Assembly: GCA_902619615.1 (NCBI GenBank)
Contig: CACNFD010000003.1
Span: 1-64,000, forward strand
Direction: 5' to 3'
Length of the DNA stretch: 64,000 bases
Origin: an uncultured SAR116 cluster alpha proteobacterium
GTDB taxonomy: Bacteria; Pseudomonadota; Alphaproteobacteria; Puniceispirillales; Marisalimonadaceae
In this document: positions 1-64,000 of the stretch, in pieces
Position numbering within the stretch: position 1 is the stretch's first letter
Layout of the letters: every line of letters begins with the position of its first letter
Notes under the pieces: generated by a model
Database searches by the model: none
What the model was told of the DNA's origin: nothing
The model's input: only the letters and a program-made list of their open reading frames with translations
Program-made: the position numbers and the translations under genes

Positions 1-451
1 TGATAAAATACCTAACTTTGAAATATTAACTGACAAGGGGGAATTTAAGGTTTCGAGTCATCTTGGAAAGAAAATAGTTATATTCTTTTTCCCTAGAGCC
101 GACACTTCGGGTTGTACAGCAGAGTCAATTGCGTTTACTAATCTCCAAAATAAATTTGACGAATTAAATTGTATTATTATTGGAATTTCTAAAGATAATC
201 AAAAAAAACAAAGTAAGTTTAGAGAAAAATATAATCTAACTTGTGAGCTTGGTGCTGATTTTGAAAATAATGTCTGTGAGAAGTTTGGGGTTTGGGTTGA
301 AAAATCTATGTATGGCAGAAAATACATGGGAATTCAAAGAACTACATTTGTATGCAATGAACAAGCTATTATTACTAATATTTGGGAAAAGGTAAAAGTA
401 CCTGGTCATGCAGAAGAAGTGTTGGCAGCAGTTGAAAAAATAAATGTATAA
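1..451 (+). CDS. bcp: Thioredoxin-dependent peroxiredoxin, Bcp/PrxQ type (5' end missing)
   Basis: The last 149 codons of a peroxiredoxin are present; the start lies left of the window. The family reduces hydrogen and organic peroxides in the cytoplasm. The peroxidatic cysteine is visible in FFPRADTSGCTAES, and the following fold matches Bcp (GISKDN, VCEKFGVW, RTTFV). In E. coli Bcp a resolving cysteine sits five residues after the peroxidatic one; here that position is Ile, so the enzyme looks like a 1-Cys form or uses another cysteine. It converges on prfB with a gap of only 4 bases. The family call is firm; the partner reductant is not known. Confidence 0.88.
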   Translation, partial: DKIPNFEILTDKGEFKVSSHLGKKIVIFFFPRADTSGCTAESIAFTNLQNKFDELNCIIIGISKDNQKKQSKFREKYNLTCELGADFENNVCEKFGVWVEKSMYGRKYMGIQRTTFVCNEQAIITNIWEKVKVPGHAEEVLAAVEKINV

Positions 452-455
452 TTTT

Positions 456-1562
456 CTATCTTTTCATACCTACCTTTAGTGCAAGCGCAGATTCGATAAA
501 GATATCAATATCTCCATCCAATACAGATTGGGTATTTCCTACCTCTACATTGGTACGGAGATCTTTAACCATTTGATATGGGTGAAGTACATATGATCTA
601 ATTTGGCTTCCCCATCCAATCTCACCTTTATCAACTTCATTTTGATTATTAGCTTCTTCTCTTTTCTTTAATTCTATTTCATATAATTTAGCTCTAAGCA
701 TTGACATTGCTTGAGCTTTATTTCTGTGTTGTGACCTATCATTTTGACATTGAACGACCGTATTAGTAGGTAAATGTGTTATTCTAATAGCTGAGTCTGT
801 TTTGTTAACATGCTGACCACCTGCACCAGATGCTCTATATGTATCAATTCTAAGATCTTTATCTTCTATTTCTATATCTATATCATTGTTAATTTCAGGA
901 TAAACCCATATTGAAGCAAAACTAGTGTGTCTTCTAGAAGAAGAATCAAAGGGAGAAATACGTACTAATCTATGAACACCAGATTCTGTTTTTGCCCATC
1001 CATATGCATTAAATCCCTCTAACAATAATGTACAAGACTTTATGCCAGCTTCGTCTCCTGAACTTTCTTCTATAGATGATACCACAAAGCCCCTTTTATC
1101 AGACCATCTTGAATACATTCTTTGTAACATTAAAGCCCAATCTTGTGCCTCAGTCCCTCCTGCACCAGCATGTATTTCAATATAACAATTATTAGCATCA
1201 GCTTCGCCAGACAATAAACTTTCCAACTGAAGTTGATTACATATTTTGGCTAAATTTTCTACTTGTATAATAGTTTCATCAATTAAATCATTATCATTTT
1301 CTTGTTCTGCTAATTCAATCAGTTCAAATAAATTATCTTTTTCAATTTGCACTGTTCTTATTTGATCTATAGTTTTCTCAAGTTGCTTCTTTTCTTTCAT
1401 AATTGATTGAGCCTTGATTGTGTCATTCCAAAAATTTTGAGTTTCAACTAAACTATCAAATTCTTCCAAGCGTTTTAGAGAAGTTTCCCAATTAAAGTGT
1501 TTTTTTAAAATATTAATGGTATGATCAATGTTACTAAATTTTATTTGTATCTCAGTTTGCAT
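456..1562 (-). CDS. prfB: Peptide chain release factor 2
   Basis: Class I release factor that reads UGA and UAA stop codons in the ribosomal A site and triggers peptidyl-tRNA hydrolysis. Its 368 residues match the usual RF2 length. The SPF tripeptide for stop-codon recognition is present (ISPFDSSSRRHTSF), as is the universal GGQ loop (SGAGGQHVN, near residue 250) that enters the peptidyl-transferase centre. The reading frame is continuous from the first ATG, so the programmed +1 frameshift that controls RF2 in many bacteria is absent. No clear Shine-Dalgarno precedes the ATG. It is last in a minus-strand run after the amidase and PBP1A genes, 17 bases from the latter. Confidence 0.96.
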   Translation of the reverse strand: MQTEIQIKFSNIDHTINILKKHFNWETSLKRLEEFDSLVETQNFWNDTIKAQSIMKEKKQLEKTIDQIRTVQIEKDNLFELIELAEQENDNDLIDETIIQVENLAKICNQLQLESLLSGEADANNCYIEIHAGAGGTEAQDWALMLQRMYSRWSDKRGFVVSSIEESSGDEAGIKSCTLLLEGFNAYGWAKTESGVHRLVRISPFDSSSRRHTSFASIWVYPEINNDIDIEIEDKDLRIDTYRASGAGGQHVNKTDSAIRITHLPTNTVVQCQNDRSQHRNKAQAMSMLRAKLYEIELKKREEANNQNEVDKGEIGWGSQIRSYVLHPYQMVKDLRTNVEVGNTQSVLDGDIDIFIESALALKVGMKR

Positions 1563-1579
1563 AATTAATTACAAAAATC

Positions 1580-4159
1580 TTAGTATAAAGGTGATAAATT
1601 TTTTTGATTATTTTTTGATTTTTTTAAATCTGTTAATTTTTTATCATAATTTAAACTTGGCAGTTGTCCAGGTTTGAATGCTTCTAAAATTGATCCTTTT
1701 TCATCAGAATTAACTTTAAAACCTGTTTTAGGATTTACTGATATCAGCTTTATACCTGCTGGTCTTCTAAAAGGCAAATCAGGGGAGTTTTCAAGAACTT
1801 TTTTCATGAAGTTTTTGAATATTGGAGCTGCTACAGAGCTTCCAGTTTCCTTATGACCTAGGGGTCGTGGGTCATCAAAACCAACAAAAATTCCAGCAAC
1901 TAAATCACTAGAGAAACCAACAAACCATGCATCCGTATTTGCGTTTGTTGTACCCGTTTTCCCTGCTAAATTTCTTTCTAAGGATTTAATTACAACACCA
2001 GTCCCTCTATCAACCGCACCTTTTAACATGGATACCATTTGATAAGCTGATGAAGATGAAATGATTTTTTCTCTTGAATCTTTAATAGCTACTAAAGGGA
2101 TATCTGATGCACCAGACAAATCTCCATTACAATTTAAACATTCTCTCTTATCGTGCCTAAAAATAGTTTTACCTCTTCTATCTTGAACACGATCGATTAA
2201 TGTTGGAGTTATTTTCTTACCTCCATTGACAATCATACCATAGGCATTTGTTATACTTAACAAATCAGTCTCACCAGCACCTAAAGACATTGATAAAAAT
2301 GATGGTAAGTTTTCACTTATACCAAATTTAGATGCATAATCTTGAATTATATTTTTATTTTTATGTTTTTTATTACTCTGTTTTTCATTAATATAATTAA
2401 TAATATTATTTACAATACTAATGTCTTTATTAAGCTTTTCTGCAATTAATTTATTTGTGTATCCTATTTCAATATAATTTTTTACAATTTCTTCCTCTTC
2501 AATTAATTTTATAGCTAGTCTTGCTGTCATCAAATTTCTAGATTTCTCGATTCCTAACCTCATTGGACTTGGACCATAGAATTTTTTAGTGTAGTTAGCA
2601 GGTTTCCATTTTTTACAACCAGAGCACTGATCATAAGCTATGGCAGCGTCTAAGATTAAATCTGTAGGTTTGTAATTTCTTTCTAAAGCGGCTAAATAAA
2701 CAAATGGTTTGAATGCCGAACCAGGTTGTCTTTTAGCTTGGGTTGCTCTGTTAAACTCGCTATTTTGAAAATTGTATCCCCCAGTCATTGCTAATACTCT
2801 TCCAGTATGCGGATCCAAAGCAACTATTGCACCATTAACATTAGGTATTTGTGATAGAGAATAATATGTCGTGTTTTTCTTTTTATTTTTTCTTATTACT
2901 ACTATATCTCCTATTGAAATAAATTGATCAAAGCTTCTAAACTTTTTTCCTAAATAGATGTTTAGCTGGTTATTATTATCTTTCTTTATTATCTGAGGTC
3001 TTGCCCACGAAGCATTTTTATATTCTATTTGTATTTGTTGTCCTTCTTCAAATGAAACGTTGATAATATCTTTTAAGACTTTTCTAACAACAACAGCCAT
3101 CCTACCTTTAGGAAGTTGCTTTTGTATGTTTTGCAGATATTTTAAAACTTCACTATTTGTAAAATTTGATAAATTTATTTTACTGATGGGACCTCTCCAA
3201 CCTTGCCTTTGATCCAATCTTTCTAATCCTTCGATTAAAACTTCTTCTGCTTTTGATTGAATCAAAGGATCTATTGTAGTTCTTACTGAATATCCATTTG
3301 TATATAACTTTGATCCAATTTTTTTATTTTTTATTAAAATTTTTCTCACTTCTTCTGTAAAATACGGAGCATACCCTTCATCTATCCCACTTGATCTTCG
3401 AACATTGATTAATTTTGCACTTTCTATTTCTTTAGTTCCTTTTTCAATAAATCCGTTTTTACTCATTTGATTTAAAACCCAATTTCTTCTAATAATTGCT
3501 TGTTTTTGTTTATAAATTGGATTGTAATTATTAGGAGCTTTAGGTAAAGCTGCTAAAAAAGCAGCTTCAGACAAATCAAGATTATCTAAACTTTTATCAA
3601 AATAATTTAAAGCTGCAGCAGCAACTCCATAAGACTTAAAGCCTAAATAGATTTCATTTAAATATAATTCTAAGATTTCATTTTTTGTAAATGCTCTCTC
3701 AATACGTATCGCTAAGATAGCCTCTTTTATTTTTCTTTCATATGATAACTCAGATGACAGTAAAAAGTTTTTTGCAACTTGTTGAGTTATTGTTGATGCA
3801 CCAATTAACCTTTTTCCAGTACCAATATTTCTAATATTAGTGATCAAAGCTCTTAAAGTAGCTTTTAAGTCTAAACCAAAATGATTGTAGAAATCTTTAT
3901 CTTCTGCTGAAATAAATGCATTTATTACTTTTTTAGGAATAACACTTATAGGTACAAAAACTCTCTTTTGAATAGCATATTCTGCTAAAAGAGCACCATT
4001 TCCTGCATGAATTCTGGTAACTATATTTGGATTATATTTTGATAATTCTTTGTAGTCAGGAAGATCTTTTCCAAAATACCATAAACCATAGAAAAATACT
4101 ATTATTCCAGATAAAAGGGCTAAAAAAATTAATGTCACAAAATAAGAAAAAAATTTCAT
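1580..4159 (-). CDS. mrcA: Penicillin-binding protein 1A, bifunctional glycosyltransferase/transpeptidase
   Basis: Class A PBP that polymerises and crosslinks peptidoglycan at the inner membrane. An N-terminal membrane anchor (about residues 5-28) is followed by a GT51 glycosyltransferase domain with its catalytic Glu in AEDKDFYNHFG (near residue 86) and GASTITQQVAKN (120-131). A region resembling the OB insert of PBP1A follows. The transpeptidase domain has SAFK (Ser near 481), an SRN motif and KTGTT (near 735). At 859 residues it has the usual PBP1A size. It lies 43 bases downstream of the amidase gene on the same strand, so the two wall enzymes may be cotranscribed. Confidence 0.95.
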   Translation of the reverse strand: MKFFSYFVTLIFLALLSGIIVFFYGLWYFGKDLPDYKELSKYNPNIVTRIHAGNGALLAEYAIQKRVFVPISVIPKKVINAFISAEDKDFYNHFGLDLKATLRALITNIRNIGTGKRLIGASTITQQVAKNFLLSSELSYERKIKEAILAIRIERAFTKNEILELYLNEIYLGFKSYGVAAAALNYFDKSLDNLDLSEAAFLAALPKAPNNYNPIYKQKQAIIRRNWVLNQMSKNGFIEKGTKEIESAKLINVRRSSGIDEGYAPYFTEEVRKILIKNKKIGSKLYTNGYSVRTTIDPLIQSKAEEVLIEGLERLDQRQGWRGPISKINLSNFTNSEVLKYLQNIQKQLPKGRMAVVVRKVLKDIINVSFEEGQQIQIEYKNASWARPQIIKKDNNNQLNIYLGKKFRSFDQFISIGDIVVIRKNKKKNTTYYSLSQIPNVNGAIVALDPHTGRVLAMTGGYNFQNSEFNRATQAKRQPGSAFKPFVYLAALERNYKPTDLILDAAIAYDQCSGCKKWKPANYTKKFYGPSPMRLGIEKSRNLMTARLAIKLIEEEEIVKNYIEIGYTNKLIAEKLNKDISIVNNIINYINEKQSNKKHKNKNIIQDYASKFGISENLPSFLSMSLGAGETDLLSITNAYGMIVNGGKKITPTLIDRVQDRRGKTIFRHDKRECLNCNGDLSGASDIPLVAIKDSREKIISSSSAYQMVSMLKGAVDRGTGVVIKSLERNLAGKTGTTNANTDAWFVGFSSDLVAGIFVGFDDPRPLGHKETGSSVAAPIFKNFMKKVLENSPDLPFRRPAGIKLISVNPKTGFKVNSDEKGSILEAFKPGQLPSLNYDKKLTDLKKSKNNQKNLSPLY

Positions 4160-4202
4160 CAGATATACTTACAAAGTAAATTAGACATTTTTAGGACAAA
4201 AT

Positions 4203-5459
4203 TTATTGTTCATGTTTATTAAAATAATTATAAATGGCAATTGCCAAACCTCTACTAAGTTCATTTAAATATTTTGAGTTTAACAACTTTTTTTCTTCCT
4301 GTTTGTTTGATAAAAATCCAATTTCAATTAATACTGAAGGAATATTATAGGATTTCAAAACTGAAAATCCAGCAAATCTGTGACCTCTATTTACTGCCAA
4401 TTTTGTTTTTTCTAAATTAGATAAAATATTTTTTGCTAAATTTGAACTATCATTCATTGCCTCTCTTTGAAACATTTTTATTAAAGTTCCATAAATCAAC
4501 GGATCTACAATTTTTTCTTTTTTACCTAATAAATTGTCAACCTCATTTTCTCTTTGAGCTAGTAATTGAGCCTCTTTATCTGAAGCCTTGTCAGACAGAC
4601 TAAATACTGAGATGCCTTTAGCTTTTATATTTTTACTAGAATCTGCATGTATAGAAATAAAAATATCTGCATTGTTTTTTTTTGCTAACATAGTTCTTTT
4701 TCTCAAGGACAAGTAAATATCTTTATCTCGTGATAGAATTGGAATAAATTTTTTATTTGTTTTTAGAGCTTTTGCCAAAAGCAGAGAAGCTTTTAAAGTT
4801 ATATCTTTCTCTAAAGTGCCTAATTGACCTATTGCTCCAGGGTCTCTACCTCCATGACCTGGATCTATGAAAATAATATAATTTTTATTTAATTTTGTTT
4901 TTGTTAAATCTTGTTGTTTAATTTTTGGAAAAATTTTCTTTTTAAGGGGAATTTGAACTTTATTAGATAAAATATTAATTTCATTTTCTAATGAAAATAT
5001 ATTTCCATTATTTTTTTTTAGAATATGTTTGGCAACAGCATAATTTACGAATGAAGTATTTGAAAAGTTAAGTATTAAGTCTATCCTTTTTTTTGTAACT
5101 TTTTTGTAAATAACATCTGATATTATCGTAGCATTTTTAAATTCTAATACTAATTTTTTACTAGATTTTAATTTTTGATTAAACCTGACATCGCTTATGA
5201 ATTTTTCTTTATAAACGTTATTTTTTTTAAATATTAACTTATTCGCAAATGTAAATTGAATTCTATATGGCTCACTGTACAATTGAACTGTAAAATCTGT
5301 GTCGCTTTGCAGATTAAAACAACTAATATTGGTTTCTTTAATTTCACAAGCTGGCGAAAATTTGTTTTGTTCTGCAAATGCTTTTGAACTACTTAAATTT
5401 AATGAAATCAAAAAAATAACTAATAAGAAAAATAATATAGATTTTTTTTTAAAAATCAT
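4203..5459 (-). CDS. amiC: Periplasmic N-acetylmuramoyl-L-alanine amidase (AmiC type)
   Basis: Zinc amidase that cuts the bond between MurNAc and L-Ala in peptidoglycan, usually for daughter-cell separation. A signal peptide (residues 1-29, ending SSSKAFA) leads into a region consistent with an AMIN domain, then an Amidase_3 domain from about residue 195. Zinc ligands are visible in DPGHGGRDPGA and SIHAD, and the catalytic Glu in VLIEIGFLSN near the C-terminus. In such enzymes an internal helix usually blocks the active site until an EnvC-like activator binds; no activator gene lies nearby. First gene of the minus-strand wall run and divergent from rne. Confidence 0.93.
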   Translation of the reverse strand: MIFKKKSILFFLLVIFLISLNLSSSKAFAEQNKFSPACEIKETNISCFNLQSDTDFTVQLYSEPYRIQFTFANKLIFKKNNVYKEKFISDVRFNQKLKSSKKLVLEFKNATIISDVIYKKVTKKRIDLILNFSNTSFVNYAVAKHILKKNNGNIFSLENEINILSNKVQIPLKKKIFPKIKQQDLTKTKLNKNYIIFIDPGHGGRDPGAIGQLGTLEKDITLKASLLLAKALKTNKKFIPILSRDKDIYLSLRKRTMLAKKNNADIFISIHADSSKNIKAKGISVFSLSDKASDKEAQLLAQRENEVDNLLGKKEKIVDPLIYGTLIKMFQREAMNDSSNLAKNILSNLEKTKLAVNRGHRFAGFSVLKSYNIPSVLIEIGFLSNKQEEKKLLNSKYLNELSRGLAIAIYNYFNKHEQ

Positions 5460-5875
5460 AAGAATTTAACATGTAGTTTAAAAAGTTGAACTAATACGGT
5501 TATACAACAAAAAATAAAGTTTGTCTTGATTACGTTTAAGATATATAACTTATATTGGAATTTTAATATTATAATGTTACGAGTTTTAAGTTAAAGAAAG
5601 AAGATTATCTAATTACCAGTTTATCGCTAGTGCGTGTTAACAAATAGAATGAGTTTGGAATTAAGTCGTATTTTATCACTAAAAATGAGGTTTTTATTCA
5701 ATTTTTTTATATTAAATCATTCTTTATTTTTATAAAAATAGATTAATTATGATTCAATATATATTATCAACTAAATACACTAAAGTTTAAATCTTCATTT
5801 ATTTTAACTAATACTCATTCTAATATAATGTGCTATCAACCTTGTTTGATATCTCATTTTTATTTGGAGAAAATT
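5460..5875 (+). promoter_or_regulatory. Long AT-rich leader and divergent promoter region between amiC and rne
   Basis: This 416-base stretch holds no convincing gene. It must contain the minus-strand amiC promoter and the plus-strand rne promoter. The best sigma70-like match on the plus strand is TTGTCT (5521-5526), a 17-base spacer and TATAAC (5544-5549). If that is used, the rne transcript has a leader of about 320 bases. In E. coli the rne leader folds so that RNase E can cut it and limit its own synthesis. No sequence match to that leader is visible, so shared control is only an inference from length and position. Confidence 0.4.
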
Positions 5876-7936
5876 ATGAGTAAACGTCTACTAATTGATG
5901 CAAGGCAATCTGAAGAAACAAGAGTTATAACAACTACAAATGATCTTATAGATGATTTTGAATATGAAGTTCATTCAAGAAGACAATTAAAAGGTAATAT
6001 TTACCTCGCTAGAGTTACAAGAGTAGAGCCTAGCCTTCAAGCAGCATTTGTAGAATATGGAGGAAATAGACAAGGTTTTTTGGCCTTTAGTGAAATTCAT
6101 CCTGATTATTATAGAATACCTGTAGAGGATAAAAAGAAACTTCTAGCTGAAGCTTCAGCTAAAACTGATGAAGAACTTAATACAAATGATGATATTTTTG
6201 AAGACACTACAGATGATTATAATGAAGAAGAATTGAAAAAAATTAAAAGAAATTTATACAAAAATTATAAAATTCAAGAAGTAATTGCTCGTCGTCAAAT
6301 TTTATTAGTACAAGTTGTCAAAGAGGAACGTGGAACAAAAGGGGCTGCTTTAACAACATATATTTCAATCGCAGGCAGATATTGCGTTCTAATGCCCAAC
6401 ACACCTAGAGGTGGAGGAGTAAGTAGAAAAATTGCTAATATTACAGATAGAAAAAGATTAAAAAAAATTGTTGATGATCTTGATGTTTTAGATGGGATGG
6501 CTGTCATCATTAGAACAGCAGGTAGCAAAAGAACTAAGACCGAAGTAAAACGTGATTATTCTAATTCTATTGCTATTTGGGAAAATGTGAAAAAACTTAC
6601 TTTAGAATCAAATGCTCCTTTTTTGATACATGAAGAAGGTTCATTGGTGAAAAGAGCTATAAGAGATCTATACAATAGTGAAATTGACGAGGTGTTGGTT
6701 GAAGGCAACGAGGCTTATAAAGTTTGCAAAAACTATATGAAAGCTGTAATGCCAAGTCACGCCAAAAAAGTACAACAATATATTGATGATAGAAATCCTT
6801 TGTTTCAAAGATTCAAATTAGACGCACAATTACAGGATATTTTCAATCCAAGAGTTACCCTTAAATCAGGTGGATATCTGATAATTGATCAAACAGAAGC
6901 ATTAGTCGCAATAGATGTTAATTCTGGAAAAGCAACTCGAGAAAGATCAATAGAAGATACAGCATTAAAAACCAACTTAGAGGCTGCTGAAGAGTTTGCC
7001 CGTCAATCAAGACTAAGGGATCTATCGGGTTTAATTGTAATTGATTTTATTGATATGGAAGAAAGCAAAAATCGTAATATAGTAGAAAAAAAATTGAAAG
7101 AAGCAATGAAGATAGATAGAGCGAGAATTCAAATTGGTGAGATAAGTAATTTTGGCCTTCTTGAGCTTTCTCGTCAAAGATTGAGACCCTCAGTAGTAGA
7201 GAACTCATCTGAGTTATGTCCCCAATGCGGAGGTTCAGGTAGAATTCAATCAATTGAGGTGAGCGCAATTCAAATTCTTAGATCCATTGAAGAGGAAGGT
7301 AATTCAAAAGACATTACAAGCGTCAGGGTATCAGCACATTCTGACCTTATACTTCATTTAATTAATAAAAAACGTTCACAATTAAATGAAATTGAGGCAA
7401 GATACAACGTATCTATTGATTTTATTAATGATAACTCAATAATTCCTCCTCAAAAAAAATTAGAAATAATTAAGAATAATTCTCTTGAAAACTATGAACA
7501 AAATGAAGGTAAAGCTGCTGTCACCACTAATGACGAAGACGAAAATCAGAATAGAAAAAAAAGAGTTAAGAATATAATTAAAAGGAAGAATAAAGTTTCA
7601 AAGCAAGCTAACAAACAAATTACTACTGATTTAAAAGAAGAAAAAACTAGTAAAACAAAAAGTAAAGATAAAGATTCTTCTGGGGAAGTTAAAAAAAGGA
7701 AAGCCCATACAAAAACTAAAAAATCTTCAATAAAAACATCTAAAGTTAAATCTACTAATAAATCAAAAGCTATTGACAAACAAAATATAGACAAAGAAGT
7801 GATATTAGTTTCAAAGAGTAAGGATAATAAAAGTGAAATAAGAGAAATTAAATCTTCAACTCCTATCGAAGTTACACAAATAGATAAAAATTCAAGTTCA
7901 GAAAAACCTAAGAAAAAAGGTTGGTGGTCAAAATAA
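5876..7936 (+). CDS. rne: Ribonuclease E/G family endoribonuclease
   Basis: Single-strand endoribonuclease central to mRNA decay and rRNA/tRNA processing. An S1-like RNA-binding region lies near the N-terminus (GNIYLARVTRVEPSLQAAFV). The catalytic core shows the magnesium-binding aspartates in VAIDVNSG (near residue 347) and DFIDM (near 389), and the zinc-link CPQCGGSGR (near 447). Residues from about 475 to 686 form a low-complexity Lys/Ser/Thr-rich tail, probably disordered and RNA-binding or a degradosome scaffold. I chose the ATG at 5876 because GGAGA sits 5 bases upstream and MSKRLLIDA is the family start; an in-frame ATG at 5828 has neither. Confidence 0.95.
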   Translation: MSKRLLIDARQSEETRVITTTNDLIDDFEYEVHSRRQLKGNIYLARVTRVEPSLQAAFVEYGGNRQGFLAFSEIHPDYYRIPVEDKKKLLAEASAKTDEELNTNDDIFEDTTDDYNEEELKKIKRNLYKNYKIQEVIARRQILLVQVVKEERGTKGAALTTYISIAGRYCVLMPNTPRGGGVSRKIANITDRKRLKKIVDDLDVLDGMAVIIRTAGSKRTKTEVKRDYSNSIAIWENVKKLTLESNAPFLIHEEGSLVKRAIRDLYNSEIDEVLVEGNEAYKVCKNYMKAVMPSHAKKVQQYIDDRNPLFQRFKLDAQLQDIFNPRVTLKSGGYLIIDQTEALVAIDVNSGKATRERSIEDTALKTNLEAAEEFARQSRLRDLSGLIVIDFIDMEESKNRNIVEKKLKEAMKIDRARIQIGEISNFGLLELSRQRLRPSVVENSSELCPQCGGSGRIQSIEVSAIQILRSIEEEGNSKDITSVRVSAHSDLILHLINKKRSQLNEIEARYNVSIDFINDNSIIPPQKKLEIIKNNSLENYEQNEGKAAVTTNDEDENQNRKKRVKNIIKRKNKVSKQANKQITTDLKEEKTSKTKSKDKDSSGEVKKRKAHTKTKKSSIKTSKVKSTNKSKAIDKQNIDKEVILVSKSKDNKSEIREIKSSTPIEVTQIDKNSSSEKPKKKGWWSK

Positions 7937-9276
7937 AATTAATAGCCTTAATATTTTTTATTTTTTTTGCAAATAACACATATTCCGCACAAAAATTTCA
8001 AATAATTCGAGATGCGGAAATTGAACTATTTTTATATAAACTTATTAAATCAACTTTTGAGGGAAGCAAAAATCAAAACTTTTATCCTCGATTAGTTTTA
8101 AGTAGCGAATACAATGCGTTTGTTACTGGTTCTAATATAATATATATAAATACTGGCTTGATTAATAAATCAAATTCTTTAAGTGAAATTCAAGCTGTAT
8201 TAGCTCATGAAATTGGACACTTAGCTTTAAACCATTACAGTACAAGATTAGTTAACGCTAAAAAATCATCAAAATATTCAAAACTAGCAACTCTTGCAGG
8301 TCTGGCTATGTCAGCTGAAGGGAAACTAAATACTAACTCAGCTGTTGCCTTAATGATTGGATCCAGTGATCTAGCTAAAAAATCTTTACTCCAATTTTCC
8401 AGGATACAGGAACAACAAGCAGATAAATTTGCATTGGATCAAATGATGAAGAAGAAAATATCTTTAACAGGTCTAGAAAAATTTTTGACAAATTTGGTAA
8501 ATGAAGAACTCACTAATTCAAATACAGCAACTAATTATTATAGAACACATCCTTTTGCAAAACAAAGATTAGAACAAGTAAAAAAATATAAATTACAATA
8601 TCAAAATGTTTCAATAAAGGAACAAAAAGTATCAATAAATGAAAATGTAATTTCATTAGAATATATAAAAAATAAAATTAAGTCATACAATATTGATCCT
8701 TATGAGATAATAAGGAATTTGGAAAACAAAAATGATTTTTTATCTAATTATTCACAATTAATTGCCTTATATAGGATTGGTAAATACAAATTAGCTTTCA
8801 ATAAATTTTCATTAATAAAAAATGAATATATCGATTATCCATTTTTTTACGAGTTAAAGGGTCATATTCACTTTAAGGAAGGCAAGTTCAATAACGCAAT
8901 CCTTGAGTATCAAAAGGCACTTCTGACTTTTCAAGAAGTTTTTACTCCTTCCACTGATCTTATAAAATTTTCTTTAATTAAGACATATTTACAAACCAAT
9001 AAAAAAGCTGATTTAAATAAATCAATTTTCCTCTTAGAAGAATTACTATTAAACAATTCAAATTGGAGTTATTTATGGAGATTATTATCTAAAGCATCTG
9101 GTAAATTAAATAAAAAAGGTGTGGCTTATATTGCCCTAGCAGAAGAGGCACTAATTAAAAAAAACTTTATTAAAGCAAAAAAATATATAGATTTGGCAAA
9201 TAAGCAAGCTACTTTACCTCCATCCTATAAGTTAAGAGGTTCAGATATACTTGCTAGAATAAAAGCAAATGAATAA
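7924..9276 (+). CDS. M48 family metalloprotease with TPR repeats (BepA-like), exported
   Basis: Predicted periplasmic zinc metalloprotease. The signal peptide (KLIALIFFIFFANNTYSA) is followed by an M48 domain with the zinc motif HEIGHLALNH near residue 94 and a downstream RIQEQQADKFA that should carry the third ligand. The C-terminal half is helical and TPR-like (KLAFNKFS, NNAILEYQKAL). This layout matches BepA/YfgC, which checks outer-membrane protein assembly. There is no ATG at the 5' end: the frame opens with TTG at 7921 or GTG at 7924, both inside the end of rne, so translational coupling is likely. A DsbA-like gene follows 28 bases later. The precise role is inferred from the family. 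Confidence 0.85.
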   Translation: MVKIKLIALIFFIFFANNTYSAQKFQIIRDAEIELFLYKLIKSTFEGSKNQNFYPRLVLSSEYNAFVTGSNIIYINTGLINKSNSLSEIQAVLAHEIGHLALNHYSTRLVNAKKSSKYSKLATLAGLAMSAEGKLNTNSAVALMIGSSDLAKKSLLQFSRIQEQQADKFALDQMMKKKISLTGLEKFLTNLVNEELTNSNTATNYYRTHPFAKQRLEQVKKYKLQYQNVSIKEQKVSINENVISLEYIKNKIKSYNIDPYEIIRNLENKNDFLSNYSQLIALYRIGKYKLAFNKFSLIKNEYIDYPFFYELKGHIHFKEGKFNNAILEYQKALLTFQEVFTPSTDLIKFSLIKTYLQTNKKADLNKSIFLLEELLLNNSNWSYLWRLLSKASGKLNKKGVAYIALAEEALIKKNFIKAKKYIDLANKQATLPPSYKLRGSDILARIKANE

Positions 9277-9304
9277 AGCAACAAATAATTGATTAGCAAG
9301 AAAA

Positions 9305-10012
9305 ATGAAAAAAATTATATTAACATATATGTACATTTTGATATCTATTTTTTTAATAGTATCTTCATCTCATTCGCATGAGATTAATAAAGATAAAATC
9401 GAAACAATAATAAAAGATTTTTTAATAAAAAATCCTGCTTTCATTAAATCTACTTTAGATGATTATAAGATATCTCTAGAAAATAAAAAAAAACAAAATG
9501 CCATTAAGCTATTAAAAAATATTGAAAATCCAGGCATTTTTCAAAAACAAGCTGATATTACCATTTATGAATTTTTTGATTATAATTGTGGTTATTGTAA
9601 ATCGGTAGTTAAAACAATTATGAATATATTATCTGAAGATAAAAAAATTAATGTCGTTTTTGTTGAATTTCCAATTTTGTCTCAACAATCATACATTGCT
9701 GCCAAAGCTGCCCTTGCTTCAAAAAAACAAGATCTGTATAATAATTTTCATTTATCATTAATGAAGATAAAAGGTAGAGTTGATGAAGAAAAAGTATTCA
9801 GTACAGCTAAGAAGATAGGTTTAGATATAAATAAACTGAAAATAGACATGAATAATCCAGAAATTGAACAACTATTGATGAAAAATAGAGAAATTGCAAA
9901 ATTACTTAATTTAAATGGTACACCTGCGTTTATAATTGGAGACATTACTTATCCTGGAGCATTAGACTTAGACAATTTAAAAAATATAATAAAACAATTT
10001 CGAGAAAGTTAA
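9305..10012 (+). CDS. DsbA-family periplasmic thiol oxidoreductase
   Basis: Exported thioredoxin-fold protein of 235 residues. A signal peptide (1-24, ending HSHE) precedes a helical spacer, then a DsbA-type domain with active site FDYNCGYCKS (CGYC near residues 95-98) and the cis-proline loop GTPAFIIG. The family forms or isomerises disulfides in exported proteins. The helical N-terminal extension before the thioredoxin domain resembles the Com1/ScsC-like branch rather than classical E. coli DsbA. It follows the M48 protease closely, which suggests a periplasmic protein-quality pair. Oxidase versus isomerase function cannot be decided here. Confidence 0.88.
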   Translation: MKKIILTYMYILISIFLIVSSSHSHEINKDKIETIIKDFLIKNPAFIKSTLDDYKISLENKKKQNAIKLLKNIENPGIFQKQADITIYEFFDYNCGYCKSVVKTIMNILSEDKKINVVFVEFPILSQQSYIAAKAALASKKQDLYNNFHLSLMKIKGRVDEEKVFSTAKKIGLDINKLKIDMNNPEIEQLLMKNREIAKLLNLNGTPAFIIGDITYPGALDLDNLKNIIKQFRES

Positions 10013-10077
10013 CTTGTCTTTCTTATAAGTCTTAAAATTGACAAAAACTAAAACTATTTATTCCTCGGAGAAAAATT

Positions 10078-10518
10078 TTGAGTAAAATAATATATATTAT
10101 AAACGGACCTAACTTAAATTTACTTGGGAAAAGAGAACCTGAAAAATATGGAAATTTTTCTTTAGACAAAATAAAAACATTGTGTATTGAAAAATGCAAA
10201 AATTACAACTTAGGTCTAAATTTTTTTCAATCAAATATTGAAGGTGAATTAATAGGTAATATCCATAAAGCTATCGATGATGGGGATGGCATTATAATTA
10301 ATGCTGGAGCATTGACACACACTTCTATTGGTCTCCTAGATGCTTTGAAAATGTTTAAAGGCCCAAAAATAGAATTACACATAACTAATATTTACGCTCG
10401 TGAAAGTTTTCGCCACAAATCATTTATTTCACCTGTTGTAAATGGAATAATTGCAGGGTTTGGCTTTAATTCTTACCTACACGCTATAGATGCAATAAAA
10501 ATCTTAATAAAAGACTGA
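10078..10518 (+). CDS. aroQ: 3-dehydroquinate dehydratase, type II
   Basis: Third step of the shikimate pathway: dehydration of 3-dehydroquinate to 3-dehydroshikimate in the cytoplasm. Its 146 residues match the type II family. Hallmarks are INGPNLNLLGKREP near the start, INAGALTHTS in the middle and ELHITNIYARESFR with the catalytic region and lid residues. The start codon is TTG at 10078, set by GGAG at 10067-10070 with a spacing of 7. It heads the common alphaproteobacterial order aroQ-accB-accC, with 18 bases to accB. Confidence 0.96.
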   Translation: MSKIIYIINGPNLNLLGKREPEKYGNFSLDKIKTLCIEKCKNYNLGLNFFQSNIEGELIGNIHKAIDDGDGIIINAGALTHTSIGLLDALKMFKGPKIELHITNIYARESFRHKSFISPVVNGIIAGFGFNSYLHAIDAIKILIKD

Positions 10519-10536
10519 ATTAGAAAAGGTAAATTT

Positions 10537-11013
10537 ATGACCAAAAAAAATATCCACAAAGAAAATTTAAGTATAGTCCAAGAATTTGTTGATATGGTTA
10601 ACAAAGATAATTTGTCCGAATTGGAATATGAAGCAAATGATTTTAAGATTAAAATTGTTAAGAATATAAAAGTTTCTTATAATAAATCCCAAGAAACCAT
10701 TGTCAGCTTGCCTGATGCTTCAGAGAATAAAGACGTCTCTAAGAAAATTGAAAAGTTTGAAAAATTTACCAACAAACATCCTGGTGCCTTGAACTCACCA
10801 ATGGTTGGTACAGCATATTCCGCACCTGAACCTGGCAAAGACCCATTTGTTAAATTAAATTCTCAAGTTTCAAAGGGAGATACGATACTCATTATTGAGG
10901 CTATGAAAGTTATGAATACAATAACTGCCCCTAAATCTGGGAAAATAGTATTCATTGGTTTTGAAGATAGTCAGCCTGTAGAATTTGACCAATTACTAGT
11001 TGTAATTGAGTGA
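10537..11013 (+). CDS. accB: Biotin carboxyl carrier protein of acetyl-CoA carboxylase
   Basis: Carries the biotin that shuttles carboxyl groups between biotin carboxylase and carboxyltransferase in the first committed step of fatty acid synthesis. The C-terminal biotinyl domain has the EAMKVMN motif; Lys near residue 124 is the biotinylation site. The N-terminal part is a short AccC-interaction segment joined by a linker. At 158 residues it has the normal size. It lies 7 bases before accC, so the subunits are cotranscribed. Confidence 0.96.
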   Translation: MTKKNIHKENLSIVQEFVDMVNKDNLSELEYEANDFKIKIVKNIKVSYNKSQETIVSLPDASENKDVSKKIEKFEKFTNKHPGALNSPMVGTAYSAPEPGKDPFVKLNSQVSKGDTILIIEAMKVMNTITAPKSGKIVFIGFEDSQPVEFDQLLVVIE

Positions 11014-11020
11014 TTAAATT

Positions 11021-12367
11021 ATGATGTTTAAAAAAATATTAATAGCAAATCGTGGTGATGTGGCATTAAGAGTTTTAAGAGCTTGCAAAGAACTTAATAT
11101 TCAAACAGTTGCTATTCATTCAACTGCTGACAGTGAGGCAATGCACGTTAGATTAGCTGACGAAACTGTATGTATTGGAGGCCCTTCATCATCAGAATCA
11201 TATCTAAACATCCCTGCTATAATAACCGCAGCTCAATTAGTAGGAGCAGATGCTATTCATCCTGGAGTAGGTTTTTTATCAGAAAATGCAGATTTTGCTG
11301 AAATCGTGGAAGCTCATAATATTGTTTTTATTGGACCAAAACCAGAGCATATAAAATGCATGGGTGATAAAATACAAGCAAAAATTACAGCAAAAGAATT
11401 AGGTATCCCTCTTGTTCCAGGCTCAAAAAGTGACGTTGTGGATTTTAAAAATGCATTAATCGAAGCAAAAGAAATCGGCTATCCAGTTTTAATAAAAGCT
11501 GCTTCAGGCGGCGGTGGAAGGGGTATGAAAGTAGCTATGAGTGAGAATGAGCTAGAGTCTGCTTTTACTTCAGCAAAAAGTGAAGCAAAAGCAGCCTTTG
11601 GTGATGATCGTGTTTATATGGAAAGATATCTTAAAAAACCAAGACATATTGAAGTTCAAATTATTGGAGATAAATTTGGTAACACCGTTCATCTTGGTGA
11701 AAGAGAGTGTTCAATACAAAGGCGTCATCAAAAAGTGATTGAAGAAGCACCTTCTCCAGCTATAGACCAAAATACAAGGGATGAGATAGGTAAAATTGCA
11801 TCTATAGCTACAGCAAAAATGGGTTATCTTGGATTGGGTACAATTGAATTCTTGTATGAGGAAGGCCAATTTTTTTTCATTGAGATGAATACCAGACTAC
11901 AGGTTGAACACCCTATTACAGAGGCTATTACTGGAATAGATCTAGTACAGGAACAAATTAAGATTGCCGCTGGTCAACCAATATCTTTTCAGCAAGAAGA
12001 TGTTAAATTTAATGGTCACGCTATTGAATGTAGAATAAATGCAGAGGACCCAAAAACATTTATTCCCTCACCTGGCAAAATTACTCAATTCCACTCACCA
12101 TGTGGGCTAGGAATTAGAATCGAATCTTGTGTGTATTCTGGATATGTGGTTCCTCCATATTACGATAGTTTAATTGCCAAACTAATAGTGCATGCTTCTG
12201 ATAGAGAACTGTGTATTCTTAGACTTAAGCAAGCCTTAAAAGAAATTGTCATTGAACCAATTTCTACAACTATTGATTTGCATAAAGATATATTAGAAAC
12301 TTCTGTGATGAAAGAAGGGTCATATGATATAAGATGGTTAGAAAATAATTTATTAAATTATAATTAA
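11021..12367 (+). CDS. accC: Biotin carboxylase subunit of acetyl-CoA carboxylase
   Basis: ATP-dependent carboxylation of biotin on AccB. The 448-residue protein shows the order expected of the family: preATP-grasp domain (FKKILIANRGDVALRV), ATP-grasp with the glycine-rich loop AASGGGGRGMK, catalytic FFIEMNTRLQVEHPITE, and the C-terminal domain with GHAIECRINAEDP. Two in-frame ATGs open the gene (MMFKKI) and either may be used. The carboxyltransferase genes accA and accD are not in this window. Confidence 0.97.
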   Translation: MMFKKILIANRGDVALRVLRACKELNIQTVAIHSTADSEAMHVRLADETVCIGGPSSSESYLNIPAIITAAQLVGADAIHPGVGFLSENADFAEIVEAHNIVFIGPKPEHIKCMGDKIQAKITAKELGIPLVPGSKSDVVDFKNALIEAKEIGYPVLIKAASGGGGRGMKVAMSENELESAFTSAKSEAKAAFGDDRVYMERYLKKPRHIEVQIIGDKFGNTVHLGERECSIQRRHQKVIEEAPSPAIDQNTRDEIGKIASIATAKMGYLGLGTIEFLYEEGQFFFIEMNTRLQVEHPITEAITGIDLVQEQIKIAAGQPISFQQEDVKFNGHAIECRINAEDPKTFIPSPGKITQFHSPCGLGIRIESCVYSGYVVPPYYDSLIAKLIVHASDRELCILRLKQALKEIVIEPISTTIDLHKDILETSVMKEGSYDIRWLENNLLNYN

Positions 12368-12397
12368 AATATTAATTATTCGATCCAAGATATATAC

Positions 12398-13072
12398 TTG
12401 AGTACTAAAGATAATAAAATAATTACTTCAGACCAGCTTATAAGAGCTTATATGCTTGGTATGTTTCCAATGTCTGAAAGCAGAACAAATAAGAAGTTTT
12501 TTTTTGTTGATCCAGAATTCAGAGCTATTATTCCGATCTTTAATTTTCATGTCTCAAAAAGTCTTTTGCGTCTTGTTAAAAAAAAACCTTTTAAAATTAG
12601 TATTAATAAAGCCTTTCAAGATGTAATTAAATCATGTGCAACTATCAACAGAACTGAAACATGGATAAACAAAGAAATAGAGAGCTTATTTATTTCTCTG
12701 TACAAAATGAAGCAGGCCCATTCAGTAGAATGTTGGCAAAATAACCAATTAGTTGGGGGTATATATGGATTAGCAATAGGAGGAGTTTTTTTTGCAGAGT
12801 CGATGTTTAGCAGTGTTCCAAATGGCAGTAAAATAGCTTTATTAAATCTTGTAGCAAGATTGTGGAAAACGGGTTTTAAAATTTTAGATGTTCAGTTTTT
12901 AAATGATCATTTATTACAATTTGGGGCGCATGAAATTAGTAAGAATGAATTCCAGACTAATCTTCAAGAAGCAATTCAATTAGACGTAGACATTCTTTCT
13001 TTTGGTGGAACAGATGATGATTTTTCTGATTGTTTGTCAACCTTTTTGCAAGCAAGAATGGAAATGTCATAA
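12398..13072 (+). CDS. aat: Leucyl/phenylalanyl-tRNA--protein transferase
   Basis: Transfers Leu or Phe from tRNA to proteins with N-terminal Arg or Lys, making N-degrons for ClpS/ClpAP. The 224 residues show the family pattern: YMLGMFPMSES at the start, FFVDPEFRAIIP, the core ECWQNNQLVGGIYGLAIGG, FFAESMFS and DVQFLNDHLLQFGAHE. The start is probably TTG at 12398; the upstream Shine-Dalgarno match is weak. The last 97 bases overlap the convergent DUF2155 gene. ClpS and ClpA, which act on its products, lie about 7 kb away. Confidence 0.93.
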   Translation: MSTKDNKIITSDQLIRAYMLGMFPMSESRTNKKFFFVDPEFRAIIPIFNFHVSKSLLRLVKKKPFKISINKAFQDVIKSCATINRTETWINKEIESLFISLYKMKQAHSVECWQNNQLVGGIYGLAIGGVFFAESMFSSVPNGSKIALLNLVARLWKTGFKILDVQFLNDHLLQFGAHEISKNEFQTNLQEAIQLDVDILSFGGTDDDFSDCLSTFLQARMEMS

Positions 13073-13407
13073 ACTGAATTCTCCAAAGCATTGAGTGCAG
13101 GACTAGAGGCAAACATCCAACCTTTAAATTTTACCTCTGATAATCTATCTGAGTTGTCTTTAATTTTGATGTATGCCAAAGATTCAGGTTTAAAAATAGG
13201 TTTTGAAAAAACACATCTCTCAACAAAAATATCTAGCACGCCAAATTTGTAAGTTTTTGACACATCAACTTCAAAAGTTTTTATCCTAGCCGTTATTTTA
13301 TCCAGTCCTTGGATTACCAATCTGTTACCTTCAATCCATTGAGAGGCAAATACTATTTTTGAAATTGACAAAAAGATAAGTGCAATAAATAAATGCAAAA
13401 GCTTCAT
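12976..13407 (-). CDS. DUF2155 exported protein
   Basis: A 143-residue exported protein with a signal peptide (1-21, ending SKIVFA). The mature part matches the alphaproteobacterial DUF2155 pattern: an early region around GLDKITARIKTFEV, a pair of cysteines in the mature domain (VERCVF and ILACKK) and a WMFASSPALNALENSVYDI stretch. Function is not established. In related genomes this gene often sits next to accBC-aat, as here. Its 3' end overlaps aat by 97 bases on the opposite strand, so the C-terminal tail is encoded opposite the aat C-terminus. Confidence 0.78.
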   Translation of the reverse strand: MKLLHLFIALIFLSISKIVFASQWIEGNRLVIQGLDKITARIKTFEVDVSKTYKFGVLDIFVERCVFSKPIFKPESLAYIKIKDNSDRLSEVKFKGWMFASSPALNALENSVYDISILACKKVDKQSEKSSSVPPKERMSTSN

Positions 13408-13433
13408 AATAAAAAAACCTAAGTGACTTTTAA

Positions 13434-13880
13434 TTATTTGTTACTGCTTGAAAATACAACTTTCCCTAGCAAATCAGTAAAACTTACCGCATCAGTGGTA
13501 TCGTATATAGTATCATCTGGTCTAAGAAAGGTTTCAGATGAACCAGGAATAATGTCCAAGAAATTACCTCCTAAAAGAGACGAAGATGCAATTCTTGCTT
13601 GTGAGTCATCTGGTATTTTTATTTCATTATTAAGTTTTATGTAAATCTTTGCGTTATAGTCTGCTAGATCAAGATCTAATTTAGTAATCTTTCCAACATT
13701 AATTCCTGAAATTTTTACATCATCACCATTTTTCAAGCCTGCTGAAGATCCAAATATAAGTGATATATTATATCCATTTTTTTGATTGCTATCAATCGAT
13801 TGCATGCCTAATATTAAAAAGAAAATGGCTGTTACTAAAACAACTGCTCCCATCAAAATTTCAACAGAACTGTATCTCAT
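13434..13880 (-). CDS. mlaD: MCE-domain lipid transport protein, MlaD-like
   Basis: A single-pass inner-membrane protein with an MCE domain. One transmembrane helix (about residues 8-27) precedes the MCE fold (GSSAGLKNGDDVKISGINVGKITKLDL, then SLLGGNFLDIIPG). MlaD subunits form hexameric rings that carry phospholipid between the membranes on behalf of an MlaFE ABC transporter. At 148 residues it has MlaD size. No mlaE, mlaF or mlaC gene is nearby, so the transporter must be elsewhere. It lies 26 bases upstream of the DUF2155 gene on the same strand and is divergent from nrdJ. Confidence 0.87.
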   Translation of the reverse strand: MRYSSVEILMGAVVLVTAIFFLILGMQSIDSNQKNGYNISLIFGSSAGLKNGDDVKISGINVGKITKLDLDLADYNAKIYIKLNNEIKIPDDSQARIASSSLLGGNFLDIIPGSSETFLRPDDTIYDTTDAVSFTDLLGKVVFSSSNK

Positions 13881-14052
13881 ATTTATAATTCCTAGTTAAT
13901 CTACTCGATGTTATTATATCCTATTTATAAAAATAATAAATCTGCATTATCAACTTTATTTTTTTTATAACTTTTTAATGCTTAAAAATTTAGTAAAATT
14001 AATGAGTTAAAAAAAAAAATAAAAAAAATTAAATTATGTCCTTTACGAAAGT

Positions 14053-14068
14053 ATACTAAATCATGTAG
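14053..14068 (+). promoter_or_regulatory. Distal NrdR-like box (degenerate)
   Basis: ATACTAAATCATGTAG matches the NrdR consensus acaCwAtATaTwGtgt at 10 of 16 positions. By itself that is weak. It lies exactly 31 bases (15 bases between boxes) upstream of a much better box, and NrdR sites usually come in pairs with 15-16 bases between them. Confidence 0.45.
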
Positions 14069-14083
14069 TTTATATTTTTGTTA

Positions 14084-14099
14084 TCACTATATATTGTGT
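14084..14099 (+). promoter_or_regulatory. Proximal NrdR box
   Basis: TCACTATATATTGTGT matches the NrdR consensus acaCwAtATaTwGtgt at 15 of 16 positions. NrdR is an ATP-cone repressor of ribonucleotide reductase genes. The site abuts a DnaA box and ends 15 bases before a TATAAT -10, so a bound repressor would occlude the -35 region. Confidence 0.75.
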
Positions 14100-14108
14100 T
14101 TATCCACA
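14100..14108 (+). promoter_or_regulatory. DnaA box, perfect consensus (R1 type)
   Basis: TTATCCACA is an exact match to the high-affinity DnaA box. It directly follows the proximal NrdR box and lies between that box and the TATAAT at 14115-14120, a position from which bound DnaA would affect the nrdJ promoter. Confidence 0.65.
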
Positions 14109-14170
14109 AGAAGTTATAATAATCAAAAATCATTTAATAAAAATTAAATTAAGGAAAAACAAGAAGTTAT
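14106..14170 (+). repeat. 12-base direct repeat in the nrdJ leader
   Basis: ACAAGAAGTTAT occurs at 14106-14117 and again at 14159-14170, 53 bases apart. The first copy overlaps the end of a DnaA box and the start of the TATAAT. No known factor is recognised for it. Confidence 0.5.
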
Positions 14171-14208
14171 TTAAATAAAATTGTTCAAATTAACTGCCAA
14201 CCAACAAC

Positions 14209-14217
14209 TTATCCACA
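14209..14217 (+). promoter_or_regulatory. Second DnaA box, perfect consensus
   Basis: A second exact TTATCCACA in the same orientation, 109 bases from the first and 68 bases before the nrdJ start codon. Two perfect copies so close together in an AT-rich genome are unlikely by chance. Confidence 0.6.
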
Positions 14218-14284
14218 GGTGGTTTTTAAAAATGCAGCAATGAATTATAAGTATTGTTTTCTTGATTGTAAAAAAGGAAAAAAG

Positions 14285-17200
14285 ATGAAGTTTGAAAGGC
14301 AATTTACAAAAAAAGGAAGTGATGCATACGCAGGTATGGAATTTAAAACCACTACAAGTGAAATTAGGAATCCTGATGGAACAATAGTATTTAGTGCACC
14401 TGATATTGAAGTGCCCGCAAATTACTCTCAGGTTGCAGCTGATATAATTGCGCAAAAGTATTTTCGAAAAGCTGGAGTTCCAGTATATCTAAAAAAAGTT
14501 AAAGAAGAAAGTGTACCCAATTGGCTATGGCGATCAGAACCAGATAAATCAAAATTAGATAAAATACCAGAAGATCAAAGATACAAAGGTGAAGAATCAG
14601 CCAAGCAAGTTTTCGACAGACTAGCTGGCACATGGACATACTGGGGATGGAAAGGTAATTATTTTACAACTGAAGATGATGCAAAAACTTACTTTGATGA
14701 AATGAGATTCATGCTAGCTGCTCAAATGTGTGCTCCAAATTCACCACAATGGTTCAACACAGGCTTGCATTGGGCTTATGGCATTGATGGTCCAAGTCAA
14801 GGTCATTACTATGTTGACTTCAAAACAAAAAAACTTGTTAAGTCTCAATCTTCATATGAACATCCTCAACCCCACGCCTGTTTTATTCAATCTGTAGCAG
14901 ATGATCTTGTGAATGAAGGTGGAATAATGGATCTTTGGGTTAGAGAGGCTAGGTTATTCAAATACGGATCTGGAACAGGATCCAATTTTTCTAAATTAAG
15001 AGGCAGTACTGAAGGTTTATCAGGTGGTGGAAGATCTTCAGGAATGATGAGTTTTTTAAGAATAGGTGATAGGGCTGCTGGAGCAATCAAATCTGGTGGC
15101 ACTACAAGAAGAGCTGCAAAAATGGTCACAGTTGATATAGACCATCCTGATATAGAAGAGTATATAAACTGGAAAGTCATTGAAGAACAAAAAGTTGCTG
15201 CTCTGGTAGCAGGCTCAAAATTAACCGCAAAAAATTTAAAATCAGTCATGGATGCTTGTAATTTAGATCATTATAATGACGAAGACAGATTAAATCCAAA
15301 AGTTAATAACGAGCTTAAAAAAGCAATATTAAATTGCCGCGCAGTAATGATACCTGAAAATTATATACAAAGAGTAATTCAATTTGCCGGCCAAGGATTT
15401 AAAGAAATTGAATTCCAAACTTACGATACAGATTGGGATAGCGAAGCTTACTTGACTGTATCTGGGCAGAATTCAAATAACTCGGTAAGAGTTAGTAATG
15501 AATTTTTAGAAAAAGTATCTCAAAATGGTAAATGGGATCTAAAAAGGAGAACTGACGGTGGTATTCATAAAACAGTAAATGCAAAAGAATTGTGGTCTAA
15601 GATTTCTGAAGCTGCTTGGGCTTGTGCAGATCCTGGTTTGCAATATGACACTACCATTAACGAATGGCATACTTGCCCTAACGCTGGTAGAATTAATGCG
15701 TCTAACCCTTGTTCTGAATATATGTTTATTGATGACACTGCCTGTAATTTGGCATCAATAAATCTATTACAGTTTAAGAAGGATGACACCTCATTTGATA
15801 TAAAAGCATATGAGTATACAACTAGATTGTGGACATTAACCCTTGAAATTTCTGTAATGATGGCACAATTTCCTTCAAAAGAAATTGCACAGAGATCTTA
15901 TGAATATAGAACACTTGGACTAGGTTACGCAAATATTGGTGGATTATTAATGTCTTGGGGTATCCCTTATGACAGTGACCAAGGAAGATCTATATGCGCC
16001 GCTCTTACATCAATAATGACTGGGATATCATATGCAACATCAGCAGAAATCGCTGGTGAATTAGGACCATTTCCTAAATATAAAGAAAATGAAAATAGCA
16101 TGTTAAAGGTTATAAGGAATCACAAAAGAGCATCAGAAGGTAAAACACGAGGTTATGAAGACCTTTCTATAAATCCGGTTCCTTTGATGTCTGAAGATTG
16201 CCCTGATCAAAACTTAATAACAGCTGCCAAAGATGCATGGGCTAAAGCACTCTCTTTGGGTGAAAAAAATGGCTATAGAAACGCTCAAGCTACAGTAATA
16301 GCCCCAACTGGAACAATTGGATTAGTAATGGATTGTGATACTACTGGTATTGAACCTGATTTCGCAATGGTAAAATTTAAGAAATTAGCGGGTGGTGGAT
16401 ATTTTAAAATTATAAATCGTGTTGTTCCTGAAGCACTTGCTCATTTGGGTTATGATACAGACCAAATTAATGACATGCAAAAATATGCTGTTGGTGCTGG
16501 TAGTCTAAAAGAATGTCAAGCAATAAGCCACAATGCGTTAATTTCAAAAGGTTTTACTAACAGAGAAATAAAATTAATTGAAGACTCTCTAGTGTCAGCT
16601 TTTGATATTAAATTCGTATTCAATCAATTTACCTTAGGAGAAGAATTTTGCAAAAATACATTAGGTATTTCTTCTGAACAATTGAATGATTTTAGTTTCA
16701 ATTTGTTAGAGTTTTTAGGTTTCACCCAAGAAGAAATAGATGTGGCGAATATTCACGTTTGTGGTGCTATGACTCTTGAAGGCGCTCCTCATTTGAATAA
16801 AAAACACCTTGCAGTTTTTGATTGTGCAAACGTTTGTGGTCGAATAGGTAAGAGATTCCTGTCCGTTGAAAGTCATATTAGAATGATGGCAGCAGCACAA
16901 TCTTTTATCTCTGGGGCTATATCTAAAACTATAAACATGCCTAATGATGCTTCTATAGATGATTGTAGTGATGCTTATATGTTGTCATGGAAATTGGGAA
17001 TTAAAGCTAATGCACTGTATAGAGATGGATCTAAATTAAGCCAACCACTAAATTCAGCACTTCTAGATAACGATGACATTGATGAAGACAATACAACGAT
17101 TGAACAAGATATTACAAAACGAACCAATGAAGTTGTTGAAAAAATAGTTGAGAGAGTTGTTAGGGCAGAACGTGAAAAACTACCACACAGAAGGAAAGGA

Positions 17201-17893
17201 TATACACAGAAAGCAATGGTAGGTGGTCACAAAGTATATCTTAGAACTGGTGAATATGAAAATGGGAAATTAGGTGAGATTTTCATTGATATGCATAAAG
17301 AAGGTGCAGCTTTTAGATCTTTGATGAATAACTTTGCTATTGCAGTGTCAATTGGTTTGCAATACGGCGTTCCTTTAGAAGAATTTGTTGAAGCTTATAC
17401 CTTTACACGCTTTGAACCTCAAGGAATGGTAACTGGAAATGATACTATTAAAATGTCAACTTCGATCCTTGATTACATTTTCAGAGAATTGGCTATCTCA
17501 TATTTGGACCGAAACGATCTTGGCCATGTAGGACCAGAAGATCTAGATTCAAGCACTACTGGCTCAGGTGATAACAAAGCGCTATTCTCAGAAAAAGTAG
17601 CTAGTCGAGGCTTTGTAAGAAGAGAATTAAAAGTTGTGTCTGGAGGTTCAAATAACATTTCAGTAATGCCACAAACCACTTCCCTAAAAGATCAAGATGT
17701 AGAATTATCAGATAATAATGATACTACTATTACTATCGATGAAACAAAGGCTCCAAGTCTTTCTCAAGAAATAGAAGCTAAAATAAAAGGATATGAAGGG
17801 GAAGCTTGTGGAGAGTGTGGAAATTTTACTCTAGTAAGAAACGGTACATGTATGAAGTGTAATACATGTGGTGCTACTTCGGGTTGTTCTTAA
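14285..17893 (+). CDS. nrdJ: Adenosylcobalamin-dependent ribonucleoside-diphosphate reductase (class II)
   Basis: Makes deoxyribonucleotides using vitamin B12 as radical source, without needing oxygen. The 1202-residue protein is the long NrdJ form. Visible are [12 protein letters not shown] near the N-terminus, the substrate-site loop [11 protein letters not shown], the cysteine loop SNPCSEYMF near residue 475, and [11 protein letters not shown]. The C-terminus is a zinc-finger-like tail with two CxxC pairs (CGECG and CMKCNTCG) that should relay electrons. I chose ATG 14285 because AGGA lies 6 bases upstream; an in-frame GTG at 14219 lies next to a DnaA box and adds residues unlike the family. 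ridA follows 14 bases later. Confidence 0.96.
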
Positions 17894-17907
17894 ATTAGGG
17901 GTTTAAA

Positions 17908-18378
17908 ATGACTAAAGATATTAATAAGCGATTAGAAGAATTACATATAGATATTGATAAAGCTAGTGCTCCAGCGGGAAGTTACATTCCATACGTAATA
18001 TCAAATAACTTAGTTTTCATATCAGGACAATTACCTTTTATTAATGGAGAATTAACTATAAAAGGGAAAATTGGAGATAATGTTTCTGTCGAAGAAGGAA
18101 TTCAAATGGCTGAAGCTTGCGCAATGGCTTTGCTAAGCCAATTAAAGGAAGCTTGCAATGGTGATCTTAATAAAGTCAAAAGAGTCGTTAAATTGGGTGG
18201 ATTTGTAGCCTCTACACCAGACTTTACTGATCAGCCTAAGATAATAAACGGAGCATCAGATTTATTCGTTAAAATTTTTGGAGAACAAGGGAAACACGCT
18301 AGATTTGCAGTTGGAGCACCAGCGCTTCCAAGAAATGTCCCAGTAGAAATCGAAGGTATTTTTGAGATTGAAAATTAA
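17908..18378 (+). CDS. RidA/YjgF family protein
   Basis: A 156-residue member of the Rid family, small trimeric enzymes that hydrolyse reactive enamine/imine intermediates from PLP enzymes. The C-terminal signature GAPALPRNVPVEIEGIFEI contains the arginine that binds the substrate carboxylate in RidA. The N-terminal extension (KRLEELHIDIDKASAPAGSY) is that of the longer alphaproteobacterial subgroup rather than E. coli RidA, so its substrate may differ. It lies 14 bases after nrdJ and is probably cotranscribed, although no direct functional link to dNTP synthesis is obvious. Confidence 0.85.
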   Translation: MTKDINKRLEELHIDIDKASAPAGSYIPYVISNNLVFISGQLPFINGELTIKGKIGDNVSVEEGIQMAEACAMALLSQLKEACNGDLNKVKRVVKLGGFVASTPDFTDQPKIINGASDLFVKIFGEQGKHARFAVGAPALPRNVPVEIEGIFEIEN

Positions 18379-18405
18379 ATTATATTTTCTTAAAACCCTT
18401 TGATA

Positions 18406-19548
18406 ATGAGAGTTGAGTTAATATCCAAATTATCCGATATCGATAAAAATGATTGGAATAATCTAAATACTAATAATCATCCATTTACATCTTATGATTT
18501 TTTGAATTCTTTAGAAGTTTCAAAATCAGTTCATTCATCAACAGGCTGGAATCCTCAACACATAATAATTAAAAATACAAATCAGGAAATAATAGGGGTT
18601 TCTCCAAACTATTTAAAAATGCACTCATACGGTGAATACATTTTTGACCATTCTTGGGCAAATGCTTTTGAAAATGCTGGTGGACAATATTATCCTAAAC
18701 TAATTTGCGCAATCCCTTTTACACCTGCAACTGGTCCAAGGATTATGATCAACCCTGAAAATACAAACCATAAAAAAATCTTTGAATTAATAATAAAAAC
18801 ATATGAATTGATTGTCAGAGACAACAAATTGAGTTCAGCACATATTAACTTCACTACAGATGACTTTAATAAAAGATTGCAAAACAATAATTGGATAAGG
18901 AGAACGGGATTACAATTCCACTGGCATAACAATAATTATAAAACATTTGACGACTTTTTAAATGAACTGAAGAGTTCAAAAAGAAAAGCAATCAGAAATG
19001 AAAGAAAAAAAATAAAAAATGCAAACTTAGTTATTGAAAAATTAACTGGTGAACAACTAAACGATGAAATATGGGATTCTTTTTATAATTTTTATTTAAA
19101 CACGGTAGATAAAAAATGGGGTGGTGCATATTTAACTAAAGAATTTTTCCATTTGCTAAATGATACAATGAAAAACGATATTTTATTAATTATAGCTAAA
19201 CAAGACGAAAAAGTTGTTGCTGGCGCTTTGAACTTTATTAGTAAAAATACTCTTTATGGTAGAAATTGGGGTTCTATCGTAAATATTCCTTTTTTACATT
19301 TTGAACTCTGTTATTACCAAGCAATTGAATATGCAATTGAAAAAAACATCAAAGTAGTTGAAGCAGGTGCACAAGGACATCACAAAATACAAAGAGGATA
19401 TATTGCAAGACCAACTTATAGTAATCATTTCGTTTTAAATGATTCTTTTGCAAAGGCTGTTAAAAATTTTACTAAATTAGAAGAAATAGAAGTTAACAAA
19501 CAAATAAAATTTATTAATACAGAAAATTCTCCATATTCAAATATTTAA
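18406..19548 (+). CDS. Predicted N-acyltransferase of the DUF482/COG3146 GNAT family
   Basis: About 380 residues in the FemAB-like half of the GNAT superfamily. The family signature near the C-terminus is clear: VVEAGAQGHHKIQRGYIARPTYSNHF. A basic region KSSKRKAIRNERKKI lies in the middle. Substrates are unproven; peptidoglycan or aminoacyl transfer is often suggested for the group. I prefer ATG 18406 over the in-frame TTG at 18400, although neither has a clear Shine-Dalgarno. Its stop overlaps the convergent clpA stop by 4 bases. Confidence 0.78.
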   Translation: MRVELISKLSDIDKNDWNNLNTNNHPFTSYDFLNSLEVSKSVHSSTGWNPQHIIIKNTNQEIIGVSPNYLKMHSYGEYIFDHSWANAFENAGGQYYPKLICAIPFTPATGPRIMINPENTNHKKIFELIIKTYELIVRDNKLSSAHINFTTDDFNKRLQNNNWIRRTGLQFHWHNNNYKTFDDFLNELKSSKRKAIRNERKKIKNANLVIEKLTGEQLNDEIWDSFYNFYLNTVDKKWGGAYLTKEFFHLLNDTMKNDILLIIAKQDEKVVAGALNFISKNTLYGRNWGSIVNIPFLHFELCYYQAIEYAIEKNIKVVEAGAQGHHKIQRGYIARPTYSNHFVLNDSFAKAVKNFTKLEEIEVNKQIKFINTENSPYSNI

Positions 19549-21869
19549 GTTAATTCCGTAGCATCATTACTTTTATTTTTTGGATCTATTGTCTTCTTTT
19601 TTTTGTCTTTAGAAGCTGAACCTTCTGTTTTTAATGTTAATTTATCTTTTGATAAATCAACATAAACAACTCCACCATCAACTAATCTTCCAAATAAAAG
19701 TTCTTCGGCCAAAGGTTTTTTAATATGTTCTTGAATTACTCTTCCTAGGGGTCTGGCGCCAAAGGTTTTATCGTAACCCTTTGTTGCCAACCAGTCTCTA
19801 GCTTTATCAGTTAATACAACAGATACACCTTTTTCAGATAATTGTGCTTCTAATTGCATAATAAACTTATCAACAACCATTCTAACAACTTCTAATGGTA
19901 AGTACCCAAAAGGTATTATAGCATCTAATCTATTTCTAAATTCTGGCGCAAACAATTTGTCTATTGCTTCACTATCAGCACCTTCACGATTTTCCTGCTT
20001 AAATCCTATTGCTGCTTTTGAGAGCTCTTGCGCGCCTGCGTTAGTAGTCATAATTAAAATCGTATTTCTAAAATCTATAGATTTACCATTGTTGTCTGTT
20101 AATTTTCCATGATCCATAACTTGAAGAAGTAAATTAAATAAATCTGGATGAGCTTTTTCTATCTCATCTAACAACAATACTGAATGAGGATTTTGATCAA
20201 CAGCGTCAGTTAAAAGACCACCTTGATCAAAACCAACATAACCTGGAGGAGCTCCAATTAATCTTGAGACAGTATGTCTTTCCATATATTCCGACATATC
20301 GAACCTTATGAGTTTTACACCAGTAGCTTCCGCTAATTGTTTAGCAACCTCCGTTTTTCCAACACCCGTTGGACCCGAAAACAAATAACAGCCTACAGGT
20401 TTTTCACCTTCTCTTAAGCCAGCTCTAGATAGCTTTATACTTGAAACTAATTCAGAAACTGCCTTATCCTGTCCATAAACCATTCTTTTTAAATCATCTT
20501 CTAACTTTGAAAGAGCTTTTCTATCGTCTGTAGAAACATTTCTAGGCGGTATTCTTGCAATTAATGCAATTGTTTCTTCGATCTCAACTTTACCAATAAT
20601 CCTCTTTCTTTTTGATTTATTTTTTAACATTTGAGCTGCAGCAGTCTCGTCAATTACGTCAATAGCTTTATCAGGCAACTTTCTGTCATTTATGTATCTA
20701 GCAGATAGTTCTACAGCTGTTTTAATAGCAATGTTTGTGAATTTTAAATTATGATGTTTTTCATAACGGGATTTTAAACCCATTAAGATTTTTATAGTAT
20801 CTTCAACATTTGGTTCTGGAACATCAATTTTTTGAAACCGTCTTACTAATGCCCTATCTTTATCAAAATAACCTCTGTATTCTTTATAAGTTGTTGAGCC
20901 TATACATTTTAAGGAACCATTTTGAAGTGCTGGTTTTAATAAATTAGATGCATCCATGGCTCCGCCACTAGTTGCACCTGCACCAATAATGGTGTGTATT
21001 TCATCAATAAATAAAATTGCGTTTTCATTCTGTTCAATTTCTTTCATAACAGCTTTTAAACGCTCTTCAAAATCACCTCTGTATCTTGTGCCTGCTAACA
21101 AGGCGCCCATATCTAAAGCATATATTTCTGAATTTAATAGAACTTCAGGAACATTACCATTAACAACTTTATCGGCTAAACCTTCTGCTATTGCAGTTTT
21201 TCCTACACCAGGATCACCAACGAATAGAGGATTATTCTTTGTTCTTCTACATAAAACCTGAATGGTCCTATCTAACTCAGATTGTCTGCCTATTAAAGGA
21301 TCAACCTTACCCTCAGCTGCCTTCTCATTTAGATTAACAGCATATTTATCTAGAGCTTTTTCAGATTTTTTATTATCAGCATCCTCAATTTCGTTATCAG
21401 CTCCAGATGGTGTGGTAGATTTTGAATAATTGGGATCCTTAGCCAAACCATGACTTATAAAACTGACTGCATCAAGACGTTTCATATCCTGTTTCTGAAG
21501 TAGATAAACTGCATAGCAATCTCTTTCAGAAAACATAGCTACTAAAATATTTGCTCCTGTTGCTTCACTTCTTCCTGAAGATTGAGTATGTATTACAGCC
21601 CTTTGAACAACTCTTTGGAAACCTGCTGTTGGCTGTGTGTCTGCTTCTTTATCAGATGTAACAATTGCTTTCAATTCTTCTTTTAAATATCTGTCTATAT
21701 CTTCTTCTAATATTTTTACATTTACTGAACATGCTTTTAATACTTCAACAGCGTCTTTATCTTTTAACAAAGCAGAAAGCAAATGCTCTAATGTTGCAAA
21801 CTCGTGCTTTAATGAGGAAGCGTTTGTCATTGCTCGTCTAAGGGTTTCTTCTAAAGATTTAGATAGCAT
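19545..21869 (-). CDS. clpA: ATP-dependent Clp protease ATP-binding subunit ClpA
   Basis: Hexameric AAA+ unfoldase that feeds substrates to ClpP. Its 774 residues are a full-length ClpA: an N-terminal double Clp_N domain (binding site for ClpS), AAA module 1 with Walker A GDPGVGKT and Walker B ILFIDEIHT, AAA module 2 with GPTGVGKT and LLLDEIEKAHP, then the C-terminal small domain. A Lys/Asp-rich tail follows. It starts 2 bases after the clpS stop on the same strand, so the two are translationally linked. clpP is not in this window. Confidence 0.97.
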   Translation of the reverse strand: MLSKSLEETLRRAMTNASSLKHEFATLEHLLSALLKDKDAVEVLKACSVNVKILEEDIDRYLKEELKAIVTSDKEADTQPTAGFQRVVQRAVIHTQSSGRSEATGANILVAMFSERDCYAVYLLQKQDMKRLDAVSFISHGLAKDPNYSKSTTPSGADNEIEDADNKKSEKALDKYAVNLNEKAAEGKVDPLIGRQSELDRTIQVLCRRTKNNPLFVGDPGVGKTAIAEGLADKVVNGNVPEVLLNSEIYALDMGALLAGTRYRGDFEERLKAVMKEIEQNENAILFIDEIHTIIGAGATSGGAMDASNLLKPALQNGSLKCIGSTTYKEYRGYFDKDRALVRRFQKIDVPEPNVEDTIKILMGLKSRYEKHHNLKFTNIAIKTAVELSARYINDRKLPDKAIDVIDETAAAQMLKNKSKRKRIIGKVEIEETIALIARIPPRNVSTDDRKALSKLEDDLKRMVYGQDKAVSELVSSIKLSRAGLREGEKPVGCYLFSGPTGVGKTEVAKQLAEATGVKLIRFDMSEYMERHTVSRLIGAPPGYVGFDQGGLLTDAVDQNPHSVLLLDEIEKAHPDLFNLLLQVMDHGKLTDNNGKSIDFRNTILIMTTNAGAQELSKAAIGFKQENREGADSEAIDKLFAPEFRNRLDAIIPFGYLPLEVVRMVVDKFIMQLEAQLSEKGVSVVLTDKARDWLATKGYDKTFGARPLGRVIQEHIKKPLAEELLFGRLVDGGVVYVDLSKDKLTLKTEGSASKDKKKKTIDPKNKSNDATELT

Positions 21870-21871
21870 TG

Positions 21872-22195
21872 TTATTCCTTTTCTAATTGAACTTGTAGAG
21901 GATGCTCATATTTACGGGCATAGTTCATTACTTGCATCGCTTTGGTTTCTGCTAAATCATATGAATATATTCCACAAACACCAACTCCACGTTGATGAAC
22001 ATGAAGCATTATTTGTGTTGCCTCTTCTCTATTTTTTTGAAAAAACTTTTCTAGCACTTCAATGACAAACTCCATTGGAGTATAATCATCATTCATCATT
22101 AATACTCTATAGAGTGGTGGGATTTTTGTCTTTGGCTTTACAGCTAATTTTACGTTTCCTTCAACGTCATCCTTACTATCTTTATCCTCACCCAT
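21872..22195 (-). CDS. clpS: ClpS adaptor protein for N-degron substrates
   Basis: Small adaptor that binds N-terminal Leu, Phe, Trp or Tyr and delivers the protein to ClpA. The core [19 protein letters not shown] and [14 protein letters not shown] carry the acidic and hydrophobic residues of the N-degron pocket. From ATG 22195 the protein has 107 residues, the usual length. The open frame extends upstream to a TTG at 22261 (22 extra residues). That TTG would give a shorter leader, but its added sequence is not typical of the family. Neither start has a good Shine-Dalgarno. clpA follows at once. Confidence 0.9.
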
Positions 22196-22296
22196 AATAA
22201 TTGATGGTGTAATTCTTAAATCAAGGTTTTCAAAATTTTTATATTTTCTATTATTGAACAACTTCTTGAATATTCCTTTTTATTGCAAACTCTATA

Positions 22297-22324
22297 ATAA
22301 TATAAGAACGACGGATGGGTTCAA
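22297..22324 (-). promoter_or_regulatory. Candidate clpSA promoter
   Basis: On the minus strand TTGAAC (22324-22319) is followed after 16 bases by TATTAT (22302-22297). An overlapping reading, TTGTTG (22327-22322) with 17 bases to TATATT (22304-22299), is about as good. Both would start the transcript near 22290, just ahead of clpS. Confidence 0.45.
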
Positions 22325-22525
22325 CAAGTTTAAGTTATTTTTTTTTTTAATACACTCTTTCATAATTATTGCTTCTATTTTATACTAAATGTAGTGTTTT
22401 GTTAAAAAAATAATCTAAATGATGTGTTTGTTTAAATATTTAGATTATAATTTTAACTTTAGTAACTACTAATATGTTGGAATTCATTTTTTTCAATATT
22501 AAATTTGTTTAGAAATTATAATAAA

Positions 22526-23770
22526 ATGGTTAATAATCATAAAATTTTATTCTCTAAAAAATATAACCTAACATTTTTAATTAAATTTATGTTTATCTCT
22601 ATAATTTTTTTTAATGCTATATTTTCTGCACATGCTAAATATGCATCATTTATTATAAATGAAAATACCAAGCGTATTTATCACAATACTAACGCAGATA
22701 CACGAAACTATCCTGCTTCATTAACAAAAATTATGACATTATATATGATATTTGATGCTTTAAAAAATAAAAAAATATCTATGAATACCAAATTGAAAGT
22801 CTCTAAGCGTGCTAGCAGACAGCCACCATCTAAACTAAATCTATCTGCAGGATCTAATATTACAGTGAAGAATGCTATTTTAGCGTTAATTACCAAATCT
22901 GCAAATGATGTAGCAACAGTTGTAGCTGAAAATCTTGGAAAATCAGAAAGAAATTTTGCGAAATTAATGACAAAGAAAGCTAAAAAATTAGGTATGACAC
23001 GAACCACTTTTAAGAATGCTTCAGGATTGCCTAACAGAGGTCAATTATCTACTGCTAGAGATATGGCGACTTTAGGGATGTCTATTAGAAAAAATCATCC
23101 TAATTTTTTTAAATTATTTAAAACTAAATCTTTTTTTTATAAGGGGATTAAATACACTAATCATAATAATCTATTAAGTAGTTACTATGGCACAGATGGT
23201 ATAAAAACAGGTTATACTAATGCTTCTGGATTTAATCTTGTAGCGTCTGTTGAAAGAAATGGACAAAGAATTATTGGTGTGGTTTTTGGTGGTAAAAAAG
23301 CAAGATCTCGTGATCAGCATATGATAAAATTACTAAATAGATACATTAAAACTAGACCTTCTAAACCACTGGTTAGAATTGCAAAGCCTTCAGAAATGCC
23401 TAAAGTTCGGCCTAAAATTATTGTTGCAGAAAAAAATATAAAGAATTTTAAAATACCTCCTAAAGACCTTAAAACTATAAACTTTGAAAATATTGAAGAT
23501 GATTGGTTTGTCCAAATTGGTGCTTTTAAAAACAGATTAAATGCTCATAAAGCAGCTCGCAACGCAAGAAATATTGTTCCTGAACAACTTGGTAATTTAC
23601 CTGCGTCATTAAGTAAAATAATCAAAACTAATAATTCAAATAATAATTTAGAGTATTTATGGAGAGTTCGGTTTATTGAATTGGCAGAAAATCAAGCACG
23701 TTCAGTTTGTGCAGAACTTTGGACTTCTGGTCTAAGTTGTATTCCACTTCCTTCAAATAATAAATCTTAA
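22526..23770 (+). CDS. dacA: D-alanyl-D-alanine carboxypeptidase (PBP5/6 family) with SPOR domain
   Basis: Trims the terminal D-Ala from peptidoglycan stem peptides in the periplasm. A long signal peptide ends near FSAHA. The S11 peptidase domain has all three motifs: SLTK, SAND and KTGYT. After a linker (about residues 275-325), the C-terminal 85 residues form a SPOR domain (DDWFVQIGAFKNRLNAHKAA), which binds denuded glycan at the division site. The same domain order is common in alphaproteobacterial DacA. The start is uncertain: ATG 22526 gives a plausible signal peptide but lacks a Shine-Dalgarno, and a TTG lies at 22505. Confidence 0.92.
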   Translation: MVNNHKILFSKKYNLTFLIKFMFISIIFFNAIFSAHAKYASFIINENTKRIYHNTNADTRNYPASLTKIMTLYMIFDALKNKKISMNTKLKVSKRASRQPPSKLNLSAGSNITVKNAILALITKSANDVATVVAENLGKSERNFAKLMTKKAKKLGMTRTTFKNASGLPNRGQLSTARDMATLGMSIRKNHPNFFKLFKTKSFFYKGIKYTNHNNLLSSYYGTDGIKTGYTNASGFNLVASVERNGQRIIGVVFGGKKARSRDQHMIKLLNRYIKTRPSKPLVRIAKPSEMPKVRPKIIVAEKNIKNFKIPPKDLKTINFENIEDDWFVQIGAFKNRLNAHKAARNARNIVPEQLGNLPASLSKIIKTNNSNNNLEYLWRVRFIELAENQARSVCAELWTSGLSCIPLPSNNKS

Positions 23771-23783
23771 TACAAATACTTCT

Positions 23784-25106
23784 CTAGGATACTTTTAATA
23801 TGTCAGCCCAATTTGTAGTGTAAAAAGGAGACTTATAAAAAGATTTCATTCTCCATTTATCCTTTTCTATTTTCTTTCTTCTTGACTGTTTTACTATTCC
23901 TTGAGAACCATAAAATAGTGTCATTTTTCCCATTTTAGTATTTATATCATCTAATATTTTCATACGGATATCAGATGTAGTATCAATATTTTTATAATTT
24001 TTATTATATGTAAACAAATTATCCTGAATAACATAATCGTTATTTGTGACGTCTTTTTTTCTTTGTTTTAAATCAAGCAATATTACTCCAATTTTTTTAT
24101 AATTATAATTTGGACGATAAAGTCTATCTAATACCTTAAATGCTTTTTGCATTATTATATTTGTATTATCTGTTAAATCTTCAAAGGGTAATATGGCACT
24201 ATTATTATATTGTAAATCCTTCTTTCTAAAACGATTAGTATTAATAAAAACACAAATCTCTCCACATAAGCTGTCTTGACTTCTAAGCTTCTCTGCTGCT
24301 CTTGCCACATGATTTGCCAATGCTTGTTTAAGATTACATTTATCGTTAATCATATTGCCAAAAGATCTGGAAACTGTAATAGATTTTTTATCCACTATAT
24401 TTTCTAGGACAAGGCAAGAATTTCCTCTTAATTCATAAACCATACGTTCACCAATAACTGATACTAATTTTCTGATCTGACGAGGATCTGATTGCTGTAA
24501 CTGAAATGGATTATTAATTCCTATTGATTTTAAACGATTTGCCCATCCTTTAGAGATACCCCAAATATCTTCTAATTGGATATTACTTAGTATATTTCTT
24601 AAATGATCAGACATAGTTAAAACATAAACACCGTTAGATGAATGTTTCTTAGCCATTTTATTTGCTAATTTTGCCAATGTTTTAGTAGGACCTACTCCAA
24701 TCGAAACAGGTATACCAGTCCACTGATAAATAAATTGTCTAATTTTAAACATTTCTTCTGAAATAGTTTCTATATTGAATTTTCTTAAGTCAAGGAATGC
24801 TTCATCAATAGAATATATCTCCATATCAGGTACGAAATAATTTAACGAGCTCATTACCCGAGAAGACATATCTCCATATAAAGTATAATTTGAGGAATAT
24901 GTAAATATTTTATTCTTCTTTATTAATGTTTTGTATAAGTATAATGGAGCTCCCATAGGGATTCCTAAAGATTTTGCTTCATTAGATCTAGCAATAATAC
25001 AGCCGTCATTATTGGATAACACTATAACTGGCTTGTTTCTCAATAGGGGATTAAAAACTCTTTCGCAGGAAACATAAAAATTGTTACAATCAACTAGACC
25101 ATACAT
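23784..25106 (-). CDS. umuC: DNA polymerase V catalytic subunit UmuC (Y family)
   Basis: Error-prone translesion polymerase. Its 440 residues show the UmuC pattern: GLVDCNNFYVSCERVFNP (first metal-binding Asp, steric gate region), NDGCIIARSNEAK, and the catalytic YSIDEAFLDL. The helix-hairpin-helix region (WGISKGWANRLKSIGI) and little-finger domain follow, with a UmuC-type C-terminal extension. It begins 1 base after the umuD stop, which makes a coupled umuDC operon behind an SOS box. UmuC needs processed UmuD' and RecA to be active in E. coli. The 3' end faces dacA across 13 bases. Confidence 0.95.
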   Translation of the reverse strand: MYGLVDCNNFYVSCERVFNPLLRNKPVIVLSNNDGCIIARSNEAKSLGIPMGAPLYLYKTLIKKNKIFTYSSNYTLYGDMSSRVMSSLNYFVPDMEIYSIDEAFLDLRKFNIETISEEMFKIRQFIYQWTGIPVSIGVGPTKTLAKLANKMAKKHSSNGVYVLTMSDHLRNILSNIQLEDIWGISKGWANRLKSIGINNPFQLQQSDPRQIRKLVSVIGERMVYELRGNSCLVLENIVDKKSITVSRSFGNMINDKCNLKQALANHVARAAEKLRSQDSLCGEICVFINTNRFRKKDLQYNNSAILPFEDLTDNTNIIMQKAFKVLDRLYRPNYNYKKIGVILLDLKQRKKDVTNNDYVIQDNLFTYNKNYKNIDTTSDIRMKILDDINTKMGKMTLFYGSQGIVKQSRRKKIEKDKWRMKSFYKSPFYTTNWADILKVS

Positions 25107-25107
25107 A

Positions 25108-25596
25108 TTACAAAAAATGAACCGAACTAGTTACCACTCCCCAAATTTCCATATTCATATGATCTTCAATTTCAATCGGCTTATACAAATCGTTTTCTGG
25201 CATCAATATTATTTTTCCAGATTGTTTATGTAACCTTTTAACGGTCATTTGTCCGTCTAAAACAGCTATAATTACTTTCCCGTGTGCAGGCTTAATACTC
25301 CTGTCAACAACCAAGATATCATTATCACTTATACCAGCGTTAATCATTGAATCACCGTTAACACGAACAAAAAATGTTGCAGCAGGACGTTTAATTAAAT
25401 AGCTATTTAAATCTAAACTTTTCTCTAGATTATCGTCTGCAGGAGAAGGAAAACCCGCTGAAACTTTAGAGCTATAAAGAGGAAAAGTTTGAGGACGATT
25501 TAAACATGGTTTAAATACTTCTAATTTATCTGACATCTTATAGTGTCCGTTTTGGGCTAAAATTCTTTTGGTTACTTCTAAATTTAAATTAATCAT
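25108..25596 (-). CDS. umuD: UmuD, LexA-like self-cleaving subunit of DNA polymerase V
   Basis: S24 serine-lysine autoprotease that cuts itself on RecA filaments and then joins UmuC. With the start at 25596 (162 residues), catalytic Ser83 is in NGDSMI and Lys120 in MTVKRL; the expected cut is Ala47-Gly48 in SAGFPSP, where E. coli UmuD has Cys-Gly. Start choice: the SOS box at 25617-25631 must lie upstream of the coding region, which rules out ATG 25635 and earlier. ATG 25596 has a GGA 8 bases upstream and a short leader; ATG 25536 would give 142 residues, closer to E. coli length, and remains possible. Confidence 0.92.
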   Translation of the reverse strand: MINLNLEVTKRILAQNGHYKMSDKLEVFKPCLNRPQTFPLYSSKVSAGFPSPADDNLEKSLDLNSYLIKRPAATFFVRVNGDSMINAGISDNDILVVDRSIKPAHGKVIIAVLDGQMTVKRLHKQSGKIILMPENDLYKPIEIEDHMNMEIWGVVTSSVHFL

Positions 25597-25616
25597 TATT
25601 TCATTCCAAATATTTT

Positions 25617-25631
25617 GTTCATGTTTTGTTC
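25617..25631 (-). promoter_or_regulatory. LexA/SOS box of alphaproteobacterial type upstream of umuDC
   Basis: The minus strand reads GAACAAAACATGAAC, that is GAAC-N7-GAAC (GTTC-N7-GTTC on the plus strand), the exact direct-repeat LexA site known from Rhizobiales, Rhodobacterales and Caulobacter. A TTGACT (25656-25651) lies upstream as a likely -35; a standard 17-base spacer then puts the -10 region on top of the box. This predicts repression by LexA and induction by DNA damage. Confidence 0.8.
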
Positions 25632-25726
25632 TCATATAAATATAATAAAAAGTCAACTATTAAAAGTAAAATCAAATAAAAATTATATTAGAAAACAGAT
25701 AAAACGGTTTAAAATATATTGGAATA

Positions 25727-25987
25727 TTAACGATCTTTCAATTTTTCGACCAAACTATCTAAGTCGTGGTCTACTTGGTCATCAAAACCATTTTTAGATG
25801 AGAAATAAGCTAAAGACATTAAACCAGAACCTAATAAAATAGTAAAAAAGGCACCAACAAAGATTGCTATTTTTCCATTATAACTAATTGTAACGTCTGA
25901 CATTTGCAACCATAAATTAATTGCAAATATTGTTATTAACATTACAGTAAATATAGCTAAAATAATTAAAAATAAGGTGTTTTTCAT
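25727..25987 (-). CDS. Small two-helix membrane protein of unknown function
   Basis: An 86-residue protein not recognised as a named family. Two strong hydrophobic helices are visible (about residues 4-27 and 39-63, the second with IAIFVGAFFTILLGSGLMSLAYF), joined by a short polar loop. A charged C-terminal tail ends in DSLVEKLKDR. Such a layout fits an inner-membrane accessory or assembly protein, but nothing fixes a role. It lies between the umuDC promoter and the M20 gene with its own upstream space. The ORF is probably real given its membrane-protein composition and the lack of a competing frame. Confidence 0.6.
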   Translation of the reverse strand: MKNTLFLIILAIFTVMLITIFAINLWLQMSDVTISYNGKIAIFVGAFFTILLGSGLMSLAYFSSKNGFDDQVDHDLDSLVEKLKDR

Positions 25988-26029
25988 ACGTATATATATA
26001 TTAGTAAATTCAAGACAAGTCTACCAATA

Positions 26030-27217
26030 TTACCTAAGAGGCATTTCTGCTTTAACCAACTGTTCCCAGTATGCAATACCTAAAGGTAAAATATTATCAT
26101 TAAAATCATACTTACTATTATGTAGCATACAACCTGATTTCCCTTCACCTGCCCCCAACCATATATATGATCCAGGAACTTTTTCTAACATATAAGCGAA
26201 ATCTTCAGCGCCCATAGAGGGTGCCATATTAGTTTTAACCGAATCTTTACCAAATAAATTTGATGAAACTTTAATTGCTTTTTCACTAGATTCAATGTCA
26301 TTTATTGTTACAGGATAACCTTTAATAACAGACACTTTAGCTGAACAACCATAAGCTATTGCTGTAGCCTCACAAATTTCTGTAAATTGTTTGTGAACAC
26401 TTATTCTAGTATCTGGGTTAACAGTTCTAATAGTACCAATGAAATTTGCTGTTTGGGGTATAATGTTAAATCCAGAACCTGCATTAATTTGGGTTACAGA
26501 AATCACAACTGCATCAAGAGGATTCTGTCTTCGAGAAACTATCTGTTGTACTGCCTGAACAATAGCAGTAACAGCTAAAACAGGATCATTTGTTGCTTGA
26601 GGCATTGCAGCATGACCACCATTTCCATTTATAGTAACTTCAAATTTGTCTGCTGCTGCCATAACAGATCCTTTATGAACGGCAACACTTCCTTCACTCA
26701 TACCTGGCCAATTGTGCATACCCCAAACACTATCCATAGGAAATTGTTGAAACAAGCCATCCTGTATCATGGCAAGCCCACCACCTCCACCTTCTTCTGC
26801 AGGTTGGAATATAAAATACACAGTTCCATCAAAATCCTTTTTCGAAGACAATAATTTTGCTGCCCCAAGTAACATGGCTGTATGACCATCATGACCACAT
26901 GCATGCATACGGCCATCAAACTTTGACTTGTGAGAAAAATCATTTTCTTCAGTCATTGGCAAGGCATCCATATCAGCTCTTAATCCAATAGCTTTATTTC
27001 CTCCACCACCAAGACTGGCATTAGCCCCCTTTAAAACTCCAACAACACCCGTTTTAGCCATTCCTCTATGAATCTCCAAACCAAAAGATTCAAGTTTGTC
27101 AGCAACAAAGTTAGATGTCCACTCCTCTTCGTAGCCAAGCTCTGGATGAGCATGCAACTCATGCCTCCACTTTTTTATTTCAGTACAAATATTAATAATT
27201 TCATTAGATACCTTCAT
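26030..27217 (-). CDS. M20D-family metal-dependent amidohydrolase
   Basis: A 395-residue peptidase-like hydrolase of the hippuricase/IAA-amino-acid hydrolase group, which releases acyl groups from amino acids. The metal sites are visible in GLRADMDALPM, MHACGHDGHTAML, FQPAEEGGGG and MGAEDFAYM near the end. The central dimerisation domain spans roughly residues 190-300. The start at 27217 is fixed by a strong AAGGAG 6 bases upstream; the frame stays open to 27277 without support. The physiological substrate is unknown. The divergent MFS transporter gene next door could import a substrate, which is only a guess. Confidence 0.9.
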   Translation of the reverse strand: MKVSNEIINICTEIKKWRHELHAHPELGYEEEWTSNFVADKLESFGLEIHRGMAKTGVVGVLKGANASLGGGGNKAIGLRADMDALPMTEENDFSHKSKFDGRMHACGHDGHTAMLLGAAKLLSSKKDFDGTVYFIFQPAEEGGGGGLAMIQDGLFQQFPMDSVWGMHNWPGMSEGSVAVHKGSVMAAADKFEVTINGNGGHAAMPQATNDPVLAVTAIVQAVQQIVSRRQNPLDAVVISVTQINAGSGFNIIPQTANFIGTIRTVNPDTRISVHKQFTEICEATAIAYGCSAKVSVIKGYPVTINDIESSEKAIKVSSNLFGKDSVKTNMAPSMGAEDFAYMLEKVPGSYIWLGAGEGKSGCMLHNSKYDFNDNILPLGIAYWEQLVKAEMPLR

Positions 27218-27378
27218 GTGAATCTCCTTAAAGTCATTATAAATACTCTTAAAACAAAAGGTCAACTTTCTAATCATTGAGCTATCGTATAGATAGTTAA
27301 TGTGCTAGCTTGTTAAAACTTAATCTTGAAATCTACAAATCAATTTTTTTAACAATAATTTTTTGGAGTTTGGTGAAT

Positions 27379-28653
27379 ATGAAACGAATAAATATTCTTC
27401 CTGAGAACAACTTACAAAAATTTATGTTTATTTTTTTACCCTTCGCTTGTGGGTATTTTTTATCTTATCTTTATCGCTCAACCAACGCCGTTCTTGCCCC
27501 GTATTTAAGCAATGACTTAAATCTAAATGCTGAACAACTAGGCTTAATTACATCTGCATATTTTTTAACATTTGGTTTGTTTCAGTTACCTTTGGGAGTA
27601 TTACTTGATAAGTTTGGTGCTAGAAGAGTTCAAAGTATTCTATTTTTAGTTGCTGCAACAGGAGCTATATTATTTAGCTTTGGAAATAATGTTTGGTCAC
27701 TAGTTATAGCTCGTGGATTAATTGGACTAGGTGTTTCTGGTGCTTTAATGGGAGCATTTAAAGCTTTTGCAGTTTGGTTTCCTAAAGAAAGACTTCCACT
27801 TTTAATAGGTCTATTTATGTCAGCGGGTGGATTGGGTGCAATTGTGGCATCAACACCGTTGGAAATGGCTATGCAAATAACTGATTGGAGAGGAGTTTAT
27901 TTGTTTCTTGGAATAATTACAATTTTTATTGGATTTCTAATATTCTTTATAGTTCCAGAAAAAAAAGAAAGTGCCAATAATGAAAAAACATTACCTATTT
28001 TGAAAGTATTAAAAGAAATTTATACTAGCTATGCTTTTTGGAGAATTGGTCCGTTATCTGGAATTGCAGGAGGTACTGGCCTTGCTATATTAGGACTGTG
28101 GGCAGGTCCTTGGCTAGCTGATATTGGTAAGTTTAATAAAATTGAAATTGCTAATATTCTCTTTATTTCAACAATAATGATGACCATTGGAACAACATCT
28201 TTAGGAATAATCACAGACTACTTAAGAAAATTTAACATATCTCCTGTTGGTGTTATGGGAGGCGCTTTACTATTATTTATAATTCCATTTACTATAATTA
28301 CTTTTGGATTAATGCCAAAAGCAATATGGCCATGGGTTATCTTAAGCATAACATCATTAGCAGCCACATTAGCTTATGCTGGACTTAGCCAACATTTCCC
28401 TAACAGCTATGCTGCTCGTGCGTCGACAGCTATAAATTTGATATGTTTTTTAATGGCTTTTATAGCTCAATATGCAATTGGTTTTATTATGCAAATAGTT
28501 GAGCCAGGAAAGCAGAGTGGTTACTCAATAAAAGCTTATCAAGCAGGTTTTGGTTTGTTTTTAGGGTTACTAATTATTTTTTATGTAATTTTTATAATAA
28601 TGAGCCTAATAGAAATAAAAGATAGAAAAAAAATTACGGGTAATGACGCTTAG
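27379..28653 (+). CDS. Major facilitator superfamily transporter
   Basis: An inner-membrane secondary transporter of about 424 residues with roughly 12 hydrophobic helices. The MFS motif A loop between helices 2 and 3 is clear (LPLGVLLDKFGARR), and the N-terminal domain (YLYRSTNAVLAPYLSNDL) resembles organic-anion and nitrate-type carriers. A charged central loop (VPEKKESANNEK) joins the two halves. Substrate cannot be told from sequence alone. ATG 27379 has GGAG 10 bases upstream; an in-frame GTG at 27373 has a spacing of 4. The 3' end overlaps the convergent pdxH by 20 bases. Confidence 0.88.
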   Translation: MKRINILPENNLQKFMFIFLPFACGYFLSYLYRSTNAVLAPYLSNDLNLNAEQLGLITSAYFLTFGLFQLPLGVLLDKFGARRVQSILFLVAATGAILFSFGNNVWSLVIARGLIGLGVSGALMGAFKAFAVWFPKERLPLLIGLFMSAGGLGAIVASTPLEMAMQITDWRGVYLFLGIITIFIGFLIFFIVPEKKESANNEKTLPILKVLKEIYTSYAFWRIGPLSGIAGGTGLAILGLWAGPWLADIGKFNKIEIANILFISTIMMTIGTTSLGIITDYLRKFNISPVGVMGGALLLFIIPFTIITFGLMPKAIWPWVILSITSLAATLAYAGLSQHFPNSYAARASTAINLICFLMAFIAQYAIGFIMQIVEPGKQSGYSIKAYQAGFGLFLGLLIIFYVIFIIMSLIEIKDRKKITGNDA

Positions 28654-29230
28654 CAATCCACTCATTTTTCACATTAGTAGGTTTTAAAATAAATCTATCG
28701 TGCAACCTAAAATCACCATCTTCCCAAAACTCAAATTCTTCTGGTTTTAATGCAAATCCACCCCAAAAACTTGGACGAGGAATATTATCATCATCATATT
28801 TTTCTTCGAGTATTTTTACCTGTTGCATTAAGAGTTCTCTAGATTCTAATTCTCTTGATTGTTTTGAGGCCCAGGCACCAATTCGACTACCTTTTGACCG
28901 AGATTGATAATATTTATCGGACACTTCATCGGAGACCTTTTCAAGATTACCAACCAACCTTACCTGACGATTTAAACTTTTCCAATAAAAGCATATAGCT
29001 CCTTTTCCTGTTTGAATTATTTCTCTAGATTTACGGCTTTCATAGTTGGTATAAAAAACAAAATCTCCATCAATAATATCCTTTAACAATACTGTTCTAA
29101 CTGAGGGCATACCGTCTTTTGACACTGTAGCTAATTGCATTGCGTTAGGATCTCTAATTTCTTTTTTTTCAGCTTCAGATAACCATTTTTTAAATAATTG
29201 TATTGGATTTACAATTTTTTCTAATTCCAA
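28634..29230 (-). CDS. pdxH: Pyridoxamine 5'-phosphate oxidase
   Basis: FMN-dependent oxidase that makes pyridoxal 5'-phosphate, the cofactor of many transaminases (including the MetY enzyme in this window). The 198 residues show the family pattern: PNAMQLATVSKDGMPSVRTVLLKD at the FMN-binding start, YTNYESRKSREI, FYWKSLNRQVRLVG, and the C-terminal GFALKPEEFEFW and RLHDRF. It overlaps the end of the MFS gene by 20 bases on the opposite strand. Confidence 0.95.
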   Translation of the reverse strand: MELEKIVNPIQLFKKWLSEAEKKEIRDPNAMQLATVSKDGMPSVRTVLLKDIIDGDFVFYTNYESRKSREIIQTGKGAICFYWKSLNRQVRLVGNLEKVSDEVSDKYYQSRSKGSRIGAWASKQSRELESRELLMQQVKILEEKYDDDNIPRPSFWGGFALKPEEFEFWEDGDFRLHDRFILKPTNVKNEWIAKRHYP

Positions 29231-29332
29231 CTAAGATCTCCATATTATTATTTTATTATTTAGTACTAATTTTGCCACATTTTATAGATATACAGGTTTT
29301 ACATGAATTTAAAAGATTAACATGAGGAATTA

Positions 29333-29860
29333 ATGCTTAAAAATTTTTTATTATTTGGATCTCTACTATTACTTACAAGTAACGCTTACTCAAAAACAAA
29401 TTTTTATCAAGTAACAGGTTCTATTTCTTCAGTTGAAGTACTTAAAACATATTCCACACAGAAAGTACCAAGAAATGAGAAAAGATGCTCAATTCAAAGA
29501 GTACCAGTTAATCAAGATGCTAACAAGTTTGGTGCAGATAATTTTATTGGAGCTTTGATTGGTGGAGCTATTGGCAATAAACTTGGTGATGGTGGAGGCA
29601 AGGCTGGAGCCACAGCCTTAGGAGCATTGATTGGATCTGAAGTTGTTAGAAATGAGAAAGCAGAAGCAAACCAAAATTTTGTTGAAAAAGAAGTTTGCCG
29701 TGTTCAAAAGGTTATTCACACTGAAACTACAGAACAAATTAGTGGATATAGATTAATTATAGATGTAGATGGAGAAACCATAACTTTGAATAGTAACAGA
29801 TCTTATAACACTGGCGATTTAATTACTTTAACGAAAAAAGTAAGCTATTCTCTTAATTAA
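29333..29860 (+). CDS. Exported glycine-zipper protein (Rickettsia 17 kDa antigen-like)
   Basis: A 175-residue exported protein. The signal peptide (1-20, ending NAYS) has no lipobox cysteine, unlike the Rickettsia 17 kDa lipoprotein. Two paired glycine-zipper helices lie near residues 66-105 (FIGALIGGAIGNKLGDGGGKAGATALGALIG), the hallmark of the 2TM glycine-zipper family of envelope proteins. The flanking parts are beta-rich, with two cysteines (KRCSIQ and KEVCRVQ) that could pair. An envelope-stability role is inferred from the family. A Shine-Dalgarno (GAGGAA) lies just before the ATG. Confidence 0.75.
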   Translation: MLKNFLLFGSLLLLTSNAYSKTNFYQVTGSISSVEVLKTYSTQKVPRNEKRCSIQRVPVNQDANKFGADNFIGALIGGAIGNKLGDGGGKAGATALGALIGSEVVRNEKAEANQNFVEKEVCRVQKVIHTETTEQISGYRLIIDVDGETITLNSNRSYNTGDLITLTKKVSYSLN

Positions 29861-29974
29861 ATTTCTAATTAATAATAGTTAAATATTTTAAAATGATATA
29901 ATTAATTATATAATGATAATTGATTATATTGTTTTAATTTTAAATTGTGATTTTTAGACCAGGAAAACTAAATA

Positions 29975-30808
29975 ATGAAACAAGAAAACCACAGTAAAGG
30001 GATCATGCATGGCAAACGTGGCATTGTTATGGGAGTCGCCAATGATAGATCTATTGCCTGGGGTATAGCTGATGCAATTGCAAAACAGGGTGCAGAAATA
30101 GCATTTACATACCAAGGTGAAGCATTGCAGAAAAGGGTTGCTCCACTTGCTGAATCAGTTGGTTCTGATATTGTTATACCATGTGATGTTTCAAGCGATG
30201 AAGCGATTGACAAAACATTCAATTTGCTCAAAGAAAAATGGAATAGTATAGATTTTTTAGTTCATGCAATTGCATACTCAGATAAAGAAGAATTAAAAGG
30301 TGAGTATGTTGATACAACAAGAGAAAACTTTTATAAAACGATGGATATATCTGTGTATTCATTTACTGCGGTCGCTCAAAGAGCTGCAGCAATGATGCCA
30401 AATGGTGGGTCTATGATTACCCTTACATATTATGGAGCAGAAAAAGTAATGCCTCATTATAATGTAATGGGTGTTGCTAAGGCTGCACTTGAATCGTCAG
30501 TAAGATATTTAGCTGCAGATCTGGGAGACAATAAAATTAGAGTGAACAGTTTGTCAGCAGGTCCAATAAAAACTCTTGCCGCTAGTGGTATAGGTGATTT
30601 CAGATATATTCTCAAATGGAATCAATATAATTCTCCACTTCGTAGAAATGTTACATTAGATGATGTTGGTGGATGTGGTGTTTATCTTTTATCTGATCTG
30701 TCAACTGGGGTAACTGGTGAGACTCACCATGTTGATTGTGGTTATCATGTCGTAGGTATGAAAGCTATTGATGCACCAGATATGTCTCCAGAAAAAAAAG
30801 AAATTTAA
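29975..30808 (+). CDS. fabI: Enoyl-[acyl-carrier-protein] reductase (NADH)
   Basis: Last reduction in each round of fatty acid elongation and the target of triclosan and isoniazid-type drugs. The 277 residues form an SDR fold with the FabI-type cofactor loop MGVANDRSIAWGIA. The catalytic Tyr-x6-Lys is in TYYGAEKVMPHYNVMGVAKAA, and the substrate loop follows in SAGPIKTLAASGI. An AGGA 9-12 bases upstream supports the ATG. aroC follows 32 bases later, likely in the same transcript, a frequent fabI-aroC order in Alphaproteobacteria. Confidence 0.96.
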   Translation: MKQENHSKGIMHGKRGIVMGVANDRSIAWGIADAIAKQGAEIAFTYQGEALQKRVAPLAESVGSDIVIPCDVSSDEAIDKTFNLLKEKWNSIDFLVHAIAYSDKEELKGEYVDTTRENFYKTMDISVYSFTAVAQRAAAMMPNGGSMITLTYYGAEKVMPHYNVMGVAKAALESSVRYLAADLGDNKIRVNSLSAGPIKTLAASGIGDFRYILKWNQYNSPLRRNVTLDDVGGCGVYLLSDLSTGVTGETHHVDCGYHVVGMKAIDAPDMSPEKKEI

Positions 30809-30840
30809 ATTACTAAAATTCTCTAATTGAAAGAATTTAA

Positions 30841-31935
30841 ATGGCAAGCAACTCTTTTGGAAATATTTTTAAATTTACCAGCTTTGGCGAAAGTCATGGT
30901 AAAGCAATTGGATGCATAGTTGATGGAGTACCTCCTTTAATCCCTATAAATGAAAAAGACATTCAAGTTTACTTAGATAGAAGAAAACCTGGCCAGTCCA
31001 AATATGTTACACAAAGAAAAGAGAACGATATTGTAGAGATTCTCTCTGGCACTTTTGAGGGGAAAACTACAGGTCATCCAATTGCGCTTCACATAAAAAA
31101 TGAAGATCAAAGAAGTAAAGATTATTCTGAAATTTCTACTCAATTTAGGCCAGGACATGCTGACATTACATACCAGAATAAATATGGAATAAGAGATTAT
31201 AGAGGTGGAGGTAGATCAAGTGCCAGAGAAACGGCTGTAAGAGTTGCGGCAGGTGCAATAGCATTTAAGGTATTAGAGCATAAGTTAAAAAAATCTATAA
31301 AAATTAGAGCTAGTGTAATTCAATTAGGACCAAATAAGATTAATCGTGAAAATTTTGATTGGAATGAGGTTAATAAAAATCCTTTTTTTTGTGGAGATCC
31401 AAAAGCAGCTAAAGAATGGGAAATTTGGTTAGATAATATTAGGAAAAACGGGAATAGCGCTGGTGCAATAATTGAAGTTGTTGCTGAAAATGTGCCTAGA
31501 GGATTAGGGAGTCCAATTTATAAAAAATTAGATAGTCAGATTGCAGAAGCATTAATGAGTATAAATGCAGTAAAAGGGGTAGAGATTGGTTCTGGTTTTG
31601 ATTTAGCGTCTTTAACAGGTAGTGAAGCCAATGATGAAATCTATCCTGACAATAAAGGGGATTATTATTTTGGCTCTAACCACTCTGGAGGAATATTAGG
31701 TGGAATTTCTTCGGGCCAGCCTATAATTGCTAAATTTATCGTTAAACCAACAAGTTCTATTTTAACAGAAAAAAATTCTATAAATTTACAAAATGAACCT
31801 GTTAAAATTAAAACAAAAGGAAGGCACGATCCTTGTGTTGGAATTAGAGCTGTTCCTGTAGCTGAAGCTATGATGGCTATAACTATCCTAGATCAATTAT
31901 TAGAACATGAAAGTCAAATTGGAAAGATTGAATAA
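30841..31935 (+). CDS. aroC: Chorismate synthase
   Basis: Final shikimate-pathway step, converting EPSP to chorismate with reduced FMN. The 364 residues carry the family signatures [21 protein letters not shown] at the start, [30 protein letters not shown] with the FMN and substrate residues, and [18 protein letters not shown] near the end. No clear Shine-Dalgarno precedes the ATG. It ends 14 bases before the convergent tlyA stop. Confidence 0.96.
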
Positions 31936-31949
31936 AAGAACTTAATGAA

Positions 31950-32687
31950 TTAAACCTTTGTCGCTACCATTAAAAATTCTTTATTTCCACTAGGACCTAA
32001 AATAGGACTTTCGATAACTCCTAAAACATTCATTTTCATTTCGAATTTAATCCATTTTCTTATGTCAGTGATTACTTCTTCATGCAGTATCGGATCTCTT
32101 ACCACACCACCTTTCCCAACAAGACCCCTCCCCACTTCAAATTGGGGTTTTATTAGAGCTACTAACCATCCACGAGATTTTAGAAGACCAAGTCCTGAAG
32201 GAAGAATTTTCTTCAACGATATAAAAGATGCGTCACAAACCAAGGCATCCAATTGGTCTTGAATAATTTCATCTGTTAAATATCTGGCATTTGTTTTTTC
32301 TTTAACTATAACTCTTTCATCTTGTCTCAATTTCCAGTCTAATTGCCCATATCCAACATCTACTGCATAAATTTTACTAGCTCCATTTGCTAACAAAACA
32401 TCAGTAAAACCTCCTGTACTTGCTCCAATATCAAGAGCTATAATAGAATTACAGTCTAAATTAAATTCTAAAATAGCTTTATTTAATTTGACACCTCCCC
32501 TTGATACCCATGGATATTTTTTACCTTTTATTTCAATTTTTGTATTTTGTGAAACTTGTTGCCCAGGCTTTTCAACACGCTTATTATCAACAAACACATT
32601 TCCAGTCATAAGAATAGAATTAGCTTGCTCTCTACTTTTAGCAAAGCCTTTTAAAACCATGAATTTATCTATTCGTTCTTTACTTAT
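31950..32687 (-). CDS. tlyA: TlyA-type rRNA 2'-O-methyltransferase, apparently with an AUA start
   Basis: An S4 RNA-binding domain followed by an FtsJ-like methyltransferase; TlyA proteins methylate rRNA cytidines. The SAM site is in ALDIGASTGGFTDVLL and a K-D-K-E-type catalytic set is plausible. The first ATG (32660) would start inside the S4 domain. The frame upstream still encodes S4 sequence (ISKERIDKF before MVLKGFAKSREQA), but contains no ATG, GTG or TTG before an in-frame stop. An AUA codon at 32687-32685 has AGGA 8 bases upstream, so I place the start there (245 residues). It follows dxs by 29 bases. An assembly error near the start is the alternative. Confidence 0.8.
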   Translation of the reverse strand: MSKERIDKFMVLKGFAKSREQANSILMTGNVFVDNKRVEKPGQQVSQNTKIEIKGKKYPWVSRGGVKLNKAILEFNLDCNSIIALDIGASTGGFTDVLLANGASKIYAVDVGYGQLDWKLRQDERVIVKEKTNARYLTDEIIQDQLDALVCDASFISLKKILPSGLGLLKSRGWLVALIKPQFEVGRGLVGKGGVVRDPILHEEVITDIRKWIKFEMKMNVLGVIESPILGPSGNKEFLMVATKV

Positions 32688-32693
32688 TTCAAA

Positions 32694-32700
32694 GGTCCTA
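32694..32700 (-). promoter_or_regulatory. Shine-Dalgarno that places the tlyA start at an AUA codon
   Basis: The minus strand reads TAGGACC at 32700-32694. AGGA (32699-32696) lies 8 bases before the AUA at 32687, an ideal spacing, and 35 bases before the first ATG, which is too far. Confidence 0.6.
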
Positions 32701-32716
32701 AAACATTTTTTTAAGT

Positions 32717-34669
32717 TTAGTTAGCAATAGTTCTATTTTTTGTATTCGACCAAGATATCATTTTAGAAACAACCTTCATTAATCCATCTATATCTAAACC
32801 TGCTTTTGCTAATTGCTCATTTTGAGATGCGTGATCTTGAAAATTATCTGGCATAGTTAAACATTTAATTTCTTTATCATGTTTATTAAGAAGATCCTTA
32901 GATGATAAAAAATGTAAACAATGAGAACTAAATCCTCCTGCAGAACCTTCCTCTATTATTATAAGTTTCTGGTGTTCGTTCCATAACTTTTCAAGTAATT
33001 CAGTATCAATTGGTTTTGCAAAACGTGCGTCAGCAACCGTTATCTCTAAATTATCTTGTGATAGATAATCTGCAACTTTCAATGCAGTTCCAACTCTCGT
33101 ACCTAAGGCAAGAATTGCAAGATCTTTTCCTTTTTTAATTATTCTTCCTTTTCCAATTTTGACATCTTGGACAATATCTGGAATATCAACACCCTCTCCT
33201 TCACCTCTTGGGTATCTGCAAAAAATTGGACCATGACTATATTTCGAAGCAGTCAAAACCATTTTCGCCAACTCCGCTTCGTCACTAGGTGCCATTACTA
33301 CTACATTTGGCAAACAACAAAGGTACGCTAAATCAAATGAACCAGCATGAGTAGCTCCATCAGCCCCTACATACCCTGCTCTATCAAGCATAAATCTTAC
33401 AGGCAAATTTTGTATTACAACGTCATGAACTACTTGATCATAGGCTCTTTGTAAAAAAGTTGAATATATAGCTACAAACGGCTTCAAACCTTCAGAAGCC
33501 ATTCCAGCAGCAAATGTTACAGCATGTTGCTCTGCAATTCCAACGTCATAAAATCTATCTTGAAACTTTTCTGCAAACTTATTCAGCCCAGTTCCTGAAG
33601 GCATGGCAGCAGTTATAGCTAAAACTTTTTTATCCTTAGTCGCAATTTTACACAAGGTTTCCGCAAAAATATTGGTATAGGTAGGTGCATTGGAAGTAGA
33701 TTTAATTGTGTCGCCAGTAATGACATTAAACTCTGATACAGCATGATATTTTTCATGTGACCCTTTTGAAAATGGATGTCCTCTTCCCTTTTCTGTAACC
33801 ACATGGAGTAAAATTGGTTTATCTTGAGATCCATTTTTTAGATTTTGTAATATTTTAACCATAGATGTAACGTCATGACCATCTATTGGACCTAAATAAT
33901 TCATACCCATTTGACTAAAAATAGTTCCTTCTGGATTTCCTAAGAAATTTCGTGCTAAACTTTCAGCTCTTTTGGCTGTTTCACCAATTTCTTTTGGAAA
34001 TAGATTAACCATCTGTTTTGCGATTTCTCTCACATTATTAAAAGGTCGACTTGATACAACATTTGATAAATAATTACTTAATGCACCAACAGCAGGGGCT
34101 ATAGACATATCGTTATCATTTAAAATAATTAATAAATTAGTCTTTAGAGCTCCTGCATTGTTAATTGCTTCATATGCCATTCCAGCACTCATTGCTCCAT
34201 CACCAATAACGGCAATTACATTGTTAGATTTTCCTAGTTTATCTCTTGCAACAGCCATTCCTAAAGCCGCAGAAATTGATGTTGATGAATGCCCTGCGCC
34301 AAAAGGGTCAAAAATAGATTCAGTTCGCTTTGTGAACCCTGAGAGGCCCCTAGACTTTCTTAGAGTAGACATTTTTTGTCTTCTATTGGTCAAAATTTTA
34401 TGAGGGTATGCTTGATGTCCAACATCCCAAATTAATCTGTCTTCAGGAGTGTCAAAAACATAATGGATTGCAATTGCAAGCTCTACAACGCCTAATCCAG
34501 CACCTAAATGACCACCTGTTTTAGAAACAATATCAATCATGTCAGAGCGTAATTCAAAAGATAACTGATCAAGATCTTCTATTTTTAGAAATTTAAGGTC
34601 ATCTGGATTATTTACCTTATCAAGTAAAGGTGTATTATCAGATTTAGATTTTTTATCTTTAATTGTCAT
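32717..34669 (-). CDS. dxs: 1-deoxy-D-xylulose-5-phosphate synthase
   Basis: First step of the MEP isoprenoid pathway, joining pyruvate and glyceraldehyde 3-phosphate with thiamine diphosphate. The 650-residue protein shows GHLGAGLGVVELAIA at the start, the ThDP motif GDGAMSAGMAYEAINNAG, a transketolase-like pyrimidine domain (YDVGIAEQHAVTFAAGMA with the catalytic Glu), DRAGYVGADGATHAG, and a C-terminal transketolase domain. It follows ispA by 34 bases in the classical xseB-ispA-dxs order. Confidence 0.97.
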   Translation of the reverse strand: MTIKDKKSKSDNTPLLDKVNNPDDLKFLKIEDLDQLSFELRSDMIDIVSKTGGHLGAGLGVVELAIAIHYVFDTPEDRLIWDVGHQAYPHKILTNRRQKMSTLRKSRGLSGFTKRTESIFDPFGAGHSSTSISAALGMAVARDKLGKSNNVIAVIGDGAMSAGMAYEAINNAGALKTNLLIILNDNDMSIAPAVGALSNYLSNVVSSRPFNNVREIAKQMVNLFPKEIGETAKRAESLARNFLGNPEGTIFSQMGMNYLGPIDGHDVTSMVKILQNLKNGSQDKPILLHVVTEKGRGHPFSKGSHEKYHAVSEFNVITGDTIKSTSNAPTYTNIFAETLCKIATKDKKVLAITAAMPSGTGLNKFAEKFQDRFYDVGIAEQHAVTFAAGMASEGLKPFVAIYSTFLQRAYDQVVHDVVIQNLPVRFMLDRAGYVGADGATHAGSFDLAYLCCLPNVVVMAPSDEAELAKMVLTASKYSHGPIFCRYPRGEGEGVDIPDIVQDVKIGKGRIIKKGKDLAILALGTRVGTALKVADYLSQDNLEITVADARFAKPIDTELLEKLWNEHQKLIIIEEGSAGGFSSHCLHFLSSKDLLNKHDKEIKCLTMPDNFQDHASQNEQLAKAGLDIDGLMKVVSKMISWSNTKNRTIAN

Positions 34670-34703
34670 GTAATAATTTAAACCTAAAACAACAAAATTA
34701 AAA

Positions 34704-35621
34704 TTAATTATTTCTATTTACAGTATATTTAGCCAAAGATACAAGATTTTCTGATTTTTGTTCAAATTTTTGAATTATTTTTATAGCCTTGTTTGACACC
34801 TCTAATGCTCTTTCCATTGCTTTTTCTTTACCTAAAACAGTTACAAAATTAGGTGTTTCATTTTTAACATCTTGTCTTGTAGGTTTTCCCATAGAGACCT
34901 CATTTCCATCAAGGTCTAACAAATCGTCGGCAATTTGAAAGGCTAAACCAATATGATTGGCATAATTTATAAGATCATTTTTTTGATCTAGACTAGCGTT
35001 TAATAAAATAGATGCTATGTGTGAACAACACGAAATCAATGCACCAGTTTTATGATTTTGAATCCACTCAATTTGTTCTAAATTTAAAAAGTTTCGTTCA
35101 GTCAAATCCATATCGGCTTGTTGACCTCCAACCATACCATTTGGTCCTATAGCTTTTGCTAGCACGAAACAAATTTCAGATCTCATTTCTGTATCTAGTA
35201 TAAAATTGCTATCACCAACCATTTGAAAGGCCCAACTTAAAAGCCCGTCTCCAGCTAAAATAGCCGTATGATAGTCAAATTTTATGTGATTTGATGCTTT
35301 CCCTCTTCTAATTGGAGAATTGTCCATAGCTGGCAAATCATCGTGAATTAGTGAATATGAATGAATAGCTTCGATAACTGATGCAATTGCAACTAATTCA
35401 TTATACTTTGATTTAGGCAAATTCTGATTATTTATTTCACTAAGAAAACGTCCAGTTTCCAGCACTAAATAAGCTCTTATTCTTTTTCCACCATTGATTG
35501 AAGAATATCTCATTGCTTCAAAAAGTTTAGAATTTAAACCATTACCAGTTGGTAAGTTCTTGTTAAGAAACTCATCAATTAATTGTGAGTTTTTTTCAAG
35601 CTTTTTTTGGAATTCAATCAT
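34704..35621 (-). CDS. ispA: Farnesyl diphosphate synthase / short-chain polyprenyl synthase
   Basis: Condenses DMAPP/GPP with IPP to geranyl and farnesyl diphosphate. The 305 residues have the first aspartate-rich motif in LIHDDLPAMDNSPIRRGK and the second in FQIADDLLDLDG, both binding magnesium-diphosphate. GGKRIRAYLVLETG near the start binds IPP. Downstream products feed undecaprenyl carrier and quinone synthesis. It sits between xseB (28 bases) and dxs (34 bases). Confidence 0.95.
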   Translation of the reverse strand: MIEFQKKLEKNSQLIDEFLNKNLPTGNGLNSKLFEAMRYSSINGGKRIRAYLVLETGRFLSEINNQNLPKSKYNELVAIASVIEAIHSYSLIHDDLPAMDNSPIRRGKASNHIKFDYHTAILAGDGLLSWAFQMVGDSNFILDTEMRSEICFVLAKAIGPNGMVGGQQADMDLTERNFLNLEQIEWIQNHKTGALISCCSHIASILLNASLDQKNDLINYANHIGLAFQIADDLLDLDGNEVSMGKPTRQDVKNETPNFVTVLGKEKAMERALEVSNKAIKIIQKFEQKSENLVSLAKYTVNRNN

Positions 35622-35649
35622 AAATTATCCTAATTAACTTGAAGATAAA

Positions 35650-35898
35650 TTAATCAGGTTTGATAGATGATAATTTTTCTGGGATAACATCGACATTGTC
35701 CGATGACTGTATAGTTTCTATTTTCATTTTTGCTTCTTGTAGCTTTTTTTGACAATAATCTTTTAATTGTGCTCCTCTATCATACGCAGCTATTGCTTCA
35801 TCAAGCGAAACTTCACCTTTGTCGAGACTATCTACAAGTTTTTCTAATTCCCTCATAGCTTCTTCAAATGATAGTTTTTCTAGTACATCATTAGTCAT
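35650..35898 (-). CDS. xseB: Exodeoxyribonuclease VII small subunit
   Basis: The small subunit of ExoVII, a single-strand DNA exonuclease; several copies wrap each large subunit XseA. The 82 residues show the family core LSFEEAMRELEKLVDSLDKGEVSLDEAIAAYDRG and a helical hairpin. Position ahead of ispA-dxs is widely conserved. xseA is not in this window. Confidence 0.94.
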   Translation of the reverse strand: MTNDVLEKLSFEEAMRELEKLVDSLDKGEVSLDEAIAAYDRGAQLKDYCQKKLQEAKMKIETIQSSDNVDVIPEKLSSIKPD

Positions 35899-35965
35899 AT
35901 TTAATTAAAACCTGTCCAAATTAATATTTAAAAAGTTAACCTTTCAATTTAATTTAATCAATAGT

Positions 35966-36910
35966 TTACTTGATCATTTGAAGAGCATTTATTAATTTTT
36001 TACTTATATTAGTTTCAAAACCCGAATGACCTGCATCATCCACAATTTCAATTTTTGCGCCATCCCAGCAATCAGCAAGTTTTTGTGCTGTAAATGGAGG
36101 ACATATCACGTCATGCCTTCCTTGCACAATGATAGATTTTATATCAAGTATTTTATCTATATTTTTGATAATATAATTTTCATCTATAAAACAATTATTC
36201 ATAAAATAGTGCGTTTCTATTTTTGATATTGCTAAGGCTTGTTCACCAGAAATTGGTCGTGACAAATAATTAAGAGAAGAACAAGAGTTTTCATATTCAG
36301 CCCAAACAGATGCAGCCTTCAGGTTTTGTGATCTATTATTACTATGAAGTGCAGTGTAGAACCATTTGAGAATATTATTCCTATTATTTTGTGGAACAAA
36401 TGATATGAATTTATTATAAGCTTCTGGAAAAAATTTCTTTATATCGTGTAAAAACCAATCTATTTCAATCTTAGTGCCTAAAAATATACCTCTTAAAATA
36501 AAACCTAGACACCTATTGGGGTAATCAATACCATATAGTAATGCTAATGTACTCCCCCATGATCCCCCAAAAAGATACCACTTATCTATTTTTAATGAAT
36601 TTCTTAAACTTTCAATATCTGCAACTAAAAGTTGAGTATTATTATAATTTGTTTCGGCATAAGGTATACTTTTACCAGAACCCCTTTGATCAAAAAAAAT
36701 AACTCTAAAAATATTTGAATCAAAAAAACTTTTATGAGAGTTTGAAAATCCAGCTCCCGGGCCACCATGCAAAAATAATATTGGTATGCCTGTAGGATTC
36801 CCATATTGCTCGAAGTATATTGAATGTCCGTTCCCAACTTCTAAATGGCCATTATCATATGATGGTAGACAATCAAAAAAAAAATTTGATTTATTGTTTA
36901 AATTTAACAT
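35966..36910 (-). CDS. pip: Proline iminopeptidase (alpha/beta hydrolase, S33)
   Basis: Cuts N-terminal proline from peptides in the cytoplasm. The 314-residue alpha/beta hydrolase has the oxyanion motif LHGGPGAGFSNSHKSFFD, FFDQRGSGKS, the nucleophile elbow GGSWGSTLALLYG, and a C-terminal catalytic Asp/His pair in VQGRHDVICPP and DDAGHSGFE. GPIs of this pattern (GGSWGS) are assigned to proline iminopeptidases. It lies between carD and xseB on the minus strand and does not belong to either pathway, so it is probably a passenger in the transcript. Confidence 0.9.
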   Translation of the reverse strand: MLNLNNKSNFFFDCLPSYDNGHLEVGNGHSIYFEQYGNPTGIPILFLHGGPGAGFSNSHKSFFDSNIFRVIFFDQRGSGKSIPYAETNYNNTQLLVADIESLRNSLKIDKWYLFGGSWGSTLALLYGIDYPNRCLGFILRGIFLGTKIEIDWFLHDIKKFFPEAYNKFISFVPQNNRNNILKWFYTALHSNNRSQNLKAASVWAEYENSCSSLNYLSRPISGEQALAISKIETHYFMNNCFIDENYIIKNIDKILDIKSIIVQGRHDVICPPFTAQKLADCWDGAKIEIVDDAGHSGFETNISKKLINALQMIK

Positions 36911-36936
36911 TTATTTAAATAGTAAATCCAAATTTT

Positions 36937-37461
36937 TTAAGCTGCTTCCTCAGCATTATCATCAATTATTTTTTCAAGTTTAATCACTGCACTTTCCTTG
37001 TCAGTATTATCAACGGCTGCAAATTCACTGGCTAACCGTTCCAGGGCTGCTTGATACATTTGTCTTTCAGAATAAGATTGTTCACCTTGATCGTCTTTTC
37101 TATACAAATCCCTAACAACTTCTGCAATAGAAACCAAACTTCCAGAATTTATTTTGGTTTCGTATTCTTGAGCACGTCTTGACCACATTGCTTTTTTAAT
37201 TTTCGCTTTTCCTTTTAAGGTGATAATTGCTTCTTCCATCTGGACTTTGCTAGATAAAGTTCTTAGTCCAGATTCAGTTGCCTTAGATAAGGGGACTCTG
37301 AGTGTCATTCTTTCGTGTTCGAATCTTATAACTAACAATTCTAGCTCTATATCTTCGACTTTACGCTTTTCAGTTCCAATAATTTTTCCAACACCATGGC
37401 TTGGGTAAACAACGAAATCACCAGGTATAAATGAGCTTACTAAGTTTTGATCTTTTGACAA
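36937..37461 (-). CDS. carD: CarD/CdnL-type RNA polymerase-binding regulator
   Basis: Binds the RNA polymerase beta subunit through an N-terminal Tudor-like domain (FIPGDFVVYPSHGVGKIIGTEKR) and stabilises open complexes, notably at rRNA promoters. The C-terminal helical domain (WSRRAQEYETKINSG, SLVSIAEVVRDLY) contacts DNA upstream of the -10. Length (about 174 residues) is normal. The frame opens with GTG at 37470, but TTG at 37461 has AGG 8 bases upstream and seems better. The order helicase-S4-fdxA-carD is typical of Alphaproteobacteria. Confidence 0.93.
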   Translation of the reverse strand: MSKDQNLVSSFIPGDFVVYPSHGVGKIIGTEKRKVEDIELELLVIRFEHERMTLRVPLSKATESGLRTLSSKVQMEEAIITLKGKAKIKKAMWSRRAQEYETKINSGSLVSIAEVVRDLYRKDDQGEQSYSERQMYQAALERLASEFAAVDNTDKESAVIKLEKIIDDNAEEAA

Positions 37462-37524
37462 TTTAAACACCTATATTCAAAATTTTATATTTTAGGTTAT
37501 AATTAACGAATTTTTAAAGACGGG

Positions 37525-37561
37525 TTTATAGCACAAAATCTTTTAAAAAACCAGCTATAAA
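37525..37561. repeat. 8-base inverted repeat between fdxA and carD
   Basis: TTTATAGC (37525-37532) and GCTATAAA (37554-37561) are perfect complements with 21 bases between them. The hairpin would lie after the fdxA stop and before the carD start. It has no T-run, so a processing or weak termination structure is possible but unproven. Confidence 0.35.
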
Positions 37562-37586
37562 GATAACAATGTAAAATTACGTTAAA

Positions 37587-37928
37587 CTATTCTGATACTA
37601 TTCCAGGTTTTTTTGATCCATATTTTTCAAATTTGGCCTCTTCATCAATGTATTTTTCATGATCAGGCATTGGATCAATTTTAACAGTAATGTTAGGCCA
37701 AATCTCTGACATTTCTCTATTATATTCTAACCAATCATCAGCTCCAGGATCAGTGTCTGCTTGAATTGCATCAACTGGGCACTCTGGTTCACAAACTCCA
37801 CAATCAATACATTCATCTGGATGAATAACTATTGTATTCTCTCCAAGATAAAAACAGTCTACAGGACAAACTTCAACACAATCTGTATGTCTACACATTA
37901 TACATTTATCATTTACTATATATGTCAT
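37587..37928 (-). CDS. fdxA: 7-Fe ferredoxin FdxA
   Basis: A small soluble electron carrier of 113 residues. The N-terminal cluster region [18 protein letters not shown] and the second [16 protein letters not shown] provide ligands for a [3Fe-4S] and a [4Fe-4S] cluster, the FdxA pattern with the extended C-terminal tail ([17 protein letters not shown]). Redox partners are not visible here. It is expressed in the helicase-S4-fdxA-carD block. Confidence 0.95.
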
Positions 37929-37997
37929 ATTATTCTCAAAATTTATTTGTATTTAAACTACAAAATCTAGAATTACAAGTATAGATTTGGTATAGAT

Positions 37998-38393
37998 TTA
38001 ATCTCTACCCATTAACCTATCTATTTGACGTCTTTCTCGTTTTGTTGGACGGCCAATTCTATCCACAAACTTAATTTTAGATTTAACAGCTTTGTCTTTT
38101 GGATTGGTTTTAATAGGTGTTAAGTCTTGATAAAAACTTAATGCTTCCGAGTAAGGACCTCTTCTTGAAGGGACATCTAACACTTTAATTATTTTAATAT
38201 TATCATTAATTGTCATTGTCAGCACATCACCAGCAGAAATTAGTTTGTGTGGTTTTTGTGTTACTTTTCCTGAAATACGTAATCCCTTTGATGAAATGAA
38301 TTTTGTTGCCAAGCTTCTGCTTTTAAATATACGGATATAATATAAGTACAAATCAAGTCTAAGAGTCTTTTTTCCTAAAATATCAAATGTCAT
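37998..38393 (-). CDS. hslR: S4-domain RNA-binding protein (Hsp15/HslR-like)
   Basis: A 131-residue protein with an S4 fold (LRLDLYLYYIRIFKSRSLATKFISSKGLRISG), the RNA-binding module used by Hsp15, which recycles stalled 50S subunits. The C-terminal tail is basic and ends RERRQIDRLMGRD, similar to HslR. It overlaps the end of the helicase gene by 4 bases (ATGA-type junction), showing translational coupling. A shared RNA role with the helicase is plausible. Confidence 0.87.
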   Translation of the reverse strand: MTFDILGKKTLRLDLYLYYIRIFKSRSLATKFISSKGLRISGKVTQKPHKLISAGDVLTMTINDNIKIIKVLDVPSRRGPYSEALSFYQDLTPIKTNPKDKAVKSKIKFVDRIGRPTKRERRQIDRLMGRD

Positions 38394-41101
38394 TTCATTT
38401 TTTTAATCTTTATAGATTTCAAGACTGCAAATGGTGAAAAAGGATCTGGTAATTTTTCTTTATTTAGAGTTTTCAAAGGTTTTTTTCCTTTAACTTTATA
38501 ATTTTTATTTTTCAAATTATTTTTGTTGAAGTTTTTTACTTTAGCCTTACTTTCTTTCTTTTTTCTCTCAAAAATAATAATTGGCACTTGATCAGCTAAA
38601 GTTGAAGTTTCTTCACCAAACTTTGAGTAACCTAAATCATAAAGAATTTCTTCCATTTGTATTTTTGTTGAGCCAGCCACTGATAACATTGCATCGTTAA
38701 TTCTAAATTTACCTTTTCTGGATTCTATTCTAATCAATGCTGACAATCTCTCGGCGATATCAGCTCTTAAAGCTAAATTTCCAAGAGGAACAAAGCCTAA
38801 AGCCCTATAATATTCGTACTTTACATTTGGTAGTGTTTGTATACTCACTCGGCCATCAGGAGGTAAAGCATTTTCTGGAAAATTTTTATTAAAAACTGAC
38901 CATAATAAAGCTCTTAATTTTATTGCAGCTGGTTTCAAAAGATTAGGTAAATATATAGTTTCAACACCTAGTCTTAGACCTAATCTAGCTAAATTTCTTT
39001 TATCTTCTTCAAGCAAATTATTTAAAGATATTGATAAATTATTGGTTTTTGCTGAGCCCAAACCTTCATAAACTTGAAATGCTATACCTAAAGCTTTTCC
39101 AGAAAGATTTACACTAAGTTTTTTCTTGTTATCATTTATATTTAGGGAGATATCTTCTTGTTTATCGTTTTTATTTTCTTGTTCAACATCATTTAAAATA
39201 GGATTTTTTAAATTAATAGCTTCAGATAAAATTTCTTTAATATTTTTCTCTACTGCCTCATTTATTCTAGTTTCTATTTTCCTAATCTGTTCGTCAGACA
39301 AAAATTCAGAGTTAATAATAATAATTTGAGGTGCATATAAGTTTTCACTATTTGTTAGTTTTGCAACCTTGTTATTTTGCCACAAGATAGAGCCATCATT
39401 ATCAAATTTAAAAGCTGCATAATCAGACATTAAAAGCTCTTTTACACGTCTTTCAATTTCTTTAGGTAAAATTTTTCTTGCCGCAGATAAAATTGGTCCA
39501 GCTTTTTCACCTTGAGATAAAGAAGGGATAAATTCAAAACCTTTGAGTAATCCAACTTCTTCACCTTCAACGATGACCTTACCATCTATTCTAATTATAG
39601 CTTCCAAATTACTATGCTCTTTTAGAGTTTTATTTAAAATTACAATTCTCTTATCAACAAATCTTTGAGTTAATCTGTTATGCAACTCATCGGATAATTT
39701 ATCTTCAATTGTTTTCGCTTCATTTTGCCAATGTTCAGATTCATCTATCCATTGTTGTCTATTTGTTATGAATGTCCAAGTTCTGATATTCGATATTCTA
39801 TTTAAAAGAGTATCTATCTCTCCATCAAATCTATTAAGTCTGTTTAGCTGAGAATTTATCCATCCATTATCAAGATTCCCATTAACTAATAATAATTCAA
39901 AAGTTTTTTCTAGCAAGCTAAAATGAATACTTGATAAGGAATTACTAAAATCAGGAATTTGACAAACATCCCATAGTAAAATTAGTGCATCTTTATTATT
40001 TATTTTATTTTTAATTGAACTAATTTCAGATAAATGATTAAGGCAGAGTGCATCTAATGCCCCAACTTTTCTTCTCATGAAATTAAACGGTGGATGGGCT
40101 TCCAATGAGCTAACTAATCTTTTTAAGGAACTAAAATTTAATTCTGAATTTCTCCACCAAATATTTTTTAAAGGAAAAAAAGAATGATTTTCAATTTGTT
40201 CAATTATGTCTTCGTCAAACTTCAGATGATCTTCAACCACTCCAAATGACCCATTACGTGAATGTCTTCCAGCCCTACCTGCTATTTGAGCAATTTCTGA
40301 GGGATTAAGGTATCTTGGTATTTTACCATCAAATTTTGTATCAGATGCAAAACCAACATGATCAATGTCCATATTTAATCCCATACCTATGGCGTCTGTT
40401 GCAATTAAATAGTCAACTTGACCATTTTGATAAAGATCAACTTGAGCATTTCTTGTTCTAGGTGACAAAGCTCCCATTACAATTGCAGCTCCACCTTTTT
40501 TTGTTCTAATAAGTTCAGCAATTTTATAGACTTCTGGTATTGAAAACGCAACGATAGCAGATCTAGGTTTCAACCTTGTGAGTTTTTTTACACCCACATA
40601 ACTTAAAACAGAAAGCCTTGGTCTTATTTCTATTGAACAGTTTGGTAAAATTTTTTGTAATAATGGCCTTATAGTTTCAGCACCAAGCAGAACTGTTTCT
40701 TCAGTTCCCCTTGTGTTAAGAATTCTATCTGTAAAAATATGCCCTCTATCAGGATCAGCTGCTAATTGTATTTCATCAATGGCGACAAAAGAAAAAGACC
40801 TCTCTAATGGCATGGACTCAACAGTGCAACAAAAATATTTTGCGTTTGGAGGAATAATTTTTTCTTCACCAGTAACAAGAGCAACTTTTGATTTTCCAAC
40901 CTCTAAAACTGCTTTATCATAATTTTCTCGAGCTAATAATCTAAGAGGAAATCCAATTATCCCAGAATTATGAGAGAGCATTCTTTCCATTGCATAATAG
41001 GTTTTACCTGTATTTGTAGGGCCTAAAAGAGCCTTAATTTTAACATTTTCATTTATTGGTCTTCGCCAAAAATTTGATTGTTTTTTTGAGCTTAAATTCA
41101 T
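38390..41101 (-). CDS. Suv3-type DEAD/DExH RNA helicase
   Basis: A 903-residue superfamily 2 helicase of the SUPV3L1/Suv3 branch, which in mitochondria works with exoribonucleases in RNA decay and is retained in Alphaproteobacteria. Walker A is the branch-specific GPTNTGKTYYAMERM, Walker B is AIDEIQLAADPDRG, and motif VI is QIAGRAGRHS. The region from about residue 620 has a charged, low-complexity insert, followed by a conserved C-terminal domain (ARLGLRLGVETIYLP, ALGFVPLGNLALRADIAERL) and a Lys-rich tail. It heads the minus-strand block and is divergent from the SDR gene. Confidence 0.92.
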   Translation of the reverse strand: MNLSSKKQSNFWRRPINENVKIKALLGPTNTGKTYYAMERMLSHNSGIIGFPLRLLARENYDKAVLEVGKSKVALVTGEEKIIPPNAKYFCCTVESMPLERSFSFVAIDEIQLAADPDRGHIFTDRILNTRGTEETVLLGAETIRPLLQKILPNCSIEIRPRLSVLSYVGVKKLTRLKPRSAIVAFSIPEVYKIAELIRTKKGGAAIVMGALSPRTRNAQVDLYQNGQVDYLIATDAIGMGLNMDIDHVGFASDTKFDGKIPRYLNPSEIAQIAGRAGRHSRNGSFGVVEDHLKFDEDIIEQIENHSFFPLKNIWWRNSELNFSSLKRLVSSLEAHPPFNFMRRKVGALDALCLNHLSEISSIKNKINNKDALILLWDVCQIPDFSNSLSSIHFSLLEKTFELLLVNGNLDNGWINSQLNRLNRFDGEIDTLLNRISNIRTWTFITNRQQWIDESEHWQNEAKTIEDKLSDELHNRLTQRFVDKRIVILNKTLKEHSNLEAIIRIDGKVIVEGEEVGLLKGFEFIPSLSQGEKAGPILSAARKILPKEIERRVKELLMSDYAAFKFDNDGSILWQNNKVAKLTNSENLYAPQIIIINSEFLSDEQIRKIETRINEAVEKNIKEILSEAINLKNPILNDVEQENKNDKQEDISLNINDNKKKLSVNLSGKALGIAFQVYEGLGSAKTNNLSISLNNLLEEDKRNLARLGLRLGVETIYLPNLLKPAAIKLRALLWSVFNKNFPENALPPDGRVSIQTLPNVKYEYYRALGFVPLGNLALRADIAERLSALIRIESRKGKFRINDAMLSVAGSTKIQMEEILYDLGYSKFGEETSTLADQVPIIIFERKKKESKAKVKNFNKNNLKNKNYKVKGKKPLKTLNKEKLPDPFSPFAVLKSIKIKKMK

Positions 41102-41249
41102 ACTAATGGCTTTGTTTTATTAATTCTTTGATGATAATCTAATAATATGATTTTATACAAAATCTAAGTGTCTTAATCAAAAAATTAATATACACTTTAA
41201 AAATAATTTATAAGTTAAGAATTATTTTATTGGAGAAATAATATAAAAT

Positions 41250-42020
41250 ATGAAACGTAGAGTTATAATTACTGGAGGCAGCAAAGGAATTGGTAAAGCC
41301 ATAGCTGAACGTTTTGCTAAAAAAGAATGTGATATTTATTTACTCTCCTCTAATAAAGAAAATTTAGAAAACACCAAATCTAAATTACAAAACAAATATA
41401 ATATTAATGTATATTATCACGCAGCTGATTTAAGAACAAAAATAGGGTGTGAAAATTCTATTAAGTCTGTTAAGCAAGAATTTGAAAATTTTGATACTTT
41501 AATTTTCTCAGCTGGAGCAACAAAAAGTGGAGATTTTCTAAAACAACCTATAGAAGATTTTGAAGATGGATTTGCTCTAAAATTTTATAGTGCTGTAAGA
41601 TTAGCAAAAGCGTTTTGGCCAACCTTATCTAAAAACAAGGGATGGATTGTTTCAATTAATGGGGCAATGAGCCATTCTCCTGATCCATTTTTTATGGTTG
41701 GCGGAGCTGTCAATGCTGCTTTTCTAAACTTTACAAAAGCTTTATCTAAAAGAGGATTAATCGATGGAGTTAATGTAAACGCTATAAATCCTGGTATGAC
41801 ATCAACTGATCGTTTGATAACTATAATTCAAAATAATGCTAATAGAGAAGGTATAAGTTTTGCTGATGCAGAAAAAAATGCATTAAAGAATATAGGATTA
41901 GATAGATTCTCAACCCCAGAAGAAGTTGCTGAACTTGCTTATTTCTTATGTAATCCAAAAGTTAGACACCTAACAGGTACAGAAATTAATTTAGATGGTG
42001 GGAAAAAACCAACAATATAA
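41250..42020 (+). CDS. SDR-family oxidoreductase lacking the usual Tyr-x3-Lys
   Basis: A 256-residue Rossmann protein with the NAD(P) motif TGGSKGIGKAIAERF and a normal SDR C-terminus (VNAINPGMTSTD, LTGTEINLDGG). At the active site the aligned segment reads GGAVNAAFLNFTKAL, so the catalytic Tyr and Lys are replaced by Gly and Asn. A subgroup of SDRs with GG(A/S)VNAA at this place exists, with unclear chemistry. It lies 14 bases upstream of a thiamine-diphosphate enzyme and the two probably form an operon. Substrate unknown. Confidence 0.82.
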   Translation: MKRRVIITGGSKGIGKAIAERFAKKECDIYLLSSNKENLENTKSKLQNKYNINVYYHAADLRTKIGCENSIKSVKQEFENFDTLIFSAGATKSGDFLKQPIEDFEDGFALKFYSAVRLAKAFWPTLSKNKGWIVSINGAMSHSPDPFFMVGGAVNAAFLNFTKALSKRGLIDGVNVNAINPGMTSTDRLITIIQNNANREGISFADAEKNALKNIGLDRFSTPEEVAELAYFLCNPKVRHLTGTEINLDGGKKPTI

Positions 42021-42034
42021 ATAAGGAAATTATA

Positions 42035-43693
42035 ATGTCAAAGAAAGCTGCTTCAGTTTTTGTACAAACTTTGAAAAATCATGGTGTAGATCGTTTTTTT
42101 TGTGTGCCTGGTGAGTCATATTTATCTGTAATGGATGAATTATTATATTCACCTGGAATTGAGGTTGTTACTTGTAGGCATGAAGGTGGTGCTGGCTTTA
42201 TGGCTGTCGCAGATGCAAAGTGTACGGGTAAAGCTGGTGTTGCCTTTGTAAGTAGAGGTCCAGGAGCAACTAATGCCTCAATTTCAGTTCACTCAGCACA
42301 TCAAGGCGGAATACCTATGGTTTTGTTTATTGGTCAAGTCAACCGCATTAGCACTGGAAAAATGCATTTACAGGAAATGGACTTTATTAAAACATTTTCT
42401 GATATGGCAAAGCACGTAGAACAAATTAATATACCAAGTGAAATAGCCAACGTAACAGCCAGAGCATTTCACATTGCTGAAAGTGGTATACCAGGTCCAG
42501 TAGTTATAGCCGTGCCAACTGATGTCTTAGAAGCTGAAATTAAATCTCTTGATGTAAAACGTATTAAAATAAATCCACCTTTAGCTTTTCCTGACAAGGT
42601 GAAAGAGGTGTCCAAATTATTGTCAAATGCAAAAAAGCCAGTTCTTGTTGTAGGTGGTCAAGTTCACACATCAACCAGATCAAGAAAACTTGTAGTTGAG
42701 ATTTCAGAAACCTATAATTTACCAGTTTTATGTACATATGAACACCAAGATATTATTTCCAACGATAACTTATATTATGCAGGAGAATTAGGTTTAAGAC
42801 CTCCAGAACCTGTAAGACAAAATGCATTAGAAGCGGACTTGGTTCTAGTTGTTGGACACAGATTCAATGGTGTACCAAATATGGCCTATAAATTTCCATC
42901 ATCAAAACAAAAGTTTATTCATGTAATACCTGATCCAAATACAATTGGTAAAATTTTTCGAACAGATATGGGCATAGTTGCAGATAGCGAAAATTTTTTA
43001 GAGCAATTATCAAAATTTGCAATCAATAATAAAAACAATGAAAGAGATGAATGGGTCAAACTTTGTCATTATCGTTATTTAAATAATGATGCAACTATAA
43101 CTCCAAGAAGCGCAAATGACGGACTAGATTTTGCTCATTTAATTGATGGTTTAGGTAAAATAGCACCAGAAAACTCAATAATTACAAATGATGCTGGAAA
43201 TTTTACAAGTTGGATGCATCATAGGTTTCCATTTAAATCTACAATGAAATTAATTGGCTCAGAGATTGGTGCTATGGGTATGGGAATTCCTGCAGGTGTG
43301 GCGGCTGCACTAAGGTTTCCTGACAGACAAGTTTTTTCAATAGTTGGTGATGGCGGTGCTTTAATGACGGGTTCTGAGCTCGCAACAGCGATTGCTCAAA
43401 ATGCAAAAATAAGAGTTATTGTAGCAAATAACAATCATTATGGTACCATACGTTATCATCAAGAAGTTCACTTTCCAACAAGAGATCATTATGCGACAAA
43501 TTTGATTAATCCTGATTTTGCTAAATATGGCGAAAGTTTTGGTCTAGAATGTTTTATAATCAATAAAGTTGAAGAAGTTATACCAATTTTAAAAAAAGCA
43601 ATGGAAGCAGACGGCCCCTCACTAATTGAATTTAAAATGAGCTTGGAATTAAATACAAGTACAACTTCAATTTCTGAACTTCATGGCATATAA
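42035..43693 (+). CDS. Thiamine-diphosphate-dependent enzyme, acetolactate synthase-like
   Basis: A 552-residue ThDP enzyme with three domains: N-terminal pyrimidine-binding with the catalytic Glu in CRHEGGAGFMA, a central domain (KKPVLVVGGQVH), and a C-terminal diphosphate-binding domain with GDGGALMTGSELATA and the downstream NNNHYG. The closest groups are acetolactate synthases and related decarboxylases or lyases. There is no small regulatory subunit beside it, which argues against a biosynthetic IlvB. Paired with an SDR, it may make and reduce a 2-ketol-type product, but that is inference. Confidence 0.85.
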   Translation: MSKKAASVFVQTLKNHGVDRFFCVPGESYLSVMDELLYSPGIEVVTCRHEGGAGFMAVADAKCTGKAGVAFVSRGPGATNASISVHSAHQGGIPMVLFIGQVNRISTGKMHLQEMDFIKTFSDMAKHVEQINIPSEIANVTARAFHIAESGIPGPVVIAVPTDVLEAEIKSLDVKRIKINPPLAFPDKVKEVSKLLSNAKKPVLVVGGQVHTSTRSRKLVVEISETYNLPVLCTYEHQDIISNDNLYYAGELGLRPPEPVRQNALEADLVLVVGHRFNGVPNMAYKFPSSKQKFIHVIPDPNTIGKIFRTDMGIVADSENFLEQLSKFAINNKNNERDEWVKLCHYRYLNNDATITPRSANDGLDFAHLIDGLGKIAPENSIITNDAGNFTSWMHHRFPFKSTMKLIGSEIGAMGMGIPAGVAAALRFPDRQVFSIVGDGGALMTGSELATAIAQNAKIRVIVANNNHYGTIRYHQEVHFPTRDHYATNLINPDFAKYGESFGLECFIINKVEEVIPILKKAMEADGPSLIEFKMSLELNTSTTSISELHGI

Positions 43694-43698
43694 ATATA

Positions 43699-43752
43699 AT
43701 AATAATTTATCTAAAATTTGTTTTTAACTTCTGCTATGTGATAAATTATTAT
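43699..43752. repeat. 13-base perfect inverted repeat between convergent genes
   Basis: ATAATAATTTATC (43699-43711) pairs exactly with GATAAATTATTAT (43740-43752) across a 28-base loop. It fills the space between the stops of the ThDP enzyme gene and the secreted-protein gene, where a bidirectional terminator would lie. The stem is almost pure A/T and no strong T-run follows, so termination is only a possibility. Confidence 0.4.
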
Positions 43753-43761
43753 AATGTTTAT

Positions 43762-44472
43762 TTAATCAGTTAAACTTACTGAAACTGTGGGGGGAAGCAC
43801 ATACATATAACATGTATCCGCTCCAGCTTGTTGTGATCTCAATTGATTTGCAACATCAAACGAAATAGTAATCTTTGGAGCACTATTGATGTTAGGTGTA
43901 TAAGAGTTCGCTAGTGTACCTACCCAATAAAAAGTTGATGAATCATTGGTCTTAGTAATACTATTTGTAGAAAAATCTGATGATAAATCTCCATAAAAAG
44001 ATCCGTTATCAGCATCTGCTTCATTAGGAATAACCCATGACATATCTGCGGTAGTTGTGCTATTAGATCCATCTACAATCGGCGCTGTATTATGACTTGC
44101 CGCTGTATTAGGAGAACTTTCTGTAACACAGTATGAACTTGATATACTAGAATTAGTTGTGTACCCAGCAATAGTGAATGTAGAGTTAATTGTAGATCTT
44201 ATATGGGTATATGTTTTTCCAATTTCTAATTCAAAACTATTGATCCAAGATCCTACATCTGCGCCAGCACTTGCTGAAGCTATATTAAAAGAAGCAGATG
44301 TATTTGTAAGAACAGTTGCATCAGTACAGTCTGAAGATGAACATAATTCAAGTTTTGACATTGTAACTTGATATTTTGAAGGTGTAGAAATATCGTCTGC
44401 GGAAAATGAAAAACTTGAAAGAAATATGAAAATTATACAATTAGAAATGATAAGTAACTTATTTAAATACAT
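43762..44472 (-). CDS. Secreted protein of unknown family, partner of the barrel gene
   Basis: A 236-residue protein I do not recognise. A signal peptide (1-25, ending SFSFSA) is followed by a Ser/Thr/Asn-rich, beta-looking mature part of about 210 residues with four cysteines (LELC, SSDC, SSYC, ADTC), enough for two disulfides. There is no membrane segment after the signal and no lipobox. Composition is like bacterial surface adhesins or pilin-like proteins. The ATG is 3 bases after the stop of the inverse-autotransporter barrel gene, so they are translated together and probably work together. Confidence 0.75.
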   Translation of the reverse strand: MYLNKLLIISNCIIFIFLSSFSFSADDISTPSKYQVTMSKLELCSSSDCTDATVLTNTSASFNIASASAGADVGSWINSFELEIGKTYTHIRSTINSTFTIAGYTTNSSISSSYCVTESSPNTAASHNTAPIVDGSNSTTTADMSWVIPNEADADNGSFYGDLSSDFSTNSITKTNDSSTFYWVGTLANSYTPNINSAPKITISFDVANQLRSQQAGADTCYMYVLPPTVSVSLTD

Positions 44473-44475
44473 TTT

Positions 44476-45351
44476 CTAAGTTCCTCTTCCAACAGTAACC
44501 GTTCCTGAAACAGTTTTAACAATTCTGTTTTGTCTTCTAACCATATCATAAATATTTTTTGATTGATCAGCGTGCTCAAACATTTTTTCTGAAACCAGTT
44601 TTTCTGGAAAATTATTTTCAGTTGCTAAAAAATTATAATTTATTTTTGCTGTGGTTACTGAATCAGATTTACTATTATCATCTATTCCAATTTCAAAAGA
44701 AATTTTTTCTGATGATTTAAATCTTAGACTAGCTTTTTTACCGTCTTTGATATCAAAATCATCTCCGTCCCACTCATATATACTTAAAAAAAATCTTGCT
44801 GTTGGAACATATGGAACTTGAAAACCAATTTCTGCATCATATCCATCCATTGCTTTTTCGGTTGTGTCACCAACGGTTTTTGATTTTGAAAAAGCATCAT
44901 AATAATTAAAATTAAATTCAATTGGTTCAGATTTTATTTCAAGACCCAGACTGGCTCTTTGATGATTTTCTGGAAATTCTTGGTCATAAAATATATTGAA
45001 CCCATATAACCAATTTTTATTTTCTGTTAGCTTTCTATTAATAAAACCAATATTAACAGTTGTATCATCATCTTGTCGTGAAATATTTGACTGATTTAAA
45101 AGGAAATTATTCTTATTTTCACTAATTGAACTTAGAACTGATATCCGATAATCTGCGTCAAAGCTTTCACTTTTGTTTTCTATAGATAATTCAGAGTTTT
45201 TAATATAGTCAAACTTCTCAATCGATGAAATTTTTTGTTCTAAATATTCCGATATTTTAGATGAAATTTTATTCTTATCTTCACCTGAAATTGAAGAACA
45301 TGATGATAAAAATAAAATAAATATTATAAATAACTTTAATTTAATTAACAT
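44476..45351 (-). CDS. Inverse autotransporter beta-barrel protein without passenger
   Basis: A 291-residue protein matching the intimin/invasin barrel (IAT_beta). A hydrophobic leader ends in a lipobox-like FLSSC at Cys18. A helical linker leads to the barrel signature TTVNIGFINRK, NWLYGFNIFYDQEF, NHQRASLGLEIKS and FNFNYYDA, later VPYVPTARFFLSIYEWDGDD, SLRFKSSEKISFEIGID and AKINYNF. The post-barrel motif YDMVRRQNRIV matches the segment that threads the intimin pore. The protein then ends after about 12 residues, so there is no passenger domain. AGGA lies 8 bases before the ATG. Confidence 0.8.
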   Translation of the reverse strand: MLIKLKLFIIFILFLSSCSSISGEDKNKISSKISEYLEQKISSIEKFDYIKNSELSIENKSESFDADYRISVLSSISENKNNFLLNQSNISRQDDDTTVNIGFINRKLTENKNWLYGFNIFYDQEFPENHQRASLGLEIKSEPIEFNFNYYDAFSKSKTVGDTTEKAMDGYDAEIGFQVPYVPTARFFLSIYEWDGDDFDIKDGKKASLRFKSSEKISFEIGIDDNSKSDSVTTAKINYNFLATENNFPEKLVSEKMFEHADQSKNIYDMVRRQNRIVKTVSGTVTVGRGT

Positions 45352-45442
45352 AAAAAGTATCCTACTTTTATTGATTAATTATTAAATAATACTCACAAAA
45401 ATATTATTCATGAAAAAAATAGATAAATCAAATTAAATCTAA

Positions 45443-46294
45443 TCAAAGAGTTTTTTTAAATATTTTATAAATTTCAGTATGATCTGCTTTTTTAAGAAGT
45501 TTTTCTTGAGATTCTATAAGGTAATTTGAAACATGCTCAGAAAGAGAATTATTATATATTAATTTTTTAATTAATTTTTCTGCAATGGAAACATCCTTAA
45601 TCATTAAGTCTAAAGAAAATCCAGAGTTAAAATTCTCAGAAATCACAAATTTATCAAGCTTAACTTCGGTTGTATTATTTTTACCTGTGGCTCCATTAAT
45701 AATTTTTAAAAAGTTTTTTGGTTCAATTCCAAATGAACGTGCAGTTGCTAAGGCCTCAAAACTTGCTATTAATCCAGCAGCAGACACATAATTATTTAGA
45801 GCTTTTATTGCATGACCAGAACCTAAAGGACCAGCAAATTGAACCTTTCCCATTACAGATAATAAATCATTTACTTCTTCTAAAAGCTTCTCGTCACCTC
45901 CAACCATGATCATTAAATCACCAGTTTTTGCTCTTACAACACCTCCAGAAACAGGTGCATCTAAAAATTTCACGCCTTTATATTTTAATTTCTTACCTAA
46001 TTCTTGAGTTTCTCTAGGATCACTAGAGGACATATCTATAAATATTGATTTTAGATTCATTTCTAATAATTTAATGGCCATATCAGACACTATTTTACCA
46101 TTAGGTAACATAAAAATTATTACATCAAGACTACTAAGTTCCTTAATATCTTGAACTTGCTTTATTCCAGATAATTTATCTATATTAGCTTTTATATCGT
46201 ATCCATGAACGTTAAATCCTGATTTTGCAATAAGTGGTGCCATTACAGAACCCATAGCACCTAAGCCAATAAATCCAATATTTTTAATTCTCAT
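45443..46294 (-). CDS. 3-hydroxyisobutyrate dehydrogenase family NAD(P) oxidoreductase
   Basis: A beta-hydroxyacid dehydrogenase with the N-terminal Rossmann motif IGFIGLGAMGSVMAP, the substrate motif FLDAPVSGGVVRAKTGDLM, and the catalytic-Lys region GSGHAIKALNNYVSA. Members oxidise 3-hydroxyisobutyrate, tartronate semialdehyde or related acids; sequence alone does not choose. The frame also opens at ATG 46306, but MRIKNIGFIG at 46294 is the typical family start and GGTGA precedes it. It follows the CoA-transferase gene by a few bases, so a joint catabolic role is likely. Confidence 0.88.
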   Translation of the reverse strand: MRIKNIGFIGLGAMGSVMAPLIAKSGFNVHGYDIKANIDKLSGIKQVQDIKELSSLDVIIFMLPNGKIVSDMAIKLLEMNLKSIFIDMSSSDPRETQELGKKLKYKGVKFLDAPVSGGVVRAKTGDLMIMVGGDEKLLEEVNDLLSVMGKVQFAGPLGSGHAIKALNNYVSAAGLIASFEALATARSFGIEPKNFLKIINGATGKNNTTEVKLDKFVISENFNSGFSLDLMIKDVSIAEKLIKKLIYNNSLSEHVSNYLIESQEKLLKKADHTEIYKIFKKTL

Positions 46295-46313
46295 AAGTTC
46301 ACCCATACACGAA

Positions 46314-47507
46314 TTATATTTTTATTGTACCTTTAGAAGCAAAGCTTTCAATCTCAAATTCTGAATAACCCAAGTCGATTAAAATTTCCTTAGTATTTTC
46401 TCCGAGAGATGGAGCATGCAGACTCTCAGATATTTCATCTTCATTAAATTCTATTGGGAAACTTGGATATAATAATTTTCCTTCTGTTGGATGATCTTGA
46501 ACTCTAAAAAAATTGGTTTTTTTAAGATGTTCATCTTCAAAAAGGTCTTTTGGAAAATTTACTTTAGTCGCTGGGATATCTTGTTCTCTTAAATTTTTTA
46601 TCCAAAAACTTGTTTTTCTTTTTTTTAATTCTTCAGACAAAATCTTGTATAATTCATCAATATTTAGGTTTCTAGATTCTAAAGAAGAAAATTTAGGATC
46701 ATTCAAAATTTTTTCTTTTTTTATGATACTAAAAAACCTCAACCACTGATCATCACTATATGGAAGTACAGCAATGTATCCATCTAATGTTTTGTAAGGT
46801 TTTCTGTTTGGAGAGGATTGTCTCGGATAAACAGGTGGAGCTTTAGGTGGTAAAAAATTATAACCATATAAATGTTCTACTAAAGTAAAGTCAACCATAG
46901 TTTCCATCATTGGAACTTCTAACTCTATGCCCTCTCCATTTTTTTCTCGTTTAAACAATGCGCTTAAAATTGACATTCCAAGCATTAAACCAGTAACTTT
47001 GTCAGCTGTTGCTCCTGATGTGTAGCTTGGTTGATCTGAGTAAATTTCTTGATAAGCTGCCATTCCACTTATTGCTTGAATTGTGTCATCAAATGCTGGA
47101 AGTCCTGCATAAGGTCCTTTAGAAGAAAATCCAACTGCATTTGCTGTAATAATCTTAGAATTAATCTTAATAAAATCAGAATGTGTTAATTTTAATTTTT
47201 CTAAAGAAGCTTTTCTAATATTAGAAACAAAAACATCTGAATTTTTAATTAATTTATAGATAATCAATCGACCGTCTGCTGATTTAAGATCAATACTAAT
47301 ACTTTTTTTGTTTCTATTAATATTTAAAAAAACTGCTGCCATTCCTTTATTGACACTTGGACCAATATATCTGGTATTATCCCCAGCAATTGTTTCAACT
47401 TTTATAATTTCAGCTCCCATATCAGCTAATAACCTTGTACAATAAGGAACCATCAGTATCGAAGAAGCATCAATGATCTTAATACCTTTTAGAGGCGCTT
47501 CTTTCAT
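46314..47507 (-). CDS. CaiB/BaiF family (class III) CoA-transferase
   Basis: A 397-residue class III CoA-transferase, which moves CoA between carboxylic acids. The start PLKGIKIIDASSILMVPYCTRLLADMGAEIIKVE is the family signature and its catalytic Asp lies in PAFDDTIQAISG. The C-terminal half completes the interlocked-ring fold. Substrates cannot be predicted. The neighbouring dehydrogenase on the same strand suggests breakdown of a hydroxyacid through a CoA ester. Divergent from ccmA across 153 bases. Confidence 0.9.
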   Translation of the reverse strand: MKEAPLKGIKIIDASSILMVPYCTRLLADMGAEIIKVETIAGDNTRYIGPSVNKGMAAVFLNINRNKKSISIDLKSADGRLIIYKLIKNSDVFVSNIRKASLEKLKLTHSDFIKINSKIITANAVGFSSKGPYAGLPAFDDTIQAISGMAAYQEIYSDQPSYTSGATADKVTGLMLGMSILSALFKREKNGEGIELEVPMMETMVDFTLVEHLYGYNFLPPKAPPVYPRQSSPNRKPYKTLDGYIAVLPYSDDQWLRFFSIIKKEKILNDPKFSSLESRNLNIDELYKILSEELKKRKTSFWIKNLREQDIPATKVNFPKDLFEDEHLKKTNFFRVQDHPTEGKLLYPSFPIEFNEDEISESLHAPSLGENTKEILIDLGYSEFEIESFASKGTIKI

Positions 47508-47660
47508 GCTTTACCCATCCATTTGTTTAAGTTTAAGAATTATTAGTTAATAATTGAGTATTATTATTTATATAAACAGTTTAAAAAAACTCGTTTATGT
47601 TACAAGACTTTTTATGAATATTGTATAAAATTAATAAATAATCAAATAAACGGGTACTTA

Positions 47661-48293
47661 ATGCTTTATCTGAAAGATTTAACAATAAAAAGAGGCTCTA
47701 AAATTGTTTTTTATAATTGGAGCACTAAATTTAAGAACTCTCAAATCACAATTATAAATGGTAAAAATGGTGCTGGAAAATCAACCTTATTAAGAGCTAT
47801 AGCTGGGTTAATTCCACTTGAAAAAGGGGTTATAAAAAATAATAGTAATGAAATTTTTAAAGATCAAATTAAATGGGGAGAAAATTTAATCTTTATTGAT
47901 TCTAAAAATGGCTTATCCAAGGATTTAACCGTTTATGAAAACCTAAAAATTTGGTCCGAAATGAGGGGTTGGAATGTAGGTGATAATGATCTTCAAAAAG
48001 CACTTAGTAGCGTAGACATAATAAATTATAAAAAAGTATATATTTCACAATGCTCTGAAGGTTTAAAAAAAAGAGCAGCATTATCTAGATTATATTTATC
48101 TTTTTTATTTGATGTTAAGTTTTGGTTATTAGACGAACCCACTAATGAATTGGACAAAAAAAGTATTATTTTATTTAACAAATTAATTCAAAGATTTATA
48201 GAAAACAAAGGCACTGTTTTGTTAGCGTGTCACTCATTAAAATTATTTGACTTTAAATATGAACTTTTAAATTTAGATTTATTGAAGAAGTAG
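47661..48293 (+). CDS. ccmA: Heme exporter ATP-binding protein CcmA
   Basis: ATPase of the CcmABCD complex, which releases holo-CcmE during cytochrome c maturation (System I). Walker A is INGKNGAGKSTLLRAIAG and Walker B is FWLLDEPTNELD. The ABC signature is unusual: SQCSEGLKKRAALSRL in place of the CcmA form LSAGQQRR. The 210-residue length is normal. First gene of the nine-gene ccm operon, with 9 bases to ccmB. Confidence 0.93.
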   Translation: MLYLKDLTIKRGSKIVFYNWSTKFKNSQITIINGKNGAGKSTLLRAIAGLIPLEKGVIKNNSNEIFKDQIKWGENLIFIDSKNGLSKDLTVYENLKIWSEMRGWNVGDNDLQKALSSVDIINYKKVYISQCSEGLKKRAALSRLYLSFLFDVKFWLLDEPTNELDKKSIILFNKLIQRFIENKGTVLLACHSLKLFDFKYELLNLDLLKK

Positions 48294-48302
48294 AGTTGTA
48301 TA

Positions 48303-48992
48303 ATGTCCTCAAAGTATAGTTTTTATCAAATTTTTAATTCACACATTAAAAGAGAGTTTTTGATAAATTTCCGATCATTAATTGATGTTATATCAATTAT
48401 CAGTTTTATGATTTTAATAATAACACTTTTTGTTCTTGGTATTGGGCCATTTCAAGAAAAATTGGGATTGGTTTCCAACTCAATTTTCTGGATAGGGCTA
48501 ATTTTAGCAATAATTCCCTCTTTAGAAAAAACTTTACAAAGAGATTATGATAATGGATGGCTTGATCAAACTATAACTAGTCCAATATCACTGGAATTTA
48601 TTCTTTTATCTAAAAGCATAGCTTACTGGTTAATAATAATAATTCCATTGTTAATTTCTTTACCATTTTTTATTATTTTATTGAACATTAGTTTAAAACT
48701 TATACCATGGCTCTTTATCAGTATTCTGATCGGCGGTCTTTCAATTTCACTTGTTGGTATTATAGGGTCTGCTCTAACATTAGGTGCAAAAAGAGGAAAT
48801 ATTTTGCTACCTATATTGATCATCCCATTCATAATTCCTATTTTAATATTTGGAGTTGGCGTAAGTGAAACAATTTCAGTTAATGAGTCACCTATAGGTA
48901 ATTTATTTTTATTAATTGGGTTTACATTGATATATCTGGTGATATCACCTTTTATTTCAGCATTTTTAATTAGAATCGCAATAAGTCGTTAA
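48303..48992 (+). CDS. ccmB: Heme exporter membrane protein CcmB
   Basis: Integral inner-membrane partner of CcmA. The 229 residues contain about six hydrophobic helices, and the family segment SIFWIGLILAIIPSLEKTLQRDYDNGWLDQ is easily recognised. It forms the membrane channel of the CcmABCD machine. Located between ccmA and ccmC. Confidence 0.93.
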   Translation: MSSKYSFYQIFNSHIKREFLINFRSLIDVISIISFMILIITLFVLGIGPFQEKLGLVSNSIFWIGLILAIIPSLEKTLQRDYDNGWLDQTITSPISLEFILLSKSIAYWLIIIIPLLISLPFFIILLNISLKLIPWLFISILIGGLSISLVGIIGSALTLGAKRGNILLPILIIPFIIPILIFGVGVSETISVNESPIGNLFLLIGFTLIYLVISPFISAFLIRIAISR

Positions 48993-49062
48993 TGATTTTA
49001 GTAGAAAGTATATATGTTAATATTTGTTTACTTCATAAATATTAAAAGAAAGAATTTTGTTA

Positions 49063-49794
49063 ATGTTTGATTGGCTAGCTAATCCAAATAGATTCAATAG
49101 AATAACTGAAAAAACACAGCCATTTATTCTTTTTATATCCATAATCGCACTTTTTTCAGGACTATATTTTGGTCTTTTTGATAGCCCAAAAGATTATCAG
49201 CAAGGAAATGCTGTTAGAATTATGTATGTTCATGTTCCTTCTGCTTGGCTAGCGTCGTTTTTATATTTTAGTCTTGCTATTTCATGTGTTTTTTATTTAG
49301 TTTGGAAACACCCTTTAGCTGATTTAGTTTCAAGTTCAATTGCACCAATTGGTGTTTTATTTTCAGCTTTAACCCTAATTACTGGTTCATTATGGGGGAA
49401 ACCAATGTGGGGTACATGGTGGGTATGGGACGCAAGATTGACTTCAATGCTAGTATTATTCTTTTTTTATCTAGGCTATATATTACTTAGAAATGCTTTT
49501 GAAAGAAAAACTGATGGTTCTAAAACAGCATCTGTTCTAGCTATAGTTGGGCTTATCAATCTTCCCATTGTTAAGTTTTCTGTTGACTGGTGGCATACTC
49601 TTCATCAACCCGCAAGTATTATTAAATTTGGAGGTCCATCTATTGACGAAAAAATGTTGTTACCATTAAGCCTAATGTTTCTTGCTTTGAGTTTTTTTTC
49701 TTTATATTTAATAATTTTAAACGTAAAAACCAAATTGATTGAAAAAAAATGTGAGGCATTATTATTAAAATCAAACTTAGAAGAAATATCGTAA
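49063..49794 (+). CDS. ccmC: Heme exporter/heme handling protein CcmC
   Basis: Inner-membrane protein that presents heme to CcmE. The tryptophan-rich WWD motif is present (WGKPMWGTWWVWDARLTS), flanked by the two conserved heme-ligand histidines in MYVHVPSAWLA and WWHTLHQPASI. Six helices are expected over about 243 residues. ATG 49063 is preferred to TTG 49057, because it begins the usual CcmC N-terminus (FDWLANPNRF). Confidence 0.95.
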   Translation: MFDWLANPNRFNRITEKTQPFILFISIIALFSGLYFGLFDSPKDYQQGNAVRIMYVHVPSAWLASFLYFSLAISCVFYLVWKHPLADLVSSSIAPIGVLFSALTLITGSLWGKPMWGTWWVWDARLTSMLVLFFFYLGYILLRNAFERKTDGSKTASVLAIVGLINLPIVKFSVDWWHTLHQPASIIKFGGPSIDEKMLLPLSLMFLALSFFSLYLIILNVKTKLIEKKCEALLLKSNLEEIS

Positions 49795-49806
49795 GCTGGT
49801 TAAGAC

Positions 49807-49965
49807 ATGAATGAACCATTTTGGATAATGCAAGGTTACGCAATTTATATATGGCCAAGCTATATTCTAACTTTGCTAAGCTTAGGTCTACTTTTCTATC
49901 ATTCAATTAAACAATCTCGAAAAGCCAAGAAATTACTTGAAGAATTATCAGAAACTAATAATTAA
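49807..49965 (+). CDS. ccmD: Heme exporter protein CcmD
   Basis: A 52-residue single-pass membrane protein between ccmC and ccmE. It reads MNEPFWIMQGYAIYIWPSY, then a hydrophobic helix (LTLLSLGLLFYHSI) and a basic-acidic tail (KQSRKAKKLLEELSE). The aromatic start and single helix are characteristic of CcmD, which holds CcmE to CcmABC. The start lies 12 bases after the ccmC stop. Confidence 0.92.
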   Translation: MNEPFWIMQGYAIYIWPSYILTLLSLGLLFYHSIKQSRKAKKLLEELSETNN

Positions 49966-49994
49966 TTTTTAAAATATGGATCGATACAAAATAG

Positions 49995-50438
49995 ATGAAT
50001 CCCAAATATAGACGCTTATTTATTACAATTATTATTGTACTGACACTTGGACTAGCAACTAAATTAATATTAATGGCCTTAGAAGATAATATTGTATATT
50101 TTTATACGCCAAATGATTTAAATGAAAAATTTGGAGATGCTCAAAATATTCAAAATAAAATCAGGATTGGTGGTTTGGTTCTTGAAAGCTCAATAAAAAA
50201 AGAAGGTGAAAAAACTATCTTTATGATTACTGATAGAAAAAAAGAGGTTAAGGTTTTATTTGACGGGCCTCTACCAGATTTGTTTAGAGAGGGTCAAGGT
50301 ATTGTTGCAGAAGGTATGTTCCAAAATAATAATTTTATTGCTAGTGAGGTACTAGCAAAACACGACGAAAATTACATGCCTCCAGAAGTTGCTGATGCTT
50401 TGAAAAAAAATAATGTTTGGAAAGGTGACTCTGATTAA
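49995..50438 (+). CDS. ccmE: Cytochrome c maturation heme chaperone CcmE
   Basis: Periplasmic heme chaperone anchored by an N-terminal helix (residues 7-29). The OB-fold domain ends with LAKHDENYMPPEVADAL, whose His forms the covalent bond to heme vinyl and whose Tyr is the axial ligand. At 147 residues it has normal length. Its stop directly abuts the ccmF start codon. Confidence 0.96.
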   Translation: MNPKYRRLFITIIIVLTLGLATKLILMALEDNIVYFYTPNDLNEKFGDAQNIQNKIRIGGLVLESSIKKEGEKTIFMITDRKKEVKVLFDGPLPDLFREGQGIVAEGMFQNNNFIASEVLAKHDENYMPPEVADALKKNNVWKGDSD

Positions 50439-52379
50439 ATGATACCTGAATTAGGACATATTCTTATGATAATTACATTTGTTATTTCAACAATGCAATG
50501 CTGTTACTGGCTTTATAATCTGAGATATACGAACATCGATGTAGTCCGAGTTCTTCAAAAAGGTTCTCTTATAAATTTTTTATTTATTTTTTTATCTTTT
50601 TTAATTTTAACATATAGTTTTATTACATCTGACTTTTCTTTATTAATTGTCTCCAACAACTCACATACTTTAAAACCATTGATATATAAAATTAGTGGGG
50701 TATGGGGTAATCACGAAGGTTCACTTTTATTGTGGGTATTAATTTTATCTGCTTTTACTTTTTTTGTTTCTTTTAAAGATTCTATAAATTCAAAACTTTT
50801 GGCTTCAATTATTGGAGTCCAGACTGTAATTTTATCACTTTTTTTAGCTTTCATATTATTTACATCCAATCCTTTTGAAAGAGTTGATGAATTACCTTTA
50901 GATGGAAGAGGTTTAAATCCTTTGCTACAAGATCCAGGTTTAGCTCTTCACCCACCGATGCTTTATATTGGATATGTTGGGTTATCGGTGTCATTTTCTT
51001 TTGCAGTTGCAGCACTTATTACTGGTGAAATTAATAAAGATTGGGCTCGTCAAATGAGGCCATGGATTGCGATTGCTTGGTCTGCTCTAACAATTGGTAT
51101 TGCTCTTGGAAGTTGGTGGGCATATTACGAATTAGGTTGGGGTGGTTGGTGGTTTTGGGATCCAGTTGAAAATGCTTCTTTTATGCCATGGTTAGTTGCA
51201 ACAGCATTACTACACTGTGTCAGAATACTCGAAAAAAAATTAATATTTATAAACTGGACAATTTTGTTATCAATCCTGGCTTTTTCCTTTTCTTTATTAG
51301 GCACTTTTATCGTAAGATCAGGATTATTAACGTCAGTACATGCTTTTGCTTCCGATCCTTCAAGAGGAGTTTTTATTTTAATAATTTTAGGTATATCAAT
51401 AGGTGTTCCTCTAATTTTATATACAATTAAAAGCTCATCTTTTAATGACGAAAAAGGTAATTTTGATATAGTCAGTAAAGAAAGTGCAATTTTAGTAAAT
51501 AATTTATTTCTTACTACAGCAACTTTAACAGTTTTAATTGGCACTCTGTACCCTTTATTTTTAGACGCTATTAATGGAAACAAGGTATCTATTGGTCCAG
51601 CATATTATAACGCTACTTTTGCTCCAATTATGGCACCAGTTGTGTTTTTGATGGCTGTCGCACCATTCTTAAATTGGAAAAAATACACAGATAAAAATTT
51701 TATAAAAAAAATAATATTTCTATCTGCTGTAACTTTCTTAGGAGGGACATTATTATACTTAATTGAAGAAAAATCAATTTTTGCATTAATATGTGGCTCT
51801 CTTTCAATTTGGCTTTTCACAGGAGTAATTACCGATTTAATTTCAAAAATTCGAGAAGCTAAAGTTAAATTTAAAAATATAAATCAATTTTTTTTCTTTA
51901 TAACAAAAATTAATTTAGGAATACATCTAGCACATATTGGAGTTGCAATTTTTCTTGCAGGAGTTACTGGAGAACAATTTTATAAAAGCGAGTATAATGT
52001 AAGAAAAAAAGTTGGTGATATAATAAATATTGGAACAAAATCACTAAAGTTTGATAAAATTGAAAATATAGAAGGACCTAATTACCACTCATTAATGGCA
52101 ACCTTCTCTCTTTACGAAAAAAATAAATTTATCAGTAAACTAAGGCCAGAAAAACGTTTCTATACTAATGAAAAAAGTCAGACAACAGAAGCCGCAATCT
52201 TATCAGATTTTTGGGGTGATACATATTTAGTTTTAGGTGAAGGAGACAACAAAACAGGATGGTCCTTAAGAATATATTCAAACCCATTAGTATCTTGGAT
52301 ATGGGCTGGTGCTTTTTTTATGGCAGTCGGAGGCATCTTTTCTGTCACACAAAAATCATCAAGATTTAGAAATGTTTAA
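50439..52379 (+). CDS. ccmF: Cytochrome c heme lyase subunit CcmF
   Basis: Large inner-membrane protein (646 residues, about 14 helices) that with CcmH and CcmI ligates heme to apocytochrome c. The WWD motif is GWGGWWFWDPVENASFMPWL, and WGNHEGSLLLW and LHPPMLYIGYVG carry conserved histidines. The start codon follows the ccmE stop without a gap. Confidence 0.96.
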   Translation: MIPELGHILMIITFVISTMQCCYWLYNLRYTNIDVVRVLQKGSLINFLFIFLSFLILTYSFITSDFSLLIVSNNSHTLKPLIYKISGVWGNHEGSLLLWVLILSAFTFFVSFKDSINSKLLASIIGVQTVILSLFLAFILFTSNPFERVDELPLDGRGLNPLLQDPGLALHPPMLYIGYVGLSVSFSFAVAALITGEINKDWARQMRPWIAIAWSALTIGIALGSWWAYYELGWGGWWFWDPVENASFMPWLVATALLHCVRILEKKLIFINWTILLSILAFSFSLLGTFIVRSGLLTSVHAFASDPSRGVFILIILGISIGVPLILYTIKSSSFNDEKGNFDIVSKESAILVNNLFLTTATLTVLIGTLYPLFLDAINGNKVSIGPAYYNATFAPIMAPVVFLMAVAPFLNWKKYTDKNFIKKIIFLSAVTFLGGTLLYLIEEKSIFALICGSLSIWLFTGVITDLISKIREAKVKFKNINQFFFFITKINLGIHLAHIGVAIFLAGVTGEQFYKSEYNVRKKVGDIINIGTKSLKFDKIENIEGPNYHSLMATFSLYEKNKFISKLRPEKRFYTNEKSQTTEAAILSDFWGDTYLVLGEGDNKTGWSLRIYSNPLVSWIWAGAFFMAVGGIFSVTQKSSRFRNV

Positions 52380-52388
52380 TTAAATATT

Positions 52389-52958
52389 ATGAAACATAAT
52401 TTGAAAATTTTAAATGTTTTACCTTTAACAGTATTTTTTTTTATAATATTGTCGTCTGGTATAGTTTTATATCAATTAAAAGTTGATAAAAGAATTGAAA
52501 GATCTTTAGCTTCTCAATTAATTGGAAAAAACGTTCCTGAAACATTAATTCCTAAAGAAAACTTTATTGAAAAAATTAATAATTTAGAAAATTTAAATTT
52601 TGAAAAATACCATGATCAAATTTTTGCCGTTAATTTTTTTGCATCATGGTGTGCACCCTGTAGAATAGAGGCACCAATTATTGATGAATTAAGTAAAGTC
52701 CTACCAGTTATTGGAATAGCATATAAAGATAAATATCTAGATACAAAAGAATTTTTGGATAATTTTGGTAATCCTTATATAGAAACAGGAATTGATAAAT
52801 CTGGTAAAATAGCTATTGAGTGGGGACTTTATGGAGTTCCAGAAACTTTTCTAATTAATAAGAAAGGTGAAATAATTTATCGTCATGCTGGCCCACTTCT
52901 ATATAGCATTTTTAAAGACGAAGTTTTGCCGCTCTTAGAGAGTATTAAGAATGAATAG
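52389..52958 (+). CDS. ccmG: Thiol:disulfide interchange protein CcmG/DsbE
   Basis: Membrane-anchored periplasmic thioredoxin that reduces the apocytochrome CxxCH cysteines or CcmH. An N-terminal helix (residues 10-28) is followed by the active site FASWCAPCRIEAP and the cis-Pro loop YGVPETFLI. At 189 residues it matches DsbE. The end overlaps ccmH by 8 bases. Confidence 0.94.
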   Translation: MKHNLKILNVLPLTVFFFIILSSGIVLYQLKVDKRIERSLASQLIGKNVPETLIPKENFIEKINNLENLNFEKYHDQIFAVNFFASWCAPCRIEAPIIDELSKVLPVIGIAYKDKYLDTKEFLDNFGNPYIETGIDKSGKIAIEWGLYGVPETFLINKKGEIIYRHAGPLLYSIFKDEVLPLLESIKNE

Positions 52959-53349
52959 AAAGTATAAAATGATTATAATATTTTCTTTTTTATTTTTGTT
53001 TAGTAATGAACTTGAGCTTTTTGCTAAATCTATAGATGATGAAATCAATATAAACAACAGAACAAGGGTGATTTCTCAAAACATTAGATGCCTTGTTTGT
53101 CAAAATCAAAGTATAGATGAGTCAAATTCTGAATTAGCAAAAGATTTGAAGATTTTAATAAGAGAAAAGCTTATAGCTGGTGTTAGTAACGAAGAAATTT
53201 ATGGATATTTGAGAGAAAGATATGGAGATTATATCTTGTTAAAACCACCTTTAAATTTAAATACTACCTTATTGTGGTTTTTACCATTTATTGTTTTAAT
53301 ATTTGGCTCAATATTAATTTTTAAAATCATAAAATCTAACCAAAAATAA
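52951..53349 (+). CDS. ccmH: Cytochrome c maturation protein CcmH
   Basis: Periplasmic redox component with signal peptide. The short helical domain carries the active cysteines in RCLVCQNQSIDESNSELAKDL, then a C-terminal membrane anchor (TLLWFLPFIVLIFGSILIF). The 132 residues cover only the N-terminal module of E. coli CcmH; the TPR part is encoded separately by the next gene, as in most Alphaproteobacteria. Confidence 0.95.
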   Translation: MNRKYKMIIIFSFLFLFSNELELFAKSIDDEININNRTRVISQNIRCLVCQNQSIDESNSELAKDLKILIREKLIAGVSNEEIYGYLRERYGDYILLKPPLNLNTTLLWFLPFIVLIFGSILIFKIIKSNQK

Positions 53350-53362
53350 AAGAGAATAGATA

Positions 53363-54580
53363 ATGTTATTTATTGCTATTTTTTTTATAAGTTTTTTTTC
53401 AATAATTTATATTTTTTATAATTTTTCTAATAAAAATTTTTTGAAAATTATAAATTTCAAACCTAAATCCAATAAATTCGTCCTGTATCTTAATATTCTA
53501 TTTTTATTTTTATTAAGTTCACTAATTTATTATAAAATAGGAAATCCATTTATAAACATGGACCAACTTTATTCTTCGCAAGAAAAACTTTTTAAAAAGA
53601 ATATTGAACAAAAAAAAATTATAAAACGTGATTTGGAAAATTTTGACAAACTAGTTTTGTTATCAGATCAAAATCCAAAAAATCTAGATATTCTTCTTGA
53701 ATTGGCAAGGACTTCTTCACGACTTAATAAAACTGATGTTGAGATCTCATCCTTAACAAAAATATTATCTATCAAAAACTCTCCCAATCTCAAATCTCTA
53801 TTAGCTCAAGCAATTATCAAAAAAGCTGACGGACAAGTCACCCCAAAGGCAAAAAAACTAATTAAAGAAGCTCTATCTGAGGATCCATTAAATCCTGGAG
53901 CTAATTATTTAAATGGATTAGCACAATCACAAATTGGCAATGAAATGTTAGCATTTGAAATTTGGACTAAATTATATAAAAGAACTAGTAAAAATGATAC
54001 TTGGAAAAAAGATCTTGAAAAAAATATAAGAACAGCAGCAAAAAACTTAGGGGTTTCTAAAAAAGCTCTAGAAAATAAGTTAAAAGATAATGTTTTAGCA
54101 AATAATGATTTAACGAAAGAAATTTTAAATTTAAATGAAAAAGAACAAAACATTAGAATTAATCAAATGGTTGAACAACTTGCAGATCGGCTTAAGGATG
54201 ATAAAAATGATGTTGAAGGTTGGATTAAGTTATACCAATCTTATAAAGTTTTAGGAAAAAATAAAAAAGCATTAAAAGCTATAAGAGATGCCATAAAACT
54301 TAATCCACAAAATATAGTTTTAAAAAAAGTACTTTTAAGAGATTTACTACCAACAAACAAAAAGCCTGTTTTTTCAAAAGAAACAAACAAACTTATAAAT
54401 GAAATTTTAGTTTTAGAACCAAATAATGTAGATGGTTTGTTTTTTAGTGGCTTTGCTGCTTACAACAAGGGAGAAAAGAAAAAAGCTATTACTTATTGGG
54501 ATTTATTACTAAAACAACTACCCAAGGATTCTTTAATGTCAAAAGAAATAAATAAAAGGATTAGATTACTTCAGGATTAA
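53363..54580 (+). CDS. ccmI: Cytochrome c maturation TPR protein CcmI
   Basis: Apocytochrome c chaperone of 405 residues. Two N-terminal membrane helices (residues 3-22 and 37-53) flank a short loop, then a periplasmic part rich in TPR repeats (LLELARTSSRLNKT, EGWIKLYQSYKVLGKNKKALKAIRDAIKLNPQN, PNNVDGLFFSGFAAYNKGEKKKA). It ends the ccm operon; its stop is 1 base from the convergent ispZ stop. Confidence 0.9.
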   Translation: MLFIAIFFISFFSIIYIFYNFSNKNFLKIINFKPKSNKFVLYLNILFLFLLSSLIYYKIGNPFINMDQLYSSQEKLFKKNIEQKKIIKRDLENFDKLVLLSDQNPKNLDILLELARTSSRLNKTDVEISSLTKILSIKNSPNLKSLLAQAIIKKADGQVTPKAKKLIKEALSEDPLNPGANYLNGLAQSQIGNEMLAFEIWTKLYKRTSKNDTWKKDLEKNIRTAAKNLGVSKKALENKLKDNVLANNDLTKEILNLNEKEQNIRINQMVEQLADRLKDDKNDVEGWIKLYQSYKVLGKNKKALKAIRDAIKLNPQNIVLKKVLLRDLLPTNKKPVFSKETNKLINEILVLEPNNVDGLFFSGFAAYNKGEKKKAITYWDLLLKQLPKDSLMSKEINKRIRLLQD

Positions 54581-54581
54581 T

Positions 54582-55139
54582 TTAATCTTTTTTGATTTGG
54601 TATTTTTGCATTATTGGCAAAGATAGTAACCCAAACCCAAGAGATAAAATTGGAATCCCAAAAGCTTTAAAAGATACCCATTGATCAGTAGTTAAATTAC
54701 GCCAAGCTATTTCATTAGCAATAGCCATTACTATAAACATACCAACCCATAACCATGTCAATTTGTCCCAGCCTTCTTCTTTTAACGAAACTGCCGATTT
54801 CATGATAGCAGCTAATGGGTTCCTTCCTAGAATTTTACCTGAAGCTAAAACTCCTGCTATTATTATAGATACTATTGTTGGTTTGATTTTAATAAAAAAT
54901 TCATCATCAAAAAATATTGTTAATCCACCAAAAAAAACAACCGCAACACATCCTGCAGCAGCCATCATTGGTATGTTTTTAAACCAATACCAAGATAGTA
55001 TCAGAGATAATAATGTACTTATCACCAAAACTGCTGTACCTGCCATTATGCCGTAAAAATAATTAACACCAAAAAACAATAATAATGGACCCATTTCTAA
55101 AATGGATCTATAACCCTCTTTTTTGTCTACTTCCTGCAA
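54582..55139 (-). CDS. ispZ: Inner-membrane protein of the IspZ/YciB (septation protein A) family
   Basis: A 185-residue protein with about five or six membrane helices. The family pattern is clear: LEMGPLLLFFGVNYFYGIMAGTA at the start, FIKIKPTIV in the middle and LTWLWVGMFIVMAIANEIAWR near the end. Loss of the homologue affects septation or envelope maintenance in some bacteria; its molecular role is unknown. It lies 9 bases after the dus gene on the same strand. Confidence 0.93.
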   Translation of the reverse strand: MQEVDKKEGYRSILEMGPLLLFFGVNYFYGIMAGTAVLVISTLLSLILSWYWFKNIPMMAAAGCVAVVFFGGLTIFFDDEFFIKIKPTIVSIIIAGVLASGKILGRNPLAAIMKSAVSLKEEGWDKLTWLWVGMFIVMAIANEIAWRNLTTDQWVSFKAFGIPILSLGFGLLSLPIMQKYQIKKD

Positions 55140-55148
55140 CCAACTCTC

Positions 55149-56153
55149 CTACGCTAAAATTAAACTCTTACTGTGAATAAACTCTTCTATTTTGTCTGTG
55201 GCAAATCTTAACAAATCACCATTTTTTGAAAATCTTGAATTTTCACTTAGTTGACGTCTCCATTCTTTAGCACCTGGCAAAGAGTTATACAAACCTAAAA
55301 TATGTCTAATTACAGAGTGAACATTACCTCCATCTTTTTTCACAAATTCATCAATATAGTCAGCCATTTTCATAGCTATTTGATATCTAGTCTTAATTTT
55401 TTCATTTTGATTTAAAACTATTTTATCTACAGAGGATAAAATATATGGATTTTTATATGCTTCTCTTCCAATCATAAACCCATCAAGTGAATATTGTTCA
55501 ACTAAATTTTGTCCCTCTTGTATTGACTTAATTCCACCATTAACAATAATTTTTAAATCTGCCCTTCTTTTTTTTAATGCTCCTACTCTAGAATAATCTA
55601 AAGGAGGAATTTCTCTATTTTGCTTTGGACTTAATCCATTCAGCAGAGCTTTTCTAGCATGAATAACGAATAATTTCACTCCTTCAGCGGATACTTGATC
55701 AATAAAGTTATCTAAACCTTTTACTTCATCCATATCATCAACACCAATTCTACATTTAATTGTAATAGGTAATTGACTAACATCTTGCATGGCCCTCACA
55801 CATTCTGATACGATTTTAGGCGTTTTCATAAGGCATGCTCCAAATGATCCATTCTGGACACGATTTGAAGGACATCCAATATTTAAATTTATTTTTGAGT
55901 ATCCATAACTTTGACCAAACTTAACTGCTAGAGATAATTTCTTAGGATCGTTGCCACCTAATTGAAGAACACATGGTAATTCTTCATTATTAAATACTAA
56001 CAACTTATGTCGCGGCCCAAAAATTAAAGCATCAGCAGAAATCATTTCAGTATATAAAATTGCTGAACCAGATAAGAGTCTATGAAAATATCTACAATGC
56101 CTATCTGTCCATTCCATCATTGGAGCTACAGAAAACTTTTCTTCAAATATCAA
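55149..56153 (-). CDS. dusA: tRNA-dihydrouridine synthase, DusA type
   Basis: FMN enzyme that reduces uridines in the tRNA D-loop. The 334-residue TIM-barrel protein shows SVAPMMEWTDRHCRYFHRLLSG at the start, catalytic Cys in GCPSNRVQNGSFGACLMK, TIKCRIGVDD, VIHARKALLNGLSPKQNR and IVNGGIKS for FMN phosphate binding. The DusA-specific WTDRHCR and the C-terminal helical domain separate it from DusB and DusC. Followed by ispZ. Confidence 0.95.
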   Translation of the reverse strand: MIFEEKFSVAPMMEWTDRHCRYFHRLLSGSAILYTEMISADALIFGPRHKLLVFNNEELPCVLQLGGNDPKKLSLAVKFGQSYGYSKINLNIGCPSNRVQNGSFGACLMKTPKIVSECVRAMQDVSQLPITIKCRIGVDDMDEVKGLDNFIDQVSAEGVKLFVIHARKALLNGLSPKQNREIPPLDYSRVGALKKRRADLKIIVNGGIKSIQEGQNLVEQYSLDGFMIGREAYKNPYILSSVDKIVLNQNEKIKTRYQIAMKMADYIDEFVKKDGGNVHSVIRHILGLYNSLPGAKEWRRQLSENSRFSKNGDLLRFATDKIEEFIHSKSLILA

Positions 56154-56262
56154 TTTTTGCTCTACAAATATTTAATAATCCATCATTATTTACAATATTT
56201 ATAAAATATATCCAAGATTAATAAAAAAATATTAATAATAACCTTAATTAATTAAGTAGACT

Positions 56263-57564
56263 TTACTTTTCTTGAGATTTGTCTAAGGCTACCGTTAAGT
56301 CGTCTATAATATCATCTATATGTTCAATACCAACTGATAATCTTACATATGAATCTGATACACCAGATTTTAATTTATCTTCATATGATAATTGACTATG
56401 TGTTGTAGTTGCCGGGTGTATAGCAAGGCTTCTTGAATCACCAATGTTTGCAACATGATAAAATAATTTTAAATTATCTATAAATTTTTTACCTGCTTCT
56501 GCACCACCTTTCAATTCAAAACCAACTAGACCTCCAAAGCCCTTATTTAAATACTTATCTGCGTTTTCTCCAGAAGATCCTGTTTGTAACTCAGGGTAAA
56601 TTACATGATCCACTGATTTATGGTTTTCTAAAAAATGAGCAACTTTTGAGGCATTTTCACAATGAGTTTTCATTCTTAAACATATAGTTTCAAGTCCTTG
56701 TAGGATTAAAAAAGCATTAAAAGGGCTTAATGCTCCTCCTAGGTCACGTAATAAAGTAACCCTAGCTTTTATAATGTAAGCAATGGGACCTAATGGTTTT
56801 ATAGCATCCACCCATACAACTCCGCCATAGGAGAGATCAGGTGAGTTTAAAGCTGGTTGTCTCTCTTTCCCAGCTCCTTCCCAATCAAAATTACCACTAT
56901 CAATAATCAAACCTCCAATTGAATTCCCATGACCACCAATATATTTTGTCAGTGAATAAACAACAATTGCTGCCCCATGGTCAAAAGGCCTACAAATAAC
57001 TGGAGATGCTGTGTTATCTATAATAAGGGGTATTCCATACTTCTTTCCGATTTCACTCACTTCAGAAATAGGAAAGACTTTTAATTTTGGGTTAGGTAAA
57101 GTTTCAGCATAATAAGCTCTTGTTTTATCATCAGTTGCATTTTCAAATGCTTGTGGATCTGATGGATCAACAAATCTAACTTCGATACCCATATCCTTTA
57201 AGGTGTTTGCAAATAAATTCCAAGTACCACCATATAAGTCAGTTGAACTAATAATATTTTCTCCAGCCTTAGCAAGATTTTGAATAGCAAATGCAGATGC
57301 TGTTTGACCAGAAGATAATGCTAATGCAGCAACGCCCCCCTCTAGAGCTGCTAATCTCTTTTCCAATATATCATTGGTTGGATTCATAATTCTTGTGTAG
57401 ATATTACCGAATTCTGATAAAGAAAATAAATTCGCTGCCTGCTCAGTATTAGCAAACTGATAACTTGTGGTTTGATGAATTGGCACCGCAACTGAACCTG
57501 TTGTTTCATCTGCTCTCCATCCGGCATGAAGACTAAGAGTTTCTGGATTTATAGAATCACTCAT
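56263..57564 (-). CDS. metY: O-acetylhomoserine (thiol)-lyase
   Basis: PLP enzyme of the Cys/Met-metabolism family that forms homocysteine from O-acetylhomoserine and sulfide. The 433-residue length and the internal insertion typical of MetY are present. Visible are PETLSLHAGWRADETTGSVAVPIHQTTSYQF, PLP lysine in VVYSLTKYIGGHGNSIGG, and the C-terminal RLSVGIEHIDDIIDDL. The ATG at 57564 has GAGGAA 7 bases upstream; the frame also opens at TTG 57579 without support. Direct sulfhydrylation would let the cell skip the cystathionine route. Confidence 0.94.
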   Translation of the reverse strand: MSDSINPETLSLHAGWRADETTGSVAVPIHQTTSYQFANTEQAANLFSLSEFGNIYTRIMNPTNDILEKRLAALEGGVAALALSSGQTASAFAIQNLAKAGENIISSTDLYGGTWNLFANTLKDMGIEVRFVDPSDPQAFENATDDKTRAYYAETLPNPKLKVFPISEVSEIGKKYGIPLIIDNTASPVICRPFDHGAAIVVYSLTKYIGGHGNSIGGLIIDSGNFDWEGAGKERQPALNSPDLSYGGVVWVDAIKPLGPIAYIIKARVTLLRDLGGALSPFNAFLILQGLETICLRMKTHCENASKVAHFLENHKSVDHVIYPELQTGSSGENADKYLNKGFGGLVGFELKGGAEAGKKFIDNLKLFYHVANIGDSRSLAIHPATTTHSQLSYEDKLKSGVSDSYVRLSVGIEHIDDIIDDLTVALDKSQEK

Positions 57565-57723
57565 TTGTATGTTCCTCAAAAAAATAAATGTTTAGAATGA
57601 AATTCTCTAAAAATAAATAAAAAAGAAAATATTTTTTTATATTTTTTTCATATGCACTAATAATTAGAAAAAATTTCTTAAAAGTTATTTTTTAAAAGAA
57701 ATAAAATTGTGAAATAATAAATG

Positions 57724-58218
57724 TTAATGATGATGGTGCTTTTTCTTCTCATTTGATTTTTTTCTTTTATCCATAATCGGCATATTAACAACTATTGACC
57801 CTGCATTTTCAAAATTAAATTTAACTTTATGTAATTTTGTTTTTTTTAGAGATTTTGTTAAATCAATAAACATAATATGAAGGCTTCCAGGTTTAAAATC
57901 TAATTGCGATTTAGATTTAATTAACACTCCTTGTTCTAAATGTTTCATTATCATTACGTTGTTTTTAATATACATATCATGAATTTCTATCCTTTTTGAA
58001 AAATCTGATACCAAAGAAATCAAACGTTCATTCTTCTCATTTTTATTTTCAATTTTAATATAACCTGCAGTTATATTATTATTAGCAATTACTTTTTTTA
58101 TCCAAAAATCTGATAAAACTAAACCTTTAAAAGTAATTGTTTCAGAAAAACTTTGTGAAGATAACAAAATAAAAGTAAATAAATATAAGAATTTTAATAC
58201 ATTCTTATGTGAAACCAT
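57724..58218 (-). CDS. PCuAC-family periplasmic copper(I) chaperone with His tail
   Basis: An exported protein (164 residues; signal peptide ending SSQSFS) that in this family delivers Cu(I) to the CuA or CuB site of cytochrome oxidase. The H(M)x10Mx21HxM copper site is present: IEIHDMYIKNNVMIMKH and later GSLHIMF. The C-terminus is a Lys-rich stretch ending in four consecutive His after KKK, a natural metal-binding tail. Minus strand, upstream of metY across 159 bases of AT-rich sequence with no other gene. Confidence 0.87.
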   Translation of the reverse strand: MVSHKNVLKFLYLFTFILLSSQSFSETITFKGLVLSDFWIKKVIANNNITAGYIKIENKNEKNERLISLVSDFSKRIEIHDMYIKNNVMIMKHLEQGVLIKSKSQLDFKPGSLHIMFIDLTKSLKKTKLHKVKFNFENAGSIVVNMPIMDKRKKSNEKKKHHHH

Positions 58219-58303
58219 AAATTTTTATCCTAATTTATTAAATCATGCTGTATAACTTATTACGGTTAGTATCAAATAAATGGAAAGGTAACAATCAAGA
58301 TTT

Positions 58304-59806
58304 ATGCAATTAGCTGATAACCCAATCACAAAAATTATATTAGAAAAGTTAAAACACAAAGATTTTCGAAACTTAAATCATCTTATTTTTGATGAAAAAA
58401 GACCTTCTGAATTCCAATATGAACTTCAAGATTTAAAAATTGATATTACAAGGCAATCCCTTGACAAAGAGATAAAGGAAGATTTGATAAATCTTGCTAA
58501 AGAAACTAAAATTAAAAAAAAAATAAGTGAACTTATTTCAGGTGTAAAAGTAAACTTATCTGAAAATCGTTCTGTTGATCATTTTAGTCTAAGAAAAGAA
58601 GAGCGTTTCAAAACACAAGAATGGAACAAACTTCGAAATTTTGTTCAAAATATTTCAAGCAAAAATAATTTTAAACATATTGTGAACATTGGCATTGGTG
58701 GATCTGACTTAGGACCTTTAATGGTTAACAAAGCGTTGAAAAGTTTTTATAAAGTTCCTGATATTTTATATGTGTCCAATATTGACCCAACCAAGATCTC
58801 TGAAATATCTATAAAATGTAATCCCAAAGAAACTCTATTTATAGTTGCATCTAAAAGCTTCAGTACACTTGAAACTCTTGAAAACGCAAAGTTTGTGGCA
58901 GAATGGTTATCCAAACATAAAGTTTCTTTAAATTATTCTATGGTAGCGGTTACATCAGAGAGAAAAAAAGCATTAGATTGGGGATTTAAAGATTCAAACA
59001 TCTTTGAAATATCAGAAAATGTTGGAGGACGTTACTCTCTTTGGTCATCAGTAGGGATGTCAATATTAATTGGTTTAGGGGAAGATAATTATAAAAATTT
59101 TCTTCTTGGGGCAAGGACAATGGATGAGCATTTCATAAATGAAGAAATTGAAAATAATATTCCGATTATCCTTGCTTTACTGAGAATATGGAATCGAAAT
59201 TTTTTAAATAGAAATAATCATTGCATAGTTCCTTACACTGACAATCTTTCTAAATTCCCCGCTTGGGCGCAACAATTAGAAATGGAAAGCAATGGGAAAG
59301 GTGTTGATATTAACGGCACTACTCTAAAAATGCCAGCAAGCCCAATAATCTGGGGAGAAGTAGGCACTAATGCACAACATAGTTTCTTTCAATTTTTGCA
59401 TCAAGGGTTAGAAGTATGCCCAACAGATATTCTAGTGCCTCGTAAACCTTTAAGTACAATTTGCTTCAAAGGCTCTGAGAAAAATTACAAATATTTATTA
59501 ATAAATGCAATTGCACAGGCTGAAGCTCTAGCAAGAGGTTCAGTTGATTTAATTAATCAAAATAAAAATTTTTTAGGAGGCAGGCCTTCAACAATAATAA
59601 GTTGGGAAGAAAACACACCATTTTCTATTGGGATGTTAATAGCTCTTTATGAAAATATTACTATTGCATCTGGATTCCTTTGGAACATTAATAGCTTTGA
59701 TCAATGGGGGGTGGAACTTGGAAAAACTATTGCTAACAATATCTCCAATGATAAAAATGATAAAGATTTGACACCAGCAGCCAAAAAATTTTTAAATCAA
59801 AAATAA
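58304..59806 (+). CDS. pgi: Glucose-6-phosphate isomerase
   Basis: Interconverts glucose 6-phosphate and fructose 6-phosphate. The 500-residue protein is somewhat shorter than E. coli Pgi (549) but holds the signatures: VNIGIGGSDLGPLMV, VASKSFSTLETLENA for sugar-phosphate binding, GGRYSLWSSVGMSILIG, ESNGKGVDING, GTNAQHSFFQFLHQG with the catalytic His, and the C-terminal SFDQWGVELGK. Apparently a single-gene unit, with about 100 bases before the acyl-CoA ligase gene. Confidence 0.96.
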   Translation: MQLADNPITKIILEKLKHKDFRNLNHLIFDEKRPSEFQYELQDLKIDITRQSLDKEIKEDLINLAKETKIKKKISELISGVKVNLSENRSVDHFSLRKEERFKTQEWNKLRNFVQNISSKNNFKHIVNIGIGGSDLGPLMVNKALKSFYKVPDILYVSNIDPTKISEISIKCNPKETLFIVASKSFSTLETLENAKFVAEWLSKHKVSLNYSMVAVTSERKKALDWGFKDSNIFEISENVGGRYSLWSSVGMSILIGLGEDNYKNFLLGARTMDEHFINEEIENNIPIILALLRIWNRNFLNRNNHCIVPYTDNLSKFPAWAQQLEMESNGKGVDINGTTLKMPASPIIWGEVGTNAQHSFFQFLHQGLEVCPTDILVPRKPLSTICFKGSEKNYKYLLINAIAQAEALARGSVDLINQNKNFLGGRPSTIISWEENTPFSIGMLIALYENITIASGFLWNINSFDQWGVELGKTIANNISNDKNDKDLTPAAKKFLNQK

Positions 59807-59906
59807 TCATAAATAAGTTTATATTAAACTCATTTGTCATTTTTGAATTTAGATTGCCTTTGATAATTAAAATTGTAAAAATAAACTAAAAAATGGTGTT
59901 ATACGA

Positions 59907-61409
59907 ATGAGTTATACGATAAGAGATTTAATTAATAACAACAAAGATGAAGATATTGCAATCACATCTGAAAATAATAATGTAATTAAATATTCAGATT
60001 TAAAAAAACACATCATTAATATTTCTGGTCAATTAGCTAGCCAAGGAATTACACCATCCAATAGGGCGGCGATAGTCCTTCCAAATGGTCCAGAAATGGC
60101 AACTGCTTTTTTGTCAATTTCTAGTTATATGTCAGCTGCTCCTTTAAACTCTTCATATAAATTAAAAGAATATGAATTTTACCTTCAAGATCTTATGCCT
60201 AAAATAGTTATTGTTGAAAAGGATAGTCAGAATCCAGCAGTTGAAGCTGCAAAAAATCTGGGTATAGAAATATGTGAAATCAAAAAGATAGATAATGCAC
60301 CAGCTGGAATATTCAATTTATACAACAAAACTACAAATTTCGAACTTGCTACTGAAAATAATGAAGCTTTGGTTTTGCATACATCTGGGACAACCTCAAG
60401 ACCAAAAGTTGTACCATTAACAAATAAAAATATTTTTTCATCAGCAACTAATATTGCAAATTCTCTTCAACTAAGCTCACAAGATCATTGTTATAACATT
60501 ATGCCTCTTTTTCATATTCATGGATTAATTGCAGTATTAAGTTCTTCGATTAATGCTGGAGCTTCTGTTTATGCAAGCAGTGGTTTTAATGCACTTAAAT
60601 TTTTAGAAACAGCAGATAAAGAATCAATCACATGGTATTCTGGTGTTCCAACAATGCATCAAGCTATTTTAATGCGTGCAAAAAAGAACCCAAAACTTGC
60701 CGAAGAACTTTCTCTAAGATTTATCAGATCTTCATCTGCCTCATTACCTCCAGCTGTTTTTGATGAACTAAAAAAGATATTTAAGACAACCGTAATTGAA
60801 GCTTACGGAATGACCGAAGCCACTCATCAAATGACATCAAATCCTATGCCTCCAGAAAAACAAAAAGCTGGCTTTGTTGGTAAACCAGCAGGACCTGAAG
60901 TTTGTATAATGGACACACAAGGTAACAAACTTGATATAGGTGTGGATGGAGAAGTATGTATCCGCGGGGATAACGTGACAAATGGCTATGAAAATAATGA
61001 AGAGGCTAATAAAACTGCCTTTATAAATGGATGGTTTAGGACAGGAGATCAAGGTCATTTTGATAATGAGGGATATTTAAAAATTTCTGGAAGATTAAAG
61101 GAAATTATAAATAGAGGTGGAGAAAAAGTATCACCTTTAGAAGTAGATAATATTTTAATGGAACATGAGGCTGTTGAACAAGTTGTAACTTTTGCGGTTA
61201 AAGATAACTTACTTGGAGAAGCTATAGGCGTTGCAATTGTATTAAAGAGTGGAATTGATTGTAATGAAACAGATATTAAAAATTATGCCAGAAAACATCT
61301 TGCTGATTTTAAAATTCCAAAATATATACTTTTTTTAGAAGAAATACCTAAAGGAGCCACAGGTAAATTGCAAAGAATAGGCTTAGCCAAAAAACTTGGT
61401 TTAGAATAG
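59907..61409 (+). CDS. AMP-forming acyl-CoA synthetase (ANL superfamily)
   Basis: A 500-residue ligase that activates a carboxylic acid through acyl-AMP and transfers it to CoA. The phosphate-binding loop is LHTSGTTSRPKVVPLT, then YGMTEATHQM, the hinge GWFRTGDQGHFDNEGYL and the C-terminal catalytic Lys in PKGATGKLQRI. Overall it resembles the oxalate-CoA ligase/AAE3 group, but substrate is not fixed by these motifs. It lies 12 bases before a ketopantoate-reductase-like gene, so the two are probably cotranscribed. Confidence 0.9.
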   Translation: MSYTIRDLINNNKDEDIAITSENNNVIKYSDLKKHIINISGQLASQGITPSNRAAIVLPNGPEMATAFLSISSYMSAAPLNSSYKLKEYEFYLQDLMPKIVIVEKDSQNPAVEAAKNLGIEICEIKKIDNAPAGIFNLYNKTTNFELATENNEALVLHTSGTTSRPKVVPLTNKNIFSSATNIANSLQLSSQDHCYNIMPLFHIHGLIAVLSSSINAGASVYASSGFNALKFLETADKESITWYSGVPTMHQAILMRAKKNPKLAEELSLRFIRSSSASLPPAVFDELKKIFKTTVIEAYGMTEATHQMTSNPMPPEKQKAGFVGKPAGPEVCIMDTQGNKLDIGVDGEVCIRGDNVTNGYENNEEANKTAFINGWFRTGDQGHFDNEGYLKISGRLKEIINRGGEKVSPLEVDNILMEHEAVEQVVTFAVKDNLLGEAIGVAIVLKSGIDCNETDIKNYARKHLADFKIPKYILFLEEIPKGATGKLQRIGLAKKLGLE

Positions 61410-61421
61410 AGAAATGTTGAA

Positions 61422-62435
61422 ATGAATATTTGTGTATTTGGTGCAGGAGCTATTGGAGGATATATTGGATGCTGCTTAAGTAAAGCTGGAGCCAATGTTT
61501 CATTGATTGCCAGGGGACCTCATAAAGAAGCTATAGAAAAAAATGGGTTAACCTTAATAACTGATAATAGGCCAGAGAATTATAATTTAAAAGTAACAGA
61601 AAACCCCGAAGAATTAGGAACTCAAGATTATATTATAATTGGTGTTAAAGCGCATGCAATTGCTAATATTGTTGAAGGTTTAAAACCTCTTCTCAATAAA
61701 TATACAGCAATTTTATCTGCGGTAAACGGCATACCTTGGTGGTATTTTTACAAAGCAAACTCAGACACAATATTAGAAAACACTCATATAGATTCAGTTG
61801 ATCCAGGTGGCGTCATCTGGAAAAATTTAAACCCAGAACGAGCACTAGGTTGTGTTGTTTATCCTGCATGTGAAATAGAGAAGCCAGGTGTTATAAAACA
61901 TATTAAAGGAAATAGGTTTAGTCTTGGAGAGCCTAGTGGCGTAAATACAGATAGATTAAAAATATTATCTGATCTTTTTATCAAAGGTGGACTAAAAGCT
62001 CCACAAAAGAAAAATCTAAGAGATGAAATCTGGATTAAATTATGGGGAAATTGTTCATTTAATCCTATAAGCGCTATTACTGGAGCCAGCTTGGATATGA
62101 TTGGAAACGACCCAACCTCACTAGTCTTGATTAAACAAATGATGGAAGAATGCCAAAAAGTTGGGGAAGCAGTTGGTGTGCATTTTGGTGTATCAATTGA
62201 TAAGAGAATTGATGGCGCATCATCGATAATTGGTCACAAACCATCCACTAGACAAGATATTGAAATGAAAAGGCCTCTTGAAATAGATCCTATAATGAGT
62301 GCAATAATAGAAATTGGGAATAAACTCAATATTGCCACACCCATGTTAAAGCACATAAACAGTATTTTAAAACTAAAGGCAAATTATTTAGGTTTGTATA
62401 AAAGAAACGATCTTATAGAAAAATTAACAATCTAA
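61422..62435 (+). CDS. Ketopantoate reductase (PanE/ApbA) family protein
   Basis: A 337-residue 6-phosphogluconate-dehydrogenase-fold protein. The NADP motif is ICVFGAGAIGGYIGCCLSKAG and the family Lys is in YIIIGVKAHAI, followed by LSAVNGIPWWYF. The C-terminal domain has KLWGNCSFNPISAITGAS and ends with DIEMKRPLEIDPI. Several paralogues of this family are not pantoate enzymes, and the pairing with an acyl-CoA ligase rather than panB/panC argues for another 2-keto acid. It overlaps the convergent DUF1491 gene by 12 bases. Confidence 0.85.
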   Translation: MNICVFGAGAIGGYIGCCLSKAGANVSLIARGPHKEAIEKNGLTLITDNRPENYNLKVTENPEELGTQDYIIIGVKAHAIANIVEGLKPLLNKYTAILSAVNGIPWWYFYKANSDTILENTHIDSVDPGGVIWKNLNPERALGCVVYPACEIEKPGVIKHIKGNRFSLGEPSGVNTDRLKILSDLFIKGGLKAPQKKNLRDEIWIKLWGNCSFNPISAITGASLDMIGNDPTSLVLIKQMMEECQKVGEAVGVHFGVSIDKRIDGASSIIGHKPSTRQDIEMKRPLEIDPIMSAIIEIGNKLNIATPMLKHINSILKLKANYLGLYKRNDLIEKLTI

Positions 62436-62771
62436 ATTTTCAAATGCATTAAAACCTTTTTTATCCTCAATTTCTACGACCCAACAATCTCTATCTATTT
62501 CTATTTCTTTAGAAATTCTCTTATCAATATCTTGAGAAGTTGTTTTTTTTAGAGGATATAAATCTATAAACTCAATAATCTCTTTATCATTATTTAAATC
62601 ATATTTGATATTTCGTGAAAAAAGTTTGGCAAAACCGTCTAGAGTGTCAATTTTAACAAATATAGCACCAGCCTGCTCATTTCCTCTTTTAACGATATAA
62701 GCACTAGTTAAATTTTTCTCTGCAATTCTAATGCCTGCGTTAATTATTGTTTCTGCTTTTAATTCATTCAT
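62424..62771 (-). CDS. DUF1491 family protein
   Basis: A 115-residue soluble protein matching DUF1491, a family largely confined to Alphaproteobacteria and without known function. The pattern GIRIAEKNLTSAYIVKRGNEQAGAIFVKID and the closing DRDCWVVEIEDKKG are typical. It lies 17 bases downstream of the DUF1674 gene on the same strand, which suggests a joint transcript. Its 3' end overlaps the PanE-like gene by 12 bases. Confidence 0.82.
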   Translation of the reverse strand: MNELKAETIINAGIRIAEKNLTSAYIVKRGNEQAGAIFVKIDTLDGFAKLFSRNIKYDLNNDKEIIEFIDLYPLKKTTSQDIDKRISKEIEIDRDCWVVEIEDKKGFNAFENLDC

Positions 62772-62788
62772 ATTCTTTTATTTGAATA

Positions 62789-62953
62789 TTAAAAATCCGA
62801 GCACCTGCCGGCTTTTTCCCAATCTCCGTATCTTGTAGGTTCTGGGCCCTTTGGGCCACCCTGCTCTTTTGTAATATTTACATTTTCATTTAATTTATCT
62901 TTTATATTATTTTGTTCTTTTTCTTCATTTAATTTTGTAGTTTTATTACTCAT
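62789..62953 (-). CDS. DUF1674/SDHAF4-like small protein
   Basis: A 54-residue protein. The N-terminal half is polar and probably disordered (KLNEEKEQNNIKDKLNEN), and the C-terminal GGPKGPEPTRYGDWEKAG is the complete DUF1674 signature, ending GRCSDF. The mitochondrial homologue SDHAF4 binds flavinated succinate dehydrogenase subunit A and aids complex II assembly; the bacterial family is presumed to do the same. It lies just upstream of the DUF1491 gene. Confidence 0.9.
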   Translation of the reverse strand: MSNKTTKLNEEKEQNNIKDKLNENVNITKEQGGPKGPEPTRYGDWEKAGRCSDF

Positions 62954-63032
62954 AATAATTTACTTTCTATAAATCTCATTTAACAAATCACAGTATAATA
63001 TTAATTTTTGTTATAAATACAAGGTAGTAGTT

Positions 63033-64000
63033 TTGATTGAACAAAAATCACTTAAATTTCAAAAATTAGCAAAAAACACGAGGTTAATTGCTTTAGAAAT
63101 TTGGATTTTAATTTTTTATAAAAACAAAAATTTTGAAAAAACAATAGATAACTCCTTTGATTTTAATAAATTAGATAAAAGGGACAAATCCTTTGCATAT
63201 CTTCTGATTAATTCATCTATGAGGAGACATAAACAAGCACAAAGAATTTATACTAAATACGCAAAGCAAGGTATAGATCCAAGGAACAGATACTTGAATA
63301 GTATTTTGTTGATTGCAACTGTTCAACTAATTTGGCTAGAAATAGCACCTTATGCAGTCATAAATGAAGCCGTGTACCAAGCAAAATTTTTCATTAGTGA
63401 GAAGCAATCTAGGCTAGTAAATGCAATTCTTAGAAACATTAGTCAAAATAAAAAAGAAATTTCACATATTATTTCAAATGAAGCTTCTAACTTACCAGAA
63501 TGGCTTTTTAATAGTTGGAAATCCTTATACGGGAAAAAAAATGTTGACGAGATTGTTAAACTAGCAATGGATCCTCCTCCACTTGATATTGTTATATCAA
63601 CAAAAATAACAAAAAAAGAAAAAGAAATAATTAAATCAGAGTTAAATGGCGTAGAGATATTTCCTAATGTCCTAAGGTGCACATTTAATGGGAATGTGGA
63701 AGATCTACCTAGATTTAAAGATGGTATATGGTGGATACAGGACGCAGCATCTCAAATACCTTGCAGTATATTATTAACAAAAATAAAAAAAAATTTTTTA
63801 AAATCAATACAATCTCTTAAAATAATTGATATGTGTTGCGCTCCTGGAGGTAAAACTGCACAACTGTTGGATAATGATTTGGTCATAGATTGTATTGAAA
63901 AAAATAAGAATAGATCCAGAATTTTTAAAAAAAACATGGCTCGACTTAATTTTAATCCAAATTTAATTAATGTGAATGCAGAAGACTTTAATCCAGAATA
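63033..64000 (+). CDS. rsmB: 16S rRNA (cytosine-967-C5)-methyltransferase RsmB (3' end beyond window)
   Basis: The first 322 codons of an RsmB/Sun protein. The N-terminal part is a NusB-like RNA-binding domain (FNKLDKRDKSFAYLLINSS, RLVNAILRNI), followed by the methyltransferase domain with QDAASQIP and the SAM motif IDMCCAPGGKTAQLL. The catalytic cysteine region lies beyond the window. The start is TTG at 63033 with AAGG 8 bases upstream; no ATG is near. Divergent from the DUF1674 gene. Confidence 0.92.
   Translation, partial: MIEQKSLKFQKLAKNTRLIALEIWILIFYKNKNFEKTIDNSFDFNKLDKRDKSFAYLLINSSMRRHKQAQRIYTKYAKQGIDPRNRYLNSILLIATVQLIWLEIAPYAVINEAVYQAKFFISEKQSRLVNAILRNISQNKKEISHIISNEASNLPEWLFNSWKSLYGKKNVDEIVKLAMDPPPLDIVISTKITKKEKEIIKSELNGVEIFPNVLRCTFNGNVEDLPRFKDGIWWIQDAASQIPCSILLTKIKKNFLKSIQSLKIIDMCCAPGGKTAQLLDNDLVIDCIEKNKNRSRIFKKNMARLNFNPNLINVNAEDFNPE

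Follow-up and report, generated by a model that had tools for sequence, protein, structure and literature searches.

Two perfect DnaA boxes upstream of nrdJ, which encodes the sole ribonucleotide reductase (RNR) detected in a bacterium of the SAR116 cluster, are unchanged in every genome of its genus that has the region intact and are best explained as functional DnaA sites that would place the gene under both the replication initiator and the dNTP sensor NrdR. We put the probability of this reading, which rests on comparative sequence analysis, at about 60%. RNR supply must match replication, and direct control by the initiator has been documented mainly for class I enzymes. Here the invariant boxes stand before the only RNR of abundant ocean bacteria, and this enzyme depends on B12.

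The nrdJ upstream region

The 9-mer TTATCCACA occurs at positions 14100-14108 and 14209-14217 of the window (the whole 64-kb stretch of DNA that was analysed), both times on the plus strand, and no third copy was found on searching the window. This agrees with the initial annotation, which had described two perfect boxes in the same orientation. The draft genome (G000; 2.16 Mb, 99% complete), for which genome-wide statements come from pattern searches and retrieved stretches, holds 15 copies of TTATCCACA on the two strands together compared to 43 of a reversed control word. In most relatives within the genus, TTATCCACA is likewise scarcer than the reversed word.

The intergenic region is bounded by a divergent MlaD-like gene (13434-13880, minus strand; TIGR04430, 128.5 bits) and by nrdJ itself (14285-17893, plus strand), a B12-dependent class II RNR gene (NF005736, 2165 bits against a cut-off of 1737) whose product has its nearest named relatives, at 98% identity, in SAR116-cluster alphaproteobacteria. 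nrdJ is the only PF02867 gene in the genome and hence the only RNR detected. The GTG at 14219, taken as the nrdJ start in a mechanical ORF call, was replaced by the ATG at 14285, which is conserved in all relatives.

The predicted nrdJ promoter, on the plus strand like all elements described below, consists of a -35 element TTTACG (14042-14047) and a -10 element TAGTTT (14066-14071) separated by 18 bp. It follows a family-wide pattern, TTTACN-N17..19-TAnnnT, that 40 of 41 family members share, among them genera lacking DnaA boxes, and transcription would be expected to start at ~14078. NrdR box 1 (ATACTAAATCATGTAG, 14053-14068), which is aligned and conserved in the genus, lies in the -35/-10 spacer. 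NrdR box 2 (TCACTATATATTGTGT, 14084-14099) is also conserved and, with one mismatch, is the best match to ACACWATATATWGTGT in the window. Two NrdR boxes ~31 bp apart, centre to centre, over the promoter are the layout of the NrdR regulon, and an nrdR gene is present in the genome (contig C29; TIGR00244, 172 bits).

DnaA box 1 (14100-14108) directly abuts NrdR box 2, as had been noted before, and does not vary among the 32 aligned sequences; DnaA box 2 (14209-14217) is likewise unchanged in all of them. The initial annotation had placed a box next to the -10 element, which does not hold: given a start at ~14078, as predicted from consensus promoters, both boxes would lie downstream of it, at about +22 and about +131 of a leader of ~207 nt. 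Between them is a leader element, TAAGGAAAAACAA (14150-14162), that is near-invariant in the genus and present as a single copy in the window; no start codon was found at the usual distance downstream of it. DnaA box 2 may sit in the loop of a weak inverted repeat, AACTGCC/GGTGGTT (14192-14224), a hairpin in which we have low confidence: in the genus its stems score 15.9 compared to 13.5 ± 0.47 with swapped flanks and 11.5 in shuffles, in sequences that are related and with a repeat that differs by clade. The region gave no Rfam match to a riboswitch or leader RNA, cobalamin riboswitches included, up to an E value of 5. A scan of the region yielded no terminator, and the only promoter match of the scan was on the opposite strand. 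Searches of G000 at nrdJ, oriC, and ccrM found neither GANTC sites nor CtrA sites (TTAA-N7-TTAA).

Domain IV of DnaA could be aligned over 93 residues with the DNA-bound E. coli structure 1J1V, and its RR, ARPRQ, and GG-DHTT motifs are retained. Since we take RR, ARPRQ, and DHTT to have DNA-contact roles, the protein is predicted to be able to read TTATCCACA. The nrdJ boxes also match the motif of the DnaA boxes in this bacterium's oriC.

Conservation of the boxes and the shared layout at ccrM

Both boxes are perfect in all 31 genomes of the genus (g1) in which the upstream region is intact, and also in the sister genus g3, one contig of which begins after box 1. Across 32 sequences, the region has no invariant 9-column window other than the two boxes; its non-box columns have a mean pairwise identity of 0.73 and a tree length of ~6.1 (6.12) substitutions/site. 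This comparison shows the nrdJ DnaA boxes to be under strong purifying selection. The initial annotation had raised the coupling of a class II reductase to DnaA and had proposed conservation in relatives as a check; with the boxes unchanged in genus members and the sister genus, and with oriC clearly elsewhere, at hemE|coaE, the coupling is strongly supported at the sequence level. The two boxes are 107 to 131 bp apart across the aligned sequences, a spacing that, not being fixed, implies no defined cooperative geometry. Genera g2 and g4, represented by nine loci, lack the DnaA boxes and keep the core promoter and the NrdR-like box pair. In the tree, g1 and g3 group together with weak support, and g1, g3, and g2 group with a support of 0.99. 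The nrdJ boxes were probably gained in the ancestor of g1 and g3.

Among the 15 perfect boxes of the genome, the intergenic ones are the two at nrdJ, one at ccrM, and one at oriC (hemE|coaE). A comparison with four other genomes revealed no shared intergenic site beyond these three loci. The ccrM promoter (G000:C6:10781-10930; L008, L181) carries, conserved in the genus, an NrdR-like pair ~31 bp apart followed by one perfect DnaA box, which begins 1 bp after a conserved TATNAT; the TTGAC-N12-TATNAT-N1-box spacing is fixed in 27 ccrM promoters of the family. This DnaA box was found in 27 of 28 genus genomes and also in g2 and g3, and was absent from g4 and from the other families sampled. The left NrdR-like box falls within the last part of an rnhB-like gene that precedes ccrM, and part of its conservation may therefore be coding. 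In a search of eight genomes for the NrdR-pair pattern, 13 of the 16 matches were nrdJ or ccrM, against two control matches in total. These comparisons show that ccrM shares the predicted layout of nrdJ, an NrdR-like pair plus a DnaA box, and the NrdR regulon appears to include ccrM. In having a DNA methylase gene as an apparent member, the SAR116 set differs from the known NrdR regulon, which it resembles in the paired boxes over nrdJ. The initial annotation had centred the arrangement on nrdJ; it stands there, but extends further, to ccrM, beyond what that annotation had in view.

Regulatory readings

We propose that DnaA bound in the nrdJ leader and at ccrM would occlude or block RNA polymerase and hold transcription down. 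After initiation, DnaA would be released through hydrolysis to DnaA-ADP and titration by new DNA, and this release would raise dNTP synthesis and the level of the CcrM methylase as forks advance, with NrdR contributing dATP feedback. Repression or a roadblock is the likeliest mode because the nrdJ boxes lie in the leader and the ccrM box lies 1 bp after TATNAT. DnaA bound inside a transcribed region can act as a roadblock to RNA polymerase, as at E. coli asnC and guaB, each of which has a single consensus DnaA box in the transcribed region (PMC11317965); the target and the lineage differ here, and we infer the SAR116 roadblock from sequence. In E. coli, the preferred DnaA targets are double boxes spaced by 2-3 bp; of 32 perfect single boxes, only 13 showed binding in ChIP-seq (PMC11317965). 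This need for a double box in most cases may make binding less easy here, where no double box was found: the best neighbours of the nrdJ boxes at 2-3 bp spacing were at background level only.

That DnaA represses rather than activates is the least certain step, and we lean toward it by only a modest degree; the sign could be opposite because E. coli nrdA has been described as positively regulated by DnaA. DnaA could bind the boxes and activate nrdJ, for instance if it dislodged NrdR from the adjacent box 2; we consider such activation rather unlikely. The contact between DnaA box 1 and NrdR box 2 makes competition or anti-repression plausible, and the boxes before other alphaproteobacterial nrdJ genes sit upstream of the NrdR pair, where an activator might bind. 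Moreover, DnaA-ATP represses E. coli nrdAB at a high level and can activate it at a low level, and the Caulobacter RNR has been proposed to be DnaA dependent, among the G1-S genes (PMC8203912). However, both nrdJ boxes of the genus are downstream of the conserved promoter, and a site 1 bp after TATNAT, as at ccrM, would be an unusual position for an activator.

A different view is that the boxes form a DnaA titration or nucleotide-exchange site that lies next to nrdJ by accident. datA and DARS are compact clusters of DnaA boxes, whereas here there are only two boxes ~109 bp apart, at a variable spacing and outside any such cluster. With few perfect boxes in the genome, such a pair could hold some DnaA, but the sites that recur, at nrdJ and ccrM, are each accompanied by NrdR boxes, which argues for gene control and leaves a datA- or DARS-like role improbable. 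More improbable still is that the nrdJ region is the replication origin, an alternative raised in the initial annotation and prompted by the perfect box pair and by an A/T-only stretch on its left. The intergenic region hemE|coaE-dnaQ, where alphaproteobacteria classically have oriC, is in G000 on a different contig from nrdJ and carries the box cluster (one perfect and three 1-mismatch DnaA boxes within 180 bp), and a perfect box lies upstream in 17 of 30 hemE loci of the genus, with a near-perfect one in most of the others. By contrast, nrdJ has just its two boxes, with no further 1-mismatch box in 13881-14284, and the sister genera without boxes still have nrdJ. Finally, that the 9-mers are chance or merely inherited sequence is scarcely credible: at least two copies per 64 kb were reached by 19 of 100 shuffles, so the count alone is not striking, but a pair no more than 109 bp apart is expected ~0.011 times genome-wide, and conservation of all 18 box columns over ~6 substitutions/site contradicts it.

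Taken together with ccrM, control of nrdJ by DnaA and NrdR leads us to a broader and more tentative proposal, for which we would give slightly less than even odds. In the SAR116 clade, DnaA and NrdR would form a two-gene switch (nrdJ and ccrM) through which initiation and dATP jointly set dNTP synthesis and the methylase, and this switch would have arisen stepwise, with the ccrM box preceding the nrdJ boxes, and independently of E. coli nrdAB. The common layout of nrdJ and ccrM predicts that GANTC methylation is linked directly to initiation and to the dNTP pool, and suggests that the supply, copying, and marking of DNA are switched together.

Initiator control of RNR is already known, mainly for class I (E. 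coli nrdAB, with a proposal for Caulobacter); what would be new here is a class II target, together with the placement of the boxes and the pairing with ccrM. E. coli nrdAB, which responds to DnaA, NrdR, Fis, and IciA, likewise has consensus DnaA boxes together with NrdR boxes that overlap the RNA polymerase site (PMC8203912, PMC12176259). It differs in enzyme class (Ia rather than II) and in having three boxes, including a cooperative double box, whereas SAR116 nrdJ has single boxes downstream of the predicted start. In Caulobacter crescentus, DnaA acts as a cell-cycle transcription factor for gcrA, ftsZ, and podJ, and RNR is a proposed target (PMC8203912); unlike that regulon, the recurrent perfect-box set of SAR116 comprises oriC, nrdJ, and ccrM only. 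That review (PMC8203912) does not mention ccrM, as a direct target of DnaA or otherwise. In a literature search that judged co-mentions by title and abstract and had sparse coverage of subscription journals, we found no report of DnaA regulating a class II nrdJ, and, within the same scope, none linking NrdR to CcrM or describing DnaA with NrdR in a pairing of nrdJ with ccrM.

nrdJ and ccrM promoters in other lineages

At least one perfect box was present within 500 bp upstream in 13 of 69 further alphaproteobacterial nrdJ loci (L028, L029, L032, L033, L042, L044, L067, L068, L082, L083, L088, L092, and L093), which belong to Kiloniella, Rhodobacterales, and other lineages. In this phylogenetically unbalanced sample of 69 loci, 14 boxes fell in the 34.3 kb upstream of nrdJ, compared to 3 each in the other intergenic DNA (41.2 kb) and the coding DNA (691 kb), an enrichment upstream of nrdJ with a binomial p of 0.002 and a shuffle mean of 0.29 (control DNA from the same loci). 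Unlike in the SAR116 genus, these boxes are upstream of the NrdR box nearest nrdJ and occur in either orientation. The data point to a repeated recruitment of DnaA boxes to nrdJ, and the different layout suggests that the coupling of RNR to DnaA evolved more than once. The convergence envisaged in the initial annotation fits both this difference in position and the absence of boxes from g2 and g4.

Outside this family, ccrM promoters of the order retain an NrdR-like box, and GATTC is often found where g1 to g3 have the DnaA box (ccrM promoters L308, L315, L317-L319, L321, and L323-L325 compared to L181-L208). With GATTC (CcrM) sites on one side and a DnaA box on the other, it looks as if methylation autoregulation had been replaced by DnaA. 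We note that a second, distant CcrM-like methyltransferase (26% identity) is encoded at G000:C5:34135-34542 (L210) and is also found in a few relatives.
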